NCBI GenBank assembly: GCA_003138485.1
Contig: PLGF01000083.1
Span: 33,163 to 97,162, forward strand
Source: Verrucomicrobiales bacterium
GTDB taxonomy: Bacteria > Verrucomicrobiota > Verrucomicrobiia > Limisphaerales > Palsa-1400
Reading direction: 5' to 3'
DNA length: 64,000 nucleotides
The notes under the pieces were generated by a model. It ran no database searches. It saw only the letters and a list, made by a program, of their open reading frames with translations, and was not told the origin of the DNA. This document shows, one piece after another, positions 1-64,000 of this stretch. The first letter of the stretch is position 1; every line of letters begins with the position of its first letter. The position numbers and the translations under genes are program-made.

Positions 1-94
1 CTTGGGTAATCAGGCGATGGCCCAAGGATAATGGAGGCCGGCCCGACCACGTTTGGAGCTTGGAAGAAATCGTGGACCGGCTAAATTAGGTTTT

Positions 95-388
95 GTGAAA
101 GCGCGCATTGCCAGGATCAGTCTGGCTGTATCAGCCACTCTTTTCTTCATGGGATTCTTTGTGCTTGGGTATTGCCCTGAATGGTACGCCCTGGCGGCTG
201 GATTTGCGGGTCTTGCGGCGTGGAAAAGCGCGGGGCGAACACGAGCATGGGCAATGATCTGGCTGATCGCGTCCTGAGTCCTTGCGGGATGGAACGCGAT
301 TGCTGCGATTCAGGAACGCCGCCAGTTTATTGAAAAGGTGAAGAGAATTGATCGCATGAGAACACAGGCCACGACTGCGCCCGAATGA
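95..388 (+). pseudogene. small membrane protein ORF interrupted by in-frame TGA (275-277); reading frame continues to TGA at 386-388
   Basis: GTG at 95; VKARIARISLAVSATLFFMGFFVLGYCPEWYALAAGFAGLAAWKSAGRTRAWAMIWLIAS*VLAGWNAIAAIQERRQFIEKVKRIDRMRTQATTAPE*; protein-like sequence on both sides of the stop. Confidence 0.4.
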
Positions 389-559
389 ACTATTGTCACA
401 AGGGATTGGGGGACAAGTAAACATTCGACATTCTGATCGTGGAATCGGCGTTTCTTACCCGTGAAATCCGTGGTCAATCTTCGCGGAATCGCGTGATGCT
501 GGCGGAATCAACAAAAAAATGGGTTGCATTGTCGCATACATCGGCTACATGTACCTGTG

Positions 560-889
560 ATGTTTCTGGCGCCGTTACAACGCCTGGTGAAGAATGCCCG
601 CCGACGGGTGGGGGCGCTTTGTCTGGGCGTGTTCCTGGCGCTTTACGCCATGGCGGCGGTTCCCGCCCTGCACGCCCTGGCGCATCACGATGCCCGCGAC
701 GCGAACCACGAGTGCGCCGTCACCTTGTTCGCACACGGCCAGGTCCACTCCGCCGACGCGGCGGCTGAACTGCGCCTGCCCGCCCCGCTCATCCTTTCCA
801 GCGACCCCGCACCCGCGCCCCTTTTTGTCTCCGCCGATATTCGATTGCTTCCCAGCCGCGGTCCGCCTGCGGAACGCCTCTCCCTCTAA
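560..889 (+). CDS. small secreted/membrane-anchored His/Cys protein (DUF2946-like), upstream of TonB receptor
   Basis: N-terminal hydrophobic segment followed by HALAHHDARDANHECAVTLFAHGQVH; position directly upstream of TonB-dependent receptor. Confidence 0.5.
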   Translation: MFLAPLQRLVKNARRRVGALCLGVFLALYAMAAVPALHALAHHDARDANHECAVTLFAHGQVHSADAAAELRLPAPLILSSDPAPAPLFVSADIRLLPSRGPPAERLSL

Positions 890-1085
890 TTGGTTGTTTT
901 TGAAAGTCAGTTGGCCTGCCGGATGTCGCGGCGTGTGCCTCGCAGCCCGCGCGGGCCGGATTGGAAGTTCCAAAAGTGAATCCCCCCTTTCAACCTTGAT
1001 TTTTGAATCTTCAAGGACAGAAGGGACGGAATGGACGAAAAGGGAATGCCCTTTCAACTTTAGCCTTTGAACCTGGACCGCAATT

Positions 1086-3293
1086 ATGAAATCGATAAAG
1101 AAAGCAGATCAGAAGTTTTACCGCCCTGTCAGTTGCCTGGTGATGATGTTCGGAACGCTTGCCTCAGGACCGCTCCTGGGCCAGACGAACACCACCCCCG
1201 CCTCCACCAACGTGACGACCCTCGATACGGTGACGGTCGTGGGCCGTCTCAATGAGACCCGCATCGAGATTGTCCCCAATCTCGGCGCCAGCGCCTACAC
1301 CTTCAGCCCCCTGTCCATCGTCGATATGGCTCAGGGCGACGACGCCACCTTCAATCAAATCATCCTCCGCGCGCCGGGCGCGGCCCAGGATTCCCTCGGA
1401 CAACTCCACGTCCGGGGCGAGCACGGCAACTTGCAGTACCGGATCAACGACGTGATCCTGCCGGAAGGGATCACCGGTTTCGGCCAGGAACTGGACCCGC
1501 GCTTTGTGCAAAGCATGCAATTGATCACCGGCTCGCTCCCGGCCCAGTACGGCTTCCGCACCGCCGGCATCGTCGATATTCAATCCAAGGGCGGCGTCTT
1601 CACCAACAGCGGCTCCGTCGAACTCTACGGCGGGAGCTACGACACCATCCGCCCCAGCTTTGAATACTCCGGCTCCGAAGGCACATGGAGCTATTTCATT
1701 GACGGCAGCTACACTCACGACGACATCGGTATCGAGAATCCGGCCCCCAGTTCCGTGCCCATTCACGATTTCACCGATCAATATAAGACGTTCCTGTACG
1801 CGACCGACCTTATTGACGCCTCCAGCCGCCTCGTCATCATGGGCAGCGCGTCCTACGCCACCTTTGAAATCCCGATCAACCCCGGCCTCCAGCCCGTTTC
1901 CACGCAGGCGAGCGGCGACCCCTGGGTGGCGGGAAACTTCTCGCCAACCGATCTGAATGACAATCAAACCGAGCAGAATTATTACGGCGTCCTCGCTTAT
2001 CAAAAATCCGCCGGCGACCTGAACTATCAAGCTTCGGTCTTCGGCCGCAACAGCGGCGCGCACTACACGCCCGACGCGCTGGAACCGGCGCTCTATTACA
2101 ATGGCGGCGTGGCGACGGACGAGAAACGCGTCCTCACCTCCGGCGGATTGCAAGGCGATGCCAGCTACACCCTCGGCGACAAACACACCTTGCGGGCCGG
2201 GATTGAGATGGTGGAGGAAGCCGTCACGGCGGACGCGACCGCCACGGTGTTTCCGACCAGCGCCGGGAACATCAGCGGCCCGCAGGAAGCCATCGTTCAG
2301 AACAACCTGACCCACGCCCTCTTCGCCGGCCTGTATTTGCAGGACGAATGGAAGCTTCTGCCCAGCGTCACCCTCAACTACGGCGCCCGCTTCGACGTTT
2401 ACAATTCCACCGTCGATGACGAAAACCAGGTCAGCCCTCGCGTCAATATGATTTACAAGCCAACCGACTCCACAACGCTGCACGCCGGCTACGCGCGTTA
2501 CTTCACGCCTCCGCCGCTGGAAACCGTGGCGGCGTCCGACATCGCCGCCTTCAACAACACGTCGGCCGCATCGGGCGTCACCACCGCAACGCCTGTGAAG
2601 GCCGAGCGGGCCAATTATTATGATGCCGGGATCAGCCAGAAAATCCTGCCCGGCCTGCAAGTGGGACTGGACGGCTATTACAAGACCGCCCACAACCAAC
2701 TGGACGACGGATTCTTCGGCCAGTCGCTCATAGCTTCCTCGTTCAATTACACCCAAGGGCGCGTGGAGGGCGTGGAACTGACGGCCAATTACGACACTGG
2801 CGGCTTCTCCACCTACGCCAACCTCGCTCTCTCCAGCGCGGAGGGCAAAGGGGCCGCTTCGGCCCAATTCCTCTGGGGCGACCAGCCAACGGCCAATTAC
2901 GTCAACCAGCACTGGATCTATCTCGACCATGACCAGCGCGTCACCGGCTCCTTTGGCGCCGCTTACACCTGGAACGAGGGCAAGCGCCAGAGCACGCGAG
3001 TTTATGTTGACGCCCTTTACGGCAGCGGCCTCCGGCAAAGCGGCCCCGAGAATATCCCCGGCGGCAACGACCCGGTCCCGAACGGATCCAGCGTGGGTCA
3101 ATACTATTCAATCAACCTCGGCGTCGAGCAAAGCTTGAAACTGGGCGGACGCCGGCTCCTGAAAGCCAGGCTGGATGTCGTCAACCTGACGGATAACGTC
3201 TATCCCCTGCGCACCGGCACGGGCGTCGGCGTCAACGCCGCCCAATATGGCGAGCGGCGGGGCTTTTTTGGCTCGCTCAGCTACACCTTCTAA
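1086..3293 (+). CDS. TonB-dependent receptor
   Basis: 735 aa; plug-domain-like segment (LHVRGEHGNLQYRINDVILPEGITGFGQELDPRFVQSMQLITGSLPAQYGFRTAGIVDIQ), beta-barrel repeats, C-terminal aromatic F; followed by tonB/exbB/exbD. Confidence 0.9.
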   Translation: MKSIKKADQKFYRPVSCLVMMFGTLASGPLLGQTNTTPASTNVTTLDTVTVVGRLNETRIEIVPNLGASAYTFSPLSIVDMAQGDDATFNQIILRAPGAAQDSLGQLHVRGEHGNLQYRINDVILPEGITGFGQELDPRFVQSMQLITGSLPAQYGFRTAGIVDIQSKGGVFTNSGSVELYGGSYDTIRPSFEYSGSEGTWSYFIDGSYTHDDIGIENPAPSSVPIHDFTDQYKTFLYATDLIDASSRLVIMGSASYATFEIPINPGLQPVSTQASGDPWVAGNFSPTDLNDNQTEQNYYGVLAYQKSAGDLNYQASVFGRNSGAHYTPDALEPALYYNGGVATDEKRVLTSGGLQGDASYTLGDKHTLRAGIEMVEEAVTADATATVFPTSAGNISGPQEAIVQNNLTHALFAGLYLQDEWKLLPSVTLNYGARFDVYNSTVDDENQVSPRVNMIYKPTDSTTLHAGYARYFTPPPLETVAASDIAAFNNTSAASGVTTATPVKAERANYYDAGISQKILPGLQVGLDGYYKTAHNQLDDGFFGQSLIASSFNYTQGRVEGVELTANYDTGGFSTYANLALSSAEGKGAASAQFLWGDQPTANYVNQHWIYLDHDQRVTGSFGAAYTWNEGKRQSTRVYVDALYGSGLRQSGPENIPGGNDPVPNGSSVGQYYSINLGVEQSLKLGGRRLLKARLDVVNLTDNVYPLRTGTGVGVNAAQYGERRGFFGSLSYTF

Positions 3294-3330
3294 ACGTTGA
3301 CGCGATGGATCAAATGCGAAAAACTTACCC

Positions 3331-4026
3331 ATGGCTGTTGCTGCCTACCAATTAAAGTCCGAGCTGGCGCGCTTCTGCCTTCCCGCGCCCGAGCGCGACT
3401 CGTATCGGCGGCTGGCCTGGGTCAATTCGCTGTGCCTCATGTTCCTGCTCATCGGCGTCTTTGGCGCGCAGAACAAACTGCCGGTCCCAAAACACGCCGC
3501 CCCGCTCGAACAGCCCGTCCCTGTCGTTATCGAACCGCTGCCGGCGACACCCCCGCCGACGGAGTCAAAGACAGCCGAGCGCCAGGATGAGGACCAAAAG
3601 CCCAAGGCTCAAAGCATTGTGGCCGTCACCCTCAATTCGCCCGCCATCAACTTCTCGGTGCCGACCATCGGCAACCTGATCGTGCCAGTGTCCGCCGCGC
3701 CCGCCCCGCCTGGGGAATCCATGGCCCAAACCGCCCCAGCCCCGCAAGCCCCGCTGACCATTGGCAGCACAGGCAAGGGCGGCGACCGCCCGGAACCGCC
3801 CTATCCGCCAATGGCGTTGCAAATGCAAAAGCAAGGCACGGTGGTTCTCCTTTTCACTGTCGATGACGTGGGGGCCGTCGTTTCGGCTTCGATCAAGGAG
3901 TCCTCCGGTTCGCCGCTCCTGGACCAGAGCGCACTGGACTGCGTCAAGCGCAGATGGATTCAACCGCCCATCAACGGCGGACATCTTTTTCAAGTTTCGA
4001 TTTCTTTTAAGTTACAGATCGATTAG
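3331..4026 (+). CDS. tonB: energy transducer TonB
   Basis: single N-terminal TM, Pro-rich linker, C-terminal PEPPYPPMALQMQKQGTVVLLFTVDDVGAV...LDQSALDCVKRRWIQPP TonB_C domain. Confidence 0.9.
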   Translation: MAVAAYQLKSELARFCLPAPERDSYRRLAWVNSLCLMFLLIGVFGAQNKLPVPKHAAPLEQPVPVVIEPLPATPPPTESKTAERQDEDQKPKAQSIVAVTLNSPAINFSVPTIGNLIVPVSAAPAPPGESMAQTAPAPQAPLTIGSTGKGGDRPEPPYPPMALQMQKQGTVVLLFTVDDVGAVVSASIKESSGSPLLDQSALDCVKRRWIQPPINGGHLFQVSISFKLQID

Positions 4027-4039
4027 CAACTAAACTTTT

Positions 4040-4678
4040 ATGATGGCAAACATTGTAGTTCAATTCCTTCTCCAAGGCGGGCCGGTGATGGGGCCGATCC
4101 TAATCAGCGCGCTGGTGGCGGTGGCCGTCGTCGGCGAGCGCTCTTTTTGGTGGTTCCGTGAAAGCCGCCGGCGCGACCCGAAGAAGCTCGAACAAATCCT
4201 GGCCGCCCTGGAAAACCAGGACATTCCCGCGGCCGTGAAAATCGCCGAAGGCTCGGAGGACCCGGTCATCCGAATGATTTACAGTGGATTGGTTCACGCC
4301 CATTCCTCGATGCAAGGGGCATTGCAACTGGCCGCGGGGATCGAATTGGAACGGGCCGGGCGCTTCCTCACGGTCATGGACACCCTGGTGACGCTGGCGC
4401 CCCTGCTCGGCCTGCTCGGCACCGTGACCGGCCTGATGAGCGCCTTTCTGAGCGTGGGCAATTCCGAGGTGGTCGTCTCGAAGGTGACCGGCGGCATCGG
4501 CGTGGCCTTGATCGCCACCGCCTGCGGTCTGGGCATCGCCATCTTTGCCCTCATCCCTTTCAATTATTTCTCCGCCCGCGTGACCCGGCTCCAGTTTGAG
4601 CTGGAAACCGCCGCCAGCAATGTCGAAGTCATGGTCCAGGCTTCCAAAGTGAAAGAGCCCTCGCAGGCGCCCCGGTGA
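4040..4678 (+). CDS. exbB: MotA/TolQ/ExbB proton channel family protein
   Basis: 212 aa; LAPLLGLLGTVTGLMSAF...ALIATACGLGIAIFALIPFNYFSARV typical ExbB/TolQ. Confidence 0.9.
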   Translation: MMANIVVQFLLQGGPVMGPILISALVAVAVVGERSFWWFRESRRRDPKKLEQILAALENQDIPAAVKIAEGSEDPVIRMIYSGLVHAHSSMQGALQLAAGIELERAGRFLTVMDTLVTLAPLLGLLGTVTGLMSAFLSVGNSEVVVSKVTGGIGVALIATACGLGIAIFALIPFNYFSARVTRLQFELETAASNVEVMVQASKVKEPSQAPR

Positions 4679-5100
4679 AATTCCCCTCGCCAGTCCCGCG
4701 CCGGCATTCGCGCATCGAGATCATCCCGCTGATCGACATCATGTTCTTTCTGCTCGCCGCCTTCATGATGGTCAGCCTCCAAATGGACCGCGCCCTGAAC
4801 ACCAAGGTCGATCTCCCCTTCGCCACCCGGGCCGCCGCCGATTTCAAGCCGGACATGATCAATATCGCGGTGGACCGGGCGGGCCTAGTTTGGCTGGAAA
4901 AGACCAACGTGACCCTGCCGGAGTTGTGCGCCGCCCTCAGCAACCGTTTCCATATCAACACGAATTTGCCCGTCTATATCGCCGGCGACGCCGCCACGCC
5001 GCATGGCGACATGGTCGATGTCTATGAGGCCGTGCGGCGTGTGGGCGTGCAGAAAGTGGCGTTCATGACGGACCCAAGCCACCGCCAAGCCAGCCGATGA
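4675..5100 (+). CDS. exbD: biopolymer transporter ExbD (copy 1)
   Basis: EIIPLIDIMFFLLAAFMMVSLQM TM with Asp; overlaps upstream and downstream genes by 4 bp. Confidence 0.9.
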   Translation: MKFPSPVPRRHSRIEIIPLIDIMFFLLAAFMMVSLQMDRALNTKVDLPFATRAAADFKPDMINIAVDRAGLVWLEKTNVTLPELCAALSNRFHINTNLPVYIAGDAATPHGDMVDVYEAVRRVGVQKVAFMTDPSHRQASR

Positions 5101-5528
5101 AAATTCACTCTCCCATCGTTCGCAGGCGCGGCCGGCTGGAAATCATCCCGCTGATCGACATCATGTTTTTCCTTCTGGCCTCCTTCATGATGGTCAGCCT
5201 TCAAATGCAGAAGGTCCGCACGCTCCACGCCAGCCTCCCCACCGCCACTCTGGCCGCTTCCACCGTCAAGCCCGACATGATCAAACTCAAGGTCAATCGA
5301 GATGGCGCGGTGTCGGTGGACGACAGCCTGCTGACCTTTCCGCAGCTCTACACGCTGCTGACCAACCGGCATCACGCCAACACCAACGTCCCGGTCTATC
5401 TGAGCGGCAGCCGTGACGCCACGCACGGGGAAATGATTTACGTCCTGGACATGGTCAAACGCGCCGGAATCGACCGCGTGGCCTTCTCCGTGAAGGCCGA
5501 CCCAACCTCCGCCCCCGGCCAACAATGA
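5097..5528 (+). CDS. exbD: biopolymer transporter ExbD (copy 2)
   Basis: LEIIPLIDIMFFLLASFMMVSLQM; paralog of preceding ORF; ATGA overlap. Confidence 0.9.
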   Translation: MKIHSPIVRRRGRLEIIPLIDIMFFLLASFMMVSLQMQKVRTLHASLPTATLAASTVKPDMIKLKVNRDGAVSVDDSLLTFPQLYTLLTNRHHANTNVPVYLSGSRDATHGEMIYVLDMVKRAGIDRVAFSVKADPTSAPGQQ

Positions 5529-6076
5529 AAAACTTTCAACAAAACCTTCTCATCACCCTGGCTCTGGCCCTGTGCGGCTTGTGCGCCTGGCAATGGTACG
5601 CCCAAACCCGCCAGCGCCTTCACATCGATTCCCTCGACCAGGCCATTTTCAAGCAATCCACCGAAATCCAGGGTTACACCAACTCCATCAAGACCATGGA
5701 CACCGAGATTGCGGGATTGCAGGCGCGCATCAATGAACTCAAGCTCGACGCCTTGACCAACAGCCAGATCATCCTCTCCCAAAAGCGCGACCTTCTCCGC
5801 CTGCAAGTCAACGCCGGCATCTTGAGCAATGAAATCGTCCAATATCAGTCCGTCACCAACTTTCTGGATACCAAACTGCAGGAAGCCTACGACGGCATCA
5901 AAAAGCAAAATGACGCCGTCACCCGCCTGGTGGCGGAGCGCGACGAGTTTATCGGCAAATACACCAACAGCGTCATCGCCGCCAACGCCATCGCCGAAAA
6001 ATACAACGAAATGGTGGAGCGGGTGAAGAAACTGCAAGACGCCGCCGCCGCGGCCGCAGCCGGGAGCAAGCGATAG
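5525..6076 (+). CDS. hypothetical protein, N-terminal TM plus long coiled coil
   Basis: translationally coupled to exbD (ATGA overlap); heptad-rich sequence. Confidence 0.75.
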   Translation: MKNFQQNLLITLALALCGLCAWQWYAQTRQRLHIDSLDQAIFKQSTEIQGYTNSIKTMDTEIAGLQARINELKLDALTNSQIILSQKRDLLRLQVNAGILSNEIVQYQSVTNFLDTKLQEAYDGIKKQNDAVTRLVAERDEFIGKYTNSVIAANAIAEKYNEMVERVKKLQDAAAAAAAGSKR

Positions 6077-6131
6077 AAGGGGCCCTGCCGTGCTCCGTCG
6101 GATGGAAACAAAGCAACCGCATGGCTCCGGC

Positions 6132-6716
6132 TTACGTCTCAGCAAGGATGCGATCGAGTTGGGCGGCGTGGACCGGCAGCGGGGTGTCGGTCCAGACGAC
6201 ATAATCGGATCGGGCGATCTTCTGGTCGGTGGGCCACTGCGCGTCCAGTCGCCGCCTGATTTCCACGGCCGTCCAGCCGCGCTGGCGCAGACGCTGCCAC
6301 CGCGTCGCTTCCGAGCAGGCCACGCAAATCACCGCGTCAAAATGCGGCGGGGCCTTGGTTTCAAAAAGCAACGGAATGATGACTGCGCCGCGCGGGCAGC
6401 CGCGCGCCTGCCAGTCCTTGGCTTGCGCCTCCCAGGCCAGGCGGATGCGCGGATGCAGGATGGCTTCCAGGTCCGCCCGCGCCCGGGGGTCGGCAAAGAC
6501 CATGCGGGCCAAATCACCGCGATTGAGACGGCCGTCGGCCATCAAGAGGGATTGGCCGAACCTTTGCAGAATTTCACCCAAAGCCGGCTGGCCAGGTTCA
6601 ACAAGTTGGCGCGCGATGAGATCGGTGTCCGCCACCTCAACGCCGCGCTGGGCCAGCAGTTGCCCGGCGGTGGATTTGCCCATGCCCACGCCGCCTGTGA
6701 TGCCAAAGAGTTTCAT
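6132..6716 (-). CDS. coaE: dephospho-CoA kinase
   Basis: MKLFGITGGVGMGKSTAGQLLAQRGVEVADTDLIARQLV P-loop and CoaE signature; start set at 6716 rather than ORF start 6881. Confidence 0.93.
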   Translation of the reverse strand: MKLFGITGGVGMGKSTAGQLLAQRGVEVADTDLIARQLVEPGQPALGEILQRFGQSLLMADGRLNRGDLARMVFADPRARADLEAILHPRIRLAWEAQAKDWQARGCPRGAVIIPLLFETKAPPHFDAVICVACSEATRWQRLRQRGWTAVEIRRRLDAQWPTDQKIARSDYVVWTDTPLPVHAAQLDRILAET

Positions 6717-6769
6717 CCGGCGCCCGCCGCGCCGGGCGTGGGGGTGGAAGCCGCGGCACGCATGGTGTG

Positions 6770-9700
6770 TTACTGGGCCAATTGCAAGACCCGGTAGAAC
6801 CGCTCCGGCGCGTTGGTCTGCGGGTCCGTGTAGATAAACGTGCCGGACGAATCGGCCGTGTTGCTGCTGACAAGGGTCCAAGTGCTCAGGTTGGTCGAAA
6901 CCTCAACGCCGTAGGACTGGTCCGGCTGGCCGCGCAAGCTCAACTGCAAACCGGCGGCGGTGTCGGCGGCCGTCAGGAACGAAATCACCGGCCCAGCCAC
7001 AATACCTGTATTGGAGACCGTGCTGTCGGCGAGGTAAAGATCCGTGCTCGACGTGGTGACGCTGGCGGTGTTGGCCACCAATCCCATGCCGGCGGCAACC
7101 ACGCGGATGCCGGCCGTCACAATGGCGCCGGGGATCATCGTGCCTATATTGCACGTCACCGTGTTGCCGCTGTTGCTCACGGTGCCTTGCGAGACAGCGG
7201 CGGATGAAAAAGCGAGGCTGGCGGGAAGCGCGTCCACCAGAATGACGTTGCTGGCATTGCCGGGGCCAAGATTCGTGATGGCGATCTGGTAATTGAGGTA
7301 ATTTCCCACATAGACCGGGTCCGGCGCGTGAACCATGCCCGCCTCCAGCCGCGCAGCCGGGTTGACCGTGGCAACAGCAGTTAATCCAAGACTCCAGCCC
7401 CCGCTGATGACCCCGTCGTTGCCCTCTGTGTCATCATACACGTAAAGCGACCAGTAACCGTTGGGGTCCGTCCCATCGAAAAACGCCAGATTCGTCTCCG
7501 TCGAAGGCGCCGGAACACCCGGGAAAGCAGTGAAGGCCGAGACCACCGAAGGCAGGTTTGTCCCGGAAACCAATTGAGCTTCCGAAAGCGCCTGGGTGGC
7601 GCTGCCATCGAACGTCAACGTCAAATTCGACACGCTGTAAGGTCCGCCGACATGACTCATCAACAGCAACTCCTGCCCCGCCGGACTGGCCAGAAGCACA
7701 CTCACGTCATGCGGGTAGCTGTGCGCGAAACCGTGCAGCGTGGCCGTGACATTGCCAACCACATATCCCGTCAGCCCGGATACCAGGATTTGCGAAGGAT
7801 AGGGATTGCCCCGTCCGATCTCGGGAATGGTGATCGCGCTGGAACTGAAATAATTAGTAGTGACAGGCAGGGGGAACACAAAGGACACAGTCCCCAAAAC
7901 ATTGGTGCCCTGCGTCAGGCGCAACGTCGCCGTCGCCGCGCCCGAGACGTTGGTGACGGTGAAGCTGAAGTTGGCGGTGGCGGAGCCGCCGTTGGGCTGA
8001 ATGACTCCGTAGGTTTGCTGCGAAAGCGCGCCCGGAACGATGCCGCCGCCGGCTTGAAGGGTGGCAACGAGATTGGAGGTCGGACCCGATCCAATGTTGA
8101 TCAACGTCAAGCCGACCGTCACTGGTTCGCCGGAATTGACCGTCCCGTTCGGGTTGGCCAAGTTCTGGGGCAAAGTGGCGGCCCCATTGGTAATGAGAGG
8201 AACCGGGTAGATGACCGTCACGATATTGCTGACGGTATGATAAGCCGGGTTCGGATCGAAATTGTTCGCGCTCACGCTCCAGACGTTGGTCAAGGTGAGG
8301 ACGGCGGGCGGCGCGGTGGTGATCGCGACCGAGGCGATGTAGCCCGCATCGACGGTCCCGAAAGTGACCGTCACAATGTTGTTGTTGCTCGTGGCGTTGG
8401 ACGGCTCGGACACCAGATTGAGGCCGCCCAGTGAGAAGTTGCCGACCACGCCGACGGCGTTGCTGGGGCCGTAATTGGTCACAATCAGCGTGTAAATCAA
8501 ATTGTTGTTCACAACAACGGGATTGGCCGCCACGGAGATGAACGCCCCGAGGTGCGCGTAAGGCAGGATGTCGTTTATGACGGCGCTTGCCACATTGTTC
8601 CCGCCGTTGCCCGGCGGCAACGCGGAACCGGCATAGATCGTGTTAGTCTGCGGACCGGCTGCGCTGGCCGTGACCACGTTGGTAATCGTCAAGCCCGCGC
8701 CCGGAGCCAAACTGCCCAGCGTGTAAACGGTCGTCTGGCCGTTTTGAACATAATCGCCGGAGGCGTACGAGGAGGAAGCGAAGGTCAGCCCTGAGGAAAG
8801 GACATTCGTGAGATAAGCGGTGACGGCGCTCGTGGCGCTGTTGTTTGTCACACTAAGCACGAACGTAACCTGGTTGCCGGTGGTTACTTGATTGGTCAGA
8901 GCGACGATGCCGGCCACCAGATCCGAGACCGGGCTAATCGGCGTGCTCGTCGTAATCGTCAGACTCCAGCCGTTGGCAATGTAGCCGTCATCCCCGTTGA
9001 CACCGTCATAGACATAGAGAGACCAGGTTCCATTTGGCGCCAAGCCGTCGAAGACGGCCAGGTTGGCCGCCGCCGCTGTCACAGGCGCGTTTGTGAAAAG
9101 AAAGACAGGTTGGTATTCCTCCGGGAGATAGGCGCCAGGAAGGATGTCGCCCGAGGCCGGCAACGGCGCCGAGGCCGTCGGGTCTAATGTAAAGGTCACG
9201 CCAAACATTGCCGAGCCGGCGGCGGCGCTCATCATGAGGGTCGAGGCCTCCCCCGACGGGCCGATGAGCATCATGCCCACGTCATTCGGGTATGTGTGCG
9301 CCATGTTCGATATGGTGACACCCACTTCGGAGATTGTCCCAGTGACGTTCGACACCAAAATGGTCGAGGGATAGGGATTGGCCGGCCCGCTTTCCAGGAT
9401 GTATGACGAGTTGGGAATCGCGATCTCATTGGTGTTCCAGAACGTGGCCACCAGCGGCATGACAAAAGGAAACGTCACCGATCCAAGGTTGGCAGCCCCG
9501 TCCTGCAACTGCAAGGTCGCCACCACGGTGCCCCCGTTGGTGCTGTTGGCCGTGAAGCTGAACAAGCGCCCGACCGCCGCCCCGCCGGGGGCCAGCGCGC
9601 CGTAGTTCTGTGGACCGCTGGGGGAGGTTACCCCGCCGCTGGCTTGGAGGGTCGCCACCAAATCACTGGCGCCCACAGTGCCGATATTCTGCAAGAAAAA

Positions 9701-12700
9701 CTGCAGTTCCACCGTTTCCTGGGGATTCACCGACCCATTCCCATTGGCCGGCAACACCAACGAACTGCCCGCCGGCACTATGGTGACAGTCGGCGGCTCC
9801 ACCAATGTGTGGAGAGTGAAGATGCTATTGTTGGTCACAGCATTCCCCGGCTGGCCAAAGGCCGACAAACTCGACGAGAGCAAATTCGATTGCACGCCCG
9901 GGAGAAGCTTCGGGGCCTTCAGCACGTTGGTAATGACCCCGCCGACGCCGACAGGCAAAGACCCGACGGTCCAGACGATCACACCGTTGGTCACAATCGC
10001 GCCGGCCCGGCTGCTGGAAACAAAGGCCGCCCCGGACGGAATCGTCTGGCTGAATACAACGCCGGTGGCGGCGCTCGGCCCATTGTTGACCACTGTCGCC
10101 ACACAGGCGAAATTGCTGCCCGACAACACCGTGGCCGGGATCGACACGGCCGATACGGCCAAGTCCGCCGACGGGCCGACCGTGACGGTAACGGAAGCGG
10201 AAGCGTTAATGGCGTCCGGATTCGTCTCCAACGGACTGAGCGTGGCCAGTGTGCTGGCGGTCAAGGAGCCCGTCATGGACGGGCTGACCACCACCGTGAC
10301 AACGGCGTGGGCGCCGGGGGCAAGCGTCCCAATTTGAACCGTCGCCGCGCCGGGGCCGATCGTCCCCTGGGTGGTGGTGGCGGAAATGAAATTGACCTCT
10401 GGCGGCAGGCTGTTGATCAAGGCCACTTGTTGCGCCGTGGACGGCCCGTTGTTGGTCACCGAAATGGTGTAAGTCAGCGGCGCTCCTTCCAGGACAAATC
10501 CCGGGTACGCCGTCATGGTCACCGCCAAGTCCGCCAGGGGCATCGTCACCAGCGCAGTAGCGGAAGCAGAATTGTTATTGGGATTTGGGTCGGGCTGGGG
10601 CGATCCGACAGTCGCCACGCTCGTAATCAAGCCCGAAGAGTAGGGAACGGTAATGACGGAAACCGTCGCCGTGCCATAGACGGGGAGGTTGGTGAGAGTC
10701 AAGTCGAGGTTGGATGCGATCTGCGTGACGCCGGCCTGATAATTGCTGATGCTCTGAAACACCACTCCGGCAGGCAGGGTTTGGGAAATGACGATGTCGC
10801 TAGCGGCGCTCGGTCCGGCATTGGACACCGTCAGGTTATAGATCAAGTTGCTTCCCACCACAACGGAGGGCGGGTTGGCGGACATCGTCAGGGAAAGGTC
10901 CGCGCCGGGACACTGGCCCCCGCCATTCGCGCAGACATTCGGGGTAATGTTGAGACTCCAACACTGGAGAGCCGCGATGTCTTGCGCCAACTCGAAGGCA
11001 TTAAACACATGCAACATCCATACGCCGTTGAGATTGGTCCCATTCAAAAGGTTGAACGTGGAGAGCGGCTCCTGTGGCGAATAGGACCCAATGTAAGGCG
11101 GCGTTCCATTGATGATCGAGGTCCCCGCGGCATCGTCAAAAGTAGTCTCAGATCCCAACACGCAACCGGCCCCAAAATTCTGCCCCAGGCCGCCGTAGTC
11201 CTCCGACAGGAGAGTAACGGTCGCGCCGCCGGGGCTGATCAGTTCGATGCCAAAGGCATAGTCATAAACCGTGGTGGCGTAAAGGGATACCGTCAACGAG
11301 GAAACCGATCCCAGACCCGAGACAACGACCGGCGAATAGACGCCGAGAGGGCTGGTGGCGGGTATGTTGTAGGGCGTCGGGTTGGCGAACGAAACGGGCA
11401 GCCCGACTGTCCCCGAAGGCAGCTGGATTAGATTGGTTTCAATCGCCTGGTCACATTTTACCACCAACATCAAATTGACCGGTGTTCCGCAGACAAATTC
11501 CGGTTCCGTGCTGACGATAAACGCCGACGGGTTCGCCGCCGCGCCGTTCGGCGGGATGTTCGGGAAATGCGAGGTGCCCTGAGCCACGATGACGCCGGGC
11601 GTCAGGGAAGAAAGCAGACCCAGCACAGTTGTGGCGGCGGCCCTCCCTTGGTTGGTCAGCACAACAGTCAAACTGCTGCATTCGTCAGAAACAATGATGC
11701 CAGTGCCGTTGCCGCCGCTGATGAAATTGGTCTCGATGGTCAAAACGGGCGTCAAGAGGGGCGGGGCCAGCGCATTGATCAAGTTGCTCCCGGTCGGTGT
11801 GCCCCATCCCGTGCAAAGGTCGTAGCCGGGCACCGCATAGAACAGGTTCGTACTCACTAAATTGGTGTTGTTCCCGGTGGTGATGTCGTGAAAAGTGCTC
11901 CCATACAACGGCCCTTTTCCGATCCCATAAACAAGAGGGTTGAGGAAGCCCAATGGCGGCTTGCCGCTGATGAAAGATTGCTCATTGACCAGCGCCATAA
12001 ACGCCGCCCAAAGCGGCGTCGCCGCGCTCGTCCCACCTACAGGCTCCTGAGTGCCGTTGTCCGCCACGATAAAAATATTATCCGCCGTCAACGCCACGTC
12101 CGGCAAATTGCGAAACGTTGTCGATCCCATGTTCGAGGTCATGCTGATGCCCATTTGCCAAGGCGGGATTGCGTAGTTTGTACTGATTCCGCCGCTGCCG
12201 GCATCTGTGCCGGTGCCCTGGGTGAACCAGCTCCACACCGTCTCCGATTGCCAGGGGCCGCCCGGCCCGGTCGTGTACAACGTTGTGCCTCCGACTACCG
12301 TGATGTTGGTATCGTCTGCAGGCGTCGGCACTTCTCCCGGAGGATACGCCCCGCTATCGCCCGATGCGTTGAAGAAGGTCTGCCCCTGCGCCTGCATTTG
12401 CAGGAAGATTTGATCCGAAACCGAATCAATCGGATATGTCCATGACGCGCTGATCTGATGGGCCAGTTTGTCGGTGGCGATCTGCTCCAGAATGTCGTCG
12501 GTGGTGAAGCTGTTGGTGGATGCTTCATAGATGAGAATCTGGCTCAAACCAGGCGCCATGGCAACGCACATTTCGATGTCTAAAGCCACCTCCGTATTGG
12601 CGGAGCCTGGCGGAGCGTTGAACCCATTGACCGGCACGTTGGTCAGGTTCACCGGGGATAGTCCGGCAATTTGTTCATATTCGGCAATGTCGGCGGGATA

Positions 12701-13423
12701 GTAGGTGTCGAATTCAAAAAGCGCGACTTTTTGCCCGGAGCCGTCCAGCGTCACCCCGGGAACGTAAGCTGCCCTGAAATCGCTCCCCAAATAGGTTCCG
12801 TTCTGTCCAGAACCCAGCGCCGGCCGATTGGTGGCAAGCTGGCTGAAGGGTATCCTTTTGTAGTTCGGATGCGGCAGGGCATAATTGTCCAGCCCGCTGA
12901 TGTGCTGGATCGCCACGCTCAAATCCAACGACGGCTCGCGGTCCGGCGCGAAAAACGACCGCGCCTCGCCTGGGTGTTTGTAAACCTGCATCTTCAGGTG
13001 CAGCAGTTCCTCCACCTCCGCCACCGTGGCGTCCACATCGACGATCATACCCCCGGTACGGGCGGTCACCGCGCAGTGGTTGGATCGGAAAAAGGCGGAA
13101 ACCGCCTGATAGTCGGCTTGGGCGGGACCGAACGCATCGGCGAACTGCGCGGGCGTCAGATAATGATGATAATTCGCGCTGGCCGGGTCGTATATCTGCT
13201 GGAGCAATTGGTGCAACCCCTCCGCGTTCCGCAATGGCAGGCCAATGGCAAGATGCAAACGATTGGATCCGTCCAGCCGGCTCACGGGCTGCAAACCCGC
13301 CACGACCGCGGGCGGCACATGGCCAGTCAGCACCGCCGCGCGGGAGGCCAGGGAGCAAATGACTGCGACCGCCCCGACCGCGGCTGTGGCCGCGAAGCGG
13401 AGGTGAACAAAAGGTCTTTTCAT
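6770..13423 (-). CDS. giant secreted S53 family peptidase (sedolisin/kumamolisin-like) with multiple DUF11 and P-domain-like modules
   Basis: 2217 aa; pro-kumamolisin-like N-terminus; catalytic-type segments TEVALDIEM, NASGDSGAYPP, GGTSAATPLWAAFMALVN; repeats DLAVTMTA...VTYTISVTNNGPSTA...V (DUF11). Confidence 0.9.
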   Translation of the reverse strand: MKRPFVHLRFAATAAVGAVAVICSLASRAAVLTGHVPPAVVAGLQPVSRLDGSNRLHLAIGLPLRNAEGLHQLLQQIYDPASANYHHYLTPAQFADAFGPAQADYQAVSAFFRSNHCAVTARTGGMIVDVDATVAEVEELLHLKMQVYKHPGEARSFFAPDREPSLDLSVAIQHISGLDNYALPHPNYKRIPFSQLATNRPALGSGQNGTYLGSDFRAAYVPGVTLDGSGQKVALFEFDTYYPADIAEYEQIAGLSPVNLTNVPVNGFNAPPGSANTEVALDIEMCVAMAPGLSQILIYEASTNSFTTDDILEQIATDKLAHQISASWTYPIDSVSDQIFLQMQAQGQTFFNASGDSGAYPPGEVPTPADDTNITVVGGTTLYTTGPGGPWQSETVWSWFTQGTGTDAGSGGISTNYAIPPWQMGISMTSNMGSTTFRNLPDVALTADNIFIVADNGTQEPVGGTSAATPLWAAFMALVNEQSFISGKPPLGFLNPLVYGIGKGPLYGSTFHDITTGNNTNLVSTNLFYAVPGYDLCTGWGTPTGSNLINALAPPLLTPVLTIETNFISGGNGTGIIVSDECSSLTVVLTNQGRAAATTVLGLLSSLTPGVIVAQGTSHFPNIPPNGAAANPSAFIVSTEPEFVCGTPVNLMLVVKCDQAIETNLIQLPSGTVGLPVSFANPTPYNIPATSPLGVYSPVVVSGLGSVSSLTVSLYATTVYDYAFGIELISPGGATVTLLSEDYGGLGQNFGAGCVLGSETTFDDAAGTSIINGTPPYIGSYSPQEPLSTFNLLNGTNLNGVWMLHVFNAFELAQDIAALQCWSLNITPNVCANGGGQCPGADLSLTMSANPPSVVVGSNLIYNLTVSNAGPSAASDIVISQTLPAGVVFQSISNYQAGVTQIASNLDLTLTNLPVYGTATVSVITVPYSSGLITSVATVGSPQPDPNPNNNSASATALVTMPLADLAVTMTAYPGFVLEGAPLTYTISVTNNGPSTAQQVALINSLPPEVNFISATTTQGTIGPGAATVQIGTLAPGAHAVVTVVVSPSMTGSLTASTLATLSPLETNPDAINASASVTVTVGPSADLAVSAVSIPATVLSGSNFACVATVVNNGPSAATGVVFSQTIPSGAAFVSSSRAGAIVTNGVIVWTVGSLPVGVGGVITNVLKAPKLLPGVQSNLLSSSLSAFGQPGNAVTNNSIFTLHTLVEPPTVTIVPAGSSLVLPANGNGSVNPQETVELQFFLQNIGTVGASDLVATLQASGGVTSPSGPQNYGALAPGGAAVGRLFSFTANSTNGGTVVATLQLQDGAANLGSVTFPFVMPLVATFWNTNEIAIPNSSYILESGPANPYPSTILVSNVTGTISEVGVTISNMAHTYPNDVGMMLIGPSGEASTLMMSAAAGSAMFGVTFTLDPTASAPLPASGDILPGAYLPEEYQPVFLFTNAPVTAAAANLAVFDGLAPNGTWSLYVYDGVNGDDGYIANGWSLTITTSTPISPVSDLVAGIVALTNQVTTGNQVTFVLSVTNNSATSAVTAYLTNVLSSGLTFASSSYASGDYVQNGQTTVYTLGSLAPGAGLTITNVVTASAAGPQTNTIYAGSALPPGNGGNNVASAVINDILPYAHLGAFISVAANPVVVNNNLIYTLIVTNYGPSNAVGVVGNFSLGGLNLVSEPSNATSNNNIVTVTFGTVDAGYIASVAITTAPPAVLTLTNVWSVSANNFDPNPAYHTVSNIVTVIYPVPLITNGAATLPQNLANPNGTVNSGEPVTVGLTLINIGSGPTSNLVATLQAGGGIVPGALSQQTYGVIQPNGGSATANFSFTVTNVSGAATATLRLTQGTNVLGTVSFVFPLPVTTNYFSSSAITIPEIGRGNPYPSQILVSGLTGYVVGNVTATLHGFAHSYPHDVSVLLASPAGQELLLMSHVGGPYSVSNLTLTFDGSATQALSEAQLVSGTNLPSVVSAFTAFPGVPAPSTETNLAFFDGTDPNGYWSLYVYDDTEGNDGVISGGWSLGLTAVATVNPAARLEAGMVHAPDPVYVGNYLNYQIAITNLGPGNASNVILVDALPASLAFSSAAVSQGTVSNSGNTVTCNIGTMIPGAIVTAGIRVVAAGMGLVANTASVTTSSTDLYLADSTVSNTGIVAGPVISFLTAADTAAGLQLSLRGQPDQSYGVEVSTNLSTWTLVSSNTADSSGTFIYTDPQTNAPERFYRVLQLAQ

Positions 13424-13436
13424 GGTGAGTGTCGAA

Positions 13437-16400
13437 TCACGGCAGTGGCGCCTTCAGCCGGTAGAAGTAGTGAGAGCCGTTGGTCCCCACCAACGGATAA
13501 TTATACTGCCCGTTCACCACCGGTGGCGCCGGGTTGGTGATGGAAATCCAAGTGCCTTGCGGCGGCAGGTTGCTGGCCCCTTGCAACACATAGTTGGTCG
13601 GCCAGACCAGCCAATTCGACGCCCCTGCCGTGTTGATGGTAATCGAGACCGCATCCACCTCGACCTTCGCGGCGGCAAAATTGTTGAGCTTGAACGGATC
13701 AAACACCGCCGAACTGACCGAGGCGCTGTTCAACCAAATACCCGCGACCGAAGGCGCGGCCACAATTTGCAACGCCGGCGCCGTCCCGCCACTGGCTGCC
13801 GGGTTCAGTGTGCCCACGGCCCAAGTAATCGTGCCGTTGTTGTTGGTAACGCCGGCAGACGGATAATTTGTCACATACAAAAACCCCGGCGGCAGCACGT
13901 CCGTGACCGTGACGGACGCAGCCTGCGACGGCCCCCCGTTGGTCACAGTAATGACATAGGTCACATCGCCGCCAAGGGTGACGAGACTGGGGCTTGCGGT
14001 CATGGTCAATCCCAAGTCCGCGCTGGGCGGGCCGATCACACTGATGTTGGTGGCGACATTGTTGGTGTTGGGATCCTGCTGATCGGCCAGCGCCGTGACA
14101 ACATTGGTGATGTAGCCCAGGTTGGTCGGCATGAAATAACTGGTAAAGGCCGCCCCGGCGTTGACGGCCAGCGTTGGCAGCGTAAAGCTAATCACTCCAT
14201 TGGCGACGACTCCGCAATTGCAACCGTTGCTCACATAGGCCACTCCAGGCGGGATCGGTTCGGTGATGACGACATCCGTCGCCGGGGCGGGGCCATAATT
14301 GGTCACCGTGATCGTGCCGGCGAATTGATTGCTGAGAGTGAGGTCGGACGTTGTCAACACCGAGACCCACAGGTCAGAGTCCGCCTCGACTGGGATGCCG
14401 GTGCTGAGATTGAGAATCCAACCGTTGCTAATCTCCCCGGAATTGAACGGCACCGTGTCCACGACCCACAGCAGCCATTGGCCGTTGGCCGGCGTGGCGA
14501 AAAAGGTGTTCAGGTTGGGACTATAGGGCGCCAAGGGCGCCTCCGCAATTCCCTCCACGGGTCCGGGCAATTGCGCCATGATGTTTCCGGGGTTGGCCGT
14601 TGGACCGTAGGTTCCACTGCCAATGCGTCCGTTCACCGGCACCAGAGTATTGCTCGCCGCTTCACTGAAGGTCAGCGTGATGTTTGTCACGCTGTAGCCG
14701 CTGCCGCATTTGGACATCAGAACCGAACTCTGACTGCCAGGCCCCTCAAGCAATATATCCACGTCGCTCGGGTAGCTGTGCGTAAAGTTGCTGATGGTCA
14801 CCGTCACGCCGTCCAAAATGCCGGGCGGAACGCCGGTGGCGGCGATGACGGAAGGATAGCCGTAGTCCGGCGGGAACGCGTTGGTGGCGCGGCCAATCTC
14901 CGGTATGATTATCGACTCCAAATTTGTGAAGGTGGTGGTAACGTCGCCCAAGGTGAAGCCAAACGCCACCATGCCCAAATTGGCCGTGCCGTCCTGCAAG
15001 GCCAGGACCGCCGCAACATTCTGCCCGTTGGTCCCGATGGCGGTAAACTTGAAGGACCGCGCCGCCGTGGGACCGTTTAACGCCAGCGCGCCATAGGAGT
15101 TGGAGAGCGGGGACACGTTGCTGATGCCGTTGGTTGCCAGCAACGTGGCCACCAGGTTGGTCGTGCCGTTGCCGGCAATATCCCTGAGGCCGAATGCGAT
15201 TGTCACCGTGTCATTGGGGTAGATCACCCGGGTATTGGGCCGAATGGTTCCGCCCTGGAAGGCCGTGCCCGAAGCCACAATATACGCACCGTTGCACTCT
15301 TGAATGGTCAGCAGGGCCGTGCTGGGATTGAGCACCTGCGCCCCAATCGGATCGGACAACGCCAGTTCCACCGTGTGGTTGGGGCCTATGACGTGATTGT
15401 TGATGACCGGCACGTTGAAGGTCTGGACCGTTTGGCCCGGCGTGAAGGTCAGCGTCCCGTTGGTGGCGAAATAATTGGTGCCCGCGAGTCCAGAGCCGTC
15501 GTGCGTTGCGTAGTTGACGCTCACCGTGTTGTTGGTCTGGCCCGTCCGCACCACAGGAATCGCCGCGCCCTCGCTGCATTCGCTGACCGTGAAACTGGAG
15601 GCGCCAAAGCTCAGGCCCGTGTACGTGTTGGTGATCGTCACCACCGTGTTGGAGGGCGACAGCAGAGAGGAATTGGCCGACGGGGCGAACAATGCGATGT
15701 TAAAGGTCTTGCTGTTCTCGACCAGATTCGGATTGAGGATCGGCACCACGAAAGAGCTGCTCGGCTGGCCGTCCAGAAAATTGAGCACGCCGCCGGTCGC
15801 GGCATAATCCACTCCATTGATCGCCGTGCCGTCGCTGGTGGCAAACTGCACGGACACCGGGCCGGTGCTTGGATTCACCCGGTTGACGGTGATGACGATG
15901 TTGCTGCCATTCTCGCCGACAAAGTAAGCGTTGGTGGCGAAGGCGAATCCGGTTACGTCGCAGATGATTCCCACCGTCGTGACGCCGGGAGAGCCAATTT
16001 GAATATTGGTGGCGGGAGTCGGCAGAAGGATCTTGGGATTCTCCAGCAACACCTGGAATATCTCCAGGCCGTTGACGGTCTTGCCCTGCAAAATGGTAAT
16101 CGGGACGCTTTGCAGCAATTGGCCCGGCCCGAAAGTCAGCGTGTTGGAGGTGTAAACGTAATCGACATTCGTTACCGCGTAGCCGTTGGTGTCGCTGGCA
16201 TTGGCTGGCGAGAAGGTGCTGTAATCGACCGACACAGTATCATTGGTGTCGCCATTGCGCTGAACCCAGAGGGTCACCGAACCGGCGCCCTCGTTGACGA
16301 AGTAAGTGGCGCTGCCAAAGCAGAAGTTGGGGATGTCGTTCAGGATGGTCAGCGTCTCCTGCGCGGCCCCGCCTATGGCCGCCCCGCCCGTGGGATTGGA

Positions 16401-19400
16401 GAGATTGAGCAGGACGGTCGTGTTGGGCCCGGCGCCGGCCAGTTGGTAAATCGGAATGCTAACGGTTTGGCTGTCCACGGTGTCGGCAAATTTAACCACG
16501 GTGCTGACGCTGCCATAGTTGACTCCGGCCGTCGCCGTGCCGTTGGTGGTGGAAAAAGTCACTTCGACGCTTCCGTGCGTGCCATTGGTCCGCACAATCG
16601 TGATGATCGCGTTGGTGTTCCCTTCCAGCACGGTGTAGGTGGTGGTCGAGAACATCAGCGTGCCGGGGGCGTTGATCACCGCGCCAATCGTCAGCACCGC
16701 GCTGCCGGGCGAGCCGACAATGGCGTTAGACACGCCGGTCATTTCCAAATCCACGGTCGTATCACTGAAGGTCGTCGGGGAATCCAGAATCGGCACCAGG
16801 AAGTAATTGGTGAGCACACCGGGGTAAAAGATCAGCGTGTTGGTAATTGGAGTATAGTTGACATTGGGCGTGGCCGTTCCGTTGGCGCCGGTATAGACGG
16901 TCACCGCCACGGTGTTGTTCGGATTCCCCTGGCGCACTATCGGGATGACGGCGCTGCCGCCGGGAGCGTCGGCCGATTGCCGATAACTGCTGCCCGAGAA
17001 GGCCAGCGCGGTGTTGACGTTGGTGATGATGAGTTCCGCCGCCGTCAGCGGTCCGATCGTCGCGTACGTGGAGTTGGTCAAGTTGAGGTTCACCATCACA
17101 TCGCCCGCGACTATCGGGTTGTTAATCAGCGGAATCGCCACCGTTTCGAAGGTCTCGCCCAGCGGGAAGAGGATGGTGTTGGTCGTTCCGATGTAATCCC
17201 GCCCGTTTATTCCCGTGCCATCGGAAGTGGAAAACACCGCGCTGACGACCGGCTGGGCCGCCGTGCCTTCGCCACCGATGCGCTGGATGGAAATGTACGC
17301 GTTGGTCGCATTCTCCAACACGCCATAAACCGCCTGGCCGAACTCGATCGAACCGTCGCCGGAAATCGCCCCGCCGTAAAGCCGCACGAAATTGTTCTCC
17401 GGCAATCCATCAAAGGTCGTGAAGCCTCCGCCCACGTTGATTTCATCGTTCTCCTGAATGACAATCGTATCGACATACCCGTTGGCGCCGTACCCGAAAT
17501 TGATCGTCGGGTCCACCGTGCCATCGGGATTGAGCCGTGTGATGCCATTGCGCGTCACGCCGCTGGCGCGGGCAAATTCGCCGCCCAACAAAATACGGTT
17601 CTGCGAATCCAGCGCGATGGCCAGAACCAAGTTGTCACACCCCGCTCCGACGTTGAAACTGGTGTCCACCGAGCCGTCCGTGTTCAACCGGGCGACACAA
17701 TTGTAATTGCTCCCGCTCACGTTCGTGAACGATCCCCCGATGAGGATCTGGCCGTCCGGCTGGATGAGGAGGGCGCGAACCGATCCGTTGATGTCCGAGG
17801 CAACGCCGTCGAAGGCTTGGAAACTGGAATCGAGGGATCCATCGACATTGAGCCGCACCAGATGGTGATGGGGTTGGTTGTTGAAGATGGTGAAATCGCC
17901 TCCCAGAAGAATCCGGTTGTTGGCATCAATGGCCACAGCACGGACCGCCGCGTTGCTGCCGCCGATTCCCGCCTGCGGATTGAAATTGGGATCCACGGCT
18001 CCCGTGGCTGTCAGCCGCCCCACGCCGGGAGCGGGGTAGCCATCATAATTCTCGAAACTGCCGCCAATGACATAGTAGGCCAGATTGGGCACGTTGGTCG
18101 TCGCCCCCGGCAGGAACTGCTGGGCCACCGCATAGACCGCGTTGTCCGCTCCGGCGCCGGGGTTGAAGGTGGTGTCCAGGGACCCGTCCGGGTTCAACCG
18201 CGCGATGCCCGCCCGGTTCACCTGATCGACTTGTGAGAAACCGCCCGCCAGCATGATGTTTCCGTTGGTTTGGCCTCCCGCCGGCACCTGGCTCAACACC
18301 TGGTTGACCAAGCCGTTGGCCCCCGCCTGATTGACCAGGAACGTGCTATCACGCGAAGCGTCCGTGTTCAGCCGCGCCACGTAATCAATGGGATATTGAT
18401 TGTAGAAAGTAAAGTTGCCTCCCGCCAGCAGGTCTCCGTCCGCCTGCAAGGCCAGCGAGAGAACGTAATTGTTGAATCCAATCCCGCTGGCCGTGGTCTG
18501 GTCCACCGAGCCGGCCGGGCTGAACACCAACTGATTGTCCAGTATCGTCAGCGTCGCCGTTCTGGGGAATTGATTCGATATGGCGGCGGGACTTCCGCCA
18601 AAGAGCACCAGATTCACGATGCGGTTGGTGACGACGGTTTCATTGGGCGTATAATAGATCGGCACGACGAAGCTCTGGCTCGACACGCCCGGTGCGAAGG
18701 TAAGCACCCCGCTGGCGGCCCCATAGTTGGTCCCAGCCAGCGCCGCCGCGAACGGGGGCTGCGCGTTGGTGCCGTTAAGAGTCGCAAAGTTCACCGAGGC
18801 CGACCCCACCGTCCCGCTGGTGCGCACAACAGTGATCAACGCCTGGCTGGCGTTTTGCATCACATTGAAGTTGGACACCGAGAAATTGAAGGTGCCGAAC
18901 GAATTAATCTCCTGGATGGTCACCGTCGCGTTGCTCGGATACGCGAGGATTTCATTGTTGCTCACGGTGCTGGTGACACCGAGGTTGGTCGCGCCGTAGA
19001 GGAACACTTTGAAGGTGGTGTTCCCATCCACCACATGGTCTTGCAACGTCGGGAAGGTCATGGTTTGCGGTGTCACGCTCCCGTCGGCAAAGGCGAGCAG
19101 ATTGGTGACGCCGGAATAGTTGACGCCATTGATGGCCGTGCCATTGGCCGCGGCGCAGTACACGTCCAACTGCCCTTTGGCCCCGCCCAGGCGGTTCACC
19201 GTCACCGTGGCCGGAGAGCCTTTGAGCGCGGTGTAGGAGGGCGAGCTGAATTCCAAATGACCGGGCTGGAAAAGCCCGTCGATTATCTGCACGGTTGTGC
19301 TCGAATACACCTGCGGCGGCACGTTGGTGTCCAATGCGGCGCCAGTGACATTGGTGATGAGTATCCCGAAATACTTCGTCGGCACCAGGGTCGATTTCCC

Positions 19401-22400
19401 ATAGATATGCACCTTTATGGGCACCGTTGTGTTGCCGCTGCTGAAACTCGCCGTGCCAAACACGGCCTGATAATCCCCCGATGATGACCCCGTTGACACC
19501 GCGGTGCCGTTTGTCGTGGTCCAATAGGCCGTCGCATCGCCGGTGTTCCCGTTGGTCCGCGTGACTGTGACATAAAGGTCGCCATTGGTGTCCAGCGTGA
19601 CGTAGTTGGTCAAGGCGAAACCCACCACGCCCTTGGGATAGTTGTCGTTGACAATCTCCAGCCCCGCCGAATACTGGCCCAAGGCCGGCAGGGTGGGAAC
19701 CGTTGCCCCTCCCAGAGTAAGGAGGCCGGTGGAATTGAGATTCAGCAGCGAAAGGCCGGCGAACAGGTTCACCCCCGGCGCGATTGACGTGTTGTTATTG
19801 ATCTTCAACCACAGGTCGGCATCGCCAGAGTCGGGAAACGCGGGCTGAATGGTGTAATTGTATCCCCAGTAGCCGTCACTTTGCCGCCAGCCGTATTCAA
19901 GGCCCCCGCCACCAATGATAACGCTCCAAAGCTGCCAAATATCGATGTATTCCGCGGAAGGGGTGGCCAAACCGAAGTCCGCCTGCGTGGCGCCCCCTTG
20001 AATCGTGTTGGTCCCCAGCGTGACCGCCGCCGGACCGAGGCTTCCATTGGTCCGATCCAACCCGACGTAGAGCTTGCCCGCGGTATCATCCACCGTGTAG
20101 GGATTGAGGGTCAAAGTGATGTTTCCCGGGCAATTCCCAGTCCCGCCCTGCGGCTCCGGCCCCGTGTTCGACGCGGTAATCACGCGCGCCATATTCAGAC
20201 GAATTCTGACGTCATCCCGCGTAAAACCGCCTCCGATGCGAACGAAGCTGCCGCCGATAAGGAGGTTGCCCGTGGAGTCGAGGGCCATGGCGTTGATATA
20301 ATTTCTTTGATTGTTCTCAGCGGGCGCGTCGTTGGGATTGACCGCCCAGGTATTATAGTAATGATTGATAAGGCCGGCATATTGATTGTAGGCCGTGTCC
20401 ATGAAGTAGGTGTCCAGCCAGCCGTTGGGGAACAGGCGCGCCATTCCCACCCTGCGAACCGTGTTGAAGACTGTAAACTGGCCGCCAATATCGATGTTGC
20501 CGGTCGGTTCGATCAAGACTGAATAGATGATGTCGTTGGCGCCTATTCCGGGATCGAATGTGGTATCCAGCGCGCCGCTGGAAGTGATCCGGGCGATTGA
20601 ACCGCGGGTAATCAAGTTGTAATTCTGGAACGCCCCTGCCAGGATGATTGAATTGTTATTCGGCTGCACGGCCAGACTATAGACGCTCTTGTCGGCCGCA
20701 AAGCCCGGATTGAACGAGGTGTCCAACGCGCCGCTCGGCAAAAGCCGCCCGATATGGCTCCAGTTGGTGCCGTTGACGTAAAGGAAGTCCCCGCCCAGCA
20801 CGATGTTGCCCTGGGAATCCAGCGCCACCGCCCGCACCTGCTGATCCGTTCCCATGCCTGGAATCGTGCCTGAACTGGGCAGAAAGCTTGTATCCAGCGC
20901 CCCGTTGGTCATCAGCCGCGCGATATTGGCGCAGTTGGTCGTGTTGAAAGAGGAGAAATTCCCGCCCACAACGATATTTCCATTGGCGTCAAGAGCCAGC
21001 GCCAGCACCGTGCCGTAATAGTTAAAACCCGAGTGGGTCACGAAATTGGTGTCCAGCGTCCCGTTGGGGTTCAAGCGCGCGATATGCCCGGCCACGGTGC
21101 CGTTGACAGAGGTGAAATCGCCGCCGATGTAAATCCGGCTCAGCGAGTCAATCGCAATGGCCCTGACGGCGCCATTCGGACCGCTGCCAAGGCCGTTTGC
21201 AAATCCGAAATCCATCTGCCCATTCGCTACAAGGCGCGCGAGGTAATTGATCGGGGTGGAATTGTAGGAGGTAAAGTCTCCGCCGATCACTGCCTGCCCG
21301 TTGGCCTGCACAGCCATCGCATGCACCGGCGCGCTTGCTCCCGGCAGCGGATTATACGGCGGATAGGAGGCTGCCGCCGAATCGACGTTCCAAGTCCGAT
21401 CTGCGGAGCCTGCGGCCTGCTGTCCAGGGTCCGCGCTGTCGAAGTTCAGGGTGACATTGGCTTTGCTGATATTGCCGAGCACCACCGGCACCGTCGAACC
21501 CGCATTGGCTGAAATGTCGGCTGGAGAAAAGAACAACTGCACGTAAAGGTCCGAATCGAATTCAACCGCGCCGTTATTAGTGACCGGGATGATAATCGGC
21601 TCCGGGAGCCCATAATTCTGTGGGAACATGATTGTGCCATAAAGACCGCCGTTCTGAGGGTTCAACGCAGTTGAGAGTCCGGGGGGGTTCCCCCAGTTGT
21701 TGTTGTAGGGCAGGCAGAAGTCCCAGTCATTGGGGTTGCTGCCATTAAAGGGCAGGGCATAGTCGGAGCCGGCCACCGTTGTGAAGTCGTTGTTATCAAT
21801 TGGCTGGTTTGGGTTGGCTTCGCCATCTATGACGTAGGACACCTGCATGGCCTGGCCGCCCTCCGGTTCGCGGTAAACATAAAGGGTCACATAACCATCA
21901 TTCACACTTCTGTCGGCGCGGAATGTCGCCCGTTCGAAGTTCATCACGACATAACTGCCATAGGCGAGATTCGTGGAGGTGGGCGGGCCGGCGCTGTAAA
22001 AGTTCTCCACGTTCATCGTCGCGGTTCCAAGAGTGCGCGAAATGGTGGGCGGGACAATGTCCAGACTCTCCAGCGGGTCCAGCAGCGTGGGATTGCCGTA
22101 GGGGTCCACCTGGCCGGGCACGTTGGTCAAGATCAACTCGACCAGCGCGTTGACTCCATAATACAGGTAGTTTCCGTTCGCGTCCGGATAATCCGGCCCC
22201 CCGACGCCCCCGATCCCCAAAGTCCCGCTGCCGCTGCTTCCAAGGTCCTGAGGCAGGTTCAGATAAACATCCTGGTTCATCTGGTAATCATCGAACGTCA
22301 CATTGGTGGAGTCCGTCGATTCGTAGTCCACTCCGTCCCGCGCCGAGGGCGTCATCTCGTTAACTATGTTTGTCAGGCAGAAGTAAACCACCTGCGTCGT

Positions 22401-23513
22401 CGTCACATTCGTGACGGTTCCGGAGTTGGTGACCGAGACGGGCGGGTTGACGACGTTGCCCATACATGGCCAATTGGTGAAAAAATTCGTTACGTTAAAG
22501 ACCCCGTTCGAGCCACTCATGTCGGTCATCTGAACACCGGTGCTGGCATTGGAAACCACCATCAGCGAGTTTGTAAAATCGCCGTAGTTCGTCACATAAT
22601 AACGCACCCCCAAGAGCACGTCTTCGATCCGTTGCAAGAAAGCCGTGTTGGTATAGTAACTATTGGTGTAGCTCGTTTCCGTCAGACTGCCGTTTGCGTT
22701 CATGGTGTAGTTGGTCAGGAACACGTTGCTGCCGGTGACATTGGTCTCGAAGAAGTTTTGATAGAATGTATTGGTTACAATCAGCCTCAGTTCGCACCGT
22801 CCGCTGGAGCCGCCGACCCGCGTGATGGTAATGCGGGCGTTGGCATCACCCGCCTGATTGTGAAGGCTCGGGCTGATGTTGCCGTTCATCTCCGCCAGTA
22901 TCTCATCGTCATACTCGCCCATCGGAAAGGTGGCGGCGGTAAACTGGAACGTGCCGCCCACCACGCTGGGCGCCCAATTCAATGCAATGTCCCCCTGCGC
23001 GTTGGTTCCATCCGCGGACGCACCGTCCTCTTGAATGAAATAGAGCGTTCCTTGCGTCGCCTGGAAATCGACGCGGCTGGTCACGCCCCCGCTGGGATCC
23101 TCCTCATTGGAGGCAACCTTTGTCAGATTTGCAAACGACTGGATGGTGCCAGCCCTCAGACGGTAAACCGCCAGGACCGTGGGCAAGGCGTAGCCGGAAT
23201 TCGGATCGACGCTGCCCCGGGTGTTGAAATCGATCGTGGTGGTGATGGGAGCGGTCCAGGCATACCAGATGCTCGACTGCGCGGGGTTGCCCGCAACCGG
23301 GACCGGTTCCCCCGGTTCGGCGGTGGCGCTGAGGTTGGTGCCAAGGACCGTGCCGGAAATGCCGATGATGCCCTGGGCGTTGGCAAAATCGTCATTGAGC
23401 GGGGCCGGTTGCGCCTGGCTCTGGAACGCGATGCCGGCACATAGAGCCGCGGCCCAAAGCAGGCTGGACACCCGGCCCAACTTCCTCAAAAGTTCTGGTT
23501 GCACTGTTAACAT
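13437..23513 (-). CDS. giant secreted protein with Calx-beta repeats, two seven-repeat delta-60 (DUF5122) propeller-like blocks, P-domain and DUF11 domains
   Basis: start at MLTVQPELLRKLGRVSSLLWAAALCAGIAFQSQAQP (signal peptide); repeats NGxxxIGGDFTxxNxxxxxxIARLxxNGxLDTxF and Calx-beta DGTAINGVDY...; about 3358 aa. Confidence 0.9.
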   Translation of the reverse strand: MLTVQPELLRKLGRVSSLLWAAALCAGIAFQSQAQPAPLNDDFANAQGIIGISGTVLGTNLSATAEPGEPVPVAGNPAQSSIWYAWTAPITTTIDFNTRGSVDPNSGYALPTVLAVYRLRAGTIQSFANLTKVASNEEDPSGGVTSRVDFQATQGTLYFIQEDGASADGTNAQGDIALNWAPSVVGGTFQFTAATFPMGEYDDEILAEMNGNISPSLHNQAGDANARITITRVGGSSGRCELRLIVTNTFYQNFFETNVTGSNVFLTNYTMNANGSLTETSYTNSYYTNTAFLQRIEDVLLGVRYYVTNYGDFTNSLMVVSNASTGVQMTDMSGSNGVFNVTNFFTNWPCMGNVVNPPVSVTNSGTVTNVTTTQVVYFCLTNIVNEMTPSARDGVDYESTDSTNVTFDDYQMNQDVYLNLPQDLGSSGSGTLGIGGVGGPDYPDANGNYLYYGVNALVELILTNVPGQVDPYGNPTLLDPLESLDIVPPTISRTLGTATMNVENFYSAGPPTSTNLAYGSYVVMNFERATFRADRSVNDGYVTLYVYREPEGGQAMQVSYVIDGEANPNQPIDNNDFTTVAGSDYALPFNGSNPNDWDFCLPYNNNWGNPPGLSTALNPQNGGLYGTIMFPQNYGLPEPIIIPVTNNGAVEFDSDLYVQLFFSPADISANAGSTVPVVLGNISKANVTLNFDSADPGQQAAGSADRTWNVDSAAASYPPYNPLPGASAPVHAMAVQANGQAVIGGDFTSYNSTPINYLARLVANGQMDFGFANGLGSGPNGAVRAIAIDSLSRIYIGGDFTSVNGTVAGHIARLNPNGTLDTNFVTHSGFNYYGTVLALALDANGNIVVGGNFSSFNTTNCANIARLMTNGALDTSFLPSSGTIPGMGTDQQVRAVALDSQGNIVLGGDFLYVNGTNWSHIGRLLPSGALDTSFNPGFAADKSVYSLAVQPNNNSIILAGAFQNYNLITRGSIARITSSGALDTTFDPGIGANDIIYSVLIEPTGNIDIGGQFTVFNTVRRVGMARLFPNGWLDTYFMDTAYNQYAGLINHYYNTWAVNPNDAPAENNQRNYINAMALDSTGNLLIGGSFVRIGGGFTRDDVRIRLNMARVITASNTGPEPQGGTGNCPGNITLTLNPYTVDDTAGKLYVGLDRTNGSLGPAAVTLGTNTIQGGATQADFGLATPSAEYIDIWQLWSVIIGGGGLEYGWRQSDGYWGYNYTIQPAFPDSGDADLWLKINNNTSIAPGVNLFAGLSLLNLNSTGLLTLGGATVPTLPALGQYSAGLEIVNDNYPKGVVGFALTNYVTLDTNGDLYVTVTRTNGNTGDATAYWTTTNGTAVSTGSSSGDYQAVFGTASFSSGNTTVPIKVHIYGKSTLVPTKYFGILITNVTGAALDTNVPPQVYSSTTVQIIDGLFQPGHLEFSSPSYTALKGSPATVTVNRLGGAKGQLDVYCAAANGTAINGVNYSGVTNLLAFADGSVTPQTMTFPTLQDHVVDGNTTFKVFLYGATNLGVTSTVSNNEILAYPSNATVTIQEINSFGTFNFSVSNFNVMQNASQALITVVRTSGTVGSASVNFATLNGTNAQPPFAAALAGTNYGAASGVLTFAPGVSSQSFVVPIYYTPNETVVTNRIVNLVLFGGSPAAISNQFPRTATLTILDNQLVFSPAGSVDQTTASGIGFNNYVLSLALQADGDLLAGGNFTFYNQYPIDYVARLNTDASRDSTFLVNQAGANGLVNQVLSQVPAGGQTNGNIMLAGGFSQVDQVNRAGIARLNPDGSLDTTFNPGAGADNAVYAVAQQFLPGATTNVPNLAYYVIGGSFENYDGYPAPGVGRLTATGAVDPNFNPQAGIGGSNAAVRAVAIDANNRILLGGDFTIFNNQPHHHLVRLNVDGSLDSSFQAFDGVASDINGSVRALLIQPDGQILIGGSFTNVSGSNYNCVARLNTDGSVDTSFNVGAGCDNLVLAIALDSQNRILLGGEFARASGVTRNGITRLNPDGTVDPTINFGYGANGYVDTIVIQENDEINVGGGFTTFDGLPENNFVRLYGGAISGDGSIEFGQAVYGVLENATNAYISIQRIGGEGTAAQPVVSAVFSTSDGTGINGRDYIGTTNTILFPLGETFETVAIPLINNPIVAGDVMVNLNLTNSTYATIGPLTAAELIITNVNTALAFSGSSYRQSADAPGGSAVIPIVRQGNPNNTVAVTVYTGANGTATPNVNYTPITNTLIFYPGVLTNYFLVPILDSPTTFSDTTVDLEMTGVSNAIVGSPGSAVLTIGAVINAPGTLMFSTTTYTVLEGNTNAIITIVRTNGTHGSVEVTFSTTNGTATAGVNYGSVSTVVKFADTVDSQTVSIPIYQLAGAGPNTTVLLNLSNPTGGAAIGGAAQETLTILNDIPNFCFGSATYFVNEGAGSVTLWVQRNGDTNDTVSVDYSTFSPANASDTNGYAVTNVDYVYTSNTLTFGPGQLLQSVPITILQGKTVNGLEIFQVLLENPKILLPTPATNIQIGSPGVTTVGIICDVTGFAFATNAYFVGENGSNIVITVNRVNPSTGPVSVQFATSDGTAINGVDYAATGGVLNFLDGQPSSSFVVPILNPNLVENSKTFNIALFAPSANSSLLSPSNTVVTITNTYTGLSFGASSFTVSECSEGAAIPVVRTGQTNNTVSVNYATHDGSGLAGTNYFATNGTLTFTPGQTVQTFNVPVINNHVIGPNHTVELALSDPIGAQVLNPSTALLTIQECNGAYIVASGTAFQGGTIRPNTRVIYPNDTVTIAFGLRDIAGNGTTNLVATLLATNGISNVSPLSNSYGALALNGPTAARSFKFTAIGTNGQNVAAVLALQDGTANLGMVAFGFTLGDVTTTFTNLESIIIPEIGRATNAFPPDYGYPSVIAATGVPPGILDGVTVTISNFTHSYPSDVDILLEGPGSQSSVLMSKCGSGYSVTNITLTFSEAASNTLVPVNGRIGSGTYGPTANPGNIMAQLPGPVEGIAEAPLAPYSPNLNTFFATPANGQWLLWVVDTVPFNSGEISNGWILNLSTGIPVEADSDLWVSVLTTSDLTLSNQFAGTITVTNYGPAPATDVVITEPIPPGVAYVSNGCNCGVVANGVISFTLPTLAVNAGAAFTSYFMPTNLGYITNVVTALADQQDPNTNNVATNISVIGPPSADLGLTMTASPSLVTLGGDVTYVITVTNGGPSQAASVTVTDVLPPGFLYVTNYPSAGVTNNNGTITWAVGTLNPAASGGTAPALQIVAAPSVAGIWLNSASVSSAVFDPFKLNNFAAAKVEVDAVSITINTAGASNWLVWPTNYVLQGASNLPPQGTWISITNPAPPVVNGQYNYPLVGTNGSHYFYRLKAPLP

Positions 23514-23550
23514 ATCATCAAAAGTTGATTGCTCGCGCGGACGTTTCCCG

Positions 23551-26500
23551 TTACTGGCTCTGCAACAGGACGCTGCCGCTGTCATTCGTGCCGGCGCCAC
23601 CAAGGAAATAGCCGCGCGCGTTGCCCGTGTTCTGCAAGAGCACGCCCGACATCTTCACCCGCTCGCCGGTGTTGGTATTGACCACCAGCCGGCCGCTGAA
23701 AGTTCCCGCCGCCGCCTGGACGCGCAATGTCACCACCGCGGACGTGTAGCTCAGGCTCTTGTCCAAAGTGACGGAGTTGCTTATCTGCGGCACACCCGCG
23801 CCGCTTGCGATCACGACCGGGCTGGCCAGTTGGAGCGGCGCATTGGGTTCATAGGGAGACCCCAGCAAACTGAGGGCGTTGGTGAAGACTGTGCCGCCGT
23901 AATAGCGGGCCTTGTTGGTTCCCTTGCTCCAGGTCACGTCGGTGGATGCCAGCCCGTCGCCGCTCACATTCACCCAGCCCATAATCAAATCGTTCCCAGC
24001 GGCTACGTAGCCGTAGAACGGCCACCGGCCGGATTTGGAGACGGGAACCGACTGGCTGAACGTGGTTCCATCCGCCAACCCGCCGATTGCGGACAACAGT
24101 CCCAACTTGCCCACCGTTGCCGTGACATAGCTGTCACCGGCGAACACTCCTGGCACGTCGCTGACCCACGGCAGCGACCCGGTGTATTTCATGGCAAAGG
24201 GCGAGGTGTCCTTGGCCGTCCAGACCGGGCTTAAGTCGGCCCACAACTGCGCGTCCGACGCGGCCGGCACATCGCCCGTAATCGCGTTAGTCTTGCCAGT
24301 CATATCGAGATGAAGATTCACCGTCAGCGGCGACCGCTTGCCATCCTTGGCAATGACCTGGTCCACGCCGTTGGTGGGGAACTTGTGGCTGAACCTGTAG
24401 GTCTGCGGTCCCATGGCCAACCGGCCCGAATAAGCGCCGCTGCGGCTTAATGCAAGGGTGATGAAACCCGAATTGGCCGGGTCGAACTGGTTGGTGGGGT
24501 AAAACAAGCCGTTATAGAGGCCTTGCAAGGGGAAGAAGGGCTGTTCCACGAAATTAGCCACAACCTCAGTGTCCCCCTCCAGCTTGAATTTCAAAACGGC
24601 GCCGTTGGAACTGATAACGTCGCTCCCGCTCAACCCCCATCCGGCGAAGTTCCACCCGTTGGACGCCACGGCGGTGAGCGTGTACGTCTTGCCCAAGGCC
24701 AATTGGCTCGATTTGACAACGGGGGAGACTCTTCCCGCCCCGTTGACGGTAATACTCGCCATCGCCAGATTAGTGCCGGAGCGGCTGATTAAGAAGGCGC
24801 TTTCCGTCGCCTCCTGACCCGGGCAGTCGAGATAAATGGCTGAATTGGTGGGGTTGTTCAAGACATAAGGCTGCCTATCGTAATTGGGCGGGAAGCCCGG
24901 GAAAAAGGAAATATCCGGGCTGGTGGCCAGGGCCGCGTTCATCAGGCAGACTTGGCTGCTGTTCTTGTAAGGAACGGCCTGGGTGCTGTTCGGCCCGGCA
25001 AAATCGGGCACCCACACCAATCGGTTGGAATACGCAAACTGCAGCTTGAAAGGGTCTATGTTCGAGTCCGCGAAATAGATCGTCAAATTGGAATCTATCA
25101 GCAATCCACTCTGGAAATCGGTGTTAAACAGCGAGTTGGTGTCAAAGTCCAAATAGTCAACATACATCCCATTCTTGGCCCCGGCCCCGGTGAAACGAAG
25201 CGTCGCGTTGGTGGATTGCAGCGACAATGTCAGATGACCGATCACCACGTTGTTGACAAACCCTGCCGCTTTGGCGCCCATGTCCGTTCCCGCCCAGACA
25301 TGGTCCACCACCGAAAGCCCTTCGGCGATCGTCACGATCTCGGTCCCAAAGAGGTCCCCGGTGGCCGGCTTCTGGAGCAGGGTGAACCCGTCGGTCGTCT
25401 CCCAATAATTCACCAGGGGCGTGTTGGTGCTGGGTGCCCCCGAAACAAGATCGGTCAACTCCCCGGTCGCGTCCGTGTCCAGAATTAACGCGCCTGACCC
25501 GCTGGCGCCAGCGTAGATGGTCGATCCGCTCACCTGGATCGCATGGGCCGACAGAGTGATGGTGGAATAGGCTTCCATAATGCCGGGCGCCTGCCGGCCC
25601 ATGTCCAACGCGCCGGCTTCAACGAGAATCGCTCCCTCGTCGCCATACAACAAACCGTCATTTTCAAACGACGCGCAATCGAACATCAGAACCGCGCCTT
25701 CGACCAGGCCAAGATTGGTCACGCTATTAACGGTGTACTTGCGGCCCGCCGGGCCGGTAGTTCCTTTATCCTGGTCGTAGCCGATGTCAAACTCGTTGTC
25801 CACCTCCACGATGGCATTGCTATTAATAAGAAGGGATTTCAATTCCGGCAGGTTCGCCTGCGTCAACGACCCCGCGTTTTCGGTGAAGACGTTGGTGCCG
25901 TTGAGCGTGAGATTGGTGGCGGTGATGAGCACGCTGTTGAGGACGCGTAGATTGTCCTGCACCACGACGTTGGTCGCGCGCAAGGCCAGGTTTAGCGCCG
26001 TCGATTGGTATGTCCCCCGCAAATCCTGGTTCACAACCAGAATATGATAATACCAGTTGTTGGTCACGCTGAAAGCGGCATTGGTGTTTCCCTTGTTGTC
26101 GTTGGTCTGGGTGTTCGACCATGTCGCGCTCCAGGCCGCAATGTCACCGCGCAGCCGGTGAAACGCGGCGGGAAACACGTTGGAGACAAGGAGCGACTTG
26201 TTGGTGCGAGACCCCAGGGAGCTGTTGAAGTTGCCCCATTCGGAACCGTACGTAGCGCCGACCAGGTTGGTGGCGTTGAGCGTGACGACGCCTTCGGCTT
26301 GGATACGGGTGTTGGCCAGTTTCAACGTGTGGGCGTTAATCTCCACCCGACCCGCCTCATTGGTCGGGTCGGGAAGGTCCACCTCGGCCGATCCAAGCGT
26401 GTCAGACGTCGCGGGATCCAGCCCGCCCAACACTTCGGGGTCCCGTCCCACTTGGACGGCATAGGCGGCGGCGTAAATGTTCGGCTTTTGATTGGCAAAC

Positions 26501-27795
26501 TCAAACGGCACATAGAACTTGGTCGTGTCCAATATCGCATTTGCCTGGTAGGCCTGCGGGTCTTGTATGGCATCATCCCATTCCAGAGGCATGGTAGTGG
26601 TGATATCAAAGCTGTTGGGCCGGCCATAGCCATTGGCATAGGCCGCATTGATGGCCAGTTGAGACGAGCTCAGTTCCCCCCCGCTGTCCAGCAGATAGAT
26701 CGAGTTGGAAACCGTCGTCTCCGTTGACAGATCCACCACCTGTTCGGTGAACTGCACGATTTCGCCAACCCCCACCTGCGTGGGCGGCACCAGACTAGCT
26801 GCTGCCTGCACCTGCGGCTCGGGTGGGTAGAACAAGACATTGGCGGAGATGTTGGGATCATTGAAGTTGGTGTTAACCAACACCACGGTGTAATAAAAAT
26901 TCGTCGCATTTGGGACATTTGGGACGCCTGTTTGGCTGGTTGAGACGTAGGCGGTCATGTTCGCCAGTGAGCCTTCGAAAAGCCCCGTCAGACCCAGTCC
27001 GGTCACCACACCCGTTCCGCCCCCCCCCGCACTCACCACGGTCGTCCCCGCACCGTTTCCCCGCAAATTCAAAGTGGGAGTGGGACTGAGATACCAGGAG
27101 CCGGCGCTCACATCCTGCTGGAAACCGTTGGTCACGCCCCAAACGAGATCATAGACGGTCGGCGGATTCACAAAATACTCGCTTGTTGACGTGTCAACAA
27201 AACTATCCAACTCATAAGTTCCGCCGCCGCCCGTCGTGTTGTACTCGGTGAGCACGTAGGAGTCCGAGGGATATCCCGCCCCCACGAAACCGCCGGACAG
27301 GTCCACATTGTTTCCCGTCAATTGCAACAACCCCGCCTGGCCCACGAGCAGGGAGCCTGAGCTGACAATATTGGTGGCATTGACCGTAATGCTCGATCCC
27401 AACGGACCACTTTCCGGGGGGAACTGTTCGAAGGCGGTGCCGGCTGTGTTCTCAACGTATTCAGGCACCGCCGGTTCGTCGATTACGACTATCGAGCCGG
27501 TGTTATAGAAAGTTGCGGCGCTGTGCTGGGTGGTGGCGGTGGTCGTGTTAAAGGCAAATCCAGGTTCGCCGAGCATAGTGCCCTGGTTGGTCCAATACAG
27601 CGTGTCCCGGGTGATGAAAGGCAGGAGGCCCGTACCAGCTTCGAACGTAGCTCCGATCCCATTGTCGAAGATCACGGCATCGATATTGGACACCGACGAA
27701 ACGATTCCCATGTTGACGTAAATCGGCGACGGGTTCGCCGCCAGAACAGCGGGCAACGCCAAACTGAGAATTGCTATGCGAAGAAAATGTTTCAT
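23551..27795 (-). CDS. large secreted hypothetical protein with one InlB/bacterial-repeat-like domain
   Basis: 1414 aa; signal peptide MKHFLRIAILSLALPAVLAANPS; GAGRVSPVVKSSQLALGKTYTLTAVASNGWNFAGWG...EVVANFVEQ repeat domain. Confidence 0.8.
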   Translation of the reverse strand: MKHFLRIAILSLALPAVLAANPSPIYVNMGIVSSVSNIDAVIFDNGIGATFEAGTGLLPFITRDTLYWTNQGTMLGEPGFAFNTTTATTQHSAATFYNTGSIVVIDEPAVPEYVENTAGTAFEQFPPESGPLGSSITVNATNIVSSGSLLVGQAGLLQLTGNNVDLSGGFVGAGYPSDSYVLTEYNTTGGGGTYELDSFVDTSTSEYFVNPPTVYDLVWGVTNGFQQDVSAGSWYLSPTPTLNLRGNGAGTTVVSAGGGGTGVVTGLGLTGLFEGSLANMTAYVSTSQTGVPNVPNATNFYYTVVLVNTNFNDPNISANVLFYPPEPQVQAAASLVPPTQVGVGEIVQFTEQVVDLSTETTVSNSIYLLDSGGELSSSQLAINAAYANGYGRPNSFDITTTMPLEWDDAIQDPQAYQANAILDTTKFYVPFEFANQKPNIYAAAYAVQVGRDPEVLGGLDPATSDTLGSAEVDLPDPTNEAGRVEINAHTLKLANTRIQAEGVVTLNATNLVGATYGSEWGNFNSSLGSRTNKSLLVSNVFPAAFHRLRGDIAAWSATWSNTQTNDNKGNTNAAFSVTNNWYYHILVVNQDLRGTYQSTALNLALRATNVVVQDNLRVLNSVLITATNLTLNGTNVFTENAGSLTQANLPELKSLLINSNAIVEVDNEFDIGYDQDKGTTGPAGRKYTVNSVTNLGLVEGAVLMFDCASFENDGLLYGDEGAILVEAGALDMGRQAPGIMEAYSTITLSAHAIQVSGSTIYAGASGSGALILDTDATGELTDLVSGAPSTNTPLVNYWETTDGFTLLQKPATGDLFGTEIVTIAEGLSVVDHVWAGTDMGAKAAGFVNNVVIGHLTLSLQSTNATLRFTGAGAKNGMYVDYLDFDTNSLFNTDFQSGLLIDSNLTIYFADSNIDPFKLQFAYSNRLVWVPDFAGPNSTQAVPYKNSSQVCLMNAALATSPDISFFPGFPPNYDRQPYVLNNPTNSAIYLDCPGQEATESAFLISRSGTNLAMASITVNGAGRVSPVVKSSQLALGKTYTLTAVASNGWNFAGWGLSGSDVISSNGAVLKFKLEGDTEVVANFVEQPFFPLQGLYNGLFYPTNQFDPANSGFITLALSRSGAYSGRLAMGPQTYRFSHKFPTNGVDQVIAKDGKRSPLTVNLHLDMTGKTNAITGDVPAASDAQLWADLSPVWTAKDTSPFAMKYTGSLPWVSDVPGVFAGDSYVTATVGKLGLLSAIGGLADGTTFSQSVPVSKSGRWPFYGYVAAGNDLIMGWVNVSGDGLASTDVTWSKGTNKARYYGGTVFTNALSLLGSPYEPNAPLQLASPVVIASGAGVPQISNSVTLDKSLSYTSAVVTLRVQAAAGTFSGRLVVNTNTGERVKMSGVLLQNTGNARGYFLGGAGTNDSGSVLLQSQ

Positions 27796-27810
27796 ATCGT
27801 TGGATGGATT

Positions 27811-29355
27811 CTACTGCGCACCCGCCCCCCCCGTGCTCCCCGTGGCATTCGTAGCCTGATCATTAACCGGATCCCATGTCATAACAGACCCCTGGCCGTT
27901 TACGTCCGGGTTCAAGACCTGATCTTCCAACTGGGCATAACTCGTGCTGCCGGTGGGAAATATCACCGGGGGGTTGGTGGACCCGTCAAATGACGACCAC
28001 ACGAAGTTCGAAGACACTATAGTCCCTTGATCCAGATAGCTTGGGTTCTCATTGTACACAGTGGGACCAACCGAGTTGAAGGTGATGAGAAGGCCGGGCG
28101 AAAAAACGCTGCTGACCGTGTTCCCTCCCGCCGATGTCTGCGTGACGCCGTTGACCACATAACCGGCGGTGCCGCCGGAAAGACCGCGATTGACGGTCGG
28201 ATAAGTAAGGGGATTTCCGGTCACGATCAAGTCTCCCGCCGATATGATGATGTCGGGCGCGGTCACCGTGCGCGTCACCTGCAACTGGTACAATAACCCA
28301 TTGGTGACAAACGGTATCTTATAATGATAGACAACGGGCGTGAAGGTCGTGCTCAACTGCGCATTGTAATGCACCTTCACAAACCTGATTTTCTCCACCC
28401 CGCCATAAACCCCGGCGTTGTTTGTGGCCGCGGCCGTCCCAGTCCCCGTCGCAGTCGTCGTCGTCGTGTTGGTGGTGGAAACAATTTCCCACGAACCGGA
28501 AACGGCGCCCCCCGCAACCGCTTCAGTATCCAACGCCTCAACGTTGTAATTGTTCTTCCTATACAGAAAGCGCAGGCCGCCGACGTCGTCCCGGGTCAGG
28601 CCCAGATAATAGCCGCCCTCATTCAGACCCTCTTTCGTCGCCACAGCCGTAAAAAGCAAGCCGTACTTGGCGGCATCGGAGGGTTGTTCGATCGCATCGG
28701 CGACCTGAATGGCGAGGGGGCAGGCATCGACGATCTGATAGTTGTATAAGGTTCCATTGACGTACGGGCTGGGCGTGAAAGTGTCGGGATCAAAACTGCG
28801 GTTGATGACCAGGTAGTCATACGCGCAAGCCGGGGGCGCGGGTTCCGATATGCGCACCCGCAAGTCCCAGACGTGGGTTTCGCCAATCAGCCCCATGTGT
28901 TCGAGCATCAGTCCCAGCGTCCCCGACTTCAAATCGATCATATCCAGGGCCTGGGCGGAGTAGTTAATCTGCTGGTTGCCTTGGGTCAGGTACTTGCTCA
29001 GTTTGACGCTCGAAGCCGCCGGGATCGCATTCAAAACAGCCATCGCGGCATCAACCGCCTTCTCTCCTTTAGTGCCGAAATAGTGCAGAAAGGCCTCGTC
29101 ATAGGCATAAGTGATGATCGGCACATTCAAACGCCCCCCCTCGCCAAAATTCTTGGTCGCGCCCAATTCAGTGTAGGTGCTGTTCGCGGACCAATAAAAA
29201 CGTCTGGTGACATAATTCATGTCCGTGGTCTCCCATGTCTCCGCGGGACCCCAAAGGGAGAATGCCAAGGCGTTCCCGGCGGTCGCCGCCGCCGCCAGCA
29301 ACCAGACTGAGATTCTCAAAACTCGCGACATAAAGGTTGGAATTACGGTTCGCAT
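27811..29355 (-). CDS. secreted hypothetical protein
   Basis: start MRTVIPTFMSRVLRISVWLLAAAATAGNALAF (signal peptide); low-complexity STTNTTTTTATGTGTAAATNN. Confidence 0.75.
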   Translation of the reverse strand: MRTVIPTFMSRVLRISVWLLAAAATAGNALAFSLWGPAETWETTDMNYVTRRFYWSANSTYTELGATKNFGEGGRLNVPIITYAYDEAFLHYFGTKGEKAVDAAMAVLNAIPAASSVKLSKYLTQGNQQINYSAQALDMIDLKSGTLGLMLEHMGLIGETHVWDLRVRISEPAPPACAYDYLVINRSFDPDTFTPSPYVNGTLYNYQIVDACPLAIQVADAIEQPSDAAKYGLLFTAVATKEGLNEGGYYLGLTRDDVGGLRFLYRKNNYNVEALDTEAVAGGAVSGSWEIVSTTNTTTTTATGTGTAAATNNAGVYGGVEKIRFVKVHYNAQLSTTFTPVVYHYKIPFVTNGLLYQLQVTRTVTAPDIIISAGDLIVTGNPLTYPTVNRGLSGGTAGYVVNGVTQTSAGGNTVSSVFSPGLLITFNSVGPTVYNENPSYLDQGTIVSSNFVWSSFDGSTNPPVIFPTGSTSYAQLEDQVLNPDVNGQGSVMTWDPVNDQATNATGSTGGAGAQ

Positions 29356-29356
29356 C

Positions 29357-30655
29357 TTAAGGTGATGGTGATGAACTGAGAACATACGCCTGGCCATAAA
29401 GATCATATCCCGCCCCGGCGACTTGAAAACTGGTCCAGACGACCAAGAAACGATCCACTCCGTTCCAAGCCACTGCCGGGTGCATCTGTCGATTGCGCCA
29501 GGTGGTGTTCACCTGAAAATCATTCGTACCCGAAACCTGCGTTCCGCCGGCCAAAAAGCGGCCAAAGACGCCTTCCCGCGAGCCGTCCTGGCCCAGGCTG
29601 GTCCACACCACCAGGCTCCCGGCCGGGCCGGCAGCGATTTGAGGGTGGTATTGATCTCCGTATAGGTACGTGTTGATCCGAAATTCGTACGGGCTTAAAC
29701 CGGAGCCAGATGGAGAAAAGGCCCTGCCCCAAACGTCCCAACTATTGGTCGGCGCCAAGGTATCCTTCTGGCTCCAAACAACCGTGAATCCGCCGTCGTT
29801 AAGGGGCGCCACCGCCGGACTGTCACACTGGTTGGGATAGTTGGCGCGGGCGTTGATCGGGATCTCGTCCGTTTGGGGAACGCCCGCCGGACTAAAGATG
29901 CGCGCGTAAACATCCGAACTGTTGGCATACCGCTCCTGCTCGGAAATCCAGACGATAACGTAGTTGCCGTTGGCAAGGGTGGCAACCGCGGGAGCACGCT
30001 GGTTATAGCTGGTGTATTGGTTGACCAGAAACTCCTTCTCAGGCATCTTCCCGGTCGCGAGCACTCTTCGGGCGTAAATCCCCCAAAGGCTCCCGTCCTG
30101 ACCAAAGCTCTGCCAAACGACGACGGCGCTGCCATCCGGCAACGGCGCCACCTCCGGGTCCGTTTGCTGCTCGGTGATATAGGAGTTGAGGCGCAGGTCT
30201 ATGGTGTAAAAGTTGCTTCCGTAGTCGTTGGTGTCTTTGGAGTTGCGAGCCAGGCGGGCATAAATATCCGGCGTGCCAGCCGCCGAACTTTCCCAAACGG
30301 AAATGATGCGGCCATTGGCCAGGAGCTGGACCTTTGGCTTGATCTGGTCGCCTGTCTTGGTTTTATTGACACAGAAAATCGGCGACGCGCCAAAGCTGGT
30401 GTTCAGAAGCGCCCCTCCGACTCCCGCCCCGTGCTTGTCCACCACGTTGTCCTGCCAGACCAGGATGCCGGCCGATGGCGCCAACGACAAGCTCGGAAGG
30501 ACTTGGTCGCCCTTGACAGCGCCCAGGATGGAGAATTCACCGCCTTGCGGCACGACGGTTACCTGTCCCATCAGGGCCACCGAACCAGCAAGAAAAAACC
30601 CCAAGCAGAGACATCTGGGAACAGATAACATAACATCCTTATGATACTTAATCAT
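29357..30655 (-). CDS. secreted protein with seven PxVAxLxxGxxVVVWxS repeats (predicted beta-propeller)
   Basis: signal peptide; seven internal repeats counted by eye. Confidence 0.8.
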   Translation of the reverse strand: MIKYHKDVMLSVPRCLCLGFFLAGSVALMGQVTVVPQGGEFSILGAVKGDQVLPSLSLAPSAGILVWQDNVVDKHGAGVGGALLNTSFGASPIFCVNKTKTGDQIKPKVQLLANGRIISVWESSAAGTPDIYARLARNSKDTNDYGSNFYTIDLRLNSYITEQQTDPEVAPLPDGSAVVVWQSFGQDGSLWGIYARRVLATGKMPEKEFLVNQYTSYNQRAPAVATLANGNYVIVWISEQERYANSSDVYARIFSPAGVPQTDEIPINARANYPNQCDSPAVAPLNDGGFTVVWSQKDTLAPTNSWDVWGRAFSPSGSGLSPYEFRINTYLYGDQYHPQIAAGPAGSLVVWTSLGQDGSREGVFGRFLAGGTQVSGTNDFQVNTTWRNRQMHPAVAWNGVDRFLVVWTSFQVAGAGYDLYGQAYVLSSSPSP

Positions 30656-31570
30656 TTATATCAAAACTCCCTCTTTTTGTCCACTCAAATCCAGTTCACG
30701 GAGCAGGGACGTGAATCCCCAGAGGCTGTAAAGACGCCGCAGCATGTCGTTGTCGCAATCCTTGGTCGTTAATGCCTCCAAATTCGTCCCGCAGGGCACC
30801 TCCCAATTCAATCGGACCAGTTCCTGGTTCCGCCGAACCAGTTCCGCTGACGCTTCCAATGCCGCCCGGAGGCGGTCTGAGCGGACTTCCGCCAAGCGCC
30901 GAAACAACTCGGAAATAGAACCAAACTGGTGCAACAAATCAGCAGCAGTTTTTGAGCCAACACCCGGCACACCCGGAATGTTATCGACCGAGTCCCCCAC
31001 CAAACTCAACCAATCGACGATTTGTGCAGGTTCCACGCCCGTCTTGGCGCGCACCTCATCCGCGCCCCAAAGGGTTTCGATCTTGTCGCCCGGATTGATG
31101 AGACTGACCTGCGGCCCAACCAGTTGCATGAAATCCTTGTCCGAGCTGGCTATGATGACCTCCCAGCCTGCGGCGACCGCTTGATGGGCCAGAGCCGCGA
31201 TGCAATCGTCGGCTTCGCACCCCTCTTGCAGGCACGAAGCAATGTTCGCCGCACGCAAATAAGCCACAATCTCATCCAGTTGCCGCTCCAAATCGGGCGG
31301 CATCGGGGGCCGTTGGGCCTTATACTCCGGCAGCAAACTCATTCTTTCCCGTGCCAGGCCGCCATCCCAAACCACCACCGCATGAGATGGCTTGGCCCTG
31401 GAGAGGACCTTGTCCAACATGCGAATGAACCCGTAGATCGCATTGGTCGCCACTCCGTCCGGCGAAGTCAGCGCCCGAATCGCGTAAAACGCCCGATACG
31501 CGTACGCATGCCCGTCCACGATCAACAATCGCGCCGTCCGCGCCGGTTCAGATGTGGGATTGCTTGGCAT
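30656..31570 (-). CDS. 5'-3' exonuclease (Pol I N-terminal/flap-nuclease-like), stand-alone
   Basis: ARLLIVDGHAYAYRAFYAIRALTSPDG...NAIYGFIRML, GCEADDCIAALA, SSDKDFMQLV, SLVGDSVDNIPGVPGVGSKTAADLL. Confidence 0.9.
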   Translation of the reverse strand: MPSNPTSEPARTARLLIVDGHAYAYRAFYAIRALTSPDGVATNAIYGFIRMLDKVLSRAKPSHAVVVWDGGLARERMSLLPEYKAQRPPMPPDLERQLDEIVAYLRAANIASCLQEGCEADDCIAALAHQAVAAGWEVIIASSDKDFMQLVGPQVSLINPGDKIETLWGADEVRAKTGVEPAQIVDWLSLVGDSVDNIPGVPGVGSKTAADLLHQFGSISELFRRLAEVRSDRLRAALEASAELVRRNQELVRLNWEVPCGTNLEALTTKDCDNDMLRRLYSLWGFTSLLRELDLSGQKEGVLI

Positions 31571-31632
31571 GAAGATGTTCACGTTTGGCGCCGCGTTGCC
31601 GCTCCGGCCTGCCGGCGATTCAAGCCATTGTT

Positions 31633-34485
<2,853 letters not shown>

Positions 34486-34515
34486 TTTAAAAATCCAATC
34501 TCCGTCACCGGACCC

Positions 34516-35301
34516 CTATTTCCATCTGATTACGGTCTTCTTGTTTGTTTTTGTGGCCTGAACTCTAACGGCATTAGCGGTGATTTCAATAACATTATAT
34601 GATTCCCCATCCAGTGTCAGGGGACTGTTGACGCGCACCCTGCCCATCGTCTTCCCCTCCGGTTCATATTTCAAATCCGCCACGTAACCATCCACGCGCT
34701 GGTAGGGCTTGTCCTTCGTGACAGCCGCCGTGTCTCCCGTGTCCGGAATCTCCAGGTCCAATTCTGTAGGGTCATCCGCAGCACCTTTGATGCCGCGGAT
34801 GATGTAAAGGCCCGAAGTGGGCTTTACGCCCACCTTGGCATACTCCTGAATCTTCCGCGGAAGGTGAAGCAGGTCCGCGTCGATCTGCCAGGTCATGACG
34901 TATATGCCGCCGTTCCCGCTGGCGTGATCGAACGATATGATCGTGTAGCGGGGAGTGATGTTCAACACCGTCAGGGCGTCCGGCCCGGACTTCAACAATT
35001 TGAGCAATTCACCGTTGGGTTTGCGCTTCCACGTCACCGGGTTGAACAAATTGTGGTCTCCCGAAAAGACGACCGCCGGCGCGTTGGTGATTTGCGACAA
35101 GGCCTGTTGGTCGGCGGTTAAGTCCAGCGGTGGCACCGCGGCCGGCCCCCTTCCCCTTCCCTCCCTCCCCTTTGTGGGTGGCGCGGAAATGTCGCTCGAT
35201 ACGTGCCCGATCTCCACTTTGATCCAAATCGCGGAACCTGCCAGGCCAAGCAATACCAGGCACAAGACAATCTTCTCGTAATGTCGCTTCAAGAATTGCA
35301 T
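34516..35301 (-). CDS. pilus-associated protein (Amuc_1099-like)
   Basis: single N-terminal TM, position between secretin and Amuc_1100-like gene; SPLTLDGESYNVIEITANAVRVQATKTNKKTVIRWK. Confidence 0.65.
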   Translation of the reverse strand: MQFLKRHYEKIVLCLVLLGLAGSAIWIKVEIGHVSSDISAPPTKGREGRGRGPAAVPPLDLTADQQALSQITNAPAVVFSGDHNLFNPVTWKRKPNGELLKLLKSGPDALTVLNITPRYTIISFDHASGNGGIYVMTWQIDADLLHLPRKIQEYAKVGVKPTSGLYIIRGIKGAADDPTELDLEIPDTGDTAAVTKDKPYQRVDGYVADLKYEPEGKTMGRVRVNSPLTLDGESYNVIEITANAVRVQATKTNKKTVIRWK

Positions 35302-35312
35302 GAAGGTTCCGC

Positions 35313-36263
35313 TTATTTGAGTCTGACCACGTCCACCGCCACCGTGACGAACAACAGGCTCTCCGCGAGAATGACCTGCGGCGCCGACGCCACGACCACC
35401 ACCGGCGCTTGCACTTGCTGCGGCGGGCGGTAATCGTCCCCAGCGCCCATCTGTCGGCGCAGGCGCCCCGGGGGATTGGGCCGGGACGGAACGCCCGGCA
35501 CCGGCACAGGCCCCTCATCGTCCGACGCCGGGGCCAGGATCGGGATGGCCTCCGAGGATTGTTTCACATCAATGTCCTTGACGATGAAACAGTTGCTGGA
35601 CCCGGCGAATCCAGCCAGCACCGCCGCGACTTCCGGGCTAAAGCCGCGGAAACTGATAACGTACGGCGTCACCACTCCGGTTTGATTGGACACGGTGGTG
35701 GCCGCGAGGAAATCACCTCCCATGAAGTCATCGTTGCAAACCGAGACGCGCTGCAGCCCCACCAGATAATTGATCTTGGCGGCGCACAAAACACGCATGA
35801 TCGCCTTGATCTCTTCCAACTGCTGCATCCACGGCCCGATGCACTCGGACGAATAACTCAATCTGTTCCTTTGCACCCCAAACGTGAATTCGTAGTCGGG
35901 CGGCAACATCACCCCGGAGTTCGTCGCCGCCACGCCCAACTCAACAATCGTCTTTTGTAAATAGTCCTTGAATCCCTCCTCGTTCACCGTCGGGGGCGTC
36001 GGAACCGGCGCGAACGCCTTGCGGAAATCCTGCAGAAACGCCTTCGCCCGTTCCTGGTCCGCTTTCGCGGTGGCAATGCTCTCCTGGTTCAAATTGGGGT
36101 TTTTCTGCAAATCCTTCAGGCTGGTCACAGTCGTGCCGTATTCTTCGCTCACACCCTTGTTGTCACGCAAGGCCTCAAAAAGCAGGAACCCGCAGTATCC
36201 CGTGACGGCCAGGCCAATCGCCACGGTGATGACGAAGAAGAGGTTGCGTTTGATCCAGGCCAT
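35313..36263 (-). CDS. Amuc_1100-like pilus-associated protein
   Basis: N-terminal TM (MAWIKRNLFFVITVAIGLAVTGYCGFLLFEAL) then coiled-coil and Pro/Gln-rich C-terminus; locus order secretin-1099-1100-PilM. Confidence 0.65.
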   Translation of the reverse strand: MAWIKRNLFFVITVAIGLAVTGYCGFLLFEALRDNKGVSEEYGTTVTSLKDLQKNPNLNQESIATAKADQERAKAFLQDFRKAFAPVPTPPTVNEEGFKDYLQKTIVELGVAATNSGVMLPPDYEFTFGVQRNRLSYSSECIGPWMQQLEEIKAIMRVLCAAKINYLVGLQRVSVCNDDFMGGDFLAATTVSNQTGVVTPYVISFRGFSPEVAAVLAGFAGSSNCFIVKDIDVKQSSEAIPILAPASDDEGPVPVPGVPSRPNPPGRLRRQMGAGDDYRPPQQVQAPVVVVASAPQVILAESLLFVTVAVDVVRLK

Positions 36264-36267
36264 ACTC

Positions 36268-38151
36268 TTACAGTTTGAAGGGCTTGGCCAGCTTCACTTT
36301 CAATGAAAACGTGAAGGTGTTGGTGTTGGAGTAGTCCGGTGTCAGCGGGTCCGTGAAGGTCGCATCCGTGAAGGTCCGATTGGTTGCCCCCACGGCATGG
36401 TAGTTGGTCATGCACTGCTGGAGCGCAAAGGCCAGGTGCGTGTTGGCTGGTTCCGGCCGGCTGACCCCCCGGCAGAGCAGTTGGATTTCAGAAATCTCAT
36501 TCGCCCCGGTAATTACCGCTGGGACAGTCCGCGCCCGCGCCTGCTGCTGTTCCTGCGTCGCCCCCCCAGATCTGCCGCCGCGCCGATCCCTTGAGGGGCG
36601 CCTTGAACCACCGCCACCGCCCCCTCCCTCCGCCCCGGCCCCGAAGGGACTCCCATTGGGCAGGATTGGATTGAACTCCTGCACCCATATCCCCACGTCT
36701 GTGTTGGTGCCGCCATTTTCCGGGGTTTGCAGCGCCGCCTTCTGATTGGCCTCGGTCTGCAGCAATACATTGCGCAAGTCGGTCAAGACCTGCACCCAAT
36801 AAAACCGGGTGTCAGCCAGCGTCTTCATCTCGTCGGCCTGTTTCTTTATGGCGTCCCGATCTCCCAGAGCGGCGGTGTACTGCTGGTTGAGGGTCGTCAA
36901 CGACGCCAGCGGCGCCTTGATCTCCTGCACCCTCTTGGCCAGCTCGACGCCAATGCGTCTCTCGGCCATATAGATCGCATAGACAACCAGCGCGAGGCTG
37001 AAGACCGATGCGACCAGGTAGGGCTTCTTGTGCCCGAATTCCTGGCGCTGAATCGAACTTCTGGGCATCAGATTCAACTCAACGGGGCAATGGGCCAAGT
37101 CCCTCAACCCCAGTCCCACCACCTCGCCGAAGGAATGCGCGCACTTGGAGAGGGCGTCCAAATCCAGGGCGGGATCTATCTCGATGTTGCGAAACGGGTT
37201 GAAGTAATCCACGGGCACATTGAGTTTCTCGGCAAAAAACTGCGCCGTGTACGGCATGATCGACGCGCCCCCGGAAAGGAACAAACGCTGCGGCGCCGAG
37301 CCGCCTTGCTGCCCGCGGAAGAATTGAATCGTTTGATTGACTTGAATGTGCAGGCGAGTCATCACCTGGCGGGCGATCTTGGCTATGGCCGCCGCCTGCG
37401 GGTCCTCAGGGTCCGCGTAGGCGCCCCCCAGGCTGACAGACCCCTTGTCGATCTTGACCGCCTCGGCCTCGGCAAACTTCAACTTCGCCTCGTTGGCGAA
37501 GTCCTGCGTGATGGCGTTGGCGCCGATGTTGATGCTGCGGGAATAAACCTTGCCCTTCTCAAAAAAGAGGAGGTTGCTCGTCTTGGCCCCGATGTCCAGC
37601 AGCATGGCGCATCCTTCGAGATCTCCGTAGTTGTAGCGAAAGGCGTTGCACAGCGCGGCGGGGGACACGTCCACCAGCTTCAAGCGAAGGCCCGCCCCCT
37701 CGGCCACCTTGAAAAGGCCCTCGACAATCTCCGACTTGACAGCCACCAGGAGCACCTCCAACTCCCCGGTGGCCGAGGTGCCCAATATCTGGTAATCCCA
37801 CACCACCTCGTCCAGCGGAAAGGGGACGTTCTGCTGCGCTTCGTAGCGGATTATCTGAGTGACTTTGGAGGTGTCCACCGGCGGCAGCTTGACGAACTTG
37901 GAAAAGACGTGGAAGCCCGGAGCGCACGCGTTGATCTGCCGGGAGCCGTAAGCCTTCTCCGCCAGCAACTCCTGCAGCCCCTTTTGCATCGCCGCTTCGC
38001 GGGTCGCCTGGTCTTGCGAGCCTTCTATCCCCAGCGCCTTGATGCCGTATTGCTTAAGACGCAGCCCGCCCGCCTCGTTAGGCTCAAACTCGGCCAGCTT
38101 CAAACTGCCGGCTCCAAAATCGACAGCCAAAAATGATTTCGAATTTAGCAT
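36268..38151 (-). CDS. PilM-like actin-fold ATPase fused to PilN-like TM/coiled-coil domain (Amuc_1101-like)
   Basis: FLAVDFGAGSLKLAEFE...LLDIGAKTSNLLFFEKGKVYSRSINIGANAIT...LFLSGGASIMPYTAQFF; TM VASVFSLALVVYAIYM then coiled coil. Confidence 0.85.
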   Translation of the reverse strand: MLNSKSFLAVDFGAGSLKLAEFEPNEAGGLRLKQYGIKALGIEGSQDQATREAAMQKGLQELLAEKAYGSRQINACAPGFHVFSKFVKLPPVDTSKVTQIIRYEAQQNVPFPLDEVVWDYQILGTSATGELEVLLVAVKSEIVEGLFKVAEGAGLRLKLVDVSPAALCNAFRYNYGDLEGCAMLLDIGAKTSNLLFFEKGKVYSRSINIGANAITQDFANEAKLKFAEAEAVKIDKGSVSLGGAYADPEDPQAAAIAKIARQVMTRLHIQVNQTIQFFRGQQGGSAPQRLFLSGGASIMPYTAQFFAEKLNVPVDYFNPFRNIEIDPALDLDALSKCAHSFGEVVGLGLRDLAHCPVELNLMPRSSIQRQEFGHKKPYLVASVFSLALVVYAIYMAERRIGVELAKRVQEIKAPLASLTTLNQQYTAALGDRDAIKKQADEMKTLADTRFYWVQVLTDLRNVLLQTEANQKAALQTPENGGTNTDVGIWVQEFNPILPNGSPFGAGAEGGGGGGGSRRPSRDRRGGRSGGATQEQQQARARTVPAVITGANEISEIQLLCRGVSRPEPANTHLAFALQQCMTNYHAVGATNRTFTDATFTDPLTPDYSNTNTFTFSLKVKLAKPFKL

Positions 38152-38280
38152 TGCATTCGCTGGCGCGACGCGCCCCGCCATTTCCTTCCATCGACAGGTC
38201 CGGTTTTCATGTAAAAAGTCCGTGCTAATTACTGCATATTCAACACAGGGTCAATTGTTTTGATTAAAAACTGCTCCCTA

Positions 38281-38297
38281 GCTGGCGGCGTGCCAGC
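38281..38297. promoter_or_regulatory. hairpin GCTGGC-GGCGT-GCCAGC in intergenic leader
   Basis: perfect 6-bp inverted repeat. Confidence 0.4.
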
Positions 38298-38375
38298 CGC
38301 CACCGCCCACTGCCGCCCGGTTCTGCTTGAGACACAAAATTGTTTTGACGCGGCGGTTGGACCGCCTGTTTCTCG

Positions 38376-38410
38376 GCGGCAAATTCACGCTTTATGCGTG
38401 AAATTGCCGC
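38376..38410. promoter_or_regulatory. 15-bp stem (one mismatch), 5-nt loop hairpin at end of epimerase gene
   Basis: GCGGCAAATTCACGC-TTTAT-GCGTGAAATTGCCGC; no T-tract seen. Confidence 0.55.
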
Positions 38411-39389
38411 AACCACCGCCCCCATCTTCCATCCTGCCCTGAAAATAATCAATAGTTTTGACAATGCCTTCCTCCAGCGCAACTCGCGGCGCCCAGCCCA
38501 GCAATTCCTTCGCCCGGCTGATGTCCGGCCGCCTCTGCCGCGGATCATCCTCCGGCAGCGGCTTGAACACAATCTTGCTCCGCGACCCCGTCAGCCGGAT
38601 GATCGCCCGCGCAAACTCGAGCACCGTCATCTCGGCCGGGTTGCCGATATTCACCGGATCGTTGCCCCGGCTCATCATCAAACGGTATAGTCCCTCGATC
38701 AAATCTTCGCAGTAACAAAAACTCCGCGTTTGTTGGCCGCGGCCAAAAACGGTCAGGGGCCGGTTCCGCAACGCCTGGCTGATAAATGCCGGCACGACCC
38801 GTCCGTCGCGCAACCGCATCCTCGGACCATAGGTGTTGAAGATGCGCGCGATCCGGGTGTCCACCTGGTGCTGGCGATGATAGGCCATCGTCAGCGCCTC
38901 GGCAAACCGCTTGGATTCGTCGTAACAACCACGCGGGCCAACCGTATTGACGTTGCCCCAGTAATCCTCCCGTTGCGGATGCGCCAACGGGTCGCCGTAA
39001 ATTTCGGAGGTCGATGCCAGCAAAAATCGCGCCCCTTTGTGCTTGGCCAGCCCCAGCGCCTTGTGCGTCCCCAAGGACCCCACCTTCAGGGTTTGGATCG
39101 GCAACTCCAAATAATCAATCGGACTGGCCGGCGACGCCAGATGCCAGACATAATCAACCGGGCCATCCAGAAACAGAAACTCCGTCACGTCCTGCTGGAT
39201 GAACCTGAAGCCCGCGTTGCCCGCCAGATGGGCGACATTCTCCACCGCGCCCGTGACCAGGTTGTCAATTGCCACGACCTGATGCCCGCGCGCGAGCAGG
39301 CAATCCACCAGATGCGACCCCAGAAACCCCGCCCCGCCCGTCACGACCGAGACTGGATTCTTTGCATCCGTGATTTTTTTCTTTGCCAT
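38385..39389 (-). CDS. NAD-dependent epimerase/dehydratase, UDP-glucuronate decarboxylase-like
   Basis: [74 protein letters not shown]. Confidence 0.9.
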
Positions 39390-39400
39390 GATGTTCAGCG

Positions 39401-40864
39401 CTAGCGCGCCCCCTTTCCCAGGAGGACCACCCAGATCGTGCGCCAAAGAATCCGGCAGTCCAGCCCCAACGACCAATGGTCGATATACTCGAGGTCCAAC
39501 CTCACCCAATCCTTGAAATCGGTCACGTCGTTCCGGCCCGACACCTGCCAGGTGCAGGTCAGGCCCGGGCGAACGCTCAGGCGCCTGCGGTCGGCCAGGT
39601 CGTCGAACCGTTGCACCTCATGCACCGGCAGCGGCCGCGGCCCGACCAGGCTCATCTCAAAACGCAGCACATTGAACAACTGGGGTGTTTCGTCAATGCT
39701 GAACTTGCGCAGCCATCTGCCCACCGGCGTCACGCGCGGGTCTTTGGACACCTTGAAGACAGGCCCGGACATCTCGTTCAGCGCGGCCAGCTCCCCCTGC
39801 AACTGCTCCGCGTCAGTCACCATCGAACGGAATTTGTACATGACGAATGGTTTCCCGTTCAAGCCCGCCCGCTGCTGCTTGAAAAAGACCGGACCCGGCG
39901 AAGTTGACTTGATTAAAATGGCCGCCGCGATCATGAAGGGCGAAAAAACCGCCAGCAAAACCAACCCGCCCAGAAAATCCATCACCTGTTTGATAAGCCG
40001 CGGCCAGGTGGTCTCCGGCCCGCTGCGAAAGACCAGCACCGGACGCCCGTGGAAATCGTCCACGCTGGGCCGCGACCCCTGGGCCTTGAGAAAGCCCGCC
40101 AAGAGCCAGGTCTCGATCCCTTCCAACTCGCAGGCGTGAATCGCCTCCTCCACCTGGCCAAAGAGAGTGTGCCGCGCCGCGATGACCACGGTGTTGATCG
40201 CGTTTTCGTGGAAGCACTCCGCCAAATCCTCTTTTGACGTGTGGTTCAAATCGAATTCCCCCCAAACCTCCAATTCCTGCATCCCCTGGCCGATCTCCTC
40301 CCGCAAACGCCGGGTGTCCTCGGCCACTCCCAGCAGGATCACCCGCCGCCGGAATTGCGCCTGCCCCAGCTTCGTGCGGTAGGCCGCGCGCAGCAACTCC
40401 TCCTTCAAAAACATCAGCCCAAAACTGCAAAAGCCGAAGAGCACCAGGACTCCGCGCGCCGCCTCCACCTTCAACATGAACACCATCAGGATCAGCCCCA
40501 CCGAGCAAATGCAGCACGATTTGCCCAATTGCCACGCCACCTGCCGCATCGGCGAAAAAACCGGGCGCTCGTAAAAACCCTGCCATTCCAGAACCAGCGG
40601 CGTCATCGGTATCACCACCAGAAACAACCAGAAATACTCCGGCACAAATGGCTTGATCTGATCGACCGCGCGCGTCAATAACCGCGCCCCGCTCCAATCC
40701 AGCCCAATCAAATCCCCCAGCCAAACGGCCCACCGGCCCCACATGGCAACGGTCTCCCCCCAATGAAAACGAATCAAGTGCGCCAGCCACAAGCCCAACG
40801 CAAAGACGCCCCCGTCAATGAACTGATAGACCTGCACCCGAAGTTGGCGGTCTCGACGCAACAT
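39401..40864 (-). CDS. exopolysaccharide polyprenyl-phosphate sugar transferase
   Basis: C-terminal [35 protein letters not shown]...[37 protein letters not shown]. Confidence 0.92.
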
Positions 40865-40927
40865 CTTGATTCACTTTATGAGCATTGGACTGTTGCCCGG
40901 CCCCAAGGCCAGGCACGATTCACTCTT

Positions 40928-41695
40928 TCATGGCTGGACCGCGACCGGCGAGAGACGCCCGGTCGGCTTGCCCTTGACCACCTGAAAGTCCGGCACTGAC
41001 GCCCGGATGAATCGTTCTAATCTCTCAAATGTGGCCTGCTCCCGCCCCGGAAGGCAAGTCGCAAAATAAGTGATGTACGCCCACCTTTCCAACTCCCCCT
41101 TCTCCACCATCGTCCTGGCAATCGACCACAATCGCGTCCCCTGCTCGGAAGTAATCTTGTCCGCGGTCACAAACCAATAGACGTACACACCGCTCATCAT
41201 CATCGGCTGGCCTTGCTTGTCACGCGCCCGCATGGAAGTCGTCAATTTCATGGCCGGTAAATCGTAAGCATAAGGCCGGTCCATGTGCAGTTGCACCCGT
41301 TCGGTTCGATCTATGGTCCAGTTCTGCCCGACCAGGCAATACTGCGGCTGATGAATGCTCGTGCGGTCCGTCCCCATCAACACCACCGTAAGCATCGCCT
41401 GGAACCCGTCCGCGCTCCTGTAGAAGCGCCGTCCAAACGTGGTGTCCCTGGGCAGCCCGTTCAACTCCGCCCCGGTGATCGGCAGGTTCGTCCCCGCTCC
41501 TCCCTCAATTTCACGCGGCAAGAGCACACTTTGGCGGGCCACCATTTCCCCATGCTCGCCGTAAAGCGGGACCGGCCCCACAAGCACCCCCGGCGCTCCC
41601 AGCCGGTGCGTGGCGCTGACCTCCTGCAAATACCCGCCAGTCGCCGCCATCATCCCCAAGGCGGCGCCAAATAAAGCCCATTGCGCGGCTTTCAT
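40928..41695 (-). CDS. exosortase-associated EpsI-like protein (DUF3485-like)
   Basis: RTSIHQPQYCLVGQNWTID segment; immediately downstream of exosortase with overlap. Confidence 0.7.
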   Translation of the reverse strand: MKAAQWALFGAALGMMAATGGYLQEVSATHRLGAPGVLVGPVPLYGEHGEMVARQSVLLPREIEGGAGTNLPITGAELNGLPRDTTFGRRFYRSADGFQAMLTVVLMGTDRTSIHQPQYCLVGQNWTIDRTERVQLHMDRPYAYDLPAMKLTTSMRARDKQGQPMMMSGVYVYWFVTADKITSEQGTRLWSIARTMVEKGELERWAYITYFATCLPGREQATFERLERFIRASVPDFQVVKGKPTGRLSPVAVQP

Positions 41696-42648
41696 GCTGT
41701 CCTGGGAGGCCCCTCTCTGAGCCAATGCCCCACTGCCAGCATGCAGCCGATTGCCAGCGAATACGTCACAAATCCAAACCACTCATGCACAAACATGGCC
41801 GCCTCCTGGTCAAACGCCTGTCTCACCAGCACGATCACCAGCAGCCGGATCAAATTGCACCCCACCACCAGCGGAATCGTCAGCGCGATCATCCCCGCCC
41901 GCTTCCAAATCGAGCGGTGAGCCAAAAACGCGAAAACCGTCGTCACCGCCAGCAACGCCACAAAGCTGCGGATGCCGCTGCACGCCGCCGCCACGTCAAA
42001 GTTGATCTTCCCGCTTGCATCAAAGAGCGTTGTCCCATGAGCCATTACCGGAATCCCCAGCACAAATCCGCAAATCCATGCCGTCAGCTTCACCGTGAAG
42101 ATTCGCAACGGCAGCGTCCAGCCGTCCAGGAAAATCCCGACCGGCATGCAAAAAACGAACAAAAAAAACGGAAAGAAGCTCGCCGCCAGCGTCCTCCATC
42201 CCCACGCCAATCCCACCAGGCTGTAAAGGCCAAAGAACAGCGCCACAAGCGACACACGGGGCTGCTCCGCGAGGAATCCGAGAATGTGCAAGACCAGGGC
42301 CAGCCCGGTGAGAATCAACCCCGGCCACCACGGCCCGGCCATTGACGCCGCCAATTCCTTCCGTTTGACCCAGAGCAACACAGCCACGACCGGCGGGATC
42401 AAATTCCCCTGGCTTGAATCCATCGAGGGCATGTTCCAGGCGTGGTACATCCAGAGAAACAACGAGGGCCGGGTCGTATCAAAATTGAATGAGCTGATCC
42501 CCCAAAACTCAAAGAGCACGCACCAGGCCGCCAGCAAACACAGAAAAAAGCCCTTCTCCGGCACCCGCGCCCAGTACCGTGCGAACTCCTCTGGAAAGGA
42601 GGCCTCCGGCGCAACCTCGGTTTTTGGGACAATGTCCATCGGCCACAC
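41692..42648 (-). CDS. exosortase (EpsH/Xrt family)
   Basis: multi-TM; catalytic AAACSGIRSFVALLA, LVVGCNLIRLLVIVLV, HEWFGFVTYSLAIG (Cys/Arg/His). Confidence 0.88.
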   Translation of the reverse strand: MWPMDIVPKTEVAPEASFPEEFARYWARVPEKGFFLCLLAAWCVLFEFWGISSFNFDTTRPSLFLWMYHAWNMPSMDSSQGNLIPPVVAVLLWVKRKELAASMAGPWWPGLILTGLALVLHILGFLAEQPRVSLVALFFGLYSLVGLAWGWRTLAASFFPFFLFVFCMPVGIFLDGWTLPLRIFTVKLTAWICGFVLGIPVMAHGTTLFDASGKINFDVAAACSGIRSFVALLAVTTVFAFLAHRSIWKRAGMIALTIPLVVGCNLIRLLVIVLVRQAFDQEAAMFVHEWFGFVTYSLAIGCMLAVGHWLREGPPRTA

Positions 42649-42782
42649 CTTACACCGTCACCTCCTCCGGGCGCAATCCCATCCGTTCACCTCCCGCCCC
42701 GTTCCCTCGCGCAATCTGTCGGGGCGGCCCCGCGTCCGCCATCTCCCTTGGGCCGCCAAAAACTACCGCAAATTGGCGCGGT

Positions 42783-42971
42783 TCAGGGTTGTTTGGTGTA
42801 AGGCGCGGGTTCTTCGCGGAGAGCGCTGGAATGAACCGCGCGGCCCCGGATGGCCAGTTCCCGTTCGCGCAAGGCATCAAGCAGGCGCAACTTCTCCCCC
42901 ACGGTCCGCGCCGCGAGCTCGCGCCGCAGGGCGCGTTTGCTTTCAAGAATCTTTTTCAATTTCGCGTCCAT
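42783..42971 (-). CDS. small conserved-looking protein (62 aa)
   Basis: MDAKLKKILESKRALRRELAARTVGEKLRLLDALRERELAIRG; family resemblance recalled, not searched. Confidence 0.45.
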   Translation of the reverse strand: MDAKLKKILESKRALRRELAARTVGEKLRLLDALRERELAIRGRAVHSSALREEPAPYTKQP

Positions 42972-43197
42972 CAGGCACTTGGCCGACAATCAAAAAAGTT
43001 CTGATCAACTCCCCATCACCGCAAACTGTAAAGCCGGGAAATCTCTTAAACCACTTGTCTGCCGGAACCTCAGGTTCGCTGTCCAGCCAATGCGCCAGCA
43101 GGGTGAGTTGTTCGTAAGAAATCCTTCGCTCGCGCATTCGCGCCAGGAGACGGGCAAGGAGCCGATCAGGGAGCTTCTCGCGACGAATTCCAGGCAT
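42943..43197 (-). CDS. small hypothetical protein of three-ORF cassette
   Basis: 84 aa; overlaps neighbours on both sides. Confidence 0.5.
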   Translation of the reverse strand: MPGIRREKLPDRLLARLLARMRERRISYEQLTLLAHWLDSEPEVPADKWFKRFPGFTVCGDGELIRTFLIVGQVPDGREIEKDS

Positions 43198-43411
43198 CGG
43201 CTGGCCCGCCGTGGAATCCGCGCACTATCTCTGTCTGCAAACGCTCGGCTTCGTGGGAACCTTTCGCCTCGACCATTTGCCTTGCCAGTTCGCCCAACTC
43301 GTCAGGGGTCAGCCGGCGGACTTCCCCGGCTTTGCGGACAAAATCAATGACTCGATCCTGTTCCGCACGGGGCAGGCGTTTAATCTCTTCAATGATTTCC
43401 ACTGATGTCAC
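43166..43411 (-). CDS. small protein, antitoxin-like N-terminus
   Basis: MTSVEIIEEIKRLPRAEQDRVIDFVRK; GTG start; overlaps the 84 aa ORF. Confidence 0.5.
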   Translation of the reverse strand: MTSVEIIEEIKRLPRAEQDRVIDFVRKAGEVRRLTPDELGELARQMVEAKGSHEAERLQTEIVRGFHGGPADAWNSSREAP

Positions 43412-43545
43412 GTTACCAACTTACGCGACGGGGCATTCTCATGCAGCCGAGAAGGGAGACATTAACCATTGAACGGCAAGCCCAATCCGCTCTTTTTTCC
43501 GGGCAACCTCCCGTGTGCGTCTGAACGCCCGGTTCCGCCGCCCGT

Positions 43546-43601
43546 TGACCCGACATAAGTTGTCAACCACAGCTCCGGCGCACTGAAGGCGCGTCGGGTC
43601 A
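43546..43601. repeat. 9-bp perfect inverted repeat TGACCCGAC...GTCGGGTCA
   Basis: read directly, 38-nt spacer, in noncoding DNA. Confidence 0.4.
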
Positions 43602-43733
43602 GGATACTCGATGCGCATCCGGCCTCAGATTCATCCGTCGCGCAAGTGCATGAAATGGACAAAGCTGATTCTGCTGAAAAACCTCCAGCCTGTTTTTTGG
43701 CGCGCTTCTTAACTGGTCGTGCTTGGAGGCGGC

Positions 43734-46631
43734 TTAGGCCTTTGCCTGGCGTGACGCGGCCAGTGCCTGGTGCAGAACGCCCAGCAGCGCGACGCTGCTA
43801 AAGGGCTTGGTCAACAGCGCCAGCAGGTCGAGGGTCTCCAACTCTTTGATGACCGTCCTCTCGCCCACCCCCGTCATGCCGAGAATTGGCAGTTGCGGGT
43901 CCAAGTTTCGCAAAGCCCGGACTAGCGACGGCCCGTCCATTTCCGGCATCATCATGTCCGTGAGGACCGCCCGGATCTCGGCCCGGTGCCTGGCAAAGAG
44001 AACCATGGCTTCGACCCCTTCAGCGGCGAGCACCACCCGGTAGCCATGTCTTTCCAGTGTGCGCCCGACCACACCGCGCACGCTGGCTTCATCATCCACC
44101 ACCAGGATCATTTCGCCCCCGGTGCGTGGCGGCAATGTGTCGCGCTCAGGCAGGGTGCCGGCCTTGGCTTCCAACGAGGCCGGGAGATAAAGCTCAAAGG
44201 TGGTGCCTTTGTCGATCTGGCTGTTTACCCGCACAAAACCGCTGTGGCCTTGCACAATGCCGAGCACGGTGGCCAGACCCAGGCCCGTGCCCTTGCCGAT
44301 TTCCTTGGTGGTGAAGAACGGGTCGAAAATGCGGTCAAGGTGTTCAGGCGGGATGCCCATGCCGGTGTCGGTCACACTCAGGCAAATGTAATGGCCGGGT
44401 TTGGCGTGGAGCATCACGGCGGCGAACGCCTCGTCGAGGGTCAGATTTTCCGCCGCCAGGGTGAGTGTGCCGCCATCGGGCATGGCATCGCGGGCGTTGA
44501 CGCAGAGGTTCATGAGCGCCTGGTTGATCTGGGTGGCGTCGCCGAGGGCCTGCCAGAGGTTCTGGGGCACGTTGACCCGCAGTTGGATGTTCTTGGGGAA
44601 GGTCTCGCGGATGAGCTTGTTCATCTCACCAAAGAGATGCTGCACGGGCAGGGGCTCGCATGCGCTGGGTTTGCCCCGGGCAAAGAGGAGCAGTTGCTTG
44701 ATGATGTCAGCCCCCCGCTGGGCGCAGTTTTCCACGGTGTGCAGCATCTCACGGCTTTCGGGATCGTCGGTCTTTTCGCGCAGGATCCGCATGCTCATCA
44801 GTATGGGCTGGAGGATGTTGTTCAGGTCATGGGCTACGCCACTGGCCAGCGCGCCGATGCTCTCCAGACGCTGGGCGCGGAAGAAATTGGCTTCGAGTTG
44901 CTTCCGCTCAGTAATGTCCTGCACTGTACCGGTCATGCGCCGCACCGGGCCGGAAGATTCCTTGACCGCGTGAATGATGGTGGCGAAGTGGTGGATGGGG
45001 CCGTGCGCGGGGTTGGTGCGGAATTCCAGCCGGCCTTGTTCGCCTGACTCTACAACTCGCTGATGAATCTCCATCAAACGCGTCCGGTCTTCGGGGTGTA
45101 CCATTTCAAGAAAATCAGTGAACTGGGGCGCGCCCAACGCCGGGTCACGATCAAAAAGTCGCAGCATTTCTTTTGACCATCTGCCTTTCCCCGCGGCGAG
45201 ATCAAGATCCCAACTGCCCATCCGGGTTATGGATTGGGCGGATTCAAGGTTGGACTGGCTCTCCCGCAGCGCGTCCTCCACGCGTTTGCGCTCGGTAATG
45301 TCGCGGAAAAACCCCGCCATGTATTTCTTCCCATCCAAAGTAATGGGCGCCGAACTGACGTCAGCGTAAAACAAGGTGCCATTCCGTCGCCGAACAGGGA
45401 CGTCCCGGGCTGTGGCGAGTTCGCCTCGCACCTGTTGCTCAAACGCCGCGCGAATCCATGACAGGGACTCTGGCGGGTGTATGTCGGCCAGCCCGAGGGT
45501 GCTGATTTCCTCGCGGGTGTAGCCCAGCATCCGGCACATCGTGTCGTTGGTGAGATGGAACTTCAGGGTTTCCAAGTCGGCCATCAGAATCCCGTCCGTT
45601 GCGTTCTCAAAAATAGCATGAAATCGCTGCTCGCTCTCCCGCAAAATGCGCTCGGTTGTCTTGCGTTTGGTCACATCACGCGAAATCACCATCACCTTTT
45701 CAGGCTTCCCGGCATCGTCCCGGATGATGTTGCCTTGAGACTCGATATGGCGCACCGAACCGTCCTTGAGCACGAAGCGGAATTCTGTGCGCAAACCCGT
45801 GTTGAGCCGGAGACTCTCCTTAAAGAGCCGGCGGACTCGCTCGCGATCCTCCGGATGAATCTCGGCAAAGGAATCGGTCCCACGCAAGGCCTCCGGCGGG
45901 CCGAGCACATCTGAGTAGGCGCGGCTGTTGAAAAGACGCTTGCCCTCGATATCCACAATCGCAATCAGGTCGGTGGAATTCTCGGTTATCAGCCGTAGCA
46001 TCTCCTGGCTTTCTCGCAGCGTCTCAGCCGCGCGCTTTTGCTCCTCCATGGAGCGACGGAGGATTTCGACGTCCGCCTGTTCCCGGCGCAAGGATTCCTG
46101 CGCCTGCTCGCGCTCAAAGTGGGCGCGGGCCAGTTCCCGCGAGCGCCGCCGCAGGTCCAGTTGCGTCATCACGTAGTGACTCAAGACATGCAAGGCTTCC
46201 TGATGCCGCGCAGACATCTCGCGAGGGACGCGGTCAATGACGCACAGCGTGCCCAACGCCAGACCCTCGCACGTGGCGAGCGGCGCGCCGGCATAAAAGC
46301 GGATGTGTGGCTCGGAGGTAACCAGTGGATTATCGGCAAACCGCTCGTCGAGGGTGGCGTCCGGCACAATGAACAGGCCGGGCTGATGAATGGCGTGGCC
46401 GCAGAAGGAAATGTCCCGCGCCGTCTCGGTGACAGTCAGGCCGACCCGCGATTTGAACCACTGCCGGTTTTCATCCACAAGTGAGATGAGCGCGATGGGA
46501 GCTTCGCAGATGTCCGCGGCCAGTGTGGTAAGTTCGTCAAAGGCTTCCTCCGGCGGCGTATCCAGCACTTCATACTGCCAAAGAACCTCAATGCGCCGTT
46601 TTTCGTCCGGCAATGGTGACGGAGTTTTCAT
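43734..46631 (-). CDS. hybrid sensor histidine kinase/response regulator (GAF, multiple PAS, HisKA, HATPase_c, REC)
   Basis: GAF-like N-term; H-box [50 protein letters not shown]. Confidence 0.93.
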
Positions 46632-46861
46632 TGTGCCGCAGAACACCAACAAGCCCTTCCTGAACCCTGGTAAACTATATTTCTTTTCCTGCCCGATTTG
46701 CCAATCGACATTGCCAATTGAAACTTCAGCCGTTTCAGCAAGCCTATTATGCTCCGCCACGTTGTCAAGGCCAAAACTCCTTCAAAACCCTTCATGAACG
46801 CATGACAAGAATTTCCACCTTTCTGGTAGGGGAGAGCTGCAGACGGAACTGGATAGTCGAT

Positions 46862-46914
46862 GCCCGCTTTGCGGGCTGCTCTGCCCTGAATTCTTGGGCG
46901 GCGCAGCAGCGCCG
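46862..46914. repeat. two consecutive short hairpins (GCCCGC-TTT-GCGGGC; CGGCGC-AGCA-GCGCCG)
   Basis: perfect 6-bp inverted repeats at 46862-46876 and 46899-46914. Confidence 0.45.
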
Positions 46915-47024
46915 TCCTTCCGATGGCGTGAAGATTTTTGTCATGCGCCCCTTTCCTGGGTGGCAACTTGTCAAGCCCCAACGTCTTGTTGGTGAGCTTT
47001 TTGCGCGAGGCATTGGGGGAAAAC

Positions 47025-47126
47025 TCAGTGAAACGTCGCGCCGACCGCGCCGCCGATGGCGTAGCGTTCAATCATAGCGTCAGCCTGCATCTGGTTGATC
47101 GTCTCCATGGCTTCTTTGATGTCCAT
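47025..47126 (-). pseudogene. truncated nucleotidyltransferase (AbiEii-like) remnant
   Basis: MDIKEAMETINQMQADAMIERYAIGGAVGATFH*; ends exactly where the family core would continue. Confidence 0.45.
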
Positions 47127-47132
47127 ATTAAC

Positions 47133-47966
47133 ATGGCCCGGCCGCAAAAACTAATTGCCGCGATCAATCAGTATCGGCACCGGCGCTGGTGGAAACTGAT
47201 CGATCAAACCTAGGCGGCGCACGGGGACGATCTGCTGGCGCAGATTACTGCGATTCAGACCCAACTGGAAAGGGCAAGCCGGTGGCGGATCAGAGGTTTC
47301 GCCGCGTTTTACGTGGAACAATTGATTCGCGCGCTCGACCCGCGAATTTGGTTTGCCGGTTACTTCATTACGAGCAATTACGCCGACACGGATTTCGCGG
47401 TGGTGGCATGTTCGCTGATTCTTTCGGGAAAGAGGGCTTTCGAGGATGTAATGACAAATCCGGCGGGACTGGCGTCGCGCAAGATACCCAAAGGCGTGCC
47501 GGTCGCCAAAGTACGGACGTTGTTCAGCGAGCCGCACAACAAGAAAACGGGAAAGAAGCTGTTACTCAAAAGGGATTTCCGTGCGCGTTTTGCGGCAGCA
47601 AAGGCTTTGTTTGTTCGCGAGACAGTGGGAATAAGGCGGACTACCGGGGTCTATGAAGAACTCAAGAGCCAATTCTGGAACCGGCAGGACGCGCAACGGG
47701 GCAGCGCGCAAGCCTTTGAGCGCCTGCGTCCGATCGCGGAACCTTTGGCGGAGAATGGACATCCTGGAGCGCAGCTTTACCTGGGCTGTGTTTACTGGCT
47801 TGGAAAGGGGACTCCAAAGGACATCGATAAAGCGATCCGATATGAGGGGCGTGGCGCGAACATGGATTTGTGCGAGGCTCACCGCTGGCTGGCGAAGGCC
47901 GCCGCCAATGGCTCCGAACCGGCCAAAGAGAAACTGGCGAAAATGGCGCTCAATGGCGCTGCCTAG
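47133..47966 (+). pseudogene. Sel1-like repeat protein with in-frame TAG at 47211-47213 (intact ORF from 47313)
   Basis: MARPQKLIAAINQYRHRRWWKLIDQT*AAHGDDLLAQITAIQTQLERASRWRIRGFAAFYVEQLIRALDPRIWFAGY...; C-term GAQLYLGCVYWLGKGTPKDIDKA...AHRWLAKAAANGSEPAKEKLAKMA. Confidence 0.5.
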
Positions 47967-48059
47967 CGGGATAAAGACAGCAGCCGCAAGGTTCGCCCGA
48001 GCCAAAGCGTCGCGGCGGTTTTTACCCATAACGTGTCGTTTGCGACCTTTTATGGGAGA

Positions 48060-48659
48060 CTACACAGACACGATGGCGCGCTCGTTTTTTATCAGGGGGC
48101 GCACGTCCACCGCCTCCATGCCGGCGGCGCGAATGGCTTCCAGGCCCAGTTCTGTATCCTCGTAGGCGCGGCAGTATCGCGGCGGCACGCCCAGACGGCG
48201 GGCGGCTTCCAGATAGATGTCCGGCGCCGGCTTCTGGCGGACGACGTCTTCGCTCGTGACGACGGCCTGAAAGAACCGCTGGAGGGCCAGGTGATTGAGC
48301 ACTTTGTCGATGACGGTGCGCAGTCCGCCGGACGCCACTGCCATCGGAATTTTTCCGAAGTTTTCCCGCGCAATGTTCACGATGACGGGGATCGGCTGGA
48401 TGTCCTGAAGGCGCAGGAGGTAAAGGTCTTCTTTTTCCCGCGAGGCGGCGACGGGGTCAAGCTGGCGGCCTTGTTCCTGGCCGAGCATTTTAAGAATGTC
48501 GCGCGAGGGGACGCCTCCCAGGGCGTAAAAGCGGTCTTCTGGAAAAACCAGTTGATGGCGCCGGGCCACCTCCTGCCATGCCTCCCAGTGCAGGGGCATG
48601 GTGTCGGCAAGTGTGCCGTCGCAATCAAAGATCAAGGCTTGTGGAGAAGTCAGAGTCAT
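48060..48659 (-). CDS. HAD family hydrolase (beta-phosphoglucomutase-like)
   Basis: ALIFDCDGTLADTMPLHWEAWQ; AVASGG; KPAPDIYLEAARRLGVPPRYCRAYEDTELGLEAIRAAGM; ATGA overlap with prfA. Confidence 0.92.
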   Translation of the reverse strand: MTLTSPQALIFDCDGTLADTMPLHWEAWQEVARRHQLVFPEDRFYALGGVPSRDILKMLGQEQGRQLDPVAASREKEDLYLLRLQDIQPIPVIVNIARENFGKIPMAVASGGLRTVIDKVLNHLALQRFFQAVVTSEDVVRQKPAPDIYLEAARRLGVPPRYCRAYEDTELGLEAIRAAGMEAVDVRPLIKNERAIVSV

Positions 48660-49735
48660 AGTTTCAAGGCGGCCAGGCGCTCTTCCATGTCGTTGGCCAT
48701 GAGCGGCTCGATGATGCCGTCCAGGCTGCCGTCGATAAACGTGGGCAGGTTGTAAAGGGTCAGTTCGATGCGATGATCGGTGACGCGGTTTTGCGGAAAA
48801 TTGTAGGTGCGGATGCGCTCGTTGCGTTCGCCGGTGCCGACTTGTTCCTTGCGGCGCGCGGCGTACTTGGCGTCTTCCTCGGCGACCTTGATTTCCAGCA
48901 GGCGCGAGCGCAGGACGGTCATTGCCTTGACCTTGTTTTTCTGCTGGGACCGCTCGTCGGCGCAGCGGACGATCATGCCGGTGGGTTTGTAGATGATCTG
49001 CACGGCGGAATCGGTCGTATTGACGCCCTGGCCGCCTTTGCCGGAGGCGCGGCAGACGTTGATCTCCAAGTCCTCGGGCCGGATTTCCAGATCGACCTCC
49101 TGCGCTTCGGGCAGGACGGCAACGGTGGCAGTGCTGGTGTGAATGCGGCCCTGGGCTTCGGTGGCCGGGACGCGTTGGACGCGGTGGACTCCGCTTTCGT
49201 ATTTGAGGCGTTTGAAAACATCGACGCCGGTGACGCCAAAAATGATTTCCTTGAACCCGCCCAGATCGGAGGGGCTGCTGTCCATGCCCTCGGCCTTCCA
49301 GCCGCGCGAGGCCGCATAGCGGGTGTACATGCGGAAGAGGTCGGCGGCGAAGAGCGCCGATTCGGAGCCGCCTGCGCCGGCGCGGATTTCGATGATGGTG
49401 TTGCGGGAGTCGGCCGGGTCGGGCGGGGCCAACCCCATCTGGACGCGCCTGGCCAGGGACTGTTCTTCGGGCTGAAGCAGGGCGATTTCCTCCCTGGCCA
49501 ATTGGGCCATTTCGCTCTCGGCAGGCTCGGTTTGGAGCGATTGGGCGTGCTCGGCCAGATCGGACTGGACCTTGAGGTAGCGTTCGCCGGTGGTCGTCAA
49601 GTCCTTGAGGCGCGCGTATTCGCGCGAGAGTTCCTGGAGTTTGGCGGGGTTGCCCGGCAGCTTTGGATCGCTCAAAGCCGCTTCCACCTCGGCCAGGCGG
49701 CGCGCGAATTTCTCGATGTAAGGGCGGAGATTCAT
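48656..49735 (-). CDS. prfA: peptide chain release factor 1
   Basis: RAGAGGSESALFAADLFRMYTRYA; GGQ motif ASGKGGQGVNTTDSAVQIIYKPTG; family-defining RF-1 sequence. Confidence 0.95.
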   Translation of the reverse strand: MNLRPYIEKFARRLAEVEAALSDPKLPGNPAKLQELSREYARLKDLTTTGERYLKVQSDLAEHAQSLQTEPAESEMAQLAREEIALLQPEEQSLARRVQMGLAPPDPADSRNTIIEIRAGAGGSESALFAADLFRMYTRYAASRGWKAEGMDSSPSDLGGFKEIIFGVTGVDVFKRLKYESGVHRVQRVPATEAQGRIHTSTATVAVLPEAQEVDLEIRPEDLEINVCRASGKGGQGVNTTDSAVQIIYKPTGMIVRCADERSQQKNKVKAMTVLRSRLLEIKVAEEDAKYAARRKEQVGTGERNERIRTYNFPQNRVTDHRIELTLYNLPTFIDGSLDGIIEPLMANDMEERLAALKL

Positions 49736-49810
49736 TTCCGGGCCGGGGACCCAAAAAACAACCCGCCCGCCAGAGCGAAAACTTCGGCGGGCGGGATGGG
49801 GGAAAGGGAG

Positions 49811-50056
49811 CTAGCGCTTCTTTTTCTTGCTGGCGGCCTGGGCGGCCTGGGCAGCCTGCGTTTTGACCATGCGTTGCTGGAATTTATCGACGCGCCCGGC
49901 GGTATCGACGAACTTCTGCGTGCCGGTGTAAAAGGGGTGGCAGACGTTGCAAATGCCCACCAAAATGGTTGGTTTGGTGGATCGGGTTTTGATGACGTTG
50001 CCGCAGGCGCAACGAATCTCCGCCGCCACATATTTAGGATGTATAGTCGCCTTCAT
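49811..50056 (-). CDS. rpmE: 50S ribosomal protein L31
   Basis: [63 protein letters not shown]. Confidence 0.95.
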
Positions 50057-50111
50057 AGAAGCAAGGGCGCACAACCTACCAGCGCCGGGCGGGATGGCAA
50101 GCCCTATTTTT

Positions 50112-50456
50112 TCAAGTGTCCACTTCCATCGAAGCCAGCTCCAATTCGCGGCCGGCGCGGAGTTCGCCGCTGGGGTTGTGGCAATCGGGGCATTCGGAAT
50201 AAAGGTTGGCGGAGACAAATTCCCGGCGGCAGGCGGCGCACCAGAATCGCGCCGGCACTTCCTCTATGGTCAATACCGCCCCCTGGGCGCAGGTCCCGTC
50301 GGTGACGGCTTCGAAGGCGAAGCGAAGGGCGTCGGGCACGACGCCGCTCAGAGCGCCGACGCGGAGGCGGATTTCATGGACGCGCGTGGCCCCGGCCTGG
50401 CGGGCTTCGCGCAAAACCTGGCTGATGGCGCTTTGCATGATGGAATACTCATGCAT
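50112..50456 (-). CDS. hypA: hydrogenase maturation nickel metallochaperone HypA
   Basis: [11 protein letters not shown]...; CAAC...CPDC zinc site; downstream of hydrogenase genes. Confidence 0.93.
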
Positions 50457-50461
50457 CCGCG

Positions 50462-50998
50462 CTAAATTTTCTCCGCCTTTTCATAGACAACCATCTCACC
50501 CTCGCCGCGGAGGTCGGAGGGATGGTAGCGCGGGATGGGCATTTGCAATTGCTTGAATTCGACCGGCGACACTTTTTTGTCCACCAGGCCGACGGCCACG
50601 GCGACGCCGTAGATGATGGCTTCAGGGCGCGGCGGGCAGCCTGGGATGTAGAAGTTGACGGGGATGACTTTTTCAACCGGGCCGAGCACGGGGTAGGAAT
50701 CGTGCCAGATGCCGCCGCCGCAGGCGCAGCCGCCGATGGCAAAGACGAGCTTGGGAGCGGGCATGGCGTCATAGGCGCAACGCAGGGCGCGCGCGGTGGA
50801 GCGCATGGCCGGCCCCTGGCAGAGCATGACGTCGGCGTGCCGCGGGGAGCCGACCAGCTTGATGCCGAAGCGCTCGACATCATAGTAGGGAGTCAGGACA
50901 TTGAGGACCTCGATGTCGCAGCCGTTGCAGCCGCCGCTATTGGCATGGTAAACCCAGAGTGAGCGGCCGAACATTTTCTGGCAAAGATTTCTCAGCAT
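50462..50998 (-). CDS. group 4 [NiFe]-hydrogenase small subunit (HycG/HyfI/NuoB-like)
   Basis: HANSGGCNGCDIEVL; FAIGGCACGGGIWHDSYPVLG; YIPGCPPRPEAIIYG. Confidence 0.9.
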   Translation of the reverse strand: MLRNLCQKMFGRSLWVYHANSGGCNGCDIEVLNVLTPYYDVERFGIKLVGSPRHADVMLCQGPAMRSTARALRCAYDAMPAPKLVFAIGGCACGGGIWHDSYPVLGPVEKVIPVNFYIPGCPPRPEAIIYGVAVAVGLVDKKVSPVEFKQLQMPIPRYHPSDLRGEGEMVVYEKAEKI

Positions 50999-51003
50999 GG
51001 GGT

Positions 51004-51528
51004 TTAATCCAGTTCGATTTTGATGTCATCGACCAGCGGTTCGGATTCCAGGAAGGAGCGGGAGCGGAAAATCCAGCGTTCGTTTTCCAGATCGTCAAAG
51101 CGGTAGCCCTTCAGCTTGAGCTGTTCCAGGGGCGAGGTTTCCTTGAAACAACGGCCGCACCGCTGGCAGGTGCTCATAAACAAATCCAGGCGCTGATGCA
51201 CGTCGCTGATCTTGTTGGTGGCGGTTTCAAACTCGTGGCTCATGGTGATGGCTTTCTCCGGGCAGACATCCGAGCAGCGTCCGCAGTAGGTGCAGCGGCG
51301 GCCCAGGTATTTGAGGATGCGAACTTCCTGGCAGACATCGAGCACGAGGATTTCGCGGGCCGGACAGTTGTTGGCGCAGGCGGCGCAGCCGATGCATTTC
51401 TGGGCGTCGAAGATGGGCCGACCGCGGAAGTTCTCCGGCACGGGCCGCGGGTGGGCGGGGTAATCAAGGGTGACGCGGCCGGCTTTGAGGCCGACCATCG
51501 CTTCTTTGAATTTGCTTGTCAGGGACAT
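51004..51528 (-). CDS. 4Fe-4S ferredoxin subunit (HycF/HyfH/NuoI-like)
   Basis: CIGCAACANNCP, CTYCGRCSDVCPEKAI, additional CQRCGRC; start at 51528. Confidence 0.9.
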   Translation of the reverse strand: MSLTSKFKEAMVGLKAGRVTLDYPAHPRPVPENFRGRPIFDAQKCIGCAACANNCPAREILVLDVCQEVRILKYLGRRCTYCGRCSDVCPEKAITMSHEFETATNKISDVHQRLDLFMSTCQRCGRCFKETSPLEQLKLKGYRFDDLENERWIFRSRSFLESEPLVDDIKIELD

Positions 51529-51541
51529 GATAGCATCTCCA

Positions 51542-52468
51542 TCAATGACCGTAACCCGCCAGAGCCAGCGCCGCGAAGGCCACGACGAGCAGGCCGGCGA
51601 AGTAACGGAGGGCCTGGTCAATCCGGTAGCGGGCGTGGGTCGCGGCGACGGCCGTGACGACCAGGACGATGACCAGCACTTTGGCCCAGAAGAGCAGCCA
51701 GCCCAACGGGAAAGGCAGGCCCGATCCCCACGGCACAAAGAGCGCCGCGAACAACGCGCTGTGAATGACCAGCCGCGCCATCTGCGCGTACTTGAACAGC
51801 GCCAGCTTGGGGCCGGAGTATTCCATCAGCGGCCCTTCCATTATTTCCGTCTCGGCCTCGGATATGTCAAAGGGCACCCGCTGGACAAAGGCCTGGAAAG
51901 ACAGCCCCATCACCACCAGCAAAATCAAGCCCGACCACGGAATGCCTGGCACGGCATAAACCGAGCCGTTCAAGACGGCGTCGAGCCGGAAGGACCCCGC
52001 GTGGACCGCGCCGGCAAGAAGAGCGATGGCAAACAAAGGCTCCAAGGCGATCATTGTCATCATCTCCCGGCCGATGCCCAAGAGCGAATAAGTCGATCCC
52101 GCCGCCAGGCCGCCGAGCAGTGTGCATATCCCGCAGAGGGTCAGCAGGTAGATGAGGAGAATGATGTCGCCCGCGCCATTCATGGGGGCGGGAAAGCCCA
52201 TGGGCACCAGGCAGGCGGTCGTCAGCGCCGCGGCCAGCGCGAGCCGGGCGACAAATCGTTGCAGGGCGGGTGATTCGCCCGATTCAATGTCCTCCTTGCC
52301 CAGAAGCTTGAGCAGGTCGAAGTAGGGCTGCCAGAGGGGCGGACCGCGGCGCGATTGCAGACACGCGGTGACCTTGCGCAGGATGCCTTCGCACAACGGC
52401 GCGATGAGCAGGACCACGACGACGTTGGCCAACCCGCCCGCAATCATCCGAATGACGTTAGGATTCAT
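51542..52468 (-). CDS. hydrogenase membrane subunit (HycD/HyfC/NuoH-like)
   Basis: LLIAPLCEGILRKVTACLQSRRGPPLWQPYFDLLKLLGKE; PFDISEAETEIMEGPLMEYSG. Confidence 0.92.
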   Translation of the reverse strand: MNPNVIRMIAGGLANVVVVLLIAPLCEGILRKVTACLQSRRGPPLWQPYFDLLKLLGKEDIESGESPALQRFVARLALAAALTTACLVPMGFPAPMNGAGDIILLIYLLTLCGICTLLGGLAAGSTYSLLGIGREMMTMIALEPLFAIALLAGAVHAGSFRLDAVLNGSVYAVPGIPWSGLILLVVMGLSFQAFVQRVPFDISEAETEIMEGPLMEYSGPKLALFKYAQMARLVIHSALFAALFVPWGSGLPFPLGWLLFWAKVLVIVLVVTAVAATHARYRIDQALRYFAGLLVVAFAALALAGYGH

Positions 52469-54170
52469 CTGACTCCTTTGCGGATGACTCCGCGGCAATC
52501 CCCCTGGCGCGCGCCAGCTTGAGCAATTCCTCCGGGGACCAGACCTTGACGGCGCCCGAGCGGAGGTCGATGGTTTCGAGGCGGTCCGTGCAGGAGAAGC
52601 ACGGGTCGATGCTGCCCAGGGAAATGGTCATGTCGGCCAGTTGCTGGTCCTTGATCATGGCGGGAACGCCCTGGAGGTTCTGATAGGTGGGGGCGCGCAC
52701 GCGCCAGCGGCGCGGGCGGTTGTTCTCGCCGGTGATGACGAAATGATGGCACTCGCCGCGCGGCGCTTCGACCGAAGAGATGCCCAGGCGGCCGACGGGC
52801 AGTTCGTCCTTGATCTCCAACTGGATCGGGCCGCTTTCCATTTTGTCCAGGCATTGGCGGATGATTTTGATTGACTCAAACACTTCGCGCGCCCGCACCA
52901 CCAGGCGCGACCAGACGTCGCCGTCGGGGGCGGTGATGACATCGAAGTCCACGCGGTCATAAGCGGCGTAGGGGTGGTCGCGGCGGCAATCAATCCCGAC
53001 GCCCGCCGCGCGCGCCACCGGGCCGATCAGCCCGGCTTCCTTGACAAGATTGCGGTCGGCGACGCCGACGCCGCGGGTGCGCTTCTGGATGTTGCGGTCC
53101 TGGAGCACGGCGGCGGTGACGGCCTGCCATTCGGTTTCGAGGCGGGCGAGCACCTGGCGGAGTTCGTCTTCCAACGCGGGCGTCAAATCCCGGCGGACGC
53201 CGCCGATGACGCAGAGGCCGTAGGTCTTGCGGTTGCCGGTGATTTTCTCGGCAATCCACATGACCGGTTCGCGAATGCGGAAGGCTTGCATGAACAAAGT
53301 GTCAAAGCCGACGATGTGGCAGGCCAGGCCGACCCAGAGGAGGTGGCTGTGAAGGCGTTCGAGTTCGAGGAGGATGGAGCGGAGGTACTCGGCGCGCGGC
53401 GGGGCCTGCAAGGCGGCGGCGGCTTCGACGGCCTGCGCGTAGGTGACATTATGCACGCAGCCGCAGATGCCGCAGATGCGCTCGGCCATGATCGGGATGT
53501 CGTTGTAGCCCAGAACGGACTCGGCCAGTTTCTCGATGCCGCGATGGACCATGAAGCCGCGGTATTCGCAGCCGCGCACCCGCTCCCCTTCGACGTAGAG
53601 CCGGAAATGGGCAGGCTCGTCGAGGGTGGGATGAAACGGGCCGAAGGGCACGACCGTGCAACCCTCCGGCGGTTCGTCGAACTTGAATTCGCGCTCGTCA
53701 TCGTAGTCATCGGGGACGAAATTCCACGGAATGTCCTTGCGCAGCGGGTGGACCCCATCGGGCCAGCCGTCCGGCAGGACCAGGCGTTTCGGATACGGGT
53801 GGCCGGACAGTTCGATTCCGACCAGATCGCGCAATTCGCGCTCGGCCCAGTTGGCCGCCGGCACGACCGTCGAGATGCTCTCCACACAGGGTTGGCTGGC
53901 GGGAATTTCGGTCAGGATGCTGCAAAGCAGGTGGTCGCGATCAAACGCGAAATTGTGCGCCACCAGGAACGAGCCGGAAAACGACCGGTCATCCGCGCCA
54001 ATGCTCGTGATGAAACGGGCATCCAGGTCGCGAAAAACGTATTCGCAGACGGCCTTCAGCGCGGACGCTTCGACGAAGACAAACAAGCAATGATCCGAGG
54101 GGATATCCGCCCGCCGGATGGCGGGGCCTAACTTCGCCTTCAACTGATCGAGTTTTTCGCGCGCCTTCAT
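52458..54170 (-). CDS. group 4 [NiFe]-hydrogenase large subunit, NuoC-NuoD fusion (HycE/HyfG-like)
   Basis: L1 motif RICGICGCVH (53451-53480) and L2 motif DPCFSCTDR (52581-52607); N-terminal NuoC-like domain. Confidence 0.93.
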   Translation of the reverse strand: MKAREKLDQLKAKLGPAIRRADIPSDHCLFVFVEASALKAVCEYVFRDLDARFITSIGADDRSFSGSFLVAHNFAFDRDHLLCSILTEIPASQPCVESISTVVPAANWAERELRDLVGIELSGHPYPKRLVLPDGWPDGVHPLRKDIPWNFVPDDYDDEREFKFDEPPEGCTVVPFGPFHPTLDEPAHFRLYVEGERVRGCEYRGFMVHRGIEKLAESVLGYNDIPIMAERICGICGCVHNVTYAQAVEAAAALQAPPRAEYLRSILLELERLHSHLLWVGLACHIVGFDTLFMQAFRIREPVMWIAEKITGNRKTYGLCVIGGVRRDLTPALEDELRQVLARLETEWQAVTAAVLQDRNIQKRTRGVGVADRNLVKEAGLIGPVARAAGVGIDCRRDHPYAAYDRVDFDVITAPDGDVWSRLVVRAREVFESIKIIRQCLDKMESGPIQLEIKDELPVGRLGISSVEAPRGECHHFVITGENNRPRRWRVRAPTYQNLQGVPAMIKDQQLADMTISLGSIDPCFSCTDRLETIDLRSGAVKVWSPEELLKLARARGIAAESSAKESDES

Positions 54171-54171
54171 T

Positions 54172-56100
54172 TCAGTGTTCTTTCGGGGCGGCGGAATTCA
54201 CGGACGGCGCCGGGGGCGCGCCGCCGAGCCAGCGGAAATAACGTTTGATCTCGCCGTAATAGCCATGCGCCACGTAGCGGTTACATTCGGCTTCGCGCGC
54301 GTAACCGCAAAGCCACGGAGGCGCGGCGCGGCTGGGAGCGGCGCCGAGCCTTGAAATGAACCGGGCCGCCAGAAACGCCAGCCCCAGGACGGCCAGCAAC
54401 GCCAGCGGAACGAAGATTGAATGCGACTCGACCCCGGAAAGGCCGGTCCATAGGCCGCCGGAGAATGCCGGGGCGCCGCCAAGGGTCTTGCCAAAGCCTT
54501 GCGGGCTTGCCGCCAGCGCGGCATGGACGAGGCCGTAACCAATGGCTGGCATGATCCCGAACATCAGGCAGATCAGCGCCAGCAACAGTTGGGGCATTTG
54601 CATCATCGCGCCAACTTCAAGCCGTCCCCGGCCCGCCGCCCTCTCCTTGACCAGCGCGCTGGTGCGCGAAAGGAAACTTGCGCCAAAGAACTTCACGAAA
54701 GAAGCCAGGGTCAGCGCGCTCGTCAGAATGGCAATGGCGGCGCAGACCGACAGATAGCCCGCCAGACTGCTGCCTTGCACCGTCGCGACGTAAATGGTCC
54801 ATTTGCTGGCGAAGCCGCTGAAGAGCGGGACGCCCGAAATGGACAGGGAAGCAACCAGCGCCGTGGCGGCCGTCAGAGGCATATACTTGAGCAATCCACC
54901 CATCTTATTCAAGTCCTGCGTGCCCGTGGCGTGCAGCATGGAGCCGGCATTGAGGAACAGGAGCGCCTTGAAGACGCCGTGGTTGAGGGTGTGAAAAAGC
55001 GCGCCGATCATGGCCAGCGCCGCCAACGAGGCCGCCGCCGGACCCGCCGCCGGCAGGAGGGCCATGCAGGCCCCAAAACCGAGGAGGATGTAGCCGACCT
55101 GGCCGATGCTGTGGAAGGCCAGCAGCCGCTTGGTCTGCTCCTGCTTGAGCGCCTGCATCGTGCCGGTGAAGAGCGAAATCGTCCCAAGCGCCGCCACCAC
55201 CAGGCCCCAGCGGGCCAGGGGAAAGTCGGCCTGCCCGCCGGCGGGCACCAGCCACAGGAAATAACGCATCACGCCATAGACCCCGGTCTTGATCATCACA
55301 CCGGAGAGCATCGCGCTTACGGGCGACGGCGCCGCCGGGTGCGCGTCCGGCAACCACACCTGGCCGAAGGGCCACATCCCCATCTTGATGCCAAAACCGG
55401 CCAGGAACAGCCCGAATGCCAACGCCGCCAATACGGGTTGCGCGTGCAGCAAAGCCGGCAGGTTCGCGCTGACGGTGTCAAAGTCGTACTTCACCCCGGC
55501 GCTGGAATTGGCGGATGCGCCCGCGCCAGCCAGAATTTCCGCGCCGATAAGGGTCGCCGCGCAAGCTATTTGCATCATCAGCAGGAACTTGTTGGCCGCC
55601 CGGACGTTCTCCGGTTTCTTGTGCTCGAATCGGATGAGCGCGTAGCCGGGCAGGGTCATCATCTGCCAGAAAATGAAGAAAAACCACATCATGTCCGTCG
55701 TGCTCAACAGTCCGTACATCGCCGCCAGAAACAGGAGAAAATAAGGATAATACCGGGCAACGCCATACTCCGCGTAATGCTTCATATAGGCGATGGAATA
55801 AAACGAAGCCGGCACAGCGATCAGAGCCGCCAGCATCAGGAACAGCGCGGTCAACCCGTCCACATGCAGACGCAAGGCGAATCCGATGGAAGGCACTTTG
55901 CAAAACACTTCGGAGCCGGCGGAGGCGCCGCCAGCCAGCACCGTCGCCACGGCGATGAAGATCAGCGTCGAAGTCGCGGCCGTTACCAGGAAGGCGATCC
56001 ACCCTGCCAGCGTCCGGTTCCGCGCGGTAAGCAACGTCAGCGCCGCTCCGGCGACGCAGATGAGAATGGAGGCGAATACCGCCTGTTCGGGAGTCATCAT
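54172..56100 (-). CDS. proton-translocating membrane subunit (HycC/HyfB/NuoL-M-like)
   Basis: LPDAHPAAPSPVSAMLSGVMIKTGVYGVMRY; KRLLAFHSIGQVGYILLGFG; LFHTLNHGVFKALLFLNAGSM. Confidence 0.92.
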   Translation of the reverse strand: MMTPEQAVFASILICVAGAALTLLTARNRTLAGWIAFLVTAATSTLIFIAVATVLAGGASAGSEVFCKVPSIGFALRLHVDGLTALFLMLAALIAVPASFYSIAYMKHYAEYGVARYYPYFLLFLAAMYGLLSTTDMMWFFFIFWQMMTLPGYALIRFEHKKPENVRAANKFLLMMQIACAATLIGAEILAGAGASANSSAGVKYDFDTVSANLPALLHAQPVLAALAFGLFLAGFGIKMGMWPFGQVWLPDAHPAAPSPVSAMLSGVMIKTGVYGVMRYFLWLVPAGGQADFPLARWGLVVAALGTISLFTGTMQALKQEQTKRLLAFHSIGQVGYILLGFGACMALLPAAGPAAASLAALAMIGALFHTLNHGVFKALLFLNAGSMLHATGTQDLNKMGGLLKYMPLTAATALVASLSISGVPLFSGFASKWTIYVATVQGSSLAGYLSVCAAIAILTSALTLASFVKFFGASFLSRTSALVKERAAGRGRLEVGAMMQMPQLLLALICLMFGIMPAIGYGLVHAALAASPQGFGKTLGGAPAFSGGLWTGLSGVESHSIFVPLALLAVLGLAFLAARFISRLGAAPSRAAPPWLCGYAREAECNRYVAHGYYGEIKRYFRWLGGAPPAPSVNSAAPKEH

Positions 56101-56585
56101 GATCGTGCTCCTTCGCTGACGACACTGCCAATGAGGGCGGTGAGTATGGCCAGGGTCGCCCGGATGGCGGGCGAAAGAGCGGGCGAGGGTTTCAAGGACG
56201 CCGGTTGCGCGCCCAGGAGCCAGACCCGCGTTTTGCCGCCGGTTTCAACGCACTTGGCCAGCGTTCCAAGGGAAAGGTTGTGGGTGGAAATCTGCGGGAA
56301 ACGCGCCGCCATCTCCTCCGAACTCAGGAAAACCGTCGAACCGGGCGCCGCGCCAATGTCCACTGCGTCCAGGAAAACCAGGTGGTCAAATCCTGTGCCG
56401 GCACAGCTCGTCACCAGCCGCTCTGGATCGGTACCGGCGACGACCACGTCGGGCACGCCGGCGCGGGTCAGAGCCTCCGCCAGCCGCACTCCGAAGCCGT
56501 CGTCGCCGCCTTGGACGTTGCCCAGCCCCATGAAACAAACACGGCCCCGAAGGGCTGACTGAAGTTGTTGGCACAAGTCGGGCAT
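56097..56585 (-). CDS. hydrogenase maturation protease (HycI/HyaD family)
   Basis: FMGLGNVQGGDDGFGVRLAEAL; HLVFLDAVDIGAAPG. Confidence 0.85.
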   Translation of the reverse strand: MPDLCQQLQSALRGRVCFMGLGNVQGGDDGFGVRLAEALTRAGVPDVVVAGTDPERLVTSCAGTGFDHLVFLDAVDIGAAPGSTVFLSSEEMAARFPQISTHNLSLGTLAKCVETGGKTRVWLLGAQPASLKPSPALSPAIRATLAILTALIGSVVSEGARS

Positions 56586-57433
56586 CAGATGTCCTCCCCA
56601 AGCTTTTTGATTTGTTCGTACGTGAAAACGGGGCCGTCCACGCATATATAGGCGACGCCGATGCAGCAATGGCCGCACTTGCCGACGCCGCATTTCATGT
56701 AGCGCTCGAGAGTGGACATGATGTGGTTTTCCTTGAAGCCCAGCGCCAGCAGGTCCTTGATGACGAAGCGGAACATGACCGGCGGCCCGCAGACAAAGGC
56801 GGTGGTGTTGTCCACCGGCATGTCCACGCCGCTCTTCTTGAAAAGGCTGCCAACGACGCCGACGTGGCCGTCCCAGCCGTTGGCGGCGCGATCCACGGTG
56901 AGATGACACTCCATGGCGCCGCCCTTCTCCCAGGCGCGCAAGTCTGTCAAGTACATCAATTCGCCGGGCGTTTTCGCGCCGTAAAACACCTGGATCCGAC
57001 CATACTTCGCCCGGTTTTGCAGCGCATAGACGATGCAGGAGCGCAGGGGAATCAGCCCGATGCCGCCCGCGACGAAGGTGAGGTTCCTGCCTTCGTATTC
57101 CTCCATGGGAAAGCCGTTGCCGTAAGGGCCGCGCACGGCGAACTTGTCGCGCGGCTTGAGTTGATGGAGCGCGGAGGTGCAACTGCCGACCTGGCGGATG
57201 GTGAAGAAGGTTTCCTCCTCGGTCGGGCTGGGGGGAAGGGAGGCCGGGAATTCGCCGACGCCGAAAAGGGAAACCTGGGCGAACTGTCCGGGGCGGAAGT
57301 GTTTGAACTTCGCCTGCTCGGCCGGGTCCTCGAATCGCCAGTAAAATGTCTTTACCTCGGGGATGTCGTCCACCACCCGGTCCAGGACCGCCAGCTTGGG
57401 CAGATAAATATTCTCAGTGTTGGGCGGGTTCAT
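56585..57433 (-). CDS. FAD/NAD(P)-binding, [2Fe-2S] flavoprotein (AsrB/sulfhydrogenase gamma/HydG-like)
   Basis: FRPGQFAQVSLFGVGEFPASL; VAGGIGLIPLRSCI; C-term MKCGVGKCGHCCIGVAYICVDGPVFTYEQI. Confidence 0.9.
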   Translation of the reverse strand: MNPPNTENIYLPKLAVLDRVVDDIPEVKTFYWRFEDPAEQAKFKHFRPGQFAQVSLFGVGEFPASLPPSPTEEETFFTIRQVGSCTSALHQLKPRDKFAVRGPYGNGFPMEEYEGRNLTFVAGGIGLIPLRSCIVYALQNRAKYGRIQVFYGAKTPGELMYLTDLRAWEKGGAMECHLTVDRAANGWDGHVGVVGSLFKKSGVDMPVDNTTAFVCGPPVMFRFVIKDLLALGFKENHIMSTLERYMKCGVGKCGHCCIGVAYICVDGPVFTYEQIKKLGEDI

Positions 57434-58505
57434 TTTTCGGCGGTTCAGGCGCGGCGCGCCGGATCATTTCGACGATGCTGGGCATTCCAATGTCTCCGTG
57501 GCAAACGGCGGCGCAACGGCCGCAGCCCACGCAAGCGACAGCCAGTTCGCGCTGGATAAAGTATTGAGCCAGCTTGCGGAAAAAGCGGCGGTTGCGGCGG
57601 TCATGCACGGCGCGGCGGGGATTGAAACCGCCCGCCATCCGCGTGAAACCGCTCAGGCCGCAGGAATCCCAGATGCGCACGCGCTCGACTTCCTCCGGCC
57701 CCACCTGGCGGTCGGAAACGGTGAAACAGGTGCAGGCCGGACAGACATAAGTGCAGCCACCGCATTCCAGGCAGCGGTTGCCGATTTCCTCCCAAGTCTT
57801 TTCCAGAATCGTCCCCTGCGAAACATAGCGGACGGTGGCGGTAAACCAGCTCGTGGTGGTTCCAAAACGTTTGCGCACCTCCGCCAGAATGGCGCGCCGG
57901 CGTTCGACGCACGCGCCGGTTCCCTTGCGGAATATCGGCTCGGAGAAAAGCTCTTCGCCGGCCGCCGTTCCGGCCACGGCCATGAATTGCCCGTCGCCAA
58001 GGTCCATGAGCTGCAAATCAAAATGCTCCCGCGCCGCGGGGCCGGTGTCGGCGCACAGGCAGAAGCAGTCGTTGCCGATGTCCTGCGCCGGGTCGGTGCA
58101 GACCATGTTCACCAAAAAGAGGTTCTTGCGCCGCCGCTCGTAATAGACATCCCGGTAATCGCGTCCGAGGTAGAACCGGTCCAGATGCCACAGGCCCGCA
58201 ACGTCGCAGGAGCGGATGCCGAAGATCGCGCGCGGGGGCGCCTCGCAAGCCGGTTCAATGGTCATCGCGCCGTTCTTCCCGTGAACTCTCATCAACCGCT
58301 CAATGTGCGGAAAGACAAACCGCTTGGGCGGGTAATACGGATTGGGCAGATGAAGCCGCACCTGAGCGCGGTTCTCGTCCGTGACGGTGTCGAAATAGCT
58401 GTCGCGGCCCCGGCCGCAGAAGGGCGCGATAACTTCCCGGCCCCGCGCGCGGAGCAGGTCCACGATCTTCAGAACGTTCCCACTGTCAATCAGACGCGCC
58501 TTCAT
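57414..58505 (-). CDS. 4Fe-4S dicluster protein (AsrA/sulfhydrogenase beta/HydB-like)
   Basis: CLECGGCTYVCPACTCF...CVGCGRCAAVCHGDIGMP; AIFGIRSCDVAGLWHLDRFYLG. Confidence 0.88.
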   Translation of the reverse strand: MKARLIDSGNVLKIVDLLRARGREVIAPFCGRGRDSYFDTVTDENRAQVRLHLPNPYYPPKRFVFPHIERLMRVHGKNGAMTIEPACEAPPRAIFGIRSCDVAGLWHLDRFYLGRDYRDVYYERRRKNLFLVNMVCTDPAQDIGNDCFCLCADTGPAAREHFDLQLMDLGDGQFMAVAGTAAGEELFSEPIFRKGTGACVERRRAILAEVRKRFGTTTSWFTATVRYVSQGTILEKTWEEIGNRCLECGGCTYVCPACTCFTVSDRQVGPEEVERVRIWDSCGLSGFTRMAGGFNPRRAVHDRRNRRFFRKLAQYFIQRELAVACVGCGRCAAVCHGDIGMPSIVEMIRRAAPEPPKNEPAQH

Positions 58506-60523
58506 GATGCCCCCGCTTCCAGGCGCACCGGAACGACCGAGCCGCCGCCGGCCGCGCCGAGTATCTCCCGTTTTAATTGCCGCACGAAGTACGGCACAAA
58601 CGCCGTCCCGCCCCGAACTTCGGGCGTCACCCGCGCCGTGGAGGAGAGCGAGCCGCCGGCGGTGCTCAGGCGGATGCGTCCGCCGTCCCGGATGCCGAGG
58701 CGCTTGGCGTCATCGGTGTTGATCTCGACGAAACCGTCCGGATAATCCAGCAACAGGAGACGGTATTCGCGCTTCAATGTTTCGCTGTGTCTGATGAGGA
58801 CATTCTGGTGCCAGTAATAGAGCGAATGGCCGAACACCAGGGTGAAGGGGTATCCGTCCGGATTGCCCGCCGATTTGGGCGGGCGGACGACGGGAGCAAA
58901 TTTGAAGGGGCGGCTCATTTGATCATCGGCAAACAGGAAGCGGGTTCCCAGAGGGCGGTCAGTCGTGCAGGGCCATTGGCGGCCGTAATCGCGGGCGAGG
59001 TTCTCATGGCTGGCGCCGCTGTAGAAGGGGATGACCGTCCCGATCTCCTGCATGACATCCGCGGCGGATTGATAATTCCAATTGGCCCCCATGGCGCGGG
59101 CCAGGCGCGTCAATTGCTCCCAGGCGGGCATCGGTCCCTCGGGCGGGTCAATCACCCGTTCAGCGAGTTGAATCCGCCTCTCAGTGCTTGTGAAGGTGAC
59201 GCGCTCTTCGCCAAATACCGTCGTCGGCAGCACCACATCGGCGAACTCCGCCGAATCAGTCATGAACAGATGCTGCACCACCACCAGCTCGCATCGCCGC
59301 ATCGCTTCGGCGGCGTCCCCGAAGAACGCCGTGCTAACGGGGTCATAACGCCCCAGCCAGAGCGCCTTCAGCGGCGTGGGACCGCCGCCAAAGAGCGTCT
59401 CGGCGCCCACTCCGGGCACGGCGGGCACCTTCGCTCCCCAGACGCTTTCCAACGCGGCGCGCGCCCCGGCATCCGTGACGGGCTGATAGCCCGGCAAGCG
59501 GTCCGGCAGCATCCCCATGTCACACACACCTTGCAAATTATTATGCTCCGCCAGCGGAAACACTCCCGCCCCTTCTTTTCCCAGGTTGCCGGTCAGCAGC
59601 GCCAGATTGATGATCGCCCGGATGCTGTCCTCGTCGCGCGCTTCAATCCCGGTCGAGTATAGGATCGCCGCCGTCCGCGCCCGGCCATAGGCCAGAGCCG
59701 CCGCCTCGATCAACTCCGCCGGCACGCCGCATCCTTCGGCGGCCTGCAGCAGGTCGTACTCCCGTGCGCGGGCCAGAAAAGCATCGCATCCCTCGCAGCG
59801 GGCTTTGATGAAGGGCAGATTCATCAGCCCGCGGTCCACGATGACCTTTGCGAGCGCGCCGTACAGGAGAGATTCAGTGCCCGGTTTGATCTGCAAAAAA
59901 ATGTCGGCGTTTTCCGCGATCCGATGACGGCGGGAATCAACGACGATGAGCCGGGCGCCGTTGAGCTTGGCGCGAATGACCCAGCCGCCGATGGTGGGCA
60001 ACTGCCGGGCAAGGTCAACGCCATCGACAATGATGACGCCGCTGCGGGCCAGTTCGCCGATGGAGTTGGAGCTGGCGGGGACGCCGGTCATTTCCAGCAG
60101 GACGTTCAAGGAGTTGTTGCAATAGACGCCGGCGCCGTGATCCACGTTGTTGGTGCCGATGATGGCGCGGGCCAGCTTCTGCAGGAGGTATGCCTCCTCG
60201 TTGGAGCAGCGCGGCGAATCCAGGAAGGCGACAGATTCGGGGCCGTATTGGTCGCGGATTCTTTTGAGCCGGGGGGCGACGAAATCGAACGCCTCATCCC
60301 AGGAGACTTTTTCAAACCGGCCGTCCTTCTTGATCAAGGGGCTGGTGAGGCGGTCCGGGGAACTGGCCACTTCATGCACGTGCCAGCCGCGGACGCAAAT
60401 CTTCCCGCTGTTGGCGGGATGAGACATGCTCGGATACACCCCTACGATTTTGTTCCCGGCGGTTTCCAGGTAGATACCACAACCGGTGCCACAGAAAGTG
60501 CAGGTGGTGAGCTGGGGGAGCAT
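58502..60523 (-). CDS. FdhF-like molybdopterin oxidoreductase with N-terminal [4Fe-4S]
   Basis: CTFCGTGCGIYLE...GKICVRGWHVHE; NNVDHGAGVYCNNSLNVLLEMTGVPASSNSIGEL; C-terminal molydopterin dinucleotide-binding domain. Confidence 0.88.
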   Translation of the reverse strand: MLPQLTTCTFCGTGCGIYLETAGNKIVGVYPSMSHPANSGKICVRGWHVHEVASSPDRLTSPLIKKDGRFEKVSWDEAFDFVAPRLKRIRDQYGPESVAFLDSPRCSNEEAYLLQKLARAIIGTNNVDHGAGVYCNNSLNVLLEMTGVPASSNSIGELARSGVIIVDGVDLARQLPTIGGWVIRAKLNGARLIVVDSRRHRIAENADIFLQIKPGTESLLYGALAKVIVDRGLMNLPFIKARCEGCDAFLARAREYDLLQAAEGCGVPAELIEAAALAYGRARTAAILYSTGIEARDEDSIRAIINLALLTGNLGKEGAGVFPLAEHNNLQGVCDMGMLPDRLPGYQPVTDAGARAALESVWGAKVPAVPGVGAETLFGGGPTPLKALWLGRYDPVSTAFFGDAAEAMRRCELVVVQHLFMTDSAEFADVVLPTTVFGEERVTFTSTERRIQLAERVIDPPEGPMPAWEQLTRLARAMGANWNYQSAADVMQEIGTVIPFYSGASHENLARDYGRQWPCTTDRPLGTRFLFADDQMSRPFKFAPVVRPPKSAGNPDGYPFTLVFGHSLYYWHQNVLIRHSETLKREYRLLLLDYPDGFVEINTDDAKRLGIRDGGRIRLSTAGGSLSSTARVTPEVRGGTAFVPYFVRQLKREILGAAGGGSVVPVRLEAGAS

Positions 60524-60533
60524 GATATGGAAA

Positions 60534-61544
60534 TCAAGGCGGACCCGCGGACGCCTGGCGGTAGCCAGTCAGGGCGCGCATGTATTGCGCCCGCTCAAAG
60601 GCGGAGGGGTTGGCGCAGTTGATCTGGCTGAGGCTCCCCTTGAGCTGGCCCACCGACTCAAACTTGCATTTCTCCATCCACGCCGCCAGATCGCGCTCGA
60701 TGGTGCGGATCTGCCGGATGCCGTCGCGCAACAGCACCGCGCACAACATGGTTGCATCCGCTCCCGCCAGGAGGAGCTTGAGCACGTCGGCGCCGCTGTA
60801 CACACCGCTGGTTGCCGCCAGGCTCGCATCCGTATGGCCAAAGAGAAGCGCTATCCAGCGCAGCGGCAGCCGCAGGGCCGACGGAGAGCTTGGCACGATG
60901 TTGGGGGTGATCTCCAGCGTTTCCAGATCAATATCGGGCTGATAAAACCGGTTGAACAACACCAAGCCGTCGGCCCCGGCCTCATCGAGCCGCGCCGCGA
61001 AGTTGGCAAAGTTGGTGAAGAACGGGCTTAATTTCACGGCCACCGGAATCTTCACTTCCGCGCTCACGTCGCGCACGATTTGCAGGTACTTCCCTTCGAT
61101 GTCCGCCGCGGTTTGTTTCGCGTCGGCCGGGATGTTATAGATGTTCAGCTCAATCGCATCGGCGCCAGCCACCTCGATGTCGCGGGCGTATTTGGTCCAG
61201 CCGCCCGACGAGCAGGCGTTCAAGCTGGCGATCACCGGGATGCCGACGGAGCGCTTGGCGCGCTCGACGTGGGCAAGGTATTCCTGCGGCTCCAGGTTGA
61301 ATTCCTCCGGTTCGGGGAAGTAACTCAACGACTCCGCGAAACTGGAAGTGCCCCGCTCCAGGCTCTCCTCAACATCCAGGCGGTCCCTGAGCAACTGCTC
61401 CTCGAACAACGAATACAGCACGACGGCCGACGCGCCTGCGTCCTCCATTCGTTTGATGTTGTCAAGCTGCTGCGAAAGCGGCGAGGCCGAGCAGACCAAC
61501 GGCGTGCGCAGCTTGAGTCCCAGATAGGTGGTAGTCAGGTCCAT
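60534..61544 (-). CDS. dihydroorotate dehydrogenase-like protein
   Basis: DLTTTYLGLKLRTPLVCSASPLSQQLDNIKRMEDAGASAVVLYSLFEEQ; TIM-barrel FMN family; adjacent to PFOR. Confidence 0.85.
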   Translation of the reverse strand: MDLTTTYLGLKLRTPLVCSASPLSQQLDNIKRMEDAGASAVVLYSLFEEQLLRDRLDVEESLERGTSSFAESLSYFPEPEEFNLEPQEYLAHVERAKRSVGIPVIASLNACSSGGWTKYARDIEVAGADAIELNIYNIPADAKQTAADIEGKYLQIVRDVSAEVKIPVAVKLSPFFTNFANFAARLDEAGADGLVLFNRFYQPDIDLETLEITPNIVPSSPSALRLPLRWIALLFGHTDASLAATSGVYSGADVLKLLLAGADATMLCAVLLRDGIRQIRTIERDLAAWMEKCKFESVGQLKGSLSQINCANPSAFERAQYMRALTGYRQASAGPP

Positions 61545-61570
61545 AAGTTAATTGATTTGTTCGGGGCGTT

Positions 61571-64000
61571 CTAGGCGGATGGCTGCACAGGGATGGTGAT
61601 TTTTGGCTCGACCGGCGTGGCGGGCTCCACCTTGAGCGTGCGGCTCTGCATGAACTGGTAGAATTTCCGCCGGCTATCGACATCGGACTGCGCCCGTGCG
61701 AACAATTGGCGCGCGGCGTCCGGCTTGCTCATGGTGAGCATCTTGAAGCGGTTTTCCGAGAGCAGATAATCCTTGATAGGCGCCTTGGGCGGCGGAGAGT
61801 CCAATTGCAGCGGATTCTCGCCGAGATCGGCCCGGCGGGGATCATAACGGTAAAGAAGCCACTGTCCGCAATCAACGGCCAGCTTTTGCTGGCGCGCTCC
61901 CACGCCGATGTCCACCGCGATGCCGTGTGCAATGCAATGGCTGTAAGCCATGATGAGGGACGGGCCGGGATAGGACTCCGCCTCGACAAAGGCCTTGAGG
62001 GTCTGATCATCCTTGGCCCCCATCGCCACGCTGGCGACGTACACGTTGCCGTAGGCCATCGCGATGAGGCCAAGGTCCTTCTTGCAGCCCGGCTTGCCGC
62101 CGGCCGCGAATTTGGCGACCGCTCCGCGCGGGGTGGCCTTGGACATCTGTCCGCCGGTGTTGGAATAGACCTCCGTATCAAGCACAAGCACATTGACCTT
62201 CCGTCCGCTGGCCAGCACATGATCCAGCCCGCCGTAGCCGATGTCGTAGGCCCAGCCGTCGCCGCCGATGATCCAAACGCTCTTCTTGACGAGATTATCG
62301 GCCAGGCTCAGGAGCAGGCGCGCTTCGGGAGAACCGAGCGCCTGCAACTTCTGCTTCAAGACGGCCACGCGCTCGCGCTGTTCGGCAATCCCCGTCTCGT
62401 CAGCCTGGTTGGAATGCAAGAGTTGGTTGGCGAGATCATCGCCGATCGTGCCGGCCAGTTTGATCACCAGTTCCTGCGCCATGTCCCTTTGCTTGTCCAG
62501 CGAAACGCGGAAGCCCATGCCGAATTCGGCGTTGTCCTCAAACAAGGAATTGCACCAAGTCGGCCCGCGGCCCTGGGCATCCTTCGCGTAAGGCGTGGTG
62601 GGGAGGTTGCCGCCGTAGATGGATGAGCAGCCAGTCGCGTTGGCGATGACGGCCCGGTCGCCGAACAACTGGGTCAGCAGCTTCAAATAAGGAGTCTCGC
62701 CGCAGCCGGCGCACGCGCCCGAAAACTCGAAGAGCGGCTGCATGATCTGCTGTTGCCGCAATTGGGACGTGTTGATCTTGCGCCGGTCCATTTCCGGCAG
62801 GCCGAGGAAAAACTTCCAGTTCTCCCGTTCGGACACGCGCAGCGGCTCCTGCGCCGCCATGTTGATCGCCTTGCGCTTGCTCTCCTTCTTGTCACGGGCG
62901 GGGCAGACTTCGATGCAGAGCGAGCACCCGGTGCAATCCTCGGCGGCGACTTGCAGGACAAAGCGCATGCCTTTCCATTCCGGCGCGCGGGCGGCGGCGG
63001 ATTTGAACGTGGCGGGCGCTCCATCCATCTGCGCCGCGTCGCAGACTTTGGCGCGAATGGTGGCGTGAGGGCAAATGGTCGTGCATTTGAGGCATTGGAT
63101 GCAAATCGCCTCGTTCCAGACGGGTATCTCCAGGGCGAGATTCCGCTTTTCAAACTGCGCGGTCGCCGTCGGAAACGTTCCGTCGCGCGGGAACGCGCTG
63201 ACGGGCAGGTCGTCGCCGCGTCCGGCGGCCAGAGTTCCCAGAACGTTCCGCACGAACGGCGGGGCGTCCGGCGTGATGGGCGGCAAATAGCCGCCCGTGC
63301 CATTGACCTTGCTGGTCAGGGGCACTTCAAAGAGGTTGGCCAGGGTGTTGTCCACCGCCTTGAGGTTCTTCTGCACCACCTCTTCCCCCTTGCGCCCGTA
63401 GGTCTTCTTGATCGATTTCTTGATGGCTTCGATCGCCTCGTCCTTGGGCAGCACGCCCGAAAGCGCAAAGAAACAGACCTGCATGACGGTGTTGATGCGC
63501 CCGCCCATCCCGCTGCCGTGCGCCACGCTCGTGGCGTCAATTACGAAGAACCGCGCCTTCCGGTCCACCAGCGCCTGCTGCACCGGGGTTGGAAGGCGGG
63601 GCCAGATTTCGTCGCGCGACAAGGGCGAATTGAGCAGGAACGTGCCGCCGGGCACCAAGTCCCGCAGCATGTCGTAGCGCTCCAGGAAGCCGGGCTGGTG
63701 GCAGGCGACAAAATTCGCGCGTGTGATTAAATAGCTGGATCGGATTTGCTGCCGGCCGAAGCGCAGGTGCGACACGGTCATGGAGCCGGATTTCTTGGAG
63801 TCATAGACAAAATAGCCCTGGGCGCAATAGGGGGTGTTCTCACCTATGATTTTGATCGAGTTCTTGTTGGCGCCCACCGTGCCGTCAGCACCAAGCCCGT
63901 AGAAGAGCGCCCGGACTACGTCATCGGGTTCGGTCGAGAATTCCGCGTCCACCGGGAGGCTGGTGAAGGAGACGTCGTCGTTGATGCCGACGGTGAAATG
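61571..64000 (-). CDS. nifJ: pyruvate:ferredoxin (flavodoxin) oxidoreductase, C-terminal part; continues beyond window
   Basis: CIQCLKCTTICPHATIRAK, CTGCSLCIEVCPARD, CAGCGETPYLKLLTQLFGDRAVIANATGCSSIYGGNLPTTPY; frame open to 64000 (HFTVGINDDVSFTSLPVDAEF). Confidence 0.94.
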   Translation of the reverse strand, partial: HFTVGINDDVSFTSLPVDAEFSTEPDDVVRALFYGLGADGTVGANKNSIKIIGENTPYCAQGYFVYDSKKSGSMTVSHLRFGRQQIRSSYLITRANFVACHQPGFLERYDMLRDLVPGGTFLLNSPLSRDEIWPRLPTPVQQALVDRKARFFVIDATSVAHGSGMGGRINTVMQVCFFALSGVLPKDEAIEAIKKSIKKTYGRKGEEVVQKNLKAVDNTLANLFEVPLTSKVNGTGGYLPPITPDAPPFVRNVLGTLAAGRGDDLPVSAFPRDGTFPTATAQFEKRNLALEIPVWNEAICIQCLKCTTICPHATIRAKVCDAAQMDGAPATFKSAAARAPEWKGMRFVLQVAAEDCTGCSLCIEVCPARDKKESKRKAINMAAQEPLRVSERENWKFFLGLPEMDRRKINTSQLRQQQIMQPLFEFSGACAGCGETPYLKLLTQLFGDRAVIANATGCSSIYGGNLPTTPYAKDAQGRGPTWCNSLFEDNAEFGMGFRVSLDKQRDMAQELVIKLAGTIGDDLANQLLHSNQADETGIAEQRERVAVLKQKLQALGSPEARLLLSLADNLVKKSVWIIGGDGWAYDIGYGGLDHVLASGRKVNVLVLDTEVYSNTGGQMSKATPRGAVAKFAAGGKPGCKKDLGLIAMAYGNVYVASVAMGAKDDQTLKAFVEAESYPGPSLIMAYSHCIAHGIAVDIGVGARQQKLAVDCGQWLLYRYDPRRADLGENPLQLDSPPPKAPIKDYLLSENRFKMLTMSKPDAARQLFARAQSDVDSRRKFYQFMQSRTLKVEPATPVEPKITIPVQPSA

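Follow-up and report, generated by a model that had tools for sequence, protein, structure and literature searches.

The window, a stretch of 64,000 nucleotides of a Verrucomicrobiales genome, carries ten consecutive genes on the minus strand (50112–60523) which are separated by tiny gaps or overlap slightly; a sequence-only reading had described them as an operon, and all genes, coordinates, gaps and overlaps held, each gene name being backed by family scans. The first gene encodes a 673-residue FdhF-like subunit (58502–60523), for which residue comparison, a tree and a predicted fold were added to the scans; it is followed by genes for an AsrA/HydB-like Fe-S subunit (57414–58505), studied also for cysteine conservation, and an AsrB/HydG-like FAD/NAD(P)/[2Fe-2S] subunit (56585–57433), studied also for domain conservation. 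Downstream lie the genes for a HycI-type maturation protease (56097–56570), which would act on the C-terminal extension of HyfG, the HyfB/HycC antiporter-like membrane subunit (54172–56100), the HyfG/HycE-like [NiFe] large subunit with its fused NuoC domain (52458–54170), which was also aligned and placed in a tree, the HyfC/HycD (NuoH-like) membrane subunit (51542–52468), the HyfH/HycF two-[4Fe-4S] subunit (51004–51567), the HyfI/HycG proximal-cluster subunit (50462–50998), and the nickel chaperone HypA (50112–50456). An alternative upstream TTG start is possible for hyfC at 52498, and the conserved start of hyfH is probably near 51528. The same-strand run extends upstream to a DHOD-like gene (60534–61544), about 11 bases from the start of the FdhF-like gene, and to PFOR (61571–63952 and beyond).

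HyfG is a NuoC-D fusion with a C-terminal extension of about 40 residues and both nickel-binding cysteine pairs intact (CGIC and DPCFSC); the motifs RICGICGCVH and DPCFSCTDR do not vary among 11 aligned sequences, and across 63 they are conserved to at least 98%. A complex I family large subunit with both Ni-binding CxxC motifs, accompanied by membrane subunits matching NuoH-like PF00146 and antiporter-like PF00361, is characteristic of group 4 [NiFe]-hydrogenases, and the CxxCxxC in the C-terminal part of HyfH is invariant as well. The HyfG clade (UFBoot 100) joins HycE/HyfG of E. coli at UFBoot 99 in a tree with few reference sequences; by this tree, and not by HydDB, HyfG would be closest to HycE/HyfG, that is, to HydDB group 4a. 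HycB is the partner of FdhF in formate hydrogenlyase (FHL), and its absence from the window, remarked on earlier, extends to the relatives: a search at E 0.01 through 66 related loci gave no homologue. The HycB/HyfA Fe-S linker of group 4a is thus missing, as is its formate oxidation by a catalytic formate dehydrogenase, the catalytic residues and the molybdenum cofactor genes of the own genome both being absent (see below).

The AsrA-like protein scores 142 bits against ShyB, 134 against HydB and 118 against AsrA; 15 cysteines are invariant in 61 aligned sequences, and the dicluster domain is intact. For the AsrB-like protein the scores are 252 (PRK08345), 215 (ShyC) and 196 bits (AsrB), and the FAD, NAD and [2Fe-2S] domains are intact. 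Domains and cysteines thus match the beta/gamma pair of group 3b, a FAD/NAD(P) gamma subunit with [2Fe-2S] and an Fe-S beta subunit, and the scans support the earlier proposal that a Hyc-like membrane [NiFe]-hydrogenase is joined here to a flavin and Fe-S pair of the group 3b/AsrAB type. An NAD(P)H link, also proposed, is made plausible by these domains. An origin of the pair from a group 3b enzyme encoded elsewhere in the host was considered and rejected: the four other hydrogenase regions that were read hold no other AsrAB or FdhF match, and the HoxH-like locus of the host is a group 3d HoxEFUYH-type set.

The order FdhF-like, AsrA, AsrB, HycI, HyfB (one or two copies), HyfG, HyfC, HyfH, HyfI is present in 9/9 untruncated orthologous loci from Verrucomicrobiota of the same order, and in 46 of the 47 named loci in which the sequence extends 8.5 kb or more upstream of hyfG. 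L108 alone departs from it: FdhF and AsrB are retained there, no AsrA open reading frame was scored, and several other genes are fragmented. Such recurrence is far beyond chance. The loci come from Verrucomicrobiota, from Acidobacteriota, Aminicenantes among them, and from other phyla, and hydrogenase, AsrA, AsrB and FdhF-like subunit behave as one unit in the neighbourhood search that the sequence-only reading had called for. Two tandem hyfB genes occur in at least six loci. The ten-gene unit itself stands in part: nine genes are conserved together, and HypA, whose adjacency is not general, forms part of the block in just two cases, the window and L056, the closest relative. Nor is the upstream arrangement with the DHOD-like gene and PFOR conserved; PFOR was rejected as a fixed operon partner, since it adjoins the operon in none of the 66 related loci. 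It is very unlikely that AsrAB and FdhF form a separate soluble oxidoreductase whose only tie to the hydrogenase is the common operon. Group 3b hydrogenases and AsrABC complexes are indeed soluble, which would favour such an arrangement; against it speak the conserved order, the missing HycB, for which a substitute is needed, and a sister locus (L173) where the pair AsrA-AsrB lies ahead of a group 4 hydrogenase of another kind. Further, a search through 388 genomes from the phylum brought up no FdhF-like protein scoring at operon level apart from the hydrogenase; the sample contained no second operon bearer and bears only on whether the FdhF-like protein ever stands alone. The concern that AsrAB/FdhF might be conserved independently of the hydrogenase was not substantiated there, and of the nine next-best matches that were inspected, eight proved to be true formate dehydrogenases carrying K44, C140, H141 and R333 (the ninth, L164, was read out of frame).

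From family models alone the cluster would be named formate hydrogenlyase, the FdhF-like subunit oxidizing formate and feeding the hydrogenase. Formate dehydrogenase alpha (TIGR01591) is the best family model at 557.7 bits, under the family cut-off of 666; the predicted structure (pLDDT 86.8) matches FHL FdhF (7z0t) with a TMq of 0.88, so the fold is kept, and the hydrogenase part groups with HycE/HyfG. Formate-driven H2 production is nonetheless scarcely credible. Of the features of a Mo/W formate dehydrogenase (FdhF/FdhA), the N-terminal [4Fe-4S] and the fold are present and the Sec/Cys-His-Arg catalytic set is not: Sec/Cys140 and Arg333 are lost in 59/59 compared subunits and His141 in 58, being retained only by L110, while the four [4Fe-4S] cysteines are retained save in single sequences. 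In the window, the catalytic sites are occupied by Tyr, Cys and Ala, and Lys44 is replaced by Arg. True formate dehydrogenases of the same order, serving as positive control, retain C/U140, H/Q141, R333 and K44; in the tree, the FdhF-like proteins form a single clade (UFBoot 100), sister to true formate dehydrogenases. The absence of HycB weighs against formate hydrogenlyase as well, as does the host: neither MoaA, MoeA nor MoaC was detectable in the draft genome of the window (89.67% complete), and no other formate dehydrogenase was found in it. The formate coupling that had been thought possible was therefore rejected on the catalytic residues, the cofactor genes and the lack of another formate dehydrogenase.

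The loss of cofactor synthesis is not confined to this host. MoaA, MoeA and MoaC are absent from the same 8 of 11 operon-bearing draft genomes of the order, the window's included; MoaA and MoeA are both absent from 8/11 genomes with and 6/47 without the operon (Fisher p = 1.8e-4), counts that rest on draft genomes, some of them closely related. Both are also missing from 16 of 50 further operon-bearing genomes. They are present in operon-bearing Terriglobia and most operon-bearing Aminicenantes genomes, so a role of molybdenum is possible there. One might suppose that the FdhF-like protein has remained a Mo or W enzyme but acts on a new substrate, the Tyr or Gly site being a new active site, and the motifs G-x-Y-x-N-N-S and E-(H/Q)-N-N-L-Q-G, conserved in the larger FdhF-like clade, would fit, as would the many Terriglobia and Aminicenantes hosts with MoaA and MoeA. 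We regard this as improbable: the same motifs occur in genomes without MoaA, MoeA and MoaC, position 140 is Tyr or Gly by clade and the residue after it is C, S, G, V, T, A, R, Q, L or H across relatives, which is unlike an active site, and no molybdopterin gene was found at L173. The Cys following the old Sec position in the window (YC) was rejected as a substitute ligand, since many relatives have S, G, V, T, A or R there. The best reading of the FdhF-like subunit is that of a de-molybdenised Fe-S or structural subunit, formerly a formate dehydrogenase and parallel to NuoG.

With moderate confidence, we take the operon to encode a membrane [NiFe]-hydrogenase of the Hyc/Hyf lineage, energy-converting and linked to NAD(P)H, in which formate use was lost and the FdhF-like protein serves as a structural or Fe-S subunit. 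As the active site of the latter and often the cofactor synthesis of the host are lost, the donor is probably NAD(P)H and not formate. We infer the formation of the complex, its donor, the order of electron transfer, its direction and ion pumping as follows. Electrons of NAD(P)H would enter at the FAD and [2Fe-2S] of the AsrB-like subunit, and the Fe-S clusters of the AsrA-like subunit would form a wire from the flavin subunit to the hydrogenase arm; the FdhF-like subunit, with its one [4Fe-4S], may or may not take part in this path. HyfH and HyfI would then pass the electrons on, and protons would be reduced at the Ni-Fe site of HyfG, a reaction presumably coupled through HyfC to HyfB. H2 formation would be favoured when partners keep H2 low; the reverse, reduction of NAD(P)+ paid for by the ion gradient, may also occur.

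Making H2 from NAD(P)H costs energy except where H2 is kept very low or the ion gradient pays for it, which makes a contribution of ferredoxin plausible. An enzyme driven by ferredoxin, or confurcating ferredoxin and NAD(P)H, with the [4Fe-4S] of the FdhF-like subunit or AsrA as port, is unlikely, though worth keeping in view. PFOR lies directly upstream in the window, Mbh/Ech-type group 4 hydrogenases take electrons from ferredoxin (HydDB, PMC5037454), and the catalytic subunit FdhA can by itself exchange electrons with ferredoxin (PMC8965080); against this, PFOR adjacency is not conserved, and the operon encodes one PyrK/AsrB-type FAD protein only. Family scans recognized in the operon neither a bifurcating flavin subunit nor a second flavin-domain subunit, and the module typical of electron-bifurcating hydrogenases is thus missing; flavin-based bifurcation, suggested by the sequence-only reading, was rejected.

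An annotation as formate hydrogenlyase, which would predict formate-driven H2 for Verrucomicrobiota, Acidobacteriota and Aminicenantes of bogs, groundwater and sediments, would, judged from the sequence evidence, be wrong; if the NAD(P)H-linked hydrogenase is real, these organisms would instead have a widespread, membrane-coupled route from NAD(P)H to H2.

With E. coli FHL-1 (Hyd-3, HycBCDEFG and FdhF; HydDB group 4a), whose HycE is 40% identical to HyfG, the complex shares the fused NuoC domain, one HyfB/HycC-type and one HyfC/HycD subunit, HyfH/HyfI, the HycI protease and an FdhF-fold subunit. In contrast to FHL-1, AsrA/AsrB stand in the stead of HycB, the FdhF-like subunit is without catalytic residues, and HyfH is without the second Cys pair of the HycF metal site. 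The AsrA- and AsrB-like proteins belong to the families of the beta-gamma subunits of P. furiosus sulfhydrogenase I, a group 3b NADP-linked hydrogenase, and of AsrA/AsrB, and are closest to the hydrogenase versions. Unlike group 3b, the hydrogenase part is group 4 and membrane-bound, without group 3b alpha/delta subunits; unlike anaerobic sulfite reductase, the operon has no AsrC. No characterized hydrogenase subtype with this gene set was found, nor any literature on the Saccharicenans hydrogenase or on residues His141/Arg333. The nearest published set found is the RX5A locus of Saganbacteria, termed "enigmatic", where asrA and asrB accompany a group 4 hydrogenase and a molybdopterin protein that resembles formate dehydrogenase but could not be classified; unlike here, cooF and Mrp-like subunits are also present (PMC6349859). 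L173, the sister locus, resembles it: AsrA-AsrB-HycB stand there beside a group 4 hydrogenase and Mrp subunits, though no molybdopterin gene was found.

Complex I is proposed to have arisen when a subunit akin to formate dehydrogenase was stripped of its molybdenum site and the complex gained an NADH module. The operon offers a testable parallel: the presumed NAD(P)H input, a molybdopterin-fold subunit without its Mo site and a homologous membrane core have their counterparts in complex I with its N-module (NuoEFG). About an even chance may be given to the operon being an independent counterpart of this NADH-input module, where the FHL linker was swapped for AsrAB and FdhF became NuoG-like; it would then be a second, living example of the proposed step. 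The study of the FHL structure, which discusses this relation, concludes that FdhF and NDUFS1 were probably recruited independently of each other (PMC9474812). The differences from complex I are that AsrAB is not NuoEF, that the FdhF-like subunit is far nearer to formate dehydrogenase than to NuoG (110.5 bits), and that the acceptor would be protons here and is quinone in complex I.

Ten genes on the minus strand (50112–60523) follow each other with short gaps or overlaps, as the sequence-only reading had described, and the names it gave them (FdhF-like, HydB/AsrA-like, HydG/AsrB-like, maturation protease, HyfB, HyfG, HyfC, HyfH, HyfI and HypA) are each backed by NCBIfam and Pfam scans; there, the AsrA-like and AsrB-like proteins score highest as beta and gamma subunits of group 3b type hydrogenases. 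Nine orthologous loci belonging to other families of the order Limisphaerales are untruncated, and every one repeats the gene order. A wider scan with one genome per species yielded 66 named loci, mainly from Verrucomicrobiota, Terriglobia and other Acidobacteriota, and Aminicenantes/Saccharicenans, with a few labelled Methylomirabilota, Omnitrophota, Planctomycetes/Phycisphaerae, Lentisphaerae, Spirochaetes and Methylacidiphilum; the labels are those of draft bins and may be wrong. Where 8.5 kb or more lies upstream of hyfG (47 loci), FdhF, AsrA and AsrB occur together in 46; HyfC, HyfH and HyfI are present in 54/54 loci with sufficient downstream sequence. HyfB is doubled in some loci. HypA and the PFOR/DHOD-like neighbours are outside the block conserved among the 66 relatives: the DHOD-like gene and PFOR (60534–63952, same strand) lie directly upstream, with a gap of about 11 bases to the FdhF-like gene, an adjacency not kept in relatives. 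HycB, the Fe-S linker of E. coli formate hydrogenlyase, is missing as claimed, and no homologue was present in related loci. A response-regulator gene recurs close to the operon in 16 loci (including L062, L077, L092, L095 and Aminicenantes loci) and is NtrC-like in the one representative read.

The sequence-only reading had left to be checked whether the AsrAB/FdhF genes are conserved independently of the hydrogenase; across 388 genomes of the phylum, an FdhF-like subunit at operon-level score was nowhere found away from the hydrogenase. That sample contained only one operon bearer, which makes the test one-sided; support for co-occurrence comes from recurrence in the same-order (9/9) and wider (46/47) loci. 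The next-best matches (≤613 bits) resemble formate dehydrogenases, with K44/C140/H141/R333 kept in eight of the nine read; the ninth (L164) was read out of frame.

HyfG has a NuoC domain fused to it, retains both motifs that bind Ni (CGIC and DPCFSC) and shares 40% identity with HycE. The operon HyfG proteins are monophyletic (UFBoot 100) and join HycE/HyfG of E. coli (UFBoot 99) in a tree whose few references comprise these two, Mbh and further complex I family members from the order; with such thin sampling, a group 4a affinity is no more than likely. One antiporter-like subunit, HyfC, HyfH, HyfI and the HycI protease complete the Hyc-like core. In HyfH (51004–51567) the C-terminal CxxCxxC (C134, C137, C140) is invariant, but the protein lacks the residues corresponding to Cys155/158, which form the second Cys pair at the metal site of HycF (PMC9474812). 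Elsewhere, six Limisphaerales genomes encode Ehr-like complexes (G000:C82 (L043) in the window's own genome, L047–L050 and L052), in which HyfG-like large subunits without Ni-binding cysteines stand alongside several antiporter-like genes. The window's genome has further hydrogenase loci (G000:C94 (L044), G000:C55 (L161) and G000:C11 (L156)); they comprise a second group 4 enzyme, a group 3d set of HoxEFUYH type and an [NiFe] large subunit resembling group 1.

Against the formate dehydrogenase alpha model, whose cut-off is 666 bits, the FdhF-like protein reaches 557.7. We take the catalytic residues, in E. coli numbering, to be Sec140, His141 and Arg333; in one locus (L053) codon 140 is an in-frame stop, which verified the Sec140 numbering. 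In the 59 FdhF-like members, the Sec/Cys at position 140 has given way to Y (40), G (15), F (3) or H (1), and Arg333 to T, A, S, C or M in every case; His141 survives only in L110, the other 58 having C, S, Q, R, L, G, V, T or A there. Lys44 is replaced by Arg. The [4Fe-4S] cysteines are retained, except for a Cys-to-Ser change in L093 and the incomplete copy L116. This comparison is valid because true formate dehydrogenases from same-order genomes retain Lys44, Cys/Sec140, His/Gln141 and Arg333, and in several of them position 140 itself is encoded by an in-frame TGA. Formate dehydrogenases use Sec/Cys, His and Arg, the set in T. onnurineus Fdh3 being Cys133-His134-Arg324 (PMC8965080). Eleven true formate dehydrogenases share 84 invariant positions, of which the larger operon clade keeps 60; those lost include Lys44, the entire 136–143 active-site loop and Arg333. 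The operon proteins group together (UFBoot 100), with the true formate dehydrogenases as their sister clade; members of the larger operon clade are 56–73% identical to the copy in the window. The predicted fold is intact (AlphaFold pLDDT 86.8, pTM 0.88) and matches E. coli FdhH (1aa6, TMq 0.86) and FdhF of formate hydrogenlyase (7z0t, TMq 0.88). Judged from its residues, the subunit is not a formate dehydrogenase; being conserved, it is therefore retained for some purpose.

Genes for the molybdenum cofactor point the same way. MoaA (PF06463), MoeA (PF03453) and MoaC (PF01967) were not detectable in the window's draft genome, where NuoG is the sole other molybdopterin-fold (PF00384) protein and a search for any other formate dehydrogenase found none. 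Among the 11 genomes of the order that bear the operon, eight lack all three genes and the other three have all of them; MoaA and MoeA are both absent from these eight (8/11), compared with 6/47 of the order's genomes without the operon (Fisher p = 1.8e-4), and from 16/50 further operon-bearing genomes, all counts being from draft genomes, some closely related. Joint absence of three genes is hard to explain by assembly gaps. The same FdhF-like motifs occur in hosts with and without these genes. The formate input considered possible in the sequence-only reading is thus not upheld, and the lost catalytic residues and missing cofactor genes make a formate hydrogenlyase very unlikely.

Electrons would instead enter through AsrAB: in AsrB, the region that binds FAD and NAD(P) is retained, as are the four cysteines of the [2Fe-2S] cluster, and AsrA has 15 invariant cysteines, dicluster domain included. 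A separate locus of the same phylum (L173, G178:C25, 5835–17830) reads AsrA-AsrB-HycB-HyfC-HyfI-NuoC-HyfG-HyfB-Mrp/Mbh subunits-HyfH, with a HycB/CooF-like protein, Mrp-type subunits and intact Ni ligands of its group 4 hydrogenase. No molybdopterin gene lies within the stretch read; therefore, AsrAB pairs with group 4 hydrogenases in the absence of the FdhF-like subunit, which fits AsrAB as the predicted input and the FdhF-like subunit as dispensable for it. Ferredoxin may be an extra donor. Flavin-based bifurcation, raised earlier, was dropped, the operon encoding no recognised bifurcating flavin subunit. The operon encodes a new group 4 [NiFe]-hydrogenase variant that is most likely NAD(P)H-linked and membrane-coupled.

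Complex I contains a relative of FdhF and other molybdopterin enzymes (NDUFS1/NuoG), and FdhF and NDUFS1 are concluded to have entered their complexes independently (PMC9474812); the parallel with complex I would be one of evolutionary route and not of a homologous module. A gene set resembling this one was reported from Saganbacteria RX5A in 2019 and called enigmatic, its molybdopterin protein not being assignable as a formate dehydrogenase (PMC6349859); L173 resembles the Saganbacteria locus as given there. The present analysis adds that catalytic residues are lost in two clades and that molybdenum cofactor genes are absent; it also adds a conservation that is both wide and strict, a placement beside Hyc/Hyf and a sister locus without the FdhF-like subunit.
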